From contig JAHBSW010000028.1 of NCBI GenBank assembly GCA_019638935.1, positions 1 through 32,672 of the forward strand: a stretch of 32,672 bases of DNA. The letters run 5' to 3'. Below, piece after piece: positions 1-32,672 of the stretch; within the stretch, counting starts at the first letter, position 1; every line of letters begins with the position of its first letter. The notes below the pieces were generated by a model that worked only from the letters and a program-made list of their open reading frames with translations, was not told the DNA's origin and searched no databases. Source of the stretch: Cryobacterium sp. (lineage in GTDB: Bacteria; Actinomycetota; Actinomycetes; Actinomycetales; Microbacteriaceae). The position numbers and the translations under genes were made by a program.

Positions 1-186
1 GAGCTCCCGGGATGAGGGATCCCCCACCGCGCGGGTGAGCAGTTCGACCTCGATGCCGCGCGCGGCGAGCTCACGCGCCGTGGCGAGGATCGACACGTTC
101 ATTCCGCCGGCATCCCCGGTGCCCGCTCGCGCGGTGGGGTTCGTGTGCATCGAGACCATTGCGATGCGTTCCGGGGTCGGAGCCAT
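1..186 (-). CDS. MshA-like GT4 glycosyltransferase, N-terminal fragment
   Basis: The gene runs off the left edge; only the first 62 codons are present, reading leftward from ATG at 186. The N-terminus has the pattern M-V-S-M-H-T-N-P followed by T-G-D-A-G-G-M-N-V, which is the nucleotide-sugar-binding glycine loop of MshA-type GT-B glycosyltransferases (D-inositol 3-phosphate glycosyltransferase, mycothiol pathway). Family members transfer GlcNAc or other sugars from an activated donor in the cytoplasm. Whether this is true MshA or a paralogue cannot be decided, because the acceptor- and donor-binding C-terminal domain is outside the window. It is divergent from the next gene with about 70 bp between the starts, and I see no clear Shine-Dalgarno. 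Confidence 0.8.
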
Positions 187-257
187 GGAGACACTGTATG
201 GGTTTCCTGGGCTCCCCTGCATCGACCCGAGCCGTTGCCACCCGCGATACTTGACTC

Positions 258-779
258 GTGGCCGACCAGCCTTCGCCAGCACCGAGCTCGCCCCAGCGCG
301 AACCGATTCGCGTGCGCCTCGGCCGCCGTGTCGAACGCACGGCCGGCAGGCTCACCCGCGCCGTGGCGCGCGTTGACTGGTTGCGCCGCGCGATCCTGCA
401 CCCGATCATCGCCCGACCCGGCTACTGGCTCGCGACCGGTTGCGGCTTCGTATGGGGAGGCGCGCTGGGCCTTGGCCGCATCCGTCGCCACCGCATCCGT
501 CACCCCGAGGCGCTCTGGGTCGCACGGAAACTGCCCCGGTGGGCATTCGGAAGGGGTGGCACGACTATCGGCGCGGTATACCTCACGCACGACGCCCTCG
601 CGCCAGAGGTTCTCGAGCACGAGGCGGTGCACCGCGCGCAGTGGAGAAAGTACGGGCTTGCGCTCATCCCGCTCTACATCGCGGCGGGCCAGGATGGCAC
701 GAAGAACCGCTTCGAGATCGAGGCGGGTCTCGAGCGGGGCGGCTACGTTCGCCGCCGGCCGCAGCGCGACCCGAACTAG
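258..779 (+). CDS. Conserved actinobacterial HExxH-motif protein, function unknown
   Basis: This 173-aa protein starts at GTG 258 with no obvious ribosome binding site. The N-terminal 40 residues are basic and proline-rich. Residues 42-75 carry a moderately hydrophobic, glycine-rich stretch. The C-terminal half has [11 protein letters not shown] near residue 118, a zincin-style HExxH signature, followed about 30 residues later by an F-E-I-E-A-G-L-E segment that could supply a third ligand. I recognise the overall form from uncharacterised actinobacterial proteins but cannot assign a substrate. It is convergent with the downstream amidase and shares a palindromic intergenic element with it. 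A metallopeptidase-like fold is an inference from the motif alone. Confidence 0.75.
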
Positions 780-805
780 GGCACGCCGACCGGAACCCGA
801 TCACG

Positions 806-871
806 CGATGCGGTCTTTCCGTCGCGATGCGGTGGTTCGCACTCTCGAATCGCGACGGAAAGACCGCATCG
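806..871. repeat. 23-bp perfect inverted repeat with 20-nt loop between convergent genes
   Basis: Bases 806-828 are exactly the reverse complement of 849-871. The loop 829-848 begins by repeating the first bases of the left arm (GCGATGCGGT occurs at 805-814 and again at 824-833). It lies between two convergent stop codons (779 and 876), so it could act as a bidirectional terminator. It has no flanking T-run, and its perfect 23-bp arms are longer than a usual terminator stem. A REP-like or small mobile palindrome is the alternative. Confidence 0.75.
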
Positions 872-875
872 TGGC

Positions 876-2321
876 TCAGTCGAACCAGACGGGCGGGTGC
901 CGGTCACCCCACCCACAGACGCTCTCCAACTGCGCGCCAAGCGACACGAGCGCGTGCTCCCCGCCCGCACGCCCGATCAACTGCACAGCCACCGGAAGGC
1001 CGTCGCTCGACTCGGTGACCGGCAGCGTCATCGCGGGCAGCCCCGACACGTTGACGAACGAGGTGAAGGGCGTGAACTGCACCTGCTGTTCGAAGTTGCG
1101 CACCGGATCGCTCGAGTACCACCCCAGCTCACGAGGCGACAGGGCGAGCGCGGGGGTGAGCACGGCGTCGTACGGTGCGAACTGGGCGATGAGTGACCGT
1201 TCGAAGTCGGCGAAACCACGCAGTGCCGTGGCGAGATCCCGCGCCGTGATCGTTCGCCCCTTCTCGATGAGCCACCGCGTGAGCGGCTCGAGCAGGTCGA
1301 GCTGCTCGCCCTCCGCCGGAATGGTGCTCGCCCCCGACTGCCAGACCGTCGTGAAGTGCTCCGAGTACGTTGTCGGCCACGCCGGTGACAGCCGATGGAT
1401 GCGGTGACCACGGCCCTGAAGCTCTCGCACCGCGAGCTCCAAGGCGGCGGTCGCTTCGTCGTCGAGCTCGATGTCGACAGTCGCGCTCCACGGCGAGGTG
1501 GTGACGACGGCGAGGTCGAGGGGCCCGGGACTGGCCGCCACGGCGGCGACCTCCAGGGTCGAGTTCCACTCGCGCGGCGCGCGCACCGTGAACGGGTAGG
1601 GGCCGGTGCGGGGTCCCTCGAGCAGCATCGCGTCGAGCAGCATCGCGGCGTCGGCCACGGTGCGTGCGAGCGGGCCGGGCACGGCCAGTCCGCCGAGCCC
1701 GTCGAGGGCGGTGCCCGAGGGCACGAGACCCCGTGACGGTTTGATGCCGACGAGTCCTGTTGCGGCTGCCGGGATGCGAATGGATCCCCCGCCGTCGGAG
1801 CCGGGTGCAACGGGCAGGAGTCCCGCTGCGACGGCGACGGCTGCTCCGCCGCTGGAGCCGCCGGGGCCGAGCGCGAGACTCCACGGATTGCGCGCGGGCG
1901 CGGCAACACGATTCTCCGTGTAGGAGGGCATGCCGAACTCGGGGGTGTTCGTCTTGCCGAGGCTCACTCCCCCGGCATCATCGAGGGCGAGCGCGAGGGC
2001 GTCGGAGACCTCGGGCACGAAGTCGGCGAACAGTCGTGATCCGAAGGTCGTGCGCACGCCCGCGCGCTGCACGAGATCCTTGTCGGCGAGTGGCAGACCC
2101 CACAGCGGTTGCGGCGCCAGCCGAGGGTCTCGCCTCACGCCCTCGAGCTGCGCGGCGCGTTCGAGCGCGGCATCCGGGGTCACCGTGATGAACGCGCCGA
2201 GCGACTCGCCCAGCCGCTCGATGCGGTCGAGGTAGTGCCGGGCGAGCTCGGTGGGAGTGAGCTCGCCGCTGGCAAGGGCATCGCGCTGGGCCCGGGCGCT
2301 GAGGTCGTGCAATCGCGTCAC
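876..2321 (-). CDS. Amidase signature family hydrolase
   Basis: This 481-aa protein has the complete amidase-signature catalytic triad: Lys81 in L-A-D-K-D, cis-Ser156 in G-P-G-G-S-S-G-G, and nucleophile Ser180 in G-S-D-G-G-G-S-I-R-I-P. The 24-residue gap between the two serines is the family's usual spacing. It hydrolyses an amide bond in the cytoplasm; the substrate is unknown. It is related to GatA, but with no gatB or gatC nearby a free-standing amidase is more likely than a tRNA amidotransferase subunit. The annotated GTG start abuts a GAGGAG ribosome site, so TTG three codons further in (about 2312) may be the real start. It is divergent from the GntR-ABC operon. Confidence 0.92.
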   Translation of the reverse strand: MTRLHDLSARAQRDALASGELTPTELARHYLDRIERLGESLGAFITVTPDAALERAAQLEGVRRDPRLAPQPLWGLPLADKDLVQRAGVRTTFGSRLFADFVPEVSDALALALDDAGGVSLGKTNTPEFGMPSYTENRVAAPARNPWSLALGPGGSSGGAAVAVAAGLLPVAPGSDGGGSIRIPAAATGLVGIKPSRGLVPSGTALDGLGGLAVPGPLARTVADAAMLLDAMLLEGPRTGPYPFTVRAPREWNSTLEVAAVAASPGPLDLAVVTTSPWSATVDIELDDEATAALELAVRELQGRGHRIHRLSPAWPTTYSEHFTTVWQSGASTIPAEGEQLDLLEPLTRWLIEKGRTITARDLATALRGFADFERSLIAQFAPYDAVLTPALALSPRELGWYSSDPVRNFEQQVQFTPFTSFVNVSGLPAMTLPVTESSDGLPVAVQLIGRAGGEHALVSLGAQLESVCGWGDRHPPVWFD

Positions 2322-2345
2322 TCCTCGAGCCTAGAGCGCATCGAC

Positions 2346-2390
2346 TTGACACGAGCGGCGTTAGCTGGTTAGTTAGTCATGTAACTAACC
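2346..2390 (+). promoter_or_regulatory. Promoter overlapped by GntR/YtrA-type palindromic operator
   Basis: A perfect -35 hexamer TTGACA lies at 2346-2351. About 17-18 bp downstream is a weaker -10 (TTAGTT or TAGTTA, near 2369-2375). Overlapping the -10 is a perfect 9-bp inverted repeat, GGTTAGTTA at 2367-2375 and TAACTAACC at 2382-2390, separated by GTCATG. This is the expected layout for repression by a dimeric GntR-family protein, and the first gene downstream encodes one, so autoregulation is inferred. Confidence 0.8.
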
Positions 2391-2453
2391 AATGAAGCCT
2401 GATGACGCTGTGCGCACACCCATCGAGCAGACCCGATAGGAGAGGAGGTGCAC

Positions 2454-2810
2454 GTGGACGAGTCGCGCCCCATCTTCCTCCAGCTCGCTGAACAGATCGA
2501 GAACGACATCATCAGCGGAGCGCTTCCCGAAGAGTCGCAGGTTCCCTCGACCAACGAGTACGCCGCGTTCCACCGCATCAACCCGGCCACCGCCGGAAAA
2601 GGCGTGAACGTGCTCGTCGACGCGGGAATCCTCTACAAGAAGAGGGGAATCGGAATGTTCGTCTCCGCCGGCGCGCGCACGGTCATCGTGGGCACTCGCC
2701 GCGAGCAGTTTCACACCGACTACATCGAGCCGCTACTCGGCGAGGCCGCAAAGCTCGGCATCGACCGCGAACAGCTCATCTCCATGATTCGAAAGGAACC
2801 CACCTCATGA
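2454..2810 (+). CDS. GntR family (YtrA subfamily) transcriptional regulator
   Basis: An 118-aa protein with an N-terminal winged helix of the GntR type (start of helix 1 at P-I-F-L-Q-L-A-E-Q-I, recognition region around V-P-S-T-N-E-Y-A) and only a short C-terminal tail, the size of YtrA-subfamily regulators rather than FadR or HutC types. I chose GTG 2454 because the strong GGAGAGGAGG ribosome site (2439-2448) sits 5 nt before it; a GTG at 2448 would lie inside that site. Its stop overlaps the ATG of the ABC ATPase (ATGA), so the three genes form a coupled operon. YtrA-type regulators usually repress an adjacent ABC exporter and respond to envelope-active compounds; the effector here is unknown. 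Confidence 0.92.
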   Translation: MDESRPIFLQLAEQIENDIISGALPEESQVPSTNEYAAFHRINPATAGKGVNVLVDAGILYKKRGIGMFVSAGARTVIVGTRREQFHTDYIEPLLGEAAKLGIDREQLISMIRKEPTS

Positions 2811-3697
2811 ACGCCGCCATCGAGGTCTCGAACCTCTCCCGGCACTTCGGTGACATTCGCGCCGTCGACAACGTCAGCTTCACCGTCACCGAGGGCGGCA
2901 TCTACGGCCTACTCGGTCGCAACGGCGCGGGAAAGACCACGCTCATGCAGCTGCTCACGGCGCAGGACTTCGCAACGAGCGGCACGATCAAGATCTTCGG
3001 CGAAAGCCCCGTCGAGAACGCCAGCGTGCTGCAACACATCTCGTTCATCAAAGAAAGCCAGAAGTACCCCGACGACTTCAAGGTCAAGCACGTGCTGAAG
3101 AGCGCGCCCTGGTTCTTCCGCAACTGGGATGCCGATTTCGCGAACTCCCTCGTCAGCGACTTCCGCCTGCCGACCGACCGTCGCATCAAGAAGCTCTCGC
3201 GCGGTCAGCTCTCGGCCGTGGGCGTCATCGTCGGTCTCGCCTCGCGCGCGCCGCTCACCTTCTTCGACGAGCCCTACCTCGGGCTCGATGCGGTTGCTCG
3301 CCAGCTGTTCTACGACCGCCTGCTCGAGGACTACAGTCAGCACCCTCGCACGGTAGTGCTCTCCACGCACCTCATCGATGAAGTGAGCAACCTGCTCGAG
3401 CACGTCATCGTGATCGACGACGGTCGCATCATCGTCGACGAATCAGCCGAGTCGCTGCGGGGCACCGCCGCGACCGTGGCCGGAACGAAGACCGCCGTCG
3501 ACGCGTTCGCCACCGGGCGTCGCGTGCTTCACCGCGAGAACGTGGGCGGTCTCGCCTCCGTCACCGTCGATGCGCTGAGCCCGACGGATCGCGCGGCGGC
3601 GGCGAAGGCGGGCCTCGAGCTCTCCCCCGTCTCCCTCCAACAACTCATCGTCAGGTTGACCAACACCTCTGAAAAGGAATTCGAGCAGAGCGCATGA
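2807..3697 (+). CDS. ABC transporter ATP-binding protein
   Basis: This 296-aa nucleotide-binding subunit has Walker A G-R-N-G-A-G-K-T at residues 37-44, a variant signature L-S-R-G-Q at 130-134, Walker B L-T-F-F-D-E at 150-155 and an H-loop in V-L-S-T-H-L-I-D-E. The Gly-to-Arg change in the signature motif is tolerated in this subfamily. About 90 residues after the core form a short C-terminal domain as in other YtrB-like or multidrug-type ATPases. It acts at the cytoplasmic face with the downstream permease. Start and stop both overlap their neighbours by 4 nt (ATGA). The likely role is export or lipid-directed transport under the upstream GntR regulator. Confidence 0.93.
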   Translation: MNAAIEVSNLSRHFGDIRAVDNVSFTVTEGGIYGLLGRNGAGKTTLMQLLTAQDFATSGTIKIFGESPVENASVLQHISFIKESQKYPDDFKVKHVLKSAPWFFRNWDADFANSLVSDFRLPTDRRIKKLSRGQLSAVGVIVGLASRAPLTFFDEPYLGLDAVARQLFYDRLLEDYSQHPRTVVLSTHLIDEVSNLLEHVIVIDDGRIIVDESAESLRGTAATVAGTKTAVDAFATGRRVLHRENVGGLASVTVDALSPTDRAAAAKAGLELSPVSLQQLIVRLTNTSEKEFEQSA

Positions 3698-4494
3698 GCA
3701 CGACAATCACACACTCCCCGGTCGCGCACGAGACCCCGTCCAGCGACCAGCACACGATCAGCGCGGTTCAGCGCATCGCCAACGTCGCCAAGCTCCACCT
3801 CGTCAACCGAGGCGCCGTGCTGTGGCTGCCACTCTTCATCATGTCGGTCATCTGGGTGTCCAGCATGCTCATCTGGTGGATCGTCAGCGTGTTGATCGAG
3901 CGTGCCGGCGGTTCACCCGACGGCGAGGGTCCCGTCATCATGGGCGGAGCGAACTCGTTCCTCGTGATCTACATGCTTGTCGTCGCGGTACAGGCCATCA
4001 ACCTCACGTTCCCGTTCGCACAGGGCTACAGCGTCACGAGGCGCGACTTCTACCTCGGCAGCGCGCTGACCTTTCTCGGTCTCTCACTCTTCTATGCCGT
4101 GCTCATGTCTGGCCTTGCCTGGCTTGAAGCAGCAACGGGCGGTTGGGGGCTGAACGGCTACATGTTCGGCCTCGGGATGCTGGGCATAGTCGAGCTGGCC
4201 CCGACGTTCTACGTGTACCTGCTGGCGCTCCTGCTGTTCTTCTTCGTGGGTGCGGCCGTCGCTGCGATGTACGTGCGCTGGCGCGCCTGGGGTGTCGTGG
4301 GCTTCTTCACCGCGCTCGGGTTCCTCGTCATCGGACTCATCGCGCTCGCGACATTCACCGACAACTGGGGTGTCGTGGGCGAGTGGCTCGTGGCAAACGG
4401 TGCCGTCGGCGTCGCACTGTGGTCGCTCATCGTCACTGCGGCTGCGGGTGTCGCCGGGTTCTTCATCCTGCGTCACGCGACACCGCGCGCGTAG
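3694..4494 (+). CDS. ABC transporter permease, six predicted TM segments
   Basis: A 266-aa polytopic membrane protein. Hydrophobic segments lie roughly at residues 44-72, 88-110, 128-150, 162-190, 197-217 and 230-258. A basic/polar N-terminal tail of about 40 residues precedes the first. There is no periplasmic binding protein nearby, and the short loops are those of a small ABC-2-like export permease. It overlaps the ATPase stop by ATGA and is the last gene of the GntR-controlled operon, ending just before a terminator-like hairpin. The substrate cannot be read from the sequence. Confidence 0.88.
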   Translation: MSTTITHSPVAHETPSSDQHTISAVQRIANVAKLHLVNRGAVLWLPLFIMSVIWVSSMLIWWIVSVLIERAGGSPDGEGPVIMGGANSFLVIYMLVVAVQAINLTFPFAQGYSVTRRDFYLGSALTFLGLSLFYAVLMSGLAWLEAATGGWGLNGYMFGLGMLGIVELAPTFYVYLLALLLFFFVGAAVAAMYVRWRAWGVVGFFTALGFLVIGLIALATFTDNWGVVGEWLVANGAVGVALWSLIVTAAAGVAGFFILRHATPRA

Positions 4495-4510
4495 ACCGCT
4501 CACGGCGCTC

Positions 4511-4547
4511 GGATGCGGGTCGGGCCTTGCGGGCCGACCCGGCATCC
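4511..4547 (+). terminator. Terminator-like hairpin after GntR-ABC operon
   Basis: GGATGC (4511-4516) plus GGGTCGG (4517-4523) pair with CCGACCC (4534-4540) and GCATCC (4542-4547), giving 13 base pairs with one bulged G and a 10-nt apical loop. It begins 16 nt after the permease stop. There is no T-run, which is common for high-GC actinobacterial terminators. Confidence 0.6.
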
Positions 4548-4575
4548 CCCGGTCTCACGGCAACTCGCGGCGCTT

Positions 4576-4618
4576 CCTGGGAGTTCGCTCGATCACGCGC
4601 ACCGGGCGCACTCCCAGG
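4576..4618. promoter_or_regulatory. Inverted repeat upstream of the LCP gene
   Basis: CCTGGGAGT at 4576-4584 is perfectly repeated in inverse at 4610-4618 (ACTCCCAGG), 25 nt apart. It ends 23 bp before the LCP start codon. A -10-like TAGCAT follows at 4630-4635, placing a putative transcription start at or next to the GTG at 4642 (leaderless). It could be an operator or part of the preceding terminator region. Confidence 0.4.
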
Positions 4619-4641
4619 TGCCCACCCGTTAGCATTCTCGG

Positions 4642-5910
4642 GTGACCAGTGAGAGCACCCGGCGCGAGCGAGCACGGCCCGCAGCGCTCCGGCCGATAGC
4701 GCGCCACGGCAAGCTCCGTCGGAGTCGAGCGTGGACGACGGTGCTCGCACTGGCAGGCGCATCGCTCGCGATCGTGCTCGTCAGCGCGACGATCGTCGCC
4801 GGTGTCGCCGTCTGGAACGTGGCGAACGCGATCAAACCCGGCGTGACCCTCATCGGCGAAACCGAGGGTCCGCCGCCGAACATCGGGGCCTACGAGGGCG
4901 GAATCAACCTGCTCATCGTGGGCAGTGACAGCGGCGAGGGTGACGCGCAGTTCGGCAATAGAGACGGTGCCATGCTGAACGACGTCAACATCCTCGTTCA
5001 TGTCGCACAGGACCACTCCAGCGCCACGGTGGTGAGCTTTCCGCGCGACATGTTCGTGCCTGTTCCAGCGTGCCCCAACGAGAACGGCGGAACGTACCGG
5101 GCCATCTCCTCCGCGAAGATCAACACGACGCTCATCCGGGGCGGCCTCGCGTGCGTGGTTGCCACCGTCGAGGCGTTCACCGGTATCAGCATCGAATTCG
5201 CGGCGAAGGTCGAGATGGGCGGTGTCATCCAGATGTCGAACGCCGTCGGCGGTGTCGAGGTCTGCGTTGCCAAGGCTATCCGCGATCGTCAGATCGGGCT
5301 CTACCTCGACGCGGGCACGCACACGCTGGAGGGCTGGGAAGCCCAGCTGTTTCTCCGCAGCCGCTACGGCGTGACCGGAGGAACCGATGTCGCGCGCATC
5401 AACAACCAGTACGTGTTCCTGTCATCGCTCGTGCGCAAGGTCAAAAGCGACGAGGTGCTCGGCAACCCCCTCGCGGTGTACCAGCTCGCTCTCGCAGCGG
5501 CCGACAACATGCAGCTCTCGAACAGCCTGCGCAACATCAACACGCTCATGGCGATCGGCCTCACCGTCAAGGACATTCCGCTCGAGAACATCGTCTTCGC
5601 GCAGTACCCGACCACATTCGGCGGCGGTGGACTCGTTGCCAACAGGTCGATCGGCAATGTGCTCATCGATGCGATCAAGGCCGACCTTCCCGTGATGGTC
5701 GCCGGCACCGGTGCCGGCGCCGTTCTCGACGAGAACCAGCCCGTGCCGACGCCGAGTCCTTCCGCGTCTCCTGAGCCTTCCGGTTCGCCGAGCGCCGATC
5801 CGGTGGAGAGCTCGGCTCCGCCCGTCGAGGCGGTGGCCCTTCCCCACCAGATCACGGGCCAGAGCGCCGCGCAGAGCACCTGCAGCACCGGCCAGACTGC
5901 GGGGGGCTAG
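4642..5910 (+). CDS. LCP (LytR-CpsA-Psr) family cell-wall glycopolymer ligase
   Basis: A 422-aa membrane-anchored protein. A basic N-terminus precedes one transmembrane helix at about residues 31-55. The extracellular LCP domain follows (about 85-330), with G-S-D-S-G-E near 93-98, S-F-P-R-D-M-F with the conserved Arg-Asp, and K-I-N-T-T-L. The family transfers teichoic acid, arabinogalactan or similar glycopolymers from polyprenyl phosphate carriers to peptidoglycan on the outer face of the membrane. The C-terminus is a Pro/Ser-rich low-complexity tail of about 80 residues. Start GTG 4642 lacks a ribosome site and may be leaderless, with TAGCAT 7 nt upstream. Confidence 0.93.
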   Translation: MTSESTRRERARPAALRPIARHGKLRRSRAWTTVLALAGASLAIVLVSATIVAGVAVWNVANAIKPGVTLIGETEGPPPNIGAYEGGINLLIVGSDSGEGDAQFGNRDGAMLNDVNILVHVAQDHSSATVVSFPRDMFVPVPACPNENGGTYRAISSAKINTTLIRGGLACVVATVEAFTGISIEFAAKVEMGGVIQMSNAVGGVEVCVAKAIRDRQIGLYLDAGTHTLEGWEAQLFLRSRYGVTGGTDVARINNQYVFLSSLVRKVKSDEVLGNPLAVYQLALAAADNMQLSNSLRNINTLMAIGLTVKDIPLENIVFAQYPTTFGGGGLVANRSIGNVLIDAIKADLPVMVAGTGAGAVLDENQPVPTPSPSASPEPSGSPSADPVESSAPPVEAVALPHQITGQSAAQSTCSTGQTAGG

Positions 5911-5954
5911 ACCGCCGAGGGCCAATCCGTCGGGGGGGAGCCCGGACGCGGCCC

Positions 5955-6320
5955 CTACTCGAGCTCTTCGCGCAGTCGGCGCAGCAGCATGTCGAACTCG
6001 GCGGGCGCCTTCTCCAACTGCCCGCGTCCGACAGGCTTGCCGAAGCGCTTCTCCCGACCACTCGTGTTGACGAGATAGTGCTCGACGAGCGAGCCCCTCT
6101 CGTCAGGCACCACGCGATACTCCGCGCGGTACCACCAACCGCCCTGGGCGACCACGAGGCTTCGGCTTGCGTCTGCGAGAAAGTCGCTGCGCGCATCCGG
6201 ACCGGGGTCGAGGATGCGTGTGATCGCCTCGAAAACGGGCTTGGGGCGTGCGCAGACATGGCCGTCGAATCGAGCCAGCACGACGGAGTGCTCGGGGCGC
6301 TCTCGGGGTGCTTCAGCCAT
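5955..6320 (-). CDS. Small SRPBCC/START-like hypothetical protein
   Basis: A 121-aa soluble protein. I place the start at ATG 6320 because the coding character begins there; the open frame continues upstream but reads as an out-of-frame shadow of the neighbouring peptidase gene. A hydrophobic-aromatic strand pattern (S-V-V-L-A-R-F-D-G-H-V, then G-G-W-W-Y-R-A-E-Y-R-V-V-P) and a C-terminal amphipathic helix ending M-L-L-R-R-L-R-E-E-L-E resemble the SRPBCC helix-grip fold. No catalytic motif is visible and the ligand is unknown. It is convergent with the LCP gene and follows the SipW cluster on the same strand with a 31-bp gap. Confidence 0.65.
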   Translation of the reverse strand: MAEAPRERPEHSVVLARFDGHVCARPKPVFEAITRILDPGPDARSDFLADASRSLVVAQGGWWYRAEYRVVPDERGSLVEHYLVNTSGREKRFGKPVGRGQLEKAPAEFDMLLRRLREELE

Positions 6321-6351
6321 GGTCTCGACTGTATCGCGTGTGGGTGCGCAG

Positions 6352-6909
6352 TCAGGTGTCGTCTCGGCGCCGGCGAGACACCAGCCAGTGCGTGAGCTGG
6401 TATCCGGCGTACAAGAACAGTCCCGTCGCGAAAACGGGGATGGCCCAGGCGCGAACCTCCGCGCTGACGAAATTGTTGACGTACCCGATCCACGGAATCG
6501 CGTACCACACCTTGCCTCGGATCTGAACCGGCTGAACGGCGGCAGCATCCGGGCTCGCGTTGTTATCGCCCTTGGTCAGGAACCGGCGGTCGCCGTCGCT
6601 GCTGCTGATGACCGAGACCACGCGGTGCGTGACGACCTCGGGCTTTCCCGACGCGATCTGGTAGGTGATGGCGTCACCGATGCGAATGTCGGCCTCGTCG
6701 ATCGGCTTGACGATGACGAGAGTACCGGGCGGATAGGTCGGCTCCATGGAGCTCGTCAGCACGGTCATCGGCGTGGAACCGGTGACCGCGGGCACGACGA
6801 TCGCAAGCGCACCCAGCAGGGCGACGAGACCGAGCAGGCCGATGCTGAGTCCGACGCCGAGGTAGTACAGCACACCGTGCTCTCTGATGCGGGTGCGGCG
6901 GCCGCTCAT
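6352..6909 (-). CDS. sipW: Signal peptidase I, SipW/ER (Ser-His) type
   Basis: A 185-aa membrane peptidase. TM1 spans about residues 17-42 and a C-terminal TM about 158-178. The catalytic region shows Ser54 in T-S-S-M-E-P-T, His95 in V-V-T-H-R-V-V (in place of the bacterial Lys) and Asp115 in T-K-G-D-N-N, the Ser/His arrangement of SipW and archaeal/ER signal peptidases. SipW-type enzymes process proteins with a dedicated signal-peptide class, such as TasA. Here it is the last gene of an operon whose first three genes encode proteins with that signal class. ATG 6909 overlaps the preceding stop (ATGA), which fixes the start; the longer open frame upstream is not used. Confidence 0.93.
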   Translation of the reverse strand: MSGRRTRIREHGVLYYLGVGLSIGLLGLVALLGALAIVVPAVTGSTPMTVLTSSMEPTYPPGTLVIVKPIDEADIRIGDAITYQIASGKPEVVTHRVVSVISSSDGDRRFLTKGDNNASPDAAAVQPVQIRGKVWYAIPWIGYVNNFVSAEVRAWAIPVFATGLFLYAGYQLTHWLVSRRRRDDT

Positions 6910-7649
6910 GCAAGATCCTCCTGATACTGCTGCTCTGCCAGTTCGCGCTCGTCGCGTCGTCGCAACCAGCCTGCCGCGACCCAGTGCATCCCAGCGCCGA
7001 GTGCGAGAGCGGTGAGCAGGATCACGAGAAGGTACTCCTCGTAGAGCTGCCACGTATTGGGAATGACGCCGAGACCCACGATGGTCGCGATGCGGTTGTC
7101 GAACGGAGTGAGCTCGATCATCGTGTCAGGGGAGCCGCAGTCGGTCGGTGGGACTTGGCCGAGTCCGGTGCCGCTGAGCTCGATACCCAGCCGAAACTGC
7201 GCCGTCGCGCCCTGCGCCTGCGTACCGCTCAGGTCGGCGAGCGCGAGCGTCGTAACCACGGGCACCGACTCGCCTTCGCCCAGTGCTCCTTCGAAGAGAA
7301 CTCGACACGGGGTGGCCGTGCTCACAGCCGCCGCGGGCCCAGCCACGCCATCGACCGCGAGGGCGATGCTCAGGGCATCGGCGAACACGGGGTTCGTCGA
7401 CGTGACGTCCTGCAGCACGATGCGCAAGAGGCCCGGCTCGTCTCCCGTGTTGCGTACGGAGAATTCGGCGCTCGCGCTCGACCGGGGCACGAGCGCCACA
7501 CTGTCGAAGAGCGGCGCGCTGAGGTCCGAACCCCACGTCGTGCCGTCAGAGCTCACGGCGATCTCGCCCGCGGCGAAGGCGGGAGTCGCCCCGGGAACGG
7601 CCAGCATCAATCCGAGAACGAGCGCGGAGATTCCAGGTACTTTCCTCAT
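6906..7649 (-). CDS. Secreted, C-terminally membrane-anchored protein of SipW cluster
   Basis: A 247-aa protein with a conventional Sec signal peptide (M-R-K, hydrophobic core, A-F-A before A-G-E, cleavage near residue 26). An extracellular beta-rich domain follows with F-S-V-R-N-T-G-D-E-P, the conserved-turn pattern seen in TasA/CalY-like proteins. A single TM helix near 213-233 is followed by a basic, glutamate-rich cytoplasmic tail. It lacks the A-L-W signature of the three upstream exported proteins, so a standard signal peptidase probably processes it. ATG 7649 overlaps the preceding stop by ATGA. It may anchor or scaffold the other exported proteins; that role is inferred from position only. 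Confidence 0.8.
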   Translation of the reverse strand: MRKVPGISALVLGLMLAVPGATPAFAAGEIAVSSDGTTWGSDLSAPLFDSVALVPRSSASAEFSVRNTGDEPGLLRIVLQDVTSTNPVFADALSIALAVDGVAGPAAAVSTATPCRVLFEGALGEGESVPVVTTLALADLSGTQAQGATAQFRLGIELSGTGLGQVPPTDCGSPDTMIELTPFDNRIATIVGLGVIPNTWQLYEEYLLVILLTALALGAGMHWVAAGWLRRRDERELAEQQYQEDLA

Positions 7650-9019
7650 GAGCAACCAAGGTTGTATCCGCTGCCCGCCGGGGTGATTCGAACGAATCCG
7701 TTAGCGGCTTCGGTCCAGATTCCGCCGTGAACGGATTGCTCAACACGGATCGGAAGCAAGCCCGTGCCATAGACCGCGGGGTTGAGGTGCCCGGAACCCG
7801 TGTAGAACTGCGCATGAGTCCAGTGACCGTTCAGGTGATCCATTGCGAAGATGTCGTTGACGTAGACCTTGTACACCGTCACATGCTGGTATCCCGCCAA
7901 GGGGGTCCAGCTGAAGTCGATGTAGTTCGTTCCGTTTCCCGTGCACTGCAGGATTTCTATCGGCGGCGTCGGGTCAGCGACGATGGCGATGGCGAAACCC
8001 TGCTTGACGTCGGCGTCGTTGCACGCGGTGAGCTGGATCTTCCACGAACTGGCCTGGCTATGCCAGGCGTTGGAAACGGCCGCGCAGGCGTTGTACTGCG
8101 GGCTCTTGATGCGGTAGGTGCCGTCAGGCCGCTGCGAGATTTCCCAGGATTGCGCGGGGCCGGGGTTGTCGACGGCGTGCACGACGTCGCCGTTCGACGA
8201 CGTGCTGGCCCAGAACTGGTCAGGCTGATTGGGCAGGTTCCAGGCGAGTTCTATCCGATAGAGACCTCCCGCCAGTGGGTGAATCAGCCATTCCGTCAGC
8301 TGAGCATGACCACAGCTGAAGTTGTAGACCAGAATTGCGTCGTTCCACTGACGACCGACGCACAGGTCGCGGTTGGAGATGCTGTACCGCGCCCCGGTTT
8401 CGCTGAACGGTGACGGAGCCGATACATTCTGCTGGAATGTTGCCGCAGAGGTCGTGTCGTTCCAGCCCGACTGCACGGACGCGACCGTCGAACTCACGAT
8501 CGAGCCCGTGAGGGCCTTGCCGCCGTGAGTTGCCACCGTCGCCATGACGGTCTGCACGCACACGGTCACGCTCGAGCCGGCGGCCAAGGCTGCGGGCGCG
8601 CTCGAGAGTGTGACGGCCGAGTTCAGCGTTCCCGTCACGGGAGACACGAGCGTGGTGCTCGGAGTGCACGCGGCGGCGTTGGCGACGACGGCGAGCCGGG
8701 CGGTGACGTGCTGACGAAGATCGGAGGCGGATGTCGCGCTCACCGCCACCGAGTACGCCGCCTCGCGATTGCCCGTGTTGGTCACGACCACGGCCTGCGC
8801 CGCCGCGAGGGTGCTCGCGGTGTAGGCGTGGTCGAGGCCACCGCCCACGGACTGCGAGACTCCCACCGTCGCGGCATCTGCCGTGAACGTGTCGAGACTC
8901 ACCTGAGTCGACCACAGCGCGGTGGCCGTGCCCGTACCGATGAGGCTCAGGAACACGACGGCACCAGCAAGAAGCCCCCGGCGGAGCGGGGGGCGAAGGC
9001 TCGTTCGTGACTGGCTCAT
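7646..9019 (-). CDS. SipW-class exported protein with ricin-type lectin region
   Basis: A 457-aa protein. The N-terminal signal peptide ends in G-T-A-T-A-L-W-S (residues 30-37), the SipW-dependent class. Residues about 40-210 form a Ser/Thr/Ala/Val-rich beta domain with V-V-V-T-N-T-G-N-R-E-A-A-Y-S-V, as in TasA-like subunits. About 220-355 resembles a ricin B-type lectin region (repeated W-containing segments, Q-P-D-Q-F-W, Q-S-W-E-I-S, N-A-C-A-A-V). About 360-457 looks like a further beta-sandwich. The stop of the previous gene overlaps this ATG (TGATG), supporting 9019 rather than the longer open frame. The lectin assignment rests on pattern, not on an alignment. It could bind glycans of the cell wall or environment. 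Confidence 0.78.
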   Translation of the reverse strand: MSQSRTSLRPPLRRGLLAGAVVFLSLIGTGTATALWSTQVSLDTFTADAATVGVSQSVGGGLDHAYTASTLAAAQAVVVTNTGNREAAYSVAVSATSASDLRQHVTARLAVVANAAACTPSTTLVSPVTGTLNSAVTLSSAPAALAAGSSVTVCVQTVMATVATHGGKALTGSIVSSTVASVQSGWNDTTSAATFQQNVSAPSPFSETGARYSISNRDLCVGRQWNDAILVYNFSCGHAQLTEWLIHPLAGGLYRIELAWNLPNQPDQFWASTSSNGDVVHAVDNPGPAQSWEISQRPDGTYRIKSPQYNACAAVSNAWHSQASSWKIQLTACNDADVKQGFAIAIVADPTPPIEILQCTGNGTNYIDFSWTPLAGYQHVTVYKVYVNDIFAMDHLNGHWTHAQFYTGSGHLNPAVYGTGLLPIRVEQSVHGGIWTEAANGFVRITPAGSGYNLGCS

Positions 9020-9588
9020 CAGGGTTCCTGACCGGCCGTGAGCGTCAGGGAGAAGTCGGCGTCGTCGCCCGGCAGTGCGGTGGCCGACAGCGTGACGTCC
9101 ACGCACAGGTGCGACACCTCGCCCGGTGCCATGATGCCGAGACCCACCGTCGACCCGAGAGCGTCAGCACCCGGGATCGGCGAACTGCACGCATCGGCCT
9201 CGCCGACCAACTCGAGCCGCAGCTCGAACGAGCCTGGATCACCGCTGGTCTGAGCCGACAGCGCCGACAGGTCAATCGGGATGTTGCCGGTGTTCGTTAC
9301 CACCACGAACTGAACATGGCGCTCGCCCGGCAGCAGCTTCGACCAGTGCGTCGACTCGAGAACACCCGACAACTCGACATCGAGCACGCCGGAGGTGACA
9401 ACCGGCCCGTCAATCGCCGTGTCGTCATTCCAGAGCGCGTACGTTCCCCCGGCGCTCAGTACAGCGGCGAAGATCCCCACCGTGACAGCACACAGGGAGG
9501 TGAACACGCCCCTCAGGCTCACGCGGCGCCGTGGCGCGCGGTGGGCGGGCTGGCGCTGAGGGGCGCCAACCGAAAGGTTTCTGGGCAT
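9019..9588 (-). CDS. TasA-like SipW-dependent exported protein
   Basis: A 189-aa protein. A basic N-terminus (residues 1-27) leads into a hydrophobic core and the G-T-Y-A-L-W-N-D motif at 48-55, typical of SipW-cognate signal peptides. The mature part has V-V-V-T-N-T-G-N-I-P-I-D-L-S, a conserved turn found in TasA/CalY-type subunits, and is predicted to be mainly beta-strand. A strong GGGGAGGTG ribosome site precedes ATG 9588. Two cysteines in the mature region (about 133 and 160) could form a disulfide. It is likely a minor subunit or partner of the 172-aa protein encoded 66 bp upstream. Confidence 0.82.
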   Translation of the reverse strand: MPRNLSVGAPQRQPAHRAPRRRVSLRGVFTSLCAVTVGIFAAVLSAGGTYALWNDDTAIDGPVVTSGVLDVELSGVLESTHWSKLLPGERHVQFVVVTNTGNIPIDLSALSAQTSGDPGSFELRLELVGEADACSSPIPGADALGSTVGLGIMAPGEVSHLCVDVTLSATALPGDDADFSLTLTAGQEP

Positions 9589-9654
9589 GATTCACCTCCC
9601 CGGGTGCTGTTCGGGCCAGACCAGTGGGTGGTTTCGAACTAGGAGATGACTGCT

Positions 9655-10173
9655 TTACTGCTGCTGCAGCACGAAGCTGACGGCGTTGAGGTTCACCGTC
9701 TGGTCCTGACCTTCCAGGTTCTGGACGCTGTTCGCAGGGAACGTGACCGTCACCGTGACGTCGAGCACTGCAGCATCGGCAGCCTCCGTCACCGTGTACG
9801 TGCCATTGCCGTTGTCCGTCACCCCGGCGACGGGCAGGCCGTTCACGGTGAACGTGACCTCAAGCGCGCTCGCGAACTCAGTGTTGCCAATACCGACGAG
9901 GCCCGAGTCGTCGACCGACAGGATCGCCGAAAGGTTGTCGCCGGTCGCCCCGATCGTCAGAGTTCCGTCGTACGTGGCAACGTCACCCGGAACCCACAGG
10001 TCCCACTCGTTGTCCCACGTGCCGCTGGAACCGTCGATGGTCAAAGTACCGGACGTGATATCGCCGGCCGTGATGCTGGCCGAGTCGTTCCAGAGCGCAA
10101 GAGTGCCGGCGCCGCCAAGAAGGAGGGCGATACCGGCGGCACCAGCGATGCTGGCCTTGGTGAGCTTGTTCAT
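9655..10173 (-). CDS. TasA-like/alternate signal-mediated exported protein, first gene of SipW operon
   Basis: A 172-aa protein with a short N-terminus (M-N-K-L-T-K), a hydrophobic core and G-T-L-A-L-W-N-D at residues 23-30, the SipW-class processing signature. The mature protein is acidic, glycine/threonine-rich and free of cysteine, with repeated V-T-V-T-F and G-T-Y-T-V strand patterns, compatible with a fibre- or surface-forming TasA/camelysin-like subunit. AGAGGA (10182-10187) lies 8 nt before ATG 10173. It heads the five-gene cluster behind a long structured leader and is probably the most abundant product. Fibre formation is an inference from the family. Confidence 0.85.
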   Translation of the reverse strand: MNKLTKASIAGAAGIALLLGGAGTLALWNDSASITAGDITSGTLTIDGSSGTWDNEWDLWVPGDVATYDGTLTIGATGDNLSAILSVDDSGLVGIGNTEFASALEVTFTVNGLPVAGVTDNGNGTYTVTEAADAAVLDVTVTVTFPANSVQNLEGQDQTVNLNAVSFVLQQQ

Positions 10174-10220
10174 GGTGTGTGTCCTCTACAGGTCTGGACC
10201 CGATACACACACGAGACGGA

Positions 10221-10338
10221 GAGTGCGCCAAGCGCACTCGCCAAATCGCCCGCATTCGGGTCGCGGGTATTCATTGAAGATCGGCCTAGGGTTGCCGATC
10301 TTCGGATTCGACCTTGTTCGCTGCCTAGGGTTGCAGCG
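10221..10338 (-). promoter_or_regulatory. Structured leader: two hairpins with identical 8-nt loop plus a third hairpin
   Basis: In transcript order on the minus strand: CGCTGC/GCAGCG (10338-10333 and 10324-10319) closes the loop AACCCTAG. Then GAAGATCGGC/GCCGATCTTC (10303-10294 and 10285-10276) closes the same loop AACCCTAG. Then GAGTGCGC/GCGCACTC (10239-10232 and 10228-10221) has a 3-nt loop. The two first stems share only the loop-closing GC pairs, so the 12-bp common core GCCTAGGGTTGC (10284-10295 and 10323-10334) is 39 bp apart. All three hairpins lie upstream of the first SipW-cluster gene, and no T-run follows them. Confidence 0.7.
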
Positions 10339-10360
10339 CCCACGGACCATCCAACTGGTG

Positions 10361-10387
10361 AGTTTACGCGGGAAAAACTCTGATCAA
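10361..10387 (-). promoter_or_regulatory. Candidate promoter of the SipW operon
   Basis: On the minus strand TTGATC (10387-10382) and TAAACT (10366-10361) are separated by 15 bp, slightly short for a sigma70-type promoter. A start about 7 nt downstream would give a leader of about 180 nt containing all three hairpins. This is a weak match in a relatively AT-rich patch. Confidence 0.35.
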
Positions 10388-10440
10388 TAGGGCGTGTCTC
10401 CACCCAAAACGGGGGTGAACAATCGGAACGCTTTCGTCAG

Positions 10441-11382
10441 TTAGTACAACAGGGTCGTCAGGGCACGACGTGCTGTGGCGACGCGCTCGTCCTCTGCTCC
10501 GACGATCTCGAAGTACTCGAGCAGGCGCACGCGAATGGAATCGCGCCCGGCGGCGTCGGCGGAGGGGTAGAGCTCCAGCAGTCGCGTGAACGCGTCGTCG
10601 ATGTGGCCGCCGGCGACGTCGAGATCGGCGACGTCGAGCTGGGGGGCGACCTCGGTCGAGAGTTCTGCCGCCTTCGTTCGCACCGCCCCTGCGTCGAAGT
10701 GCTGCACCCGCTTGAGCAGAGAGACCTGCGCGAGCCCGGCCGACGCGAGCGTGTCACGAGGGCTCTGCGCAAGAGCCGTGCGATACGCGGTGATCGCCGC
10801 GTCGTAGTCTCCCTCGGAGATCGCATCGAACGCCTGCTGATGCAGCGGCGGCAACGGCTCCTCGGCGGCCTCCGCTGGCTGATCGCCGCTCACTCCCCCA
10901 GCGGCCTGCGCGACATCGATCGAGCCCGTGACACCGTTCTGTGCCGCCAACTGTGCGACCTGGTCGAGCACGCCCTGCACCTGCTCCACGGGCATCTCGC
11001 CCTCGTAGAGCGCGACGGGTCGCCCGGCGATGACCGCCGCGACGGTGGGCGCGGCGACCGCCTGAAACGCCGCCACCAGTTGCGGGTTCGCCGCTGTATC
11101 CACGGTCGCGAGCACGAAACGCCCACCGAGCTCGTTGATGAGCGAGACGAGCGACGCCGATGGCGTCCCCGCGTAGAGCTCCACGATCACCGGCACCTTC
11201 GACGACAGCTCGAGGATGCCGGAGAAGTTCGCGTCGGTTCCCTCGACCACGAGCGAAGGAGCGCCGCCCTTCGGGACGCTGCCCTGTGCCGGTGCCCCGG
11301 GCGTCGGCTCGCGACGCGGACGCGTGAGGGCGGAGAGATCCACCGCTCCCCTGAGGCTGGGCGGTGTCGGTTGCTGTGCCAA
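10441..11382 (-). CDS. CnoX/YbbN-like thioredoxin-fold TPR co-chaperone
   Basis: A 313-aa cytoplasmic protein. Residues about 40-150 form a thioredoxin fold without the redox CxxC: the active-site position reads Y-A-G-T-P-S-A-S. The C-terminal part (about 175-313) contains tetratricopeptide-like helices (Q-Q-A-F-D-A-I-S-E-G-D-Y-D-A-A-I-T-A-Y). This is the architecture of YbbN/CnoX, a holdase that hands clients to chaperones. The start is a TTG at 11382, with AGGGGAG 6 nt upstream, directly abutting the stop of the preceding gene, so translation is probably coupled. Loss of both cysteines means a chaperone or scaffold role rather than thiol-disulfide exchange. Confidence 0.85.
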   Translation of the reverse strand: MAQQPTPPSLRGAVDLSALTRPRREPTPGAPAQGSVPKGGAPSLVVEGTDANFSGILELSSKVPVIVELYAGTPSASLVSLINELGGRFVLATVDTAANPQLVAAFQAVAAPTVAAVIAGRPVALYEGEMPVEQVQGVLDQVAQLAAQNGVTGSIDVAQAAGGVSGDQPAEAAEEPLPPLHQQAFDAISEGDYDAAITAYRTALAQSPRDTLASAGLAQVSLLKRVQHFDAGAVRTKAAELSTEVAPQLDVADLDVAGGHIDDAFTRLLELYPSADAAGRDSIRVRLLEYFEIVGAEDERVATARRALTTLLY

Positions 11383-13248
11383 CTACAACTCCCCTGCGCT
11401 GAGCAAATGGGTCGAGAACCCGATGAGAACGATCTTGCCGTCGCTGTTGGCCGGCGGAACATAGAAGAGCAACTGATCCCCGTAGGTCACCGTCGTGCCC
11501 CGGTGCGAATTGCTCACGCCCGAGAGCGTCTTGATGATGCCCTTGGTGTTGATCTGGGCACCCTGCTCGGTGGGCGTCACCGTCTCGGTCTCGGTGAGGT
11601 AGACCGCGACGAGAGCACCGGCATCCGTCGTCGACATCGCGATGGGGTCTGCCTCGCCCGGTGTGTTGGCGAAGCTGATCGTCGCGACCGCGGGCAACTC
11701 GTTCTTGATGGCATCCTTCGCCGCGGTGCCGATGCTCGGAAGCAGCTTGTCGTTCTCGGTGTCGAAGGCGTTCCAATGCTGGCTCTCGGCCCCGTTCAGC
11801 ACGATGTCGCCATAGGCGAGAGCGAGCTGCTCGGGCGCCATCTTGAGCACCCGAACACTCGGCTGCAGCCGGGCCGTTCCGATGTCTCGAGCTGACAGCT
11901 CGGGAAGCACGATCCCAGCGCTCAGTGAGACCGCGTACGCGATCTTGAAATTGTCGCGCGGGGTCTCCTGCACCAGCACGAGAGCCTGCGGCGCCGCGAC
12001 CGGCGTCGGCGGCGTCGGCTCGGTCGACTCCTCGACGGCACCGTCCTCCGCAGGGGCTGCCGACGGCGACGGGGTCACCGTCTGCAGAGGAACCTCCTGC
12101 ACGATCGTGAACACCGTTCGCGGCCACTTCTCGGTGCGCTGCGGCAGCAAGACCTTGATCTCGGTGCTCGGGATCGCGGGCAGCGATGCCACGCTGCTGT
12201 CCTTCGCACGAACGGCATAGTTGGCCACGCGCATCTCGAGAGCCGGCCCCGTGAACCGCTTGGCCGCCAGCTCAGCGGAGCCTGCGGCATCCGCCTCGCT
12301 CACCGCGAGCGAGATCTTCGAGAGGATGCGCTTCATCTGCGACTCGGTGACCGCGGGTGGGATCGTCGGCGACTCGGTACCGGACTCGCTCGAAGGAGAG
12401 GCGGACGGCGCCGAGTTCGTCGAGAACAGGGCGTCGCCGGTGGCACAACCCGTGAGAACGATGGATGCGGCGACGAGCGACGCGACGACCGCCGCGGACT
12501 TGCCCGCGGCGCGTCGCCCCTTGGTGGGGGTGGGAACCGGATTCATAGCGTTGGGTGCCTTAGGTGCTTTGATCTTGGGCCGTTTGGGCTGCTTCGGAGG
12601 TTTGGGCGGCTTGCGGCGCGGCCCACGAGAGCGATTGAGGTGCGTCAGCGCCCACACATAGAGGCCGATGCCCATGAGCAGGAGCAGCACTCCTCCCACG
12701 ATGAGCGGGCCCGACCACGGCGTGCGATTGTCGAGGGGCCACGAGATAGAGAACTGCGTCGGCGCAGGATTTATGCCATCCGTCAGCAGCACGAGCGAGA
12801 CATCCTCGGGCGCATTCATGACGAAGCTGAGACTTTCGGCCCTCGAGTACTCGTCGAGCCATACGTCGGCTCCCCGAGGATCGGGAACGAACGCCTCGGC
12901 ACCCGACACCCGCCTCGTCGAGATCGCGCGCTCTGCCCCGTCGAACTCGACCGCGTTGTAGGAGGCGTCACCGATCCAGGCGAGAACGTCGGCAGTGCGG
13001 CCGTAGGCGGCGAAGACATCACCCGTTCCCGATACCTCGATCTTCTGTCGGCCATCGAGTGTGTTGAGCACGGATCCGTCGATGAAGGTGATGGGAGCGG
13101 ACCCGCTCACGGTCGCCTCGGCGAGCACCTGATCGGGTTCGGCCCAGATCGTTCGCTGGGCCACGCCCAAACCGATCATGGTGAACGCAAGAAGAAAGCT
13201 GAAGATCGCGACAATGAACCGCAACGACCACTCCTTCCTCGTTGTCAT
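11383..13248 (-). CDS. Large membrane protein with internal lipobox, function unknown
   Basis: A 621-aa protein. TM1 lies at about residues 8-31 and an extracellular domain at about 35-185, with TM2 near 188-212. A Lys/Pro-rich linker follows (about 214-245), then a second hydrophobic segment ending L-T-G-C-A at Cys268 that is a textbook lipobox. A Pro/Ser linker and an extracellular domain of about 330 residues come after. I chose ATG 13248 because the hydrophobic N-terminus starts there; upstream codons look non-coding. An internal ATG at 12546 would give a normal lipoprotein signal peptide. I recognise no family. The next gene starts at the base after this stop. Confidence 0.75.
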   Translation of the reverse strand: MTTRKEWSLRFIVAIFSFLLAFTMIGLGVAQRTIWAEPDQVLAEATVSGSAPITFIDGSVLNTLDGRQKIEVSGTGDVFAAYGRTADVLAWIGDASYNAVEFDGAERAISTRRVSGAEAFVPDPRGADVWLDEYSRAESLSFVMNAPEDVSLVLLTDGINPAPTQFSISWPLDNRTPWSGPLIVGGVLLLLMGIGLYVWALTHLNRSRGPRRKPPKPPKQPKRPKIKAPKAPNAMNPVPTPTKGRRAAGKSAAVVASLVAASIVLTGCATGDALFSTNSAPSASPSSESGTESPTIPPAVTESQMKRILSKISLAVSEADAAGSAELAAKRFTGPALEMRVANYAVRAKDSSVASLPAIPSTEIKVLLPQRTEKWPRTVFTIVQEVPLQTVTPSPSAAPAEDGAVEESTEPTPPTPVAAPQALVLVQETPRDNFKIAYAVSLSAGIVLPELSARDIGTARLQPSVRVLKMAPEQLALAYGDIVLNGAESQHWNAFDTENDKLLPSIGTAAKDAIKNELPAVATISFANTPGEADPIAMSTTDAGALVAVYLTETETVTPTEQGAQINTKGIIKTLSGVSNSHRGTTVTYGDQLLFYVPPANSDGKIVLIGFSTHLLSAGEL

Positions 13249-13524
13249 CGGTGGAATCTGTGTCGACACCCTTCGCGGGCGACGGTGGTCGCGCGACACG
13301 GTTGCGGTCGGCGGTGGGCGCCGAGCGCACGGTGACAACAGTCAAAGACAGTCCAGATTATCGTAACCATCCCTGTGAGCCGCCTCGACGGCCACTGAAC
13401 GGCACGTTCCGCGGCGTTCTCCGCTGTTATTCACGCACCTTCGGCACGCTAAACTCGGGAACGGTCGGCCGTGCAACGGTCGGGTTCCTCGACGTTTGCC
13501 CTACTGAGTGTGCAGGGAGAGATT
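13249..13524. other. Divergent intergenic region, 276 bp
   Basis: No gene is visible here. It separates the large membrane protein (minus) from the coiled-coil gene (plus). A 10-bp palindrome GTGTCGACAC lies at 13260-13269, close to the minus-strand start. A -10-like TAAACT at 13450-13455 precedes the coiled-coil gene without a good -35. On the minus strand GATAAT near 13360 is a weak -10 candidate for the membrane-protein gene. Confidence 0.4.
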
Positions 13525-15051
13525 GTGCCACAGGACGACGAAGCCTTCTCGACAGCGATGCGCGGGTACAACCGCGACGAGGTCGACTCCGCCCTCCAGA
13601 GCATTCGCCGCGAGCTCATCAAGGCCAACCAGGACAAGACCGAGGCAACGAAGGAAGTCAAGCGTCTCAGTGCGACGGTCGCCGACCTTCAGGCGGAGAT
13701 CGAAGAGACCGGTCGCCCCACCTACAGCGGGCTGGGCACGAAGCTCGAGAACGTCTTGCGCGTCGCGGAGGAGCAATCGACGCGGCTCGTGAGCCAGGCC
13801 GACATCGATGCCGAGAAGCTGCGCAACGCTGTGCAGGCCGAAGCGAACTCGCTGCGCGTCGAGTCGATGGAGAACGCCGAGAAGATCGTCGCGCAAGCCA
13901 ACGAGCAGGCAACGGCCATTCTCACCGCCGCTCGCGAGGAGGCCGAGGAACTGCTCGTTCGCACGCGCAATGAGGCCGAGTCCCTGAACAACGACGCGCT
14001 TCGCGAGACCGCGGCGATCCGGGGGGCTGCTGCCACGGAGTCCGCCGAAGCTCGTGCAACAGCCAAGCGTGAGTCCGCGGCGTTGCGCGCCGAGGCCGAG
14101 CGTGCCGCCGCCGAATTGCGCGTCGTCGTCGAGCGCGAGACCGAGGAGACGCGCTCTCAGGCCGCAGCGCTCGCCCGGGACACCGAGCAGCAGCGCACCG
14201 AGTTCGACGCGGAGTACGAGAAGAAGTGGTCGGACCTTGGGCGCGAGACCGAGAAACTGCGCACGGATGTCGAGCGCGAGGTCTCCGCAACCCGCGAGGA
14301 GCTCGCCGCTGAGACAGCGCGTGTTCGTGCCGAGCTCGCCGCCGAGACGGAACGAGTGCACGGCGAGCTCACCGTGGAGTCCGAAGCGACCCGCGCGCGA
14401 CTCGATCGTCTCGTCACGGAGACGACAGCCAGCACCGAGGCGGCGGCAACCGCGGCGCGCGCCGATCTCGACCGTGAGATCGAGCAGCGCCGCTCCGACC
14501 TTGCCCGGGAGATCGAGCAGCGCCGGGCCGAGCTCACGCACGAACTGGCCAATGTTCGTGCGGACTTGAAGTCCGAAGTCGAGTCGGCTCGCAAGGCTCT
14601 CGCCGATGAGGTGGGGCAGGCTCGCACCGACCTCGGTGTGGAGCTCGCGGCACGTCGCGACGAGGCCGAGAAGGAGCTGCTCGACCGGCACCAGCAAGCC
14701 GTCTCACAGACGCAGAAGTACCTCGACGAGGCGGCGGCGCAGCTCAGCGAGGCAACGACCCGCGCGGCCGAGAAGCGGCGCGAGGCAGACGAGCTCGAAG
14801 CGAGTTCCAAGGCTGCTGCGAAAGCGGCCAAGGAAGACGCGCGGGCGACGGCGGCGGAGATCCTGGCCAACGCCGAAACACGAAGCAAGGCGATGCTGAA
14901 GGATGCCGAGAAGCGCACGACCAAGCTCGTGTCGGATGCGGAAGACCGACTCTCCAAGATTAGGATTGAGCGCGAAGCGGTCGCCGGTTACTTCGAGAGC
15001 CTGCGTGGCGTTCTGGGTGCCGCTGAGAAGGTAAATCTCGAGAACTCTTAA
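13525..15051 (+). CDS. Long coiled-coil DivIVA-like cytoskeletal protein
   Basis: A 508-aa protein. The N-terminus has a DivIVA-type motif (F-S-T-A-M-R-G-Y-N-R-D-E-V-D-S-A-L), followed by nearly uninterrupted heptad-rich coiled coil of Ala/Glu/Arg composition to about residue 490. Near-repeats such as D-R-E-I-E-Q-R-R-S-D-L and A-R-E-I-E-Q-R-R-A-E-L occur around residue 315. This resembles FilP/Scy-type polar scaffold proteins of actinobacteria, which bind DivIVA/Wag31 and organise apical growth. GTG 13525 is chosen because AGGGAGAG lies just before it and the DivIVA motif begins there. A frameshifted membrane transporter gene follows 18 bp downstream. Confidence 0.85.
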   Translation: MPQDDEAFSTAMRGYNRDEVDSALQSIRRELIKANQDKTEATKEVKRLSATVADLQAEIEETGRPTYSGLGTKLENVLRVAEEQSTRLVSQADIDAEKLRNAVQAEANSLRVESMENAEKIVAQANEQATAILTAAREEAEELLVRTRNEAESLNNDALRETAAIRGAAATESAEARATAKRESAALRAEAERAAAELRVVVERETEETRSQAAALARDTEQQRTEFDAEYEKKWSDLGRETEKLRTDVEREVSATREELAAETARVRAELAAETERVHGELTVESEATRARLDRLVTETTASTEAAATAARADLDREIEQRRSDLAREIEQRRAELTHELANVRADLKSEVESARKALADEVGQARTDLGVELAARRDEAEKELLDRHQQAVSQTQKYLDEAAAQLSEATTRAAEKRREADELEASSKAAAKAAKEDARATAAEILANAETRSKAMLKDAEKRTTKLVSDAEDRLSKIRIEREAVAGYFESLRGVLGAAEKVNLENS

Positions 15052-15069
15052 CCGCGTCAAGGGAGCCGT

Positions 15070-16121
15070 GTGAAGATTCAGAACGCTTTTCGGTTCGGCC
15101 TTTTCGGTGGCCTCGGCGTGCTGCTCGCCATCGCCATCGGGTCGGCGATCGGGTCTCTCGCGACCATCCTGACCTACATCGGAGCCGCGCTGTTCCTGGC
15201 CCTCGGGCTCGACCCGGCCGTCTCGTGGCTGGAGCGTCACCGGTTTCCGCGATGGGCGGCCATCCTCACGGTGGTCGTCGGGGTGCTCGGCATCTTCACG
15301 GGCATCATGTTCGCGATCGTCCCCGTCATCGTCGAGCAGATGACGAACCTCGTCAACAGCCTCACTCCTCTCATCGCGACGCTGACCAGCCCTGGCGGAC
15401 TCGACTGGATCGCCGACGTGCAGTCCCGGCTTCCCGACTACATCGACCTTCAGGAAATCCTTGCCACCGCCCTCGACTGGGTGCGCAACAATGTCACCCA
15501 GATCGGCGGGGGCGTGCTCCAGGTCGGTCTCGGCATCGCCAGCGGACTCTTCGGCGTCTTCATCGTGCTCATCCTCACGCTCTACTTCGTCGCGTCACTC
15601 AACACCGTCAAGCGGGGCATGTACCAGCTCGTGCCCGCAAGCCGCCGCGCTCGCTTCGCCGACATCTCGGAGCAGATCTCCGGCTCGGTGGGTCGCTACG
15701 TCATCGCGCAGGGCACGGTCGCTCTCTGCAACGGCGTTGTGAGCCATCCTGCCTCACGATCATCCAGGCGCAGTACCCGCGCTCTTCGCGTTTTCTCGCT
15801 TTCCTGTTCGCGCTCGTGCCGCTGGTGGGAACGATCACCGGCAGCACGCTCATCACGCTCGCGTGCCTGCTCTTCAACGGCGTCGAGACCGCGATCGCTG
15901 CGGGAATCTTCTACCTCATCTACATGCAGATCGAGGCCTACGTCATCGGCCCGAACGTCATGCGCCACAACGTCAAGGTGCCTGGCCTCGTCGTTGTCAT
16001 CGCCGCGCTCATCGGAGGAACCCTGCTCGGCATCCTGGGCGCCCTCATCGCGATCCCCGTCGCCGCGAGCGTGCTCATCATCATCAACCAGGTGATGATC
16101 CCGCGTCAGAACGAGCTCTAG
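15070..16121 (+). pseudogene. AI-2E family transporter, frameshifted
   Basis: The N-terminal 225 codons from GTG 15070 (GGGAG ribosome site at 15061-15065) and the C-terminal 123 codons to TAG 16119-16121 are in different frames but together make one AI-2E/PerM-type permease of about 350 aa with several TM helices. The frame moves by one base between 15745 and 15752. A second pair of compensating one-base changes near 15777-15780 and 15791-15794 turns an expected Y-P-A-L-F-A-F-L into Y-P-R-S-S-R-F-L. Either the gene is decaying or the read quality is poor here. Family members export small molecules or act in stress and osmotic functions; the substrate is unknown. It is convergent with the next gene. 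Confidence 0.8.
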
Positions 16122-16138
16122 CCGGTCGTTGCCGAGCC

Positions 16139-16855
16139 TTACGTCGGCAACGGCCACTCGGTGGGCAGCGGCACCGCGGCCGGGTTCACGCGTGCCGTGA
16201 TCTCGCTGAGCACGCGATAGGTCTGCGCCTCGCCCACCCACAGGTGCTTGCCATCCTCGACGGCGACGAACTCGACCTCGGGAACGATCGCGAATCGCTC
16301 CGCCGCTTCGGCGGGCCGAAGGTAGTCGTCGAGCTCGGGGATGATCGCGACGAGTCGCCTACCGCTGCCCGCCCAGGCGGCGAGCTCGGGCTCGGTCGTG
16401 CGGTGGAGTGGCGGAGAAAGCAGGATCCCGCCGACGATCGGATGCCGCAAACCGTACTTGAGCGTCACCTCGGTGCCGAACGACCAACCCACGAGCCACG
16501 GGTCAGGAAGGCCTCGCTCGGCGACGAACGCCATCGCGGCGGCGAGGTCGTGCTGCTCATCCACGCCGTTGCCGAACTCGCCCTCCGAGCGCCCTCGGGG
16601 CGATGTTGCCCCGCGAAAGTTGAACCGCAGCACCGCGATGTCGGCGAGCGCAGGCAACCGGGCTGCCGCCTTGCGGATGATGTGCGAATCCATGAAGCCC
16701 CCGTGCGTGGTGAGCGGGTGCAGCGCGACGATCGTGGCCACCGGTTGCGTCGACTCGGGAAGCGCCAGCTCGCCGACGAGCGTCAGGCCGTCCACCGTGT
16801 GCAGCTCGATGTCTTCACGGCGCGCGGGCAGCTCAATGCCGGCTCTGATCTCCAT
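16139..16855 (-). CDS. Alpha/beta hydrolase
   Basis: A 238-aa cytoplasmic hydrolase. The nucleophile elbow is G-W-S-F-G near residue 122, and the oxyanion-side loop is H-P-L-T-T-H-G-G-F near 46. An acid candidate lies in P-E-L-D-D-Y, and the catalytic His is in D-G-K-H-L-W-V-G near 208. The set resembles the dienelactone-hydrolase/KANL3-like short alpha/beta hydrolases. ATG 16855 follows an AAGGAGAG ribosome site. It is convergent with the AI-2E gene and otherwise unlinked to a pathway. The substrate is unknown. Confidence 0.88.
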   Translation of the reverse strand: MEIRAGIELPARREDIELHTVDGLTLVGELALPESTQPVATIVALHPLTTHGGFMDSHIIRKAAARLPALADIAVLRFNFRGATSPRGRSEGEFGNGVDEQHDLAAAMAFVAERGLPDPWLVGWSFGTEVTLKYGLRHPIVGGILLSPPLHRTTEPELAAWAGSGRRLVAIIPELDDYLRPAEAAERFAIVPEVEFVAVEDGKHLWVGEAQTYRVLSEITARVNPAAVPLPTEWPLPT

Positions 16856-16892
16856 GACTCTCCTTGGCTCACTCCGCTCGGGGCCGGTTGCC

Positions 16893-17216
16893 CTAGGCGA
16901 TCTTCCAGCAGTGCGAATGCCAGTGCCGACGCTGCGACAGGTCATCCGTCTCACCCATGAGCCCGTCGGCTCGCCACGCGACGACATGCGCAGTTCCGGG
17001 TGCGACGTCAAGACCGCAGCCGGGACACACGTAGGACTTCAAGGCACCCGTCGCCGAAACGGGTTGAACGTTCCAGAGACCGTCACGCTTCGACTCTTGG
17101 CGTTTGTATCCGAAGAGCGCCTTCGACAGGTCGAGCTCGTCGTGCTCCTCGCTTGCGCTCGCGCCGCCACGCGCGCGCGAGGCGCGCGATGGTCGCGGGC
17201 GGTTGGAGCGGGGCAT
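16893..17216 (-). CDS. Conserved actinobacterial zinc-ribbon-like protein
   Basis: A 107-aa basic protein. The first 25 residues are Arg/Ser/Ala-rich. The C-terminal 50 residues carry C-P-G-C-G-L-D-V followed by H-V-V-A-W-R and a terminal R-R-H-W-H-S-H-C-W-K, a probable metal-binding CxxC...HxHC arrangement. Proteins of this shape are widespread in actinobacteria, often misnamed ATP/GTP-binding proteins, without known function. It lies between the hydrolase and the transglycosylase on the same strand. Confidence 0.78.
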   Translation of the reverse strand: MPRSNRPRPSRASRARGGASASEEHDELDLSKALFGYKRQESKRDGLWNVQPVSATGALKSYVCPGCGLDVAPGTAHVVAWRADGLMGETDDLSQRRHWHSHCWKIA

Positions 17217-17239
17217 CCATCAAGAATACCCGCAGGGGT

Positions 17240-17878
17240 TCAGTACCAGTTCTTCCTGAGGAAGTGGTCCCACGCGCCGCAGGGAGTGCCGTAGCGGCCC
17301 GCGATGTACGAGAGTCCCCACACGATCTGCGTCTGCGGATTAGTGCGCCAGTCGTCGCCCGCTGTGGCCATCTTGGAGCCGGGCAGCGCCTGAGGGATCC
17401 CGTAGGCACCGCTCGATCTGTTCTCGGCGTAGACGTTCCAGTTCGATTCCTTCGTCCACAGCGCGACGAGGCAGTCGTACTCGGACTCACCCCATCCTCT
17501 GCCCTGGAGCAATCCCCAGGCGATCTCCTTCGCGGTGCCGGGATCGGGTCGACCCGCAGACGGTGCCACCGCCGGCTTGGGTTTCTCGGTCGCTCCGTAC
17601 GAATCGCGGCTGACCGTGTGTGCCCAGTCTCCGGACACGGTGAACTGCTGCGCAGCGCCCGCCGGTCCCGGAGCGGAGAGGGTCAGCGCATCCGCTCGCG
17701 AGTCCGGAGCGATCGTCGATACCAGTACGATGCACACCGCCACCCAGAAGGCGAAGATCGGCACGGCGTGGGGATTACGCACGTGACGCTCGTCAAAGGT
17801 CGCCTGCACGCGCGCGATTTGCGCGTAGGCGATCCGATGGCGTGATGTCCCCCTCACAAACACAGGATCGTACTGCAC
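17240..17878 (-). CDS. Secreted lytic transglycosylase (SLT-like)
   Basis: A 212-aa protein. A hydrophobic signal/anchor segment covers about residues 38-58. A Pro/Ala linker leads to a C-terminal lysozyme-like domain (about 115-212) with catalytic Glu in L-W-T-K-E-S-N-W, then S-S-G-A-Y-G-I-P-Q-A and W-G-L-S-Y-I-A-G-R-Y-G-T-P, the SLT/Rpf-type fold. It cleaves peptidoglycan glycan strands outside the membrane. The start is uncertain: GTG 17878 is the longest, but GTG 17782 gives a classic short signal peptide beginning R-N-P-H. Neither has a good ribosome site. Confidence 0.88.
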   Translation of the reverse strand: MQYDPVFVRGTSRHRIAYAQIARVQATFDERHVRNPHAVPIFAFWVAVCIVLVSTIAPDSRADALTLSAPGPAGAAQQFTVSGDWAHTVSRDSYGATEKPKPAVAPSAGRPDPGTAKEIAWGLLQGRGWGESEYDCLVALWTKESNWNVYAENRSSGAYGIPQALPGSKMATAGDDWRTNPQTQIVWGLSYIAGRYGTPCGAWDHFLRKNWY

Positions 17879-17912
17879 CGAGCGTCAAAAATCTGCTGAA
17901 CGCAGGACAGAA

Positions 17913-18464
17913 TCACTTGACGGCGAGCATGACGCCGATGACGGCATCCAGCACGAGATCGACCTGGGCCTCGCGATAGCCTCCCTTTTTCGGCCGGAAT
18001 GCGACAGCGCGCACGTCATCGATGGTGAGTGGCTTGTTCTCGCGAAAGTATCCGAGCAGACGGTTCGCGAAGGCATCCACCTGTTTGCGGTCGTAGCCGT
18101 CACTGAGAAGACTCATGCGCTGGAACTTCTGGTCGTGGGGTCGATCGAGGCGGTCGATGATCTGCTTCGCGGTTTCGCGAACCTCGGCCTCCCAGGCGGC
18201 ATCGTCGAGTCGACGCCTCGCAGTCTCGCGCTCCCTCGCAGCGAAGGCGTCTTCGAGTCGTTCCAGGGCGCGGTCCACGTGATCGGGAGCGTAGCCACCC
18301 CGCGAGATGCGAAAAGCGGTGTGCCGGATGGCGTCGGAATCGAGGGCGCTGGCCGAGCCCGGCTCGGCGGAGTAGGCAACACGAGCGCTCTCGAGAAACT
18401 CCTCGACCTCGTCGATGTTGTAGCCCCGCTGCGAACGCCGGACGCGCGGAAAGGTAGTAGACAC
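17913..18464 (-). CDS. DivIVA-domain protein with four repeats
   Basis: A 183-aa soluble protein made almost wholly of four copies of the DivIVA N-terminal (DivI1A-type) motif: F-P-R-V-R-R-S-Q-R-G-Y (about 5-25), F-R-I-S-R-G-G-Y-A-P-D-H-V (about 50-75), M-S-L-L-S-D-G-Y-D-R-K-Q-V (about 113-136) and F-R-P-K-K-G-G-Y-R-E-A-Q-V (about 152-178). It lacks the long coiled coil of true DivIVA. Start GTG 18464 is where the first repeat begins; the open frame extends upstream across cdsA but is not coding there. It follows cdsA in the rpsB-frr cluster and may connect envelope synthesis to cell polarity. Confidence 0.88.
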   Translation of the reverse strand: MSTTFPRVRRSQRGYNIDEVEEFLESARVAYSAEPGSASALDSDAIRHTAFRISRGGYAPDHVDRALERLEDAFAARERETARRRLDDAAWEAEVRETAKQIIDRLDRPHDQKFQRMSLLSDGYDRKQVDAFANRLLGYFRENKPLTIDDVRAVAFRPKKGGYREAQVDLVLDAVIGVMLAVK

Positions 18465-18514
18465 CAGACCATTGTGCCGTACTCGCACTGAGTGAACGGC
18501 AAGAGTCAGGCGAG

Positions 18515-19501
18515 TCAGACGAAGATCACGAACAGGATGTAGGCGGCCGCGCAGCTCGGGAGGATCGAATCGAGGCGGTCGAGGAATCCGCCGTGCCCGG
18601 GAAGCCAGCTGCTCATGTCCTTGATGCCGATATCGCGTTTGATGAGCGACTCGGTGAGGTCGCCGATCGTGGCGGTGCCGCACAGGGTGAGGCCGAGGAT
18701 GATCCCCATCCACCACGGCTGGCCCAGCAGGAGCACGGCCAGCAGCACACCCGCGATCACCGCGCAGAGAACGGAACCCGCGAAGCCCTCCCACGTCTTC
18801 TTCGGGCTGATCCTCGGTGCCATGGGGTGCTTGCCGAACATCAGGCCGCTCGCGTACGCGCCCGTGTCGGTGGCGACGACGATCACCACCGCAGCGAGCG
18901 TCCACCACTCCCCGCCGGGTTTCGACGACAGGAGCACGGCGAAACCCGCGAGGAACGGCACGTACACCTGCACGAAGGCCCCCGCAGCGAGGTCCTGTCC
19001 GAGCGTGCGTCCAGTGTTTCGCCACTGCGGGAAGGCGAACTCCGCGATGCGCCAGAGCGCGACGAGCACGACACCCGCGAGCATGACCAGCCACTTGCCC
19101 GGATCGCTCAGATAGAACGCTGCGGGGATCGTCGCGACGGCGACCAGGACGATCGCCGTCCGAGGAACCCGGTAGCCCGCGATTCGGAGTGCCGTCGCGA
19201 GCTCGAAGCTGCCGAAGGCGACGATGATGGCCGTGAAGATCATGAAGAGTTCCTTCATGAAGATCAGCGTGAACACGACCGTCAGACCCAGGGCGAGCCC
19301 GATGGCGATCGCCGCGATGAGGTTCCGCCCCGTACGAGCCTCGATAACCTCGTTGGCGGCCTCGAACTGATGCTTGGTGGCCTCGAACTGCGCCTGGAGC
19401 TCTTTCACGGTCGCGTCGGCACGAGCCTCCACGTCAGCCCGTCTGAGTTGCCACCACCGTTTGGCCGGTGCCGGTGAAGGCCCTGCGAGGTCGTCGGCCA
19501 T
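18515..19501 (-). CDS. cdsA: Phosphatidate cytidylyltransferase
   Basis: A 328-aa integral membrane enzyme that makes CDP-diacylglycerol from phosphatidate and CTP, the branch point for phospholipids. An N-terminal cytoplasmic tail of about 60 residues with a coiled-coil-like segment precedes about eight TM helices. The C-terminal signature is complete: K-K-T-W-E-G-F near 232, then G-D-L-T-E-S-L-I-K-R and K-D-M-S-S-W-L-P-G-H-G-G-F-L-D-R-L-D-S near 280-312. ATG 19501 overlaps the frr stop (TGATG), so it is translationally coupled to ribosome recycling factor, a usual actinobacterial arrangement. Confidence 0.96.
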   Translation of the reverse strand: MADDLAGPSPAPAKRWWQLRRADVEARADATVKELQAQFEATKHQFEAANEVIEARTGRNLIAAIAIGLALGLTVVFTLIFMKELFMIFTAIIVAFGSFELATALRIAGYRVPRTAIVLVAVATIPAAFYLSDPGKWLVMLAGVVLVALWRIAEFAFPQWRNTGRTLGQDLAAGAFVQVYVPFLAGFAVLLSSKPGGEWWTLAAVVIVVATDTGAYASGLMFGKHPMAPRISPKKTWEGFAGSVLCAVIAGVLLAVLLLGQPWWMGIILGLTLCGTATIGDLTESLIKRDIGIKDMSSWLPGHGGFLDRLDSILPSCAAAYILFVIFV

Positions 19502-20055
19502 CAGACCTCGAGGAGTTCGACTTCCTTCTTGCGCAGAGCCTCGTCGATTGCGTCGACGAAAGCCTTCGTGACGCTCTCGAGCTCCTTCTCTCCGCGAGTG
19601 ACCTCGTCTTCGCCGATCTCGCTCTTCAACCCATCCATGTCGTCTTTCGCCTTGCGACGGATGTTGCGGATCGCGACCTTGGCGTCCTCGCCCTTCGTGC
19701 GCACGAGCTTGACGTACTCCTTGCGGCGATCCTCCGTGAGCTCGGGAAGCGTCGCACGAATCACCTCGCCGTCATTGCCGACATTGGCGCCGAGATTGGG
19801 GTTCGCCACGAGAGCCTTCTCAATGTCTTTGAGCGCACTCTTGTCGTAGGGGGTGATCAGCAGCGTGCGAGCATCCTGATTCTGCATCCCGGCGAGCTGC
19901 TCGAGCGGCGTGGGGGCGCCATAGTACTCGACGAGGACCTTCTGGAACAGGGCCGGGTTGGCGCGACCCGTGCGCACGTTCGCGAAGTCGTCTTTCGCGA
20001 CCTCAACGGCCTTCGACATCTTCTCTTTGGCCTCAGCCAGTACGTCGCTAATCAC
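19501..20055 (-). CDS. frr: Ribosome recycling factor
   Basis: A 184-aa protein of standard RRF length. Typical landmarks are the N-terminal helix ([22 protein letters not shown]), the Y-Y-G-A-P-T-P-L domain II region and the C-terminal three-helix bundle. It splits post-termination ribosomes with EF-G. It lies downstream of pyrH in the conserved rpsB-tsf-pyrH-frr-cdsA order. Its stop overlaps the cdsA start. Confidence 0.98.
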
Positions 20056-20089
20056 GCGAACTCCCTTGCAAGTCTTGGAAAGAGCTTAG

Positions 20090-20803
20090 TCAGTTGCTGA
20101 CGCGAGTACCGATGGGCTCTCCGCGCAATGCCTTGGTGATGTTGCCCGCGGGCTCCATGCCGAAGACGACCATGGGCATCCCGTTGTCCATGCAGAGGCT
20201 GAACGCCGTCGAGTCGACGACCTTGAGGCCCTGCACAAGAGCCTCCTGATAGGTGACCTGGTCGAGCTTCGACGCGTTCGCGTTCTTGCGGGGGTCGCCG
20301 TCGTACACGCCGTCGACACCGTTCTTCGCCACGAGCACGACGTCAGCCGAGATCTCGAGCGCGCGCTGGGCAGCGACCGTGTCGGTCGAGAAGTAGGGCA
20401 GACCGACACCCGCACCGAAGATGACGACGCGACCCTTCTGCAGGTGGCGCTCCGCGCGCAGCGGAATGTACGGCTCCGCGACCTGCTGCATGTTGATGGC
20501 GGACTGCACACGCGGCGCGGCACCCGCCTGCTCGAGAAAGTCCTGCAGCGCGAGGGCGTTCATGACCGTGCCGAGCATGCCCATGTAGTCGGCTCGGCCA
20601 CGATCCATCCCGCGCTGCGAGAGCTCGGCGCCGCGAAAGAAGTTGCCGCCGCCGACGACGATCGCGATCTCGACATCGTCGGCGGCAGCAGCGATCTCTT
20701 TCGCGATGCTCGCGACAACATCGGGGTTCACCCCGAGCTGGCCACCGCCAAATGCTTCACCGGAAAGCTTGAGGAGTACGCGTCTCTTTTTCGTGTCGGT
20801 CAT
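20090..20803 (-). CDS. pyrH: UMP kinase
   Basis: A 237-aa cytoplasmic kinase that phosphorylates UMP to UDP in pyrimidine nucleotide synthesis. It has the amino-acid-kinase fold motifs: [12 protein letters not shown] at the N-terminus, [10 protein letters not shown] near 50, [10 protein letters not shown] near 74 and [10 protein letters not shown] near 160. A GAGGAGC ribosome site precedes ATG 20803. It is part of the rpsB-frr operon. Confidence 0.98.
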
Positions 20804-20839
20804 CGATGCTCCTCGCGGCTCGGCTGGCTATAAGCGTAG

Positions 20840-21667
20840 TTAGGCGCCCACCTTGAAGCGAGCGAAACCGCTCACGGTGATGCCGGCATCGTCGACCACC
20901 TTCGCGATCGTGAGCTTGTTGTCCTTCGCGTAGTCCTGCTCGAGCAGGGCGACCTGCTTGAAGAAGGCACCCAGGCGACCCTCGACGATCTTCGGGAGAG
21001 CGGCCTCGGGCTTGCCCTCGTTGCGCGAGATCTCGGTGACGAGCTCGCGCTCCTTTTCCACCGCGTCGGCGGGAACGTCGTCCTTGCTGAGGTACAGCGG
21101 GTCGGCGAAGGCGATGTGCTGAGCGATGCTGCGCGCGGTGTCAGCGTCGGAACCCTCATAGGTGACGACCACGCCGACCTGAGGGGGAAGGTCCTTGCTC
21201 GTGCGGTGCAGGTACACCTCGGAGTGGGCACCGACGAGTCGAACGACTCGACGAAGCTCGAGCTTCTCACCGATGATCGCGGCCTGATCGTCGATCAGGG
21301 CACCGACGGTCGTGCCGTCGACGGCAGCGGCCAGCGCCGACTCGAGAGAGTCGGCCTTGGCTGCAGCGACGGCGGCGAGCACGGTGTTGCCGAGTGCGAC
21401 GAACTTCTCGTTCTTCGCAACGAAGTCGGTCTCGCTCGCGAGCTCGATCATCGTCGTGGCGTCAGCGTCCTGCTGCGCGGCAATGAGCCCCTCGCTCGTG
21501 GAGCGGTCGGCACGCTTGGCGTTGCCCTTCGCGCCCTTGAGACGCAGGATCTCGATCGCCTTCTCCATGTCGCCTTCGGCTTCGACGAGGGCGTTCTTCG
21601 TGTCGACCATCCCCGTGCCGAGTTGCTCGCGCAGGGCCTTGATGTCGGCCAGGCTGATGTCTGCCAT
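20840..21667 (-). CDS. tsf: Translation elongation factor Ts
   Basis: A 275-aa guanine nucleotide exchange factor for EF-Tu. The N-terminal UBA-like domain (I-K-A-L-R-E-Q-L-G-T-G-M-V-D-T-K) and the T-D-F-V-A-K-N-E contact region are intact. The protein is of normal length for actinobacteria. AAGGAGC precedes ATG 21667. It lies 57 bp downstream of rpsB and 36 bp upstream of pyrH in the same operon. Confidence 0.98.
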   Translation of the reverse strand: MADISLADIKALREQLGTGMVDTKNALVEAEGDMEKAIEILRLKGAKGNAKRADRSTSEGLIAAQQDADATTMIELASETDFVAKNEKFVALGNTVLAAVAAAKADSLESALAAAVDGTTVGALIDDQAAIIGEKLELRRVVRLVGAHSEVYLHRTSKDLPPQVGVVVTYEGSDADTARSIAQHIAFADPLYLSKDDVPADAVEKERELVTEISRNEGKPEAALPKIVEGRLGAFFKQVALLEQDYAKDNKLTIAKVVDDAGITVSGFARFKVGA

Positions 21668-21724
21668 GGTGTGTGCTCCTTCTGAGCTTGAGTTCGTTGA
21701 CCGGGTCCGGCTTGTGGCCAGGGG

Positions 21725-22774
21725 TCAGTCGTCGGTCTTTTCTGCTTTAGCGGCAGGCTTCTTCGCGGCGGGCTTCTTCGCTTCGGTCTCGGCAGCGTCC
21801 TTCGCTGCCGGCTTCGCGGCGGCGGCCTTCGCTGCCGTCTTGGGTGCAGCCTTCGCTGCAGCCTTCGGGGCTGCCTCGGCCTTGTCTGTCACCGTCTCTT
21901 CGGCCTCGCTGTCAGCCGTGGAGTCGACAGTCGGCTCCGCCGCGGGCGTCTCGGCTGCCGACTCAGCAGCTTCAGCCGGTCCGGGCTCTGCGGTCGCAGG
22001 CTCGGTCGCCGCGGCGGACTGACCCAGGAGCTCAGCCTCCCACTCGGCGAGCGGCTCCACCTCCGCACCATCGGCCTCGGGCTTCTGGTGGCGCTGAATC
22101 TGCCCCTCGGCTGCGGCATCCGCGATGATGCGGGTGAGCAGTGCGACGGAGCGAATCGCGTCATCGTTGCCCGGAATCGGGTAGTTGACCTCGTCGGGGT
22201 CGCAGTTGGTGTCGAGGATCGCGATGATCGGGATGCCGAGCTTGCGCGCCTCGTCGATCGCGAGGTGCTCCTTCTTGGTGTCGACGACCCACAGCGCCGA
22301 CGGCGTCTTCGTGAGGTTGCGGATGCCGCCGAGGCTCTTGTGCAGCTTGTCGAGCTCGCGCTTCTTGATGAGGAGTTCCTTCTTCGTGAAACCCTTGGTG
22401 GTGTCGTCGAAGTCGATCTCCTCGAGCTCCTTCATGCGAGCGAGCCGCTTGGAGACTGTCTGGAAGTTGGTGAGCAGACCACCGAGCCAGCGCTGGTTGA
22501 CGAAAGGCTGGCCGACGCGCTGCGCCTGCTCGGCCACGGCGAGCTGCGCCTGCTTCTTGGTGCCGACGAAGAGGATCGTGCCGCCGTGGGCGACGGTGTC
22601 CTTGACATAGTCGTAGGCCTTGTCGATGTAGGCGAGCGACTGCTGCAGGTCGATGATGTGGCTGCCCGAGCGCTCCGTGAGGATGAAGCGCTTCATCTTG
22701 GGGTTCCACCGGCGGGTCTGGTGCCCGAAGTGAACGCCGCTGTCGAGCAGCTGGCGAATGGTGACAACGGCCAT
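21725..22774 (-). CDS. rpsB: 30S ribosomal protein S2 with Ala/Lys/Pro-rich C-terminal extension
   Basis: A 349-aa protein. Residues 1-235 are a normal S2 core ([14 protein letters not shown] at 14-27, [23 protein letters not shown]). The last 110 or so residues are low-complexity: first acidic and Ala/Glu/Thr-rich, then A-A-K-P-A-A-K repeats like histone-tail extensions of other actinobacterial proteins. ATG 22774 follows GAAGGAGA, and the longer upstream open frame is leader sequence. First gene of the operon, with a long structured leader. Confidence 0.97.
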
Positions 22775-22790
22775 TGCCGTCTCCTTCTCT

Positions 22791-22965
22791 GGCACCATGA
22801 GTGGTGCCGTTTCAGTTCTTCTCGCGACCGGATGGCGGCGAAACCTAGTGCCCGACACACTCCCGCCCGCGGTTGCGAGACTGTTGGGATTGATGCCGCG
22901 ACCTGCTGGTCGCTCATGGGCACGCGTAGTCATCCCGATTCCCTCGGGATGCGTCGACAATCTTA
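22791..22965 (-). promoter_or_regulatory. rpsB operon promoter and structured leader
   Basis: On the minus strand a -10-like TAAGAT lies at 22965-22960 without a good -35; a start near 22953 would leave a leader of about 180 nt. The leader holds three perfect hairpins: CATCCCGA/TCGGGATG (22951-22944 with 22938-22931), GCGACC/GGTCGC (22913-22908 with 22903-22898, 4-nt loop) and GGCACCA/TGGTGCC (22808-22802 with 22797-22791, 4-nt loop), the last ending just before the ribosome site. Leader autoregulation by S2 is a reasonable inference. Confidence 0.5.
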
Positions 22966-23010
22966 GCAGTTGTGGCCGGGGTTTTTGACCGGATGCGCGG
23001 GCCGCTCGCC

Positions 23011-23084
23011 CCGCTGATCAGCGGTATCGCGAGCTCCTCCACCGACGGACCGGATAGGCGGTTTCGCACCGCTGTGTCGGTGGA
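23011..23084 (+). promoter_or_regulatory. Structured region upstream of the M23 peptidase gene
   Basis: A 14-bp perfect palindrome CCGCTGATCAGCGG lies at 23011-23024. Next, TCCACCGAC (23038-23046) pairs with GTCGGTGGA (23076-23084), enclosing an inner hairpin GCGGT/ACCGC (23058-23062 and 23068-23072) with a TTCGC loop. The structure ends 38 nt before the peptidase start. I do not see the conserved core of the ydaO-type c-di-AMP riboswitch that controls many actinobacterial wall hydrolases. Confidence 0.45.
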
Positions 23085-23122
23085 CGGGTTCCGGGCACCT
23101 GACTCTCGGCGATGCTGACCCT

Positions 23123-23671
23123 GTGATGCTGACCGTGACGGCCTGGGCGACTCGAACTCTGGGGTTGCTGGTCATGATCATGCTGCTCGGAACGATGCTC
23201 TCCGGACCGAACGCGGTCGCCGCGAGCGGGCCCGCGGAGACGATCACTGCGTCGCCGCAATGGGAGTGGCCCATCGGACCTCCCTTCCGCATTGTTCGAC
23301 CATTCATCGCCCCGCCGACTCCCTATGCAAGCGGACACCGCGGCATCGACATCGGCGGTCGCGTCGGGATCGAGGTTCGCGCTCCAGCATCCGGAATCGT
23401 TCACTACGCCGGCTGGGTCGTCGATCGTCCCGTGCTGTCGATTCGACACGGTGACGGACTCATCTCGAGCTTCGAACCGGTGGCGAGCTCGCTCGTCGCC
23501 GGCGAACCCGTCGCCCGGGGCCAGGCCATCGGCACGCTCGAAGCGGGTCACTGCGCGGCGGCCTGCCTGCACCTCGGGGTGCGACGGCACGGCGAGTACG
23601 TGTCGCCACTTCTGTACCTCGGCGGCATCGAACGGTCTGTGCTCCTGCCCACGCGGTGGATCGAGGAATAG
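23123..23671 (+). CDS. M23 (LytM-type) family peptidase
   Basis: A 182-aa secreted protein. A signal peptide covers about residues 1-34 (cleavage near A-V-A-A). The metal-binding G-H-R-G-I-D has His72 and Asp76, and the C-terminal motif is C-L-H-L-G with His150. At the first position of the usual HxH there is Cys148; this C-L-H form is, as I recall, common in the actinobacterial homologues next to rpsB. Family members cut peptidoglycan cross-bridges or act as activators. GTG 23123 and ATG 23126 are both possible starts and neither has a ribosome site. It is divergent from rpsB. Confidence 0.88.
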   Translation: MMLTVTAWATRTLGLLVMIMLLGTMLSGPNAVAASGPAETITASPQWEWPIGPPFRIVRPFIAPPTPYASGHRGIDIGGRVGIEVRAPASGIVHYAGWVVDRPVLSIRHGDGLISSFEPVASSLVAGEPVARGQAIGTLEAGHCAAACLHLGVRRHGEYVSPLLYLGGIERSVLLPTRWIEE

Positions 23672-23677
23672 GTGGAG

Positions 23678-24604
23678 CTAGGCGCGCGGGTGCGCGACCC
23701 GGTAGCTCTCGCGCAGGCGCTCGGTCGAGACGTGCGTGTAGAGCTGGGTCGTGCCGAGGCTGGCGTGACCGAGGAGTTCTTGAACGGCCCTGAGGTCCGC
23801 TCCCCCGTCGAGCAGGTGGGTGGCAGCCGTGTGGCGAAGCGTGTGCGGACCCGAGGGGCCCGAACCGGGAAGCTCCGACAGTAGGCCCGCGACGAGTTCG
23901 TACACCGTTCGCGTGTTGATGCGCGCACCGCGAGCACCGAGGAAGACGGCGTCGGTTGCTCGAACAGTGGTCGTCGCGGCGCGGCGCGCGGCGAGAGCGG
24001 GGCGGGCCCGGGTGAGATAGCGACTCAGCGCATCGTGGGCAGGCACCCCGAAAGGCACGACTCGCTCCTTCGATCCCTTGCCGGTCACCCGCACCGTGAG
24101 GCGGGCGGCATCGACTCGTCCCAGATCGAGGCCGACGAGTTCGCTCACCCGGAGAGCGGATGCGTAGAGCAGCTCGACGATGGCGAGGTCGCGGAGCGCG
24201 ACGGGATCGTTCGACTCCGCGGCGGCGACGAGCGAATCGAGGATGCCGTCGACCTGGGTGCGGGTGAGCACGCGCGGGAGGGTGCTGGATGCCTTGGGCG
24301 CGCGAAGCCGCGCACCGGCATCCGTCGCCGTAATGCCCGTGCCACTGAGCCACCGTGTGAAGCTGCGCACGGTCGAGGACCGCCGCGCGAGACTCGCGGG
24401 TGCGGCCTCGTCGACCGCGCCCTGCCACTGCCACTGCCGCAGCAGTTCGAGATCGAGCTGGTCGGTGTCGTGCACCCCCTTGCTCGCGGCGAAAGCCGCG
24501 AACGCGGCGAGGTCGGTGCGATAGGAGCGCGCCGTCGCCTCGCTCAGGCCCTGCACGGGGCCGAGCTGACCGACGAAGTCGTCGATGGCGCGCTCGAGCT
24601 TCAC
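23678..24604 (-). CDS. xerC: Tyrosine recombinase XerC
   Basis: A 308-aa site-specific recombinase for chromosome dimer resolution at dif. An N-terminal SAM-like core-binding domain precedes the catalytic domain with the full set: Arg in A-S-A-L-R-V-S-E-L, Lys in G-K-G-S-K-E-R, H-T-L-R-H, His in L-L-G-H-A-S-L-G, and Tyr in T-T-Q-L-Y-T-H-V. Length and motif spacing are those of XerC/XerD. GTG 24604 is the best start by alignment of the N-terminus ([10 protein letters not shown]); GTG 24622 and 24646 are alternatives. Convergent with the M23 peptidase, 6 bp apart. Confidence 0.93.
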
Positions 24605-24662
24605 GACTCCATCGTGACGCACCGCGCCACCGATCGGCCGCAACACGGCGGGCTTTTGCGCG

Positions 24663-25604
24663 CTAGCTTTCGTCGCTGCTGTGAGCGGACTCGCGCTGGT
24701 TGAACGGCGAGTTCTTCGCCGAGAACATCTCGTGGCGCTGTTCGGGAGTCATGGCCGCGATCTGCGCCCACGCCTCGGCGGGCTGCGAGAACACCTGTGG
24801 CGGCGCGCCCACGGGAACGACCGAGTGCACGATGCGATCGGGGTAGGTGTGCACGAGGTTGATGGACTGCCCGAAGTCGACTCCGGCGAGCAGTGTGTCG
24901 GCGGCGGTGAGGTCAAGGGTGTAGCAGGTGGCTGCGGCAACGGAGACCGGAACGCCGGCGAAGGTGCTGTGGGTGGAGTAGTGCAGGTGTCCGCCGAGCA
25001 CAGCGCGCACGTCGGTGCCGCGGATGACTCGCTCGAGGCGTGTCTGATCCTGCAGCTCGAGCATCCCCATGGCCTCGAGTAAGGGCGTGGGGACGGGCGG
25101 GTGGTGCACCGCGAGAATGGTGCCGTCGGGTGCGGGGGTGGCGAGTTCATCCGCGAGCCAGGCGAGCTGCTCGTCGGTGAGGTCGCCGTGGTGATAGCCG
25201 GGCACCGTGGTGTCGAAAGAGATGACGCGCAGGCCATTGACGTCGTAGACGCGGTCCTGGGGGTCGGTGGTGGCAGGCTCGTCGAAGAGACCCTGCGCGT
25301 AGGGTGCGCGCTCATCGTGGTTGCCCATGACCCAGATGATCTGTGCGCCGAGTTTCTCGGCGACGGGCTCGACCATGGCGCGCAGTCGCGCGTAGGCGTC
25401 GGCCTCACCGAGGTCGGCGAGGTCTCCGGTGAAGACGATCGCCTCGACGTCGACGCCGGACGCCGTGAGCTGGGCAAGCGCTTGCTGAAGGTTGCTGTCG
25501 GTGTCGACCTGGCCATAGAGAGCGCGTTCGCCCCCCAGAAAGTGGGTGTCGCTGATGTGGGCGATGACGTGGCTGGGCGCGGGGTGCTGTCCGAGTTGAA
25601 TCAC
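24663..25604 (-). CDS. Class III (CpdA-like) metallophosphoesterase
   Basis: A 313-aa calcineurin-like phosphoesterase. Metal-binding motifs appear in order: D-T-H in H-I-S-D-T-H-F (Asp19, His21), F-T-G-D-L-A-D near 58-64, G-N-H-D-E near 95, V-H-H-P-P-V near 168 and G-G-H-L-H-Y near 205. This set matches cyclic-nucleotide phosphodiesterases of the CpdA/Rv0805 class, though many members prefer other phosphodiesters. The last 60 residues are an extra tail ending in polar residues, as in Rv0805-type proteins. GTG 25604. It lies upstream of xerC on the same strand, 58 bp apart. Confidence 0.9.
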
Positions 25605-25635
25605 GCGACCAGCCTAGGGTGTGCGCGCGGTTCGG

Positions 25636-25899
25636 TCACCCGTGGATGCGGCTGCGGTGGTCGCTGTCGATCACCAGAACGACCAGACGCGCATCGTGAA
25701 GGTCGCACACGATGCGATATTCCCCGAGGCGGCAGCGCCACAGCCCCGACAGGGGTCCGGTTAGCGCTGTGCCCCTGCTTCGCGGGTTATCGAGTGCCGC
25801 AATTGCTCGCAGTGCGGCACGGACAGGTCGGGTGACCTGCGGATCAGCTTTGCGAAGCCACTTCGCTGCGTCGGGCGACAGCTCGACTTGCCAGCTCAC
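25636..25899 (-). CDS. RelE/ParE family toxin
   Basis: An 87-aa basic protein with the RelE fold pattern: W-Q-V-E-L-S-P-D-A-A-K-W-L-R-K at the N-terminus, L-W-R-C-R-L-G-E-Y-R-I-V-C near 52-64 and a C-terminal L-V-V-L-V-I-D-S-D-H-R-S strand. RelE-type toxins cut mRNA in the ribosomal A site. The Arg residues in W-R-C-R-L-G-E-Y-R and the final H-R are the likely active-site residues. GTG 25899 overlaps the antitoxin stop (GTGA). Confidence 0.9.
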   Translation of the reverse strand: MSWQVELSPDAAKWLRKADPQVTRPVRAALRAIAALDNPRSRGTALTGPLSGLWRCRLGEYRIVCDLHDARLVVLVIDSDHRSRIHG

Positions 25900-26183
25900 T
25901 CGATCTCATCCAGAACGCTGGCGTCGACCGGAACATCGTTCAGCCCGAGCTCGCGCTCGACGACAGCGAGGGGCACACTCTGCACTCGACCCGAACAAAG
26001 ATCCGCAGCGCTGGCGATGAGGCGGTGCTCCCACTCCAGCTCCGACAGGTCGCGCTCGAGAACCTCCCGAACGATGTCGCCCAGGCTTCGCCGGGTCGCT
26101 GTGGCGAGCGCTTCAAGCCGCTCGCGCAGCTCTTCGGGAAGCCGAACGGAGATGGGTCGCCCGAGGGGTGCTGACGCGCTCAT
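25896..26183 (-). CDS. Ribbon-helix-helix antitoxin
   Basis: A 95-aa protein. The N-terminal RHH DNA-binding motif is R-P-I-S-V-R-L-P-E-E-L-R-E-R-L-E-A-L-A (about 9-27), followed by R-S-L-G-D-I-V-R-E-V-L-E-R. An acidic C-terminal arm ending V-L-D-E-I-E would wrap the toxin. ATG 26183 starts 8 residues before the RHH strand; a longer start upstream would read through the operator. It is translationally coupled to the toxin. The pair sits between cpdA-like and dprA genes. Confidence 0.88.
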   Translation of the reverse strand: MSASAPLGRPISVRLPEELRERLEALATATRRSLGDIVREVLERDLSELEWEHRLIASAADLCSGRVQSVPLAVVERELGLNDVPVDASVLDEIE

Positions 26184-26208
26184 GTCCACATTGTTAACGA
26201 TGTCTACA
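26182..26208 (-). promoter_or_regulatory. Candidate operator of the toxin-antitoxin operon
   Basis: Two direct copies of ATGTCYACA, 26182-26190 and 26200-26208 (8 of 9 identical), are 18 bp apart and flank an AT-rich TTGTTAAC. The first copy overlaps the antitoxin start codon. RHH antitoxins bind short repeated half-sites at their own promoter, so autoregulation is inferred. Confidence 0.5.
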
Positions 26209-26235
26209 ATCGGCAACATAGCTCGTTCCTCTCCC

Positions 26236-27486
26236 TCAGCCACGCGTGGAGGGTGCGCTCGCGCGGACCCAGCCGTCCTCGCGCTCGCACACGGCGGCCT
26301 CCAGTTCGAGCCGTCCCAGCACCGACTGCACCGTTGCGATGGCGAGACCCGATCGGCTCGCGACGTCGCCGACGTCACGAGCAGAGCGCGCACTCATCGC
26401 GTCGAGCACCCGCACCGCATCGGGATCCTGCGCCGCGCTTCGACCCTCGGAGTCTTCGTTCACTCCGATGGGGGCGGAGTGAGTCGTGTGTTGCGGCAGC
26501 GGTGCGAGCTCTGCCATCTCGGCCGCGGTCGTCACGAGCGCGGCATCCAGCTCGCGGATGAGTCGGTGGCAGCCCGCGGAGGCGGCGCTCGTCACCGGGC
26601 CGGGCACGGCACCGAGTGGTCTCCCGAGCGAGAGAGCGTGACCCGCGGTGTTGAGCGAGCCGGAGCGCCAGCCGGCCTCGAGCACCACGGTCGCCAGGCT
26701 GAGGGCCGCGATGATTCTGTTCCGCTGCAGAAAGCGCCACTTGGTTGGCGCCGTGCCGCAGGGCACCTCCGACACCACGGCGCCCTCGTCGACGATGCGG
26801 TTCAGCAGCGCCTCGTGCCCGCTCGGGTATAACCGGTCGACTCCCCCGGCCAGCACAGCGATGGTCTGACCGGAGCTCGCGAGAGCGGCGCGGTGGGCCA
26901 TGCCGTCTATGCCGTAGGCAGCACCCGAGACGATCGTGTAGCCACGGTCGACAAGGCCGGCGGACGCCTCCATCGCCATATGCTCCCCGTAGCCGGTTGC
27001 GGCCCGCGCCCCGACAAGAGCCATCGATGGTGCGGATGCCGCGAGCGTCTCGAGACGACCCCGCACCCACAGTGCGTGCGGGGCGTGGGGGCCGAGGTCG
27101 TCGAGCGATTCCGGCCACACGTCATCATCGGGCACGGTGAGATGCACGCCGAACCGGGATGCCTGGGCGATCGCCCGAAGGATCAGCTGCGACTGCAGGC
27201 GTGGGTACCACCGTGCGAGAGCGTCGGCGACCTCACGCTCGGTGACGGCCGCCCCGACTCGCCTGGCGATGGCTGCGGCATCCTCTCGCGCGATGATCGT
27301 TTCGAGGGCACCGCGCACTCCGAGCGCAGCGGTCAGCTCGCCCGAGATGCGGTCACCGGGCTCAGCGATGAACGACCACGCCGCATGGGCGAACCGCGCA
27401 AAGAGCTGCTCATTGCTGTGCTGGTCGCCCGCGACGGAACGAATATGCGTTGCGACATCGGTCTCGGTGAGTCCGAACACGGTCAT
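26236..27486 (-). CDS. dprA: DNA processing protein DprA
   Basis: A 416-aa cytoplasmic protein that binds incoming single-stranded DNA and loads RecA during natural transformation. The Rossmann-type DprA core (about 140-355) has M-A-L-V-G-A-R-A-A-T-G-Y-G, V-S-G-A-A-Y-G-I-D-G-M-A-H, A-G-G-V-D-R-L-Y-P and F-L-Q-R-N-R-I-I-A-A-L-S. A C-terminal winged-helix domain (about 360-410) follows. ATG 27486 is 16 bp after the comM fragment stop. It is intact although its partner gene comM is broken; its expression may have changed if it depended on the comM promoter. Confidence 0.95.
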   Translation of the reverse strand: MTVFGLTETDVATHIRSVAGDQHSNEQLFARFAHAAWSFIAEPGDRISGELTAALGVRGALETIIAREDAAAIARRVGAAVTEREVADALARWYPRLQSQLILRAIAQASRFGVHLTVPDDDVWPESLDDLGPHAPHALWVRGRLETLAASAPSMALVGARAATGYGEHMAMEASAGLVDRGYTIVSGAAYGIDGMAHRAALASSGQTIAVLAGGVDRLYPSGHEALLNRIVDEGAVVSEVPCGTAPTKWRFLQRNRIIAALSLATVVLEAGWRSGSLNTAGHALSLGRPLGAVPGPVTSAASAGCHRLIRELDAALVTTAAEMAELAPLPQHTTHSAPIGVNEDSEGRSAAQDPDAVRVLDAMSARSARDVGDVASRSGLAIATVQSVLGRLELEAAVCEREDGWVRASAPSTRG

Positions 27487-27502
27487 GAGGCCAGTACCTT
27501 TC

Positions 27503-28117
27503 TCATGAGGAGAGCGCCTTTCGCAGGTAGAGCGCGCGACCGAGGTGGTCGGCGGTGGGATGGTCGGCATCGTCGAGGTCGGCAAGCGTCCAGGCGACCC
27601 GCAGCACGCGGTCGTAGCCGCGCATGGTGATTCCCCCGTGTTCGAGCGCGCGGTCGAGCACGGAGGTTGTGGCAGTTTCGAGGCGCGAGTGCGGCGCGCG
27701 AAGCCACGATCCGGGAACCTGGGAGTTGAGCCGCCATGGTGTGCCCGCCAGTCGCGTGGCCGCTCGCTCCCGCGCCGCCACGACGCGCTCACGCGCCTGG
27801 GCCGACGTCACGCGTCGTTCGCCGTCGGAGACCCGCAGCTGCGCGCTCGTGATGCGCGGCACGCGCAGCTGGATGTCGACGCGATCGAGCAGGGGTCCCG
27901 ACATCCGCCCGAGGTACTTGCGTCTCGTGGCGGGGGTGCACACGCACTGCGCGTCGGGGTCGCCGAACTGGCCGCACGGGCAGGGGTTCGCGGCGAGCAC
28001 GAGCTGAAAGCGTCCGGGGTAGTGGGCGACGGCGCTCGCGCGGTGAACGCTGATGACGCCGGATTCGAGTGGCTGCCGCAGCGCGTCGAGCACGGAACTC
28101 GAGAACTCGGGGGCCTC
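27503..28117 (-). pseudogene. comM: comM (YifB) C-terminal fragment, truncated by integration
   Basis: Only the last 204 or so codons of a Mg-chelatase-like AAA+ ATPase remain. They contain A-P-E-F-S-S-S-V-L-D-A-L-R-Q-P-L-E-S-G near the break, A-N-P-C-P-C-G in the middle, and the C-terminal chelatase domain ending Y-L-R-K-A-L-S. Full-length ComM is about 500 aa. Walker A and the first half of Walker B (L-F-L-D-E) are missing because the similarity stops at the E-A-P-E-F codons near 28117, where integrase-side DNA begins. The open frame continues into the element as far as TTG 28138 without a ribosome site. ComM is a branch-migration helicase for transformation, so the fragment should be non-functional. 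Confidence 0.88.
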
Positions 28118-28145
28118 AACCAGAGATCTTTGTTTCAATAGTGAT
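28110..28145. other. Putative attL junction within comM
   Basis: Right of 28117 the comM codons cease and the sequence becomes AT-richer (CAACCAGAGATCTTTG and TTTCAATAGTG). The integrase start lies about 45 bp further on, a typical distance for a serine integrase attL or attP half-site. The 2-nt crossover core cannot be chosen without the right end. Confidence 0.6.
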
Positions 28146-28162
28146 TGATCGGAGGTCCGACC

Positions 28163-29767
28163 GTGACGAAGAAGGCAGCCGTCTACCTGCGCCAGTCAGT
28201 GGACAACGCTGAGGGGATCGAGCGTCAGCGTGAGAGGTGTACCGCGCTTGCGACTGCACGGAACTGGTCGCTCACAGCAGAGTTCGTTGACAACGAAGTC
28301 CGTGCGTCAAAGGAACGAGGCGCGGGCACCGCTTGGGATCGCATGCTCGACCGCTTGCCGGAGTTCGACGTGGTCATCGCCGTCGACCTAGACCGACTGC
28401 TGCGATCCACACGCGACCTGCACACGCTGATCGACCGAGGTGCCAGCATCGTGACGGTAGACGGCGAGATCGACCTCTCGACGGCCGACGGGGAGTTTCG
28501 CGCGACGATGCTGGCTGGCATCGCTCGGTTCGAGGTTCGTCGCGCAGGCGAGCGGATCAAGCGCGCTGTCGACCAGCGCGCAGCGAACGGTGAGTGGCAC
28601 GGTGGTACTCCCCCGTTCGGCTACCGATCCGCGAACACGAAGCTGAAAGTGAGAGATGACGAGAAGGCGCTGATCTTGTACGCGGCGGAGCGTGTCCTCG
28701 AAGGCCACTCACTGCACAGCGTCGTCAAGACCTGGAACGACAACGGGGTGAAGAACCGCTCAGGAACACACTGGCGCCAGTCGAACGTCCGAAGCATCCT
28801 GCGGAACCGGTCTCTGCTCGGCGAGACCAAAGCCGGGGTCGTCGGGTGGGAACCGATCCTGACTACCGACCAGTTCGACCGTCTCGACCGCATCTTCTCG
28901 GACAACTCCCGCAAGGTCACGCACTCCCCCGGTGTGCTCAGCACCAAGTACGCGATGGGTGGCGGCATCACCTTGTGCGGTGTCTGCGGCAAGCGGATGA
29001 CGGCGATGAAGCACCACACTTACGTCGGACTGACCTGCCTCGCGCGCGTGAACGGGTCAGACCCGGTGAACCACCCCAAGGTCACGAGGACGTTCACCCA
29101 CCACTTCGACGATGAGGGCGAGCGCGTCACGCTCACGCAAGCACGAGAGATGCGGAAGGCGGGCGCTTTCGTAGAGAGTCGCAAGGTCACCGCCGACTAC
29201 GACTCGAACCGGGTCACGGTGAACCACGACCGGCTGGAGTCTCTGGTGCTAGAGAGCGTCCGGCTCCGCCTGGAGAAGGACGGCTGGGAGAGCATCGCAG
29301 GCGAGCACTCTCCGGAGACCGACAGCCACATCCGCAAACTTGAGAAGGAGTCTGACGCGCTACTGGAGCGGCAGCGCAAGGTCAACGACCTCTTCCTCTC
29401 GGAGGCGATGGACCCGGAACAGCACACAACTGAGATCGGCCGCATCAAGTCCCGCCGTGAAGAGATCTCCAACGAGATCTCCCAACTCCACGGCATGCCC
29501 GTCGTCGCGGGGCTCATCAGCGAAGGGCTCGACTTCGACAACACAGATCTATGGACCTCCGAGCGCAAGCGCGCTCTGTTGAAGGGGCTCGGAGTGCGTG
29601 TGTATGTGAACCCGTGGCCGGAGGGTGTGCCGCACAACCCGAGCAAGCGAGCCGACGAGAGCGACGATGAGCGCGCAGATCGACTGGAGCGGCACCACCG
29701 CGAGGTGCTGATCAGCCGCGTCCGGATCGAGTACCCCTCGGGGACGCTAGATGCGACCCAGGCGTGA
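28163..29767 (+). CDS. Large serine recombinase (integrase)
   Basis: A 534-aa protein. The N-terminal resolvase domain (about 3-145) has catalytic Ser12 in V-Y-L-R-Q-S and the R-x-x-x-R-S-T-R-D-L region (L-L-R-S-T-R-D-L). A recombinase domain follows (P-F-G-Y-R...N-R-S-L-L-G-E). The zinc-ribbon region C-G-V-C-G-K-R-M shows only one further clear cysteine (T-C-L-A), so a ligand may be atypical. A long coiled coil (about 395-450) precedes the C-terminus. GTG 28163 follows GGAGGT (28151-28156) with a 6-nt gap, better than the upstream ATG at 28145. It catalyses attP x attB integration, evidently into comM. Confidence 0.95.
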   Translation: MTKKAAVYLRQSVDNAEGIERQRERCTALATARNWSLTAEFVDNEVRASKERGAGTAWDRMLDRLPEFDVVIAVDLDRLLRSTRDLHTLIDRGASIVTVDGEIDLSTADGEFRATMLAGIARFEVRRAGERIKRAVDQRAANGEWHGGTPPFGYRSANTKLKVRDDEKALILYAAERVLEGHSLHSVVKTWNDNGVKNRSGTHWRQSNVRSILRNRSLLGETKAGVVGWEPILTTDQFDRLDRIFSDNSRKVTHSPGVLSTKYAMGGGITLCGVCGKRMTAMKHHTYVGLTCLARVNGSDPVNHPKVTRTFTHHFDDEGERVTLTQAREMRKAGAFVESRKVTADYDSNRVTVNHDRLESLVLESVRLRLEKDGWESIAGEHSPETDSHIRKLEKESDALLERQRKVNDLFLSEAMDPEQHTTEIGRIKSRREEISNEISQLHGMPVVAGLISEGLDFDNTDLWTSERKRALLKGLGVRVYVNPWPEGVPHNPSKRADESDDERADRLERHHREVLISRVRIEYPSGTLDATQA

Positions 29768-30033
29768 CTTCGCTGAGAGGTCAGCGGATCCGACCGGCCG
29801 GGGCGACTCGACACGTCTGAAACGAGTTCTCGGTAACCGCACGGTCGATTCCGCCCAAGACTGACAAAGCCGTTTATTATCGCTGTCGAAGGTGCAAGTC
29901 GCATCCGACCGCACTCCCCGCCCACGCTGGCGGGAGCGAGACTAGGCGGACGAGCCCCACACCTCCGCTGCAAGCATCCTGAGACACGGGCCACTCGCGG
30001 ACAGGGACTCCAGTTACGAACTGGAGCATTCCC
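29768..30033 (+). promoter_or_regulatory. Structured leader upstream of the element's small genes
   Basis: No gene is seen in these 266 bp. An AT-rich -10-like TATTAT lies at 29875-29880 without a good -35. Downstream are three hairpins: GTGC...GCAC around GTCG/CGAC (29892-29914), CTCCCCGCC/GGCGGGAG with one bulge (29914-29936), and a perfect CTCCAGTT/AACTGGAG (30008-30015 and 30019-30026) with a 3-nt loop. The last stem contains GGAG, the only ribosome site for TTG 30034. Confidence 0.55.
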
Positions 30034-30324
30034 TTGTCTCGATTCGGGTTGCAGCCTGCTCGTCGTGCTCTCTACGACGAACGGTGGAGCATCGCTCGGG
30101 CCGCCGAGCAGATCAACGTCCCTCCCCGACACCTGGCCGGAGCCGTGTACGGGTCCATCCCGCCTTCGCAGCCGGTCCGCGACCGACTGCCGATCCTTTT
30201 GCACCAGCCCCTGTCGGCGCTGTTCACCGAGGACGCCCTCGCAGCGACCTACCAGCCGCAGACCGGCCGCAACGCTCGTCAGCGCAGGGACGCCGCCTGG
30301 TTGACGGGGTGGGACGCACGATGA
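30034..30324 (+). CDS. Small HTH protein of the element
   Basis: A 96-aa basic protein with a likely helix-turn-helix in W-S-I-A-R-A-A-E-Q-I-N-V-P-P-R-H-L-A-G-A-V-Y-G (about 21-43) and a second helical part around P-L-S-A-L-F-T-E-D. Start TTG 30034 follows GGAG at 30023-30026. It is coupled by ATGA to the next ORF. By position it may regulate the replication module or serve as an excisionase or repressor. I do not recognise a family with certainty. Confidence 0.7.
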   Translation: MSRFGLQPARRALYDERWSIARAAEQINVPPRHLAGAVYGSIPPSQPVRDRLPILLHQPLSALFTEDALAATYQPQTGRNARQRRDAAWLTGWDAR

Positions 30325-30449
30325 GCGCGAGCGAACCCCTGCCCGTGATCATCCTCGACAAGCCCTTCCCTCGGGAGGCGGTCGCTCGCGCGGTGGCACT
30401 CGTCCGCAACGCGAGCCAAGAGATCGAGGCCAGCGATGACAACGCTTGA
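30321..30449 (+). CDS. 42-aa ORF in the element, unknown
   Basis: ATG 30321 overlaps the HTH stop (ATGA), and its end overlaps the next gene by 14 nt. The product is M-S-A-S-E-P-L-P-V-I-I-L-D-K-P followed by a helical A-V-A-R-A-V-A-L-V-R-N-A-S-Q-E-I-E segment. The tight coupling on both sides supports translation; no function can be assigned. Confidence 0.55.
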   Translation: MSASEPLPVIILDKPFPREAVARAVALVRNASQEIEASDDNA

Positions 30450-31440
30450 GAACGCGAGTGGCGCGGCCCCGGATGAGATGGGGCCGCGCCAGGGAGAAGA
30501 ACACTCGCTCACCAAGCAGGAGGCTCGCGCGATTGACAGTAGCCCAGAACTCTCCCCGCTCGGTGCGTTCGCCGTGCAGTATGCGGCGGCGGGCCTCGCG
30601 GTGTTCCCCCTGTGGCCCGACAGCGCGCGACCCCGGGTCACCGAGTGGCCCGACCGCGCGACGACCGACACTGCCACAGTCGCGGCGTGGTGGCGTGAGT
30701 GGCCCGAGGCCGGCATCGGCATCGTGACCGGCAAGAGCGGGCTGCTCGTGGTCGACGTGGACGTGAAGAACGACCCGTTCGGGGCGAGCGGCTACCAGTC
30801 GCTGCTGGCGTACCTCGAGGACCACCCGCACCTCGAAGCGCACTTCCGCTCATCACTGCTCGTGCACACCCGCTCTGGCGGCGCGCACCACGTATGGCGG
30901 CTACCCGAGGGCGCGGAGGTGACGACGGTGCGGCAGTGGCTGCCGGACGTTGACCTGCTCGCGAGCGGCAACTTCTTCATCGTCGCTCCCCCGACCCCTC
31001 GCGAGTTCGAGGGCCGGGAGTCGTCGTACCGGGTCGTGCGCGGCGACTTCGCCTCGGTCCCGGTCGCGGACCCTACCCTGCTGGACGCCCTCCGAGTCAG
31101 GAGGGCTCGGTCGCGCAGCGGCGGCGAGCGCGAGTGGGCCGCGCCTGGCCACGCGCTGCCGTCGGACTCGGAGGTACTCGCGCGCGGGCTCCCACCCGGC
31201 AACCGCAACAACTTCATGCACGCGCTCGCGTGCCGGTGGTGGCGAACGTACGGCCTCGCGAACGAGTCAGCCGTCCGGAGCCGCGCGTACCAAGTGTGGC
31301 TCGCGACGCCGGGTCACGACACCTTCCCGTGGTCTGAGGCGCTGGGTGCAGTCCAGAGCGCGGAGGCGTACATCGCTGAGCGCGTCGACCTTGAGACTCG
31401 CGCGGTCAGCGCGTGGATGAGGGCGAGGTTCCAGCGGTGA
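30436..31440 (+). CDS. Bifunctional primase/polymerase (prim-pol) N-terminal domain protein
   Basis: A 334-aa protein. Residues about 40-215 match the prim-pol fold of plasmid and phage replication proteins: A-A-A-G-L-A-V-F-P-L-W-P near 50, W-W-R-E-W-P-E-A-G-I-G-I-V-T-G near 85-99, and the metal-binding V-V-D-V-D-V near 104-109. H-T-R-S-G-G-A-H-H-V-W and a later D-L-L-A-S-G-N-F-F-I-V-A-P-P strand complete it. The C-terminal part is helical (P-P-G-N-R-N-N-F-M-H-A-L-A-C-R-W-W). It makes primers or short DNA for replication of the element. GTGA overlap with the ATPase gene. Confidence 0.9.
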   Translation: MTTLENASGAAPDEMGPRQGEEHSLTKQEARAIDSSPELSPLGAFAVQYAAAGLAVFPLWPDSARPRVTEWPDRATTDTATVAAWWREWPEAGIGIVTGKSGLLVVDVDVKNDPFGASGYQSLLAYLEDHPHLEAHFRSSLLVHTRSGGAHHVWRLPEGAEVTTVRQWLPDVDLLASGNFFIVAPPTPREFEGRESSYRVVRGDFASVPVADPTLLDALRVRRARSRSGGEREWAAPGHALPSDSEVLARGLPPGNRNNFMHALACRWWRTYGLANESAVRSRAYQVWLATPGHDTFPWSEALGAVQSAEAYIAERVDLETRAVSAWMRARFQR

Positions 31441-32555
31441 GCGAGCACGACGAGGCGGCGGACCTCGCCGCCGGTGACGCCATGTACGAGGCGCAGGTCG
31501 AGCGCGAGGTGATGAACCTCATGGCCCGGCAGGAGGCCCAGCGTCGAGTGCGCGAGCGCGACGACATCCAGCGGCAGGGTCGGGCACGGCTGCGGCCGGG
31601 TGGTGACTTTGTGTTCGACGAGCCCGACGTCATCCCCTCCCTCTGGGGTGCGGGTGACCGCGTGCTGTGGGCCGCGGGTGAGGGGCTGATGATCGCGGGC
31701 GGGCAAGGGCTCGGCAAGACGACGATCGCGCAGCAACTCGTCCTCGCCCGCCTCAGCCTCCGCGAGCCGTCGTTCCTGGGCCTGCCCGTGACTCCCGGCG
31801 AGGGGCAGGTGCTCTACCTGGCGATGGACCGTCCCCGGCAGGCGGCGAGGTCGCTGAGGCGGATGGTGACGGAGCCCCAGCGCGACGTGATGAACGAGCG
31901 ACTGGTGGTCTGGTCCGGTCCCCTGCCCGTCAGCGTGACCACATCAGCGCAGGCGCTCGCGGACTGGGTGCAGGACGAGTGCCCCGGCGTGGACACCCTC
32001 GTCGTGGACTCGGTGAAAGACCTCGCGCCGGGGCTGTCTTCGGATGAGGTGGGCGCAGCGATCAACATGGCGTGGCAGGAGGTGATCGCTCGCGGGATCG
32101 AGATGGTCGTCCTCCACCACGAGCGCAAGGCGACATCGGGCACGTCGTCGCGTGGCTCGTCTCTCGATGACGTGTACGGCTCGACCTGGCTCACGGCAGG
32201 GCTCGGGTCGGTGGTGCAGGTGATCGGCAAGCGGGGCGAGCCGCAGGTGGCGCTGCACCACTTGAAACAGCCCGCCGAGGAGGTCGGACCCCTCACGGTC
32301 GAACACGACCACTTCACGGGAACCTCCACGGCCGCGAGCGTGCTCGGCGTGGAGGACCACCTGGTCATGTGTGCAGCGCGTGGCGAGACCCAGACCGTCG
32401 CGCAAGTGGCGGTCGCCGTGGGCATGACCGTCGACAAGGTTCGTCGTCGCATCAAGTCGCTTGAGCGCGAGGGCAGGGTCGCGGAGGTGGAACCCGAGCG
32501 CAACACGCCCACGGGCAGGGTCGGCGCTACGTACATGTGGCGCGCGGGGGCGTGA
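31437..32555 (+). CDS. RecA-like AAA ATPase/RepA-type helicase
   Basis: A 372-aa protein. An N-terminal helical segment of about 45 residues leads to the RecA-like core with Walker A G-G-Q-G-L-G-K-T-T near 86-94, Walker B-like V-L-Y-L-A-M-D near 124-130 and L-V-V-D-S-V-K-D-L near 186-194, and a V-V-L-H-H-E-R-K sensor region. A C-terminal winged-helix-like part (V-A-V-A-V-G-M-T-V-D-K-V-R-R-R-I-K-S-L) would bind DNA. GTG 31437 overlaps the prim-pol stop (GTGA); GTG 31413 is an alternative. Together with the prim-pol protein it forms a replication module, as in RepA-type plasmids and actinobacterial integrative elements. Confidence 0.9.
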   Translation: MSEHDEAADLAAGDAMYEAQVEREVMNLMARQEAQRRVRERDDIQRQGRARLRPGGDFVFDEPDVIPSLWGAGDRVLWAAGEGLMIAGGQGLGKTTIAQQLVLARLSLREPSFLGLPVTPGEGQVLYLAMDRPRQAARSLRRMVTEPQRDVMNERLVVWSGPLPVSVTTSAQALADWVQDECPGVDTLVVDSVKDLAPGLSSDEVGAAINMAWQEVIARGIEMVVLHHERKATSGTSSRGSSLDDVYGSTWLTAGLGSVVQVIGKRGEPQVALHHLKQPAEEVGPLTVEHDHFTGTSTAASVLGVEDHLVMCAARGETQTVAQVAVAVGMTVDKVRRRIKSLEREGRVAEVEPERNTPTGRVGATYMWRAGA

Positions 32556-32561
32556 CCGGGG

Positions 32562-32647
32562 ACCGGCCTCGAAAGCCCAGTTGCACGACTTTGGGCTTCG
32601 AGGCCGGTAAGCCCAGGCGGGAAGCCCACCTGCAGCCCAGTTGCACG
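32562..32647. repeat. Long imperfect palindrome plus short repeats after the ATPase gene
   Basis: ACCGGCCTCGAAAGCCCA (32562-32579) pairs with TGGGCTTCGAGGCCGGT (32592-32608), 17 bp with one bulged A and a 12-nt loop. The 13-mer GCCCAGTTGCACG occurs at 32575-32587 and 32635-32647, and GCCCA also at 32611 and 32624. It starts 6 bp after the ATPase stop. It could be a terminator, an iteron-type replication origin or a phage operator array; the window ends 25 bp later. Confidence 0.65.
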
Positions 32648-32672
32648 GATCGGGCCGAGGGTCGTCGAGGGC

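Follow-up and report, generated by a model that had tools for sequence, protein, structure and literature searches.

The DNA analyzed in this study (here called the window) is a stretch of 32,672 nucleotides from an assembly deposited as Cryobacterium sp. (GCA_019638935.1, contig JAHBSW010000028.1), and all of the window features described here are read from its minus strand. They center on an operon whose first gene (9655-10173) encodes a TasA-like, SipW-exported protein (TIGR04089, E 1.4e-33, above the cut-off; TIGR04088, E 2.8e-8) and whose second gene (9019-9588) encodes a protein with a SipW-dependent signal peptide (TIGR04088, E 5.1e-5). A SipW-like signal peptidase I gene (6352-6924) lies in the same gene cluster (TIGR02228, E 1.7e-27, above the cut-off; NF046067 SipW, 76.8 bits, below the cut-off). 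By eye, the first operon gene has a Shine-Dalgarno-like AGAGGA at 10182-10187.

Upstream of the operon are hairpins H1 (10319-10338; CGCTGC-AACCCTAG-GCAGCG, a perfect 6-bp stem with its loop at 10325-10332) and H2 (10276-10303; GAAGATCGGC-AACCCTAG-GCCGATCTTC, a perfect 10-bp stem with its loop at 10286-10293), which the first-pass annotation had described as two hairpins with different stems and the same loop. This description is confirmed: the loops are identical, AACCCTAG recurs in a 39-bp register, and a 15-nt linker joins the two hairpins, which are the sole sites of the 12-mer GCAACCCTAGGC in the 2.41-Mb assembly (94.86% complete). The further perfect hairpin that had been reported at 10221-10239 also exists; it has an 8-bp stem and a 3-nt loop that is unrelated to AACCCTAG and has no complementarity to the loops of the small RNA (sRNA) introduced below. 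Between it and H2 lies hairpin H3 (10249-10267; CCCGCG-ACCCGAA-TGCGGG, with ACCCGAA at 10255-10261), which was absent from the earlier annotation. Closer to the gene, the sequence GGGTCC (10196-10201) could base-pair either with GACCC in the H3 loop or, partly, with the Shine-Dalgarno region, and GACCTGTAGAGG (10183-10194) overlaps the Shine-Dalgarno sequence. On the other side of the hairpins, CACCCCCGTTTTGGGTGG (10400-10417), which reads ACCC..GGGTGGGGTACAAAC in homologous leaders, adjoins what is, by eye, a likely promoter; a sigma-70 promoter scan found none at the leader locus or at the sRNA locus.

The 207-nt leader folds far more stably than its dinucleotide shuffles (z = -4.49; none of 200 shuffles equaled it). 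When the whole leader is folded, the probability of lying in a hairpin loop is 1.00 for the H1 loop and 0.99 for the H2 loop. For the H3 loop it is 0.01, and in the minimum-energy fold computed without constraints GACCCGA is paired instead with UCGGGUC at 10197-10203; across six leaders of the same genus (Terrimesophilobacter), the H3 loop has a value of at most 0.04. The GGGTCC sequence, which is invariant in these six leaders, is a possible switch between the H3 loop and the Shine-Dalgarno region. Rfam gave no matches to the window at gathering score and none to the leader up to E 1, mini-ykkC included.

A TasA-like match is present in six of eight genomes of the genus, including T. mesophilus DSM 19267 (G153). 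H3 is kept in all six as CCCGCGACCCGAA-W-GCGGG, within surrounding DNA that has diverged; a search of 150 family genomes for the H3 pattern found it in only two, both of the same genus. The earlier expectation that the exact 8-nt loop of H1 and H2 would be kept in homologous leaders fails, a candidate tandem AACCCTAG being found in only 1 other of 150 family genomes (G048). Instead, one leader of the genus (L014) carries CGAGACGG-TTACCCT-CCGTCTCG, and the T. mesophilus leader (L007) carries, by eye, GCTGG-TTTACCCG-CCAGC; both loops fit loop A of the sRNA in another register. In a further leader (L006), ACCCGAA forms the loop of the very hairpin that holds the Shine-Dalgarno sequence (GTCCTG-ACCCGAA-CAGGAC).

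Scanning GTDB contigs with protein profiles yielded 79 loci, mostly from Microbacteriaceae; with four same-genus leaders added and one locus (L068, no start codon) removed, there were 82 leaders of up to 300 nt, of which 71 remained after dereplication by shared 10-mers. With no motif set in advance, ACCCGAA was the commonest hairpin-loop 7-mer in these 71 leaders (12 copies in 10 leaders), and it also ranked first overall by copies (28 copies in 25 leaders; GGGGGAC likewise occurred in 25 leaders, in 26 copies). The motif is strongly biased to the sense strand, with 28 sense versus 2 antisense copies overall and 12 versus 0 in hairpin loops, against shuffle means of 2.2 and 0.055, respectively. 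The stems around this fixed loop vary by genus: GGCTC/GAGCC, present twice in Microbacterium marinilacus (L098), CAAGACA/TGTCTTG in Salinibacterium, and CGCGGG/CCCGCG in Frigoribacterium. Unrelated stems, sense bias and occurrence in 25/71 leaders support the earlier proposal of selection on RNA hairpins with a recognized loop. Thirty-seven of the 71 leaders contain no ACCCGA within 300 nt, and whole-leader folding places only 19 of 54 ACCC[GT]A sites in a hairpin loop with a probability of at least 0.5.

The same pattern was seen in a later leader set, in which 26 loci were tried and 17, none used before, were kept as new. Seven of these contain ACCCGAA and none contains TTCGGGT; ACCCGA has 26 sense sites, 6 of them in hairpins (e.g., ACGATG-ACCCGA-CATCGT, TCAATG-AACCCGA-CATTGA, and GGGCC-ACCCGAA-GGCCC), versus 0 antisense sites. 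ACCCGAA reaches a density of 1.23 per kb in leaders and of 0.78 in the 150-nt interval that follows the tasA open reading frame (ORF), compared with 0.00 to 0.10 per kb in other stretches and strands of the same loci; the background in 400 kb of a sister genome (G153) is 0.087 per kb of strand, or 0.0025 for hairpinned copies. Of 706 ORFs of at least 200 amino acids in that 400 kb (spurious ones included), 9 are preceded by ACCCGAA at a distance of up to 120 nt. The 150-nt interval downstream of tasA, ahead of a next gene, contains 8 sense copies in 5/68 loci and no antisense copies; in the window, CCCGAA at 9610-9615, just 5' of the GGGGAGG Shine-Dalgarno sequence of the second gene, is a candidate extra site for sRNA loop B. 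Several sites adjoin a ribosome-binding site: they lie between the Shine-Dalgarno sequence and the ATG in L111 and L243, immediately 5' of the GGGAGG that precedes a second ATG in L040, and between or beside the Shine-Dalgarno sequence and the start codon in L237. A strong palindrome, GGGACAGACNNNTCTGTCTGTCCC, was seen by eye in the promoter regions of three Cryobacterium leaders (L100, L075, and L110).

A covariance search seeded with the leader hairpins led to an unannotated small-RNA gene, and it was the overlooked but conserved H3 that led to the sRNA explanation. A model of the single hairpin (R1), with which H3 scores 26.6 bits, was run on the eight genus genomes; among the matches listed, it found, besides the tasA leaders, one intergenic locus in seven of them, with a long stem around ACCCGAA. 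In the eighth, the window's own genome, the locus was found by blastn and also by a second model, R2 (G000:C13:35770-35886, minus strand, 117 nt), so that the total is 8/8. At E ≤ 5, R1 gave 97 matches in the eight genomes, at least 30 of them with a locus, the best R1 score being shared by L117. Matches outside the tasA leaders and the sRNA locus (L117, L126, L130 to L132, L135 to L137, and L139 to L146) were judged by eye to be coding or terminator-like and were set aside; two of them (L132:1501-1519 in G152 and L136:1501-1519 in G154) are long ACCCGAA-loop hairpins that are possible docking sites or terminators.

Read on the strand opposite to ACCCGAA, the intergenic locus encodes a predicted compact RNA whose loops are UUCGGGU and CUAGGGUAAG; a GC-rich, terminator-like hairpin comes after it. 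The predicted layout is a 5' hairpin, a loop-A hairpin (ACUAGGGUAAGC), a long loop-B hairpin (UUCGGGU), and the GC-rich hairpin; the latter was seen by eye at the 3' end, where a terminator scan found none by the scanner's rule. At E ≤ 0.01, R2 (40 pairs) had matches in 190 of the 299 family genomes that were sampled, representing 54 of 85 genera, and at E ≤ 0.1 in 41 of the 48 searched genomes bearing tasA loci, which derive from 50 of the 79 loci. In a sample of 198 genomes of the order, all seven matches fell within Microbacteriaceae. When the final five of the 63 aligned rows (weak matches to the opposite strand) are left out of the pair and loop counts, both sides change in 30 of the 40 pairs and 93.4% of cells pair (56 distinct rows); with these five rows included, the number is 34/40, with a covariation score of 0.337 versus 0.141 for shuffled alignments and at most 0.091 for slid versions. 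Loop B, AUUCGGGUU, is invariant in 56/56 distinct rows, and any position of the loop A core varies in at most 2 of them. On the UUCGGGU strand, to whose model the alignment was fitted, G.U pairs outnumber A.C pairs 107 to 23, an excess that points to this strand. No Rfam family matched 20 sRNA loci at gathering score, and up to E 0.5 the seven genus loci gave only distant, sub-gathering matches (CsrC, E 0.05 and 0.098; mgtE, E 0.41). A search for a divergent sRNA in genomes without an R2 match was negative: the two-loop pattern was present in two positive controls and in 0/7 others. On this comparative evidence, the locus is a putative, unannotated and conserved sRNA gene of Microbacteriaceae with good structural support.

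The loops of this putative sRNA match those of the leader. Loop A (CUAGGGU) is the exact 7-nt complement of ACCCUAG in the H1 and H2 loops, and loop B (UUCGGGU) is that of ACCCGAA in the H3 loop. Loop A played no part in locating the sRNA gene, yet it complements H1 and H2 exactly. ACCCTAG occurs only three times, on both strands together, in the 400-kb sample of G153 (approximately 0.004 per kb); given this rarity, a chance complement in a 117-nt RNA would be unlikely, at about 4 in 10,000. After opening costs, the three predicted loop contacts in the window amount to -8.8, -8.8, and -8.7 kcal/mol. The energy of a single site is unexceptional, since 7 of 216 window tiles equal or beat the leader, one being the leader itself; what distinguishes the leader is that it combines three predicted sites of this kind, of which two fall in hairpin loops that are themselves strongly predicted. 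In addition, GACCTGTAGAGG at the Shine-Dalgarno sequence is a 12-nt perfect complement of the 5' hairpin of the genome's own sRNA (CCTCTACAGGTC), which over these positions (10183-10194) is the best of 36 for this leader (-33.3 versus a mean of -19.5). The idea that the sRNA 5' hairpin generally pairs at the ribosome site was rejected (permutation P of 0.38, 36 pairs), and the match is kept as a peculiarity of this genome.

Cognate pairs (36 for the ribosome-site test and 35 for a scan of every sRNA position against the leader of the same genome) were drawn from 30 of the 41 R2-positive genomes, namely those whose sRNA locus was retrieved, together with the genus. The largest excess in the scan was at loop B, whose complement ACCCGAA occurred in 12 leaders and never in antisense (shuffle mean 1.1, maximum 4). 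With k = 6, two loop-B windows were followed by loop A (CTTACC in 7, antisense 1; shuffle mean 1.7, maximum 5), and at k = 7, a 5' stretch, GGAACAC (4 versus 0.85), stood ahead of loop A, CTTACCC (3 versus 0.38). For the sRNA as a whole, the totals of sense and antisense matches were equal (400 versus 405 at k = 6), so the signal is local.

Leader motif and sRNA are also associated across genomes. Of 54 dereplicated leaders from genomes that bear the sRNA, 30 contain ACCCGA, compared with 2 of 13 leaders from family genomes in which no sRNA was detected (P of 0.013, uncorrected for phylogeny); the association of the full ACCCGAA was weaker (22/54 versus 2/13; P of 0.114, likewise uncorrected). 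An earlier count for ACCCGA (31/56 versus 3/17) took in near-duplicates, loci from outside the family, and genome G177. At the genome level, the sRNA and TIGR04089 occurred together in 101 genomes, the protein alone in 19, the sRNA alone in 89, and neither in 90 (Fisher's exact test, 5.7e-10, not corrected for phylogeny). Nineteen of the 120 TIGR04089 genomes thus have no detected sRNA; in Microbacterium marinilacus (L098), which has two ideal hairpins, the sRNA was found neither by model nor by pattern, and the motif is present in L023, whose genome gave no sRNA match. Conversely, the 89 sRNA-bearing genomes without a TasA-like match, which include G138 and G152 of the same genus, imply that there must be other targets.

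It has been demonstrated here that both partners are conserved in sequence and structure, that they are exactly complementary, that the motif is asymmetric between strands, and that the two are associated phylogenetically; from these findings we infer that the sRNA is transcribed and binds the leader. We consider it highly probable that the leader hairpins are kissing-loop targets of a trans-acting sRNA encoded elsewhere in the genome. The overall reading in the first-pass annotation is therefore borne out as regards RNA hairpins with a recognized loop, and falls short as regards conservation of the exact loop; that the recognizer is apparently a small RNA had not been foreseen. In the proposed mechanism, the 5' leader of the SipW/TasA-type operon would display C-rich loops (ACCCUAG twice and ACCCGAA once), the sRNA would display the G-rich loops A and B, and each of these would kiss leader loops over 7 bp. 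Two or three kissing contacts, joined in some species by local pairing close to the ribosome site, would hold the complex together, and binding would repress translation or destabilize the mRNA. Repression is the most likely outcome, in preference to activation, because sites recur near Shine-Dalgarno sequences (L111, L243, L040, and L006). In this way the sRNA probably controls the production of secreted, matrix-like proteins.

Activation nevertheless deserves consideration, since GGGTCC can alternate between the Shine-Dalgarno sequence and the H3 loop. Kissing of the upstream loops, which both versions of the model share, might free the Shine-Dalgarno sequence from a GTCC..GGAC hairpin or protect the mRNA; a hairpin can sequester the Shine-Dalgarno sequence in four same-genus leaders (L008, L006, L007, and L009), and the H3 loop is able to pair with GGGTC. 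However, the sites between or beside the Shine-Dalgarno sequence and the start codon (L111, L237, L243, and the second gene of L040), as well as the 12-nt sRNA match in the window, which covers the Shine-Dalgarno sequence, argue against an activating role, and we regard this sign of regulation as possible but rather unlikely. The same GGGTC pairing could also be envisioned as the whole of the mechanism, with the leader acting in cis like a riboswitch in which loop ACCC and downstream GGGTC gate the Shine-Dalgarno sequence and complementarity to the sRNA is secondary. The invariance of GGGTCC and H3 in the six same-genus leaders and the ACCC-GGGTC pairing of the minimum-energy fold would suit such a leader; however, leaders of other genera that have ACCCGAA or CCCGAA hairpins, L098 and L083 among them, lack by eye any GGGT from the hairpins up to the start codon, and the peak seen across the family follows the loops of the sRNA, which makes a purely cis-acting leader improbable.

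It is slightly harder still to credit an RNA-binding protein as the recognizer of the loops, with the conserved intergenic RNA as a same-loop decoy transcribed from the opposite strand in a Csr-like arrangement. That strand does read ACCCGAA and ACCCTAG, as in the leaders; however, the G.U excess over A.C (in an alignment fitted to a model of the TTCGGGT strand), a conserved promoter-like stretch before the RNA and a GC-rich hairpin after it all favor the TTCGGGT strand, and the other strand leaves, by eye, only about 20 nt between the terminator-like hairpin of the convergent gene and the RNA. Most remote of all is the DNA operator that the first-pass annotation had offered as its alternative, in which a transcription factor would bind two 12-bp half-sites, GCCTAGGGTTGC. 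The identical 12-mers 39 bp apart would fit this arrangement, but the 12-mer is absent elsewhere in the assembly, and the related motif lies between differing yet complementary stems; because ACCCGAA is biased to one strand (28 sense versus 2 antisense), an operator is disfavored.

The kissing-loop model has a precedent in Staphylococcus aureus RNAIII, which acts by the same kind of mechanism on rot mRNA and also on coa (PMC2837412). As in that class of regulator, there appears to be a separate RNA gene with conserved structure (190/299 genomes; 30/40 pairs) and complementarity to the hairpin loops of an mRNA leader, 7 nt at each of three window loops. RNAIII belongs to a different phylum, no RNAIII-like Rfam match was found at the sRNA loci, and the polarity differs: the loops of RNAIII are themselves C-rich (PMC2837412), whereas in the present case G-rich loops belong to the sRNA and C-rich loops to the target. 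The target here can, in addition, repeat its docking hairpin several times. ANTAR-target RNAs of actinobacteria are dual stem-loops in leaders with a linker of 2 to 25 nt and hexanucleotide loops having A1 and G4 (PMC8164766); by that description, H1 and H2 with their 15-nt linker are alike in arrangement, but their loops differ, the leader loops being 7 to 8 nt long (AACCCUAG and ACCCGAA), with no G at position 4 in H1 or H2.

Other two-loop and loop-binding systems are also known. The mini-ykkC motif consists of two small hairpins with like loops (ACGR) upstream of a gene; the two-hairpin arrangement is similar, but the loop here is AACCCUAG and Rfam gave no match. The 6C sRNA of actinobacteria likewise exposes two loops rich in one base; its loops are C-rich, whereas those described here are G-rich, and no Rfam match was found at the sRNA loci. 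CsrA/RsmE-type sites present GGA in hairpin loops, and this candidate was rejected, the H1 to H3 loops having no GGA on the sense strand. Assignment to the ANTAR targets, to mini-ykkC, to Csr sites, or to an existing Rfam family fails, and searches of open-licence full text turned up no paper that describes this RNA or reports that an sRNA controls SipW/TasA-like genes in Microbacteriaceae. This analysis proposes a conserved, structurally supported sRNA family together with its first target, and it opens the regulation of SipW/TasA-like surface proteins in Actinobacteria to direct testing. A leader that repeats its docking hairpin would also serve well for modeling how RNAs recognize each other multivalently.

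A broader role can also be envisioned, though we put it forward tentatively and at somewhat less than even probability: the sRNA may be a family-wide global regulator that combines multivalent kissing, perhaps co-control with its target through a shared TGT[AC]CCCC box, and a wider regulon. The docking hairpin, repeated in the leader and again before the second gene, would let two sRNA loops grip several mRNA loops, and the sRNA would set the production of SipW-exported matrix proteins; the wider regulon is suggested because 89 genomes keep the sRNA without a TasA-like match. TGT[AC]CCCC lies upstream of 33/38 sRNA loci. The box, as TGT[AC]CCCC or GGGG[GT]ACA, which in the window concerns the element at 10400-10417, was also observed in 25/71 tasA-type leaders versus 14/531 background tiles, and its presence at both places suggests one transcription factor for both.

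In 9 of 14 loci, including those of the window's own genome and T. mesophilus, the gene convergent with the sRNA gene encodes a related membrane protein that has no Pfam match (L127, L147, L153, L155, L163, L174, L194, L197, and L206); the other five are unresolved or different. In T. mesophilus (L127), this convergent gene follows an HATPase_c frame. The other flank is occupied by a carboxyltransferase-like gene in L127, L160, L174, and L194 and by a RIO-kinase gene in the window's own genome (G000). In L163, a terminator-like hairpin downstream of the sRNA has UUCGGGU in its loop and is a possible further copy of loop B.
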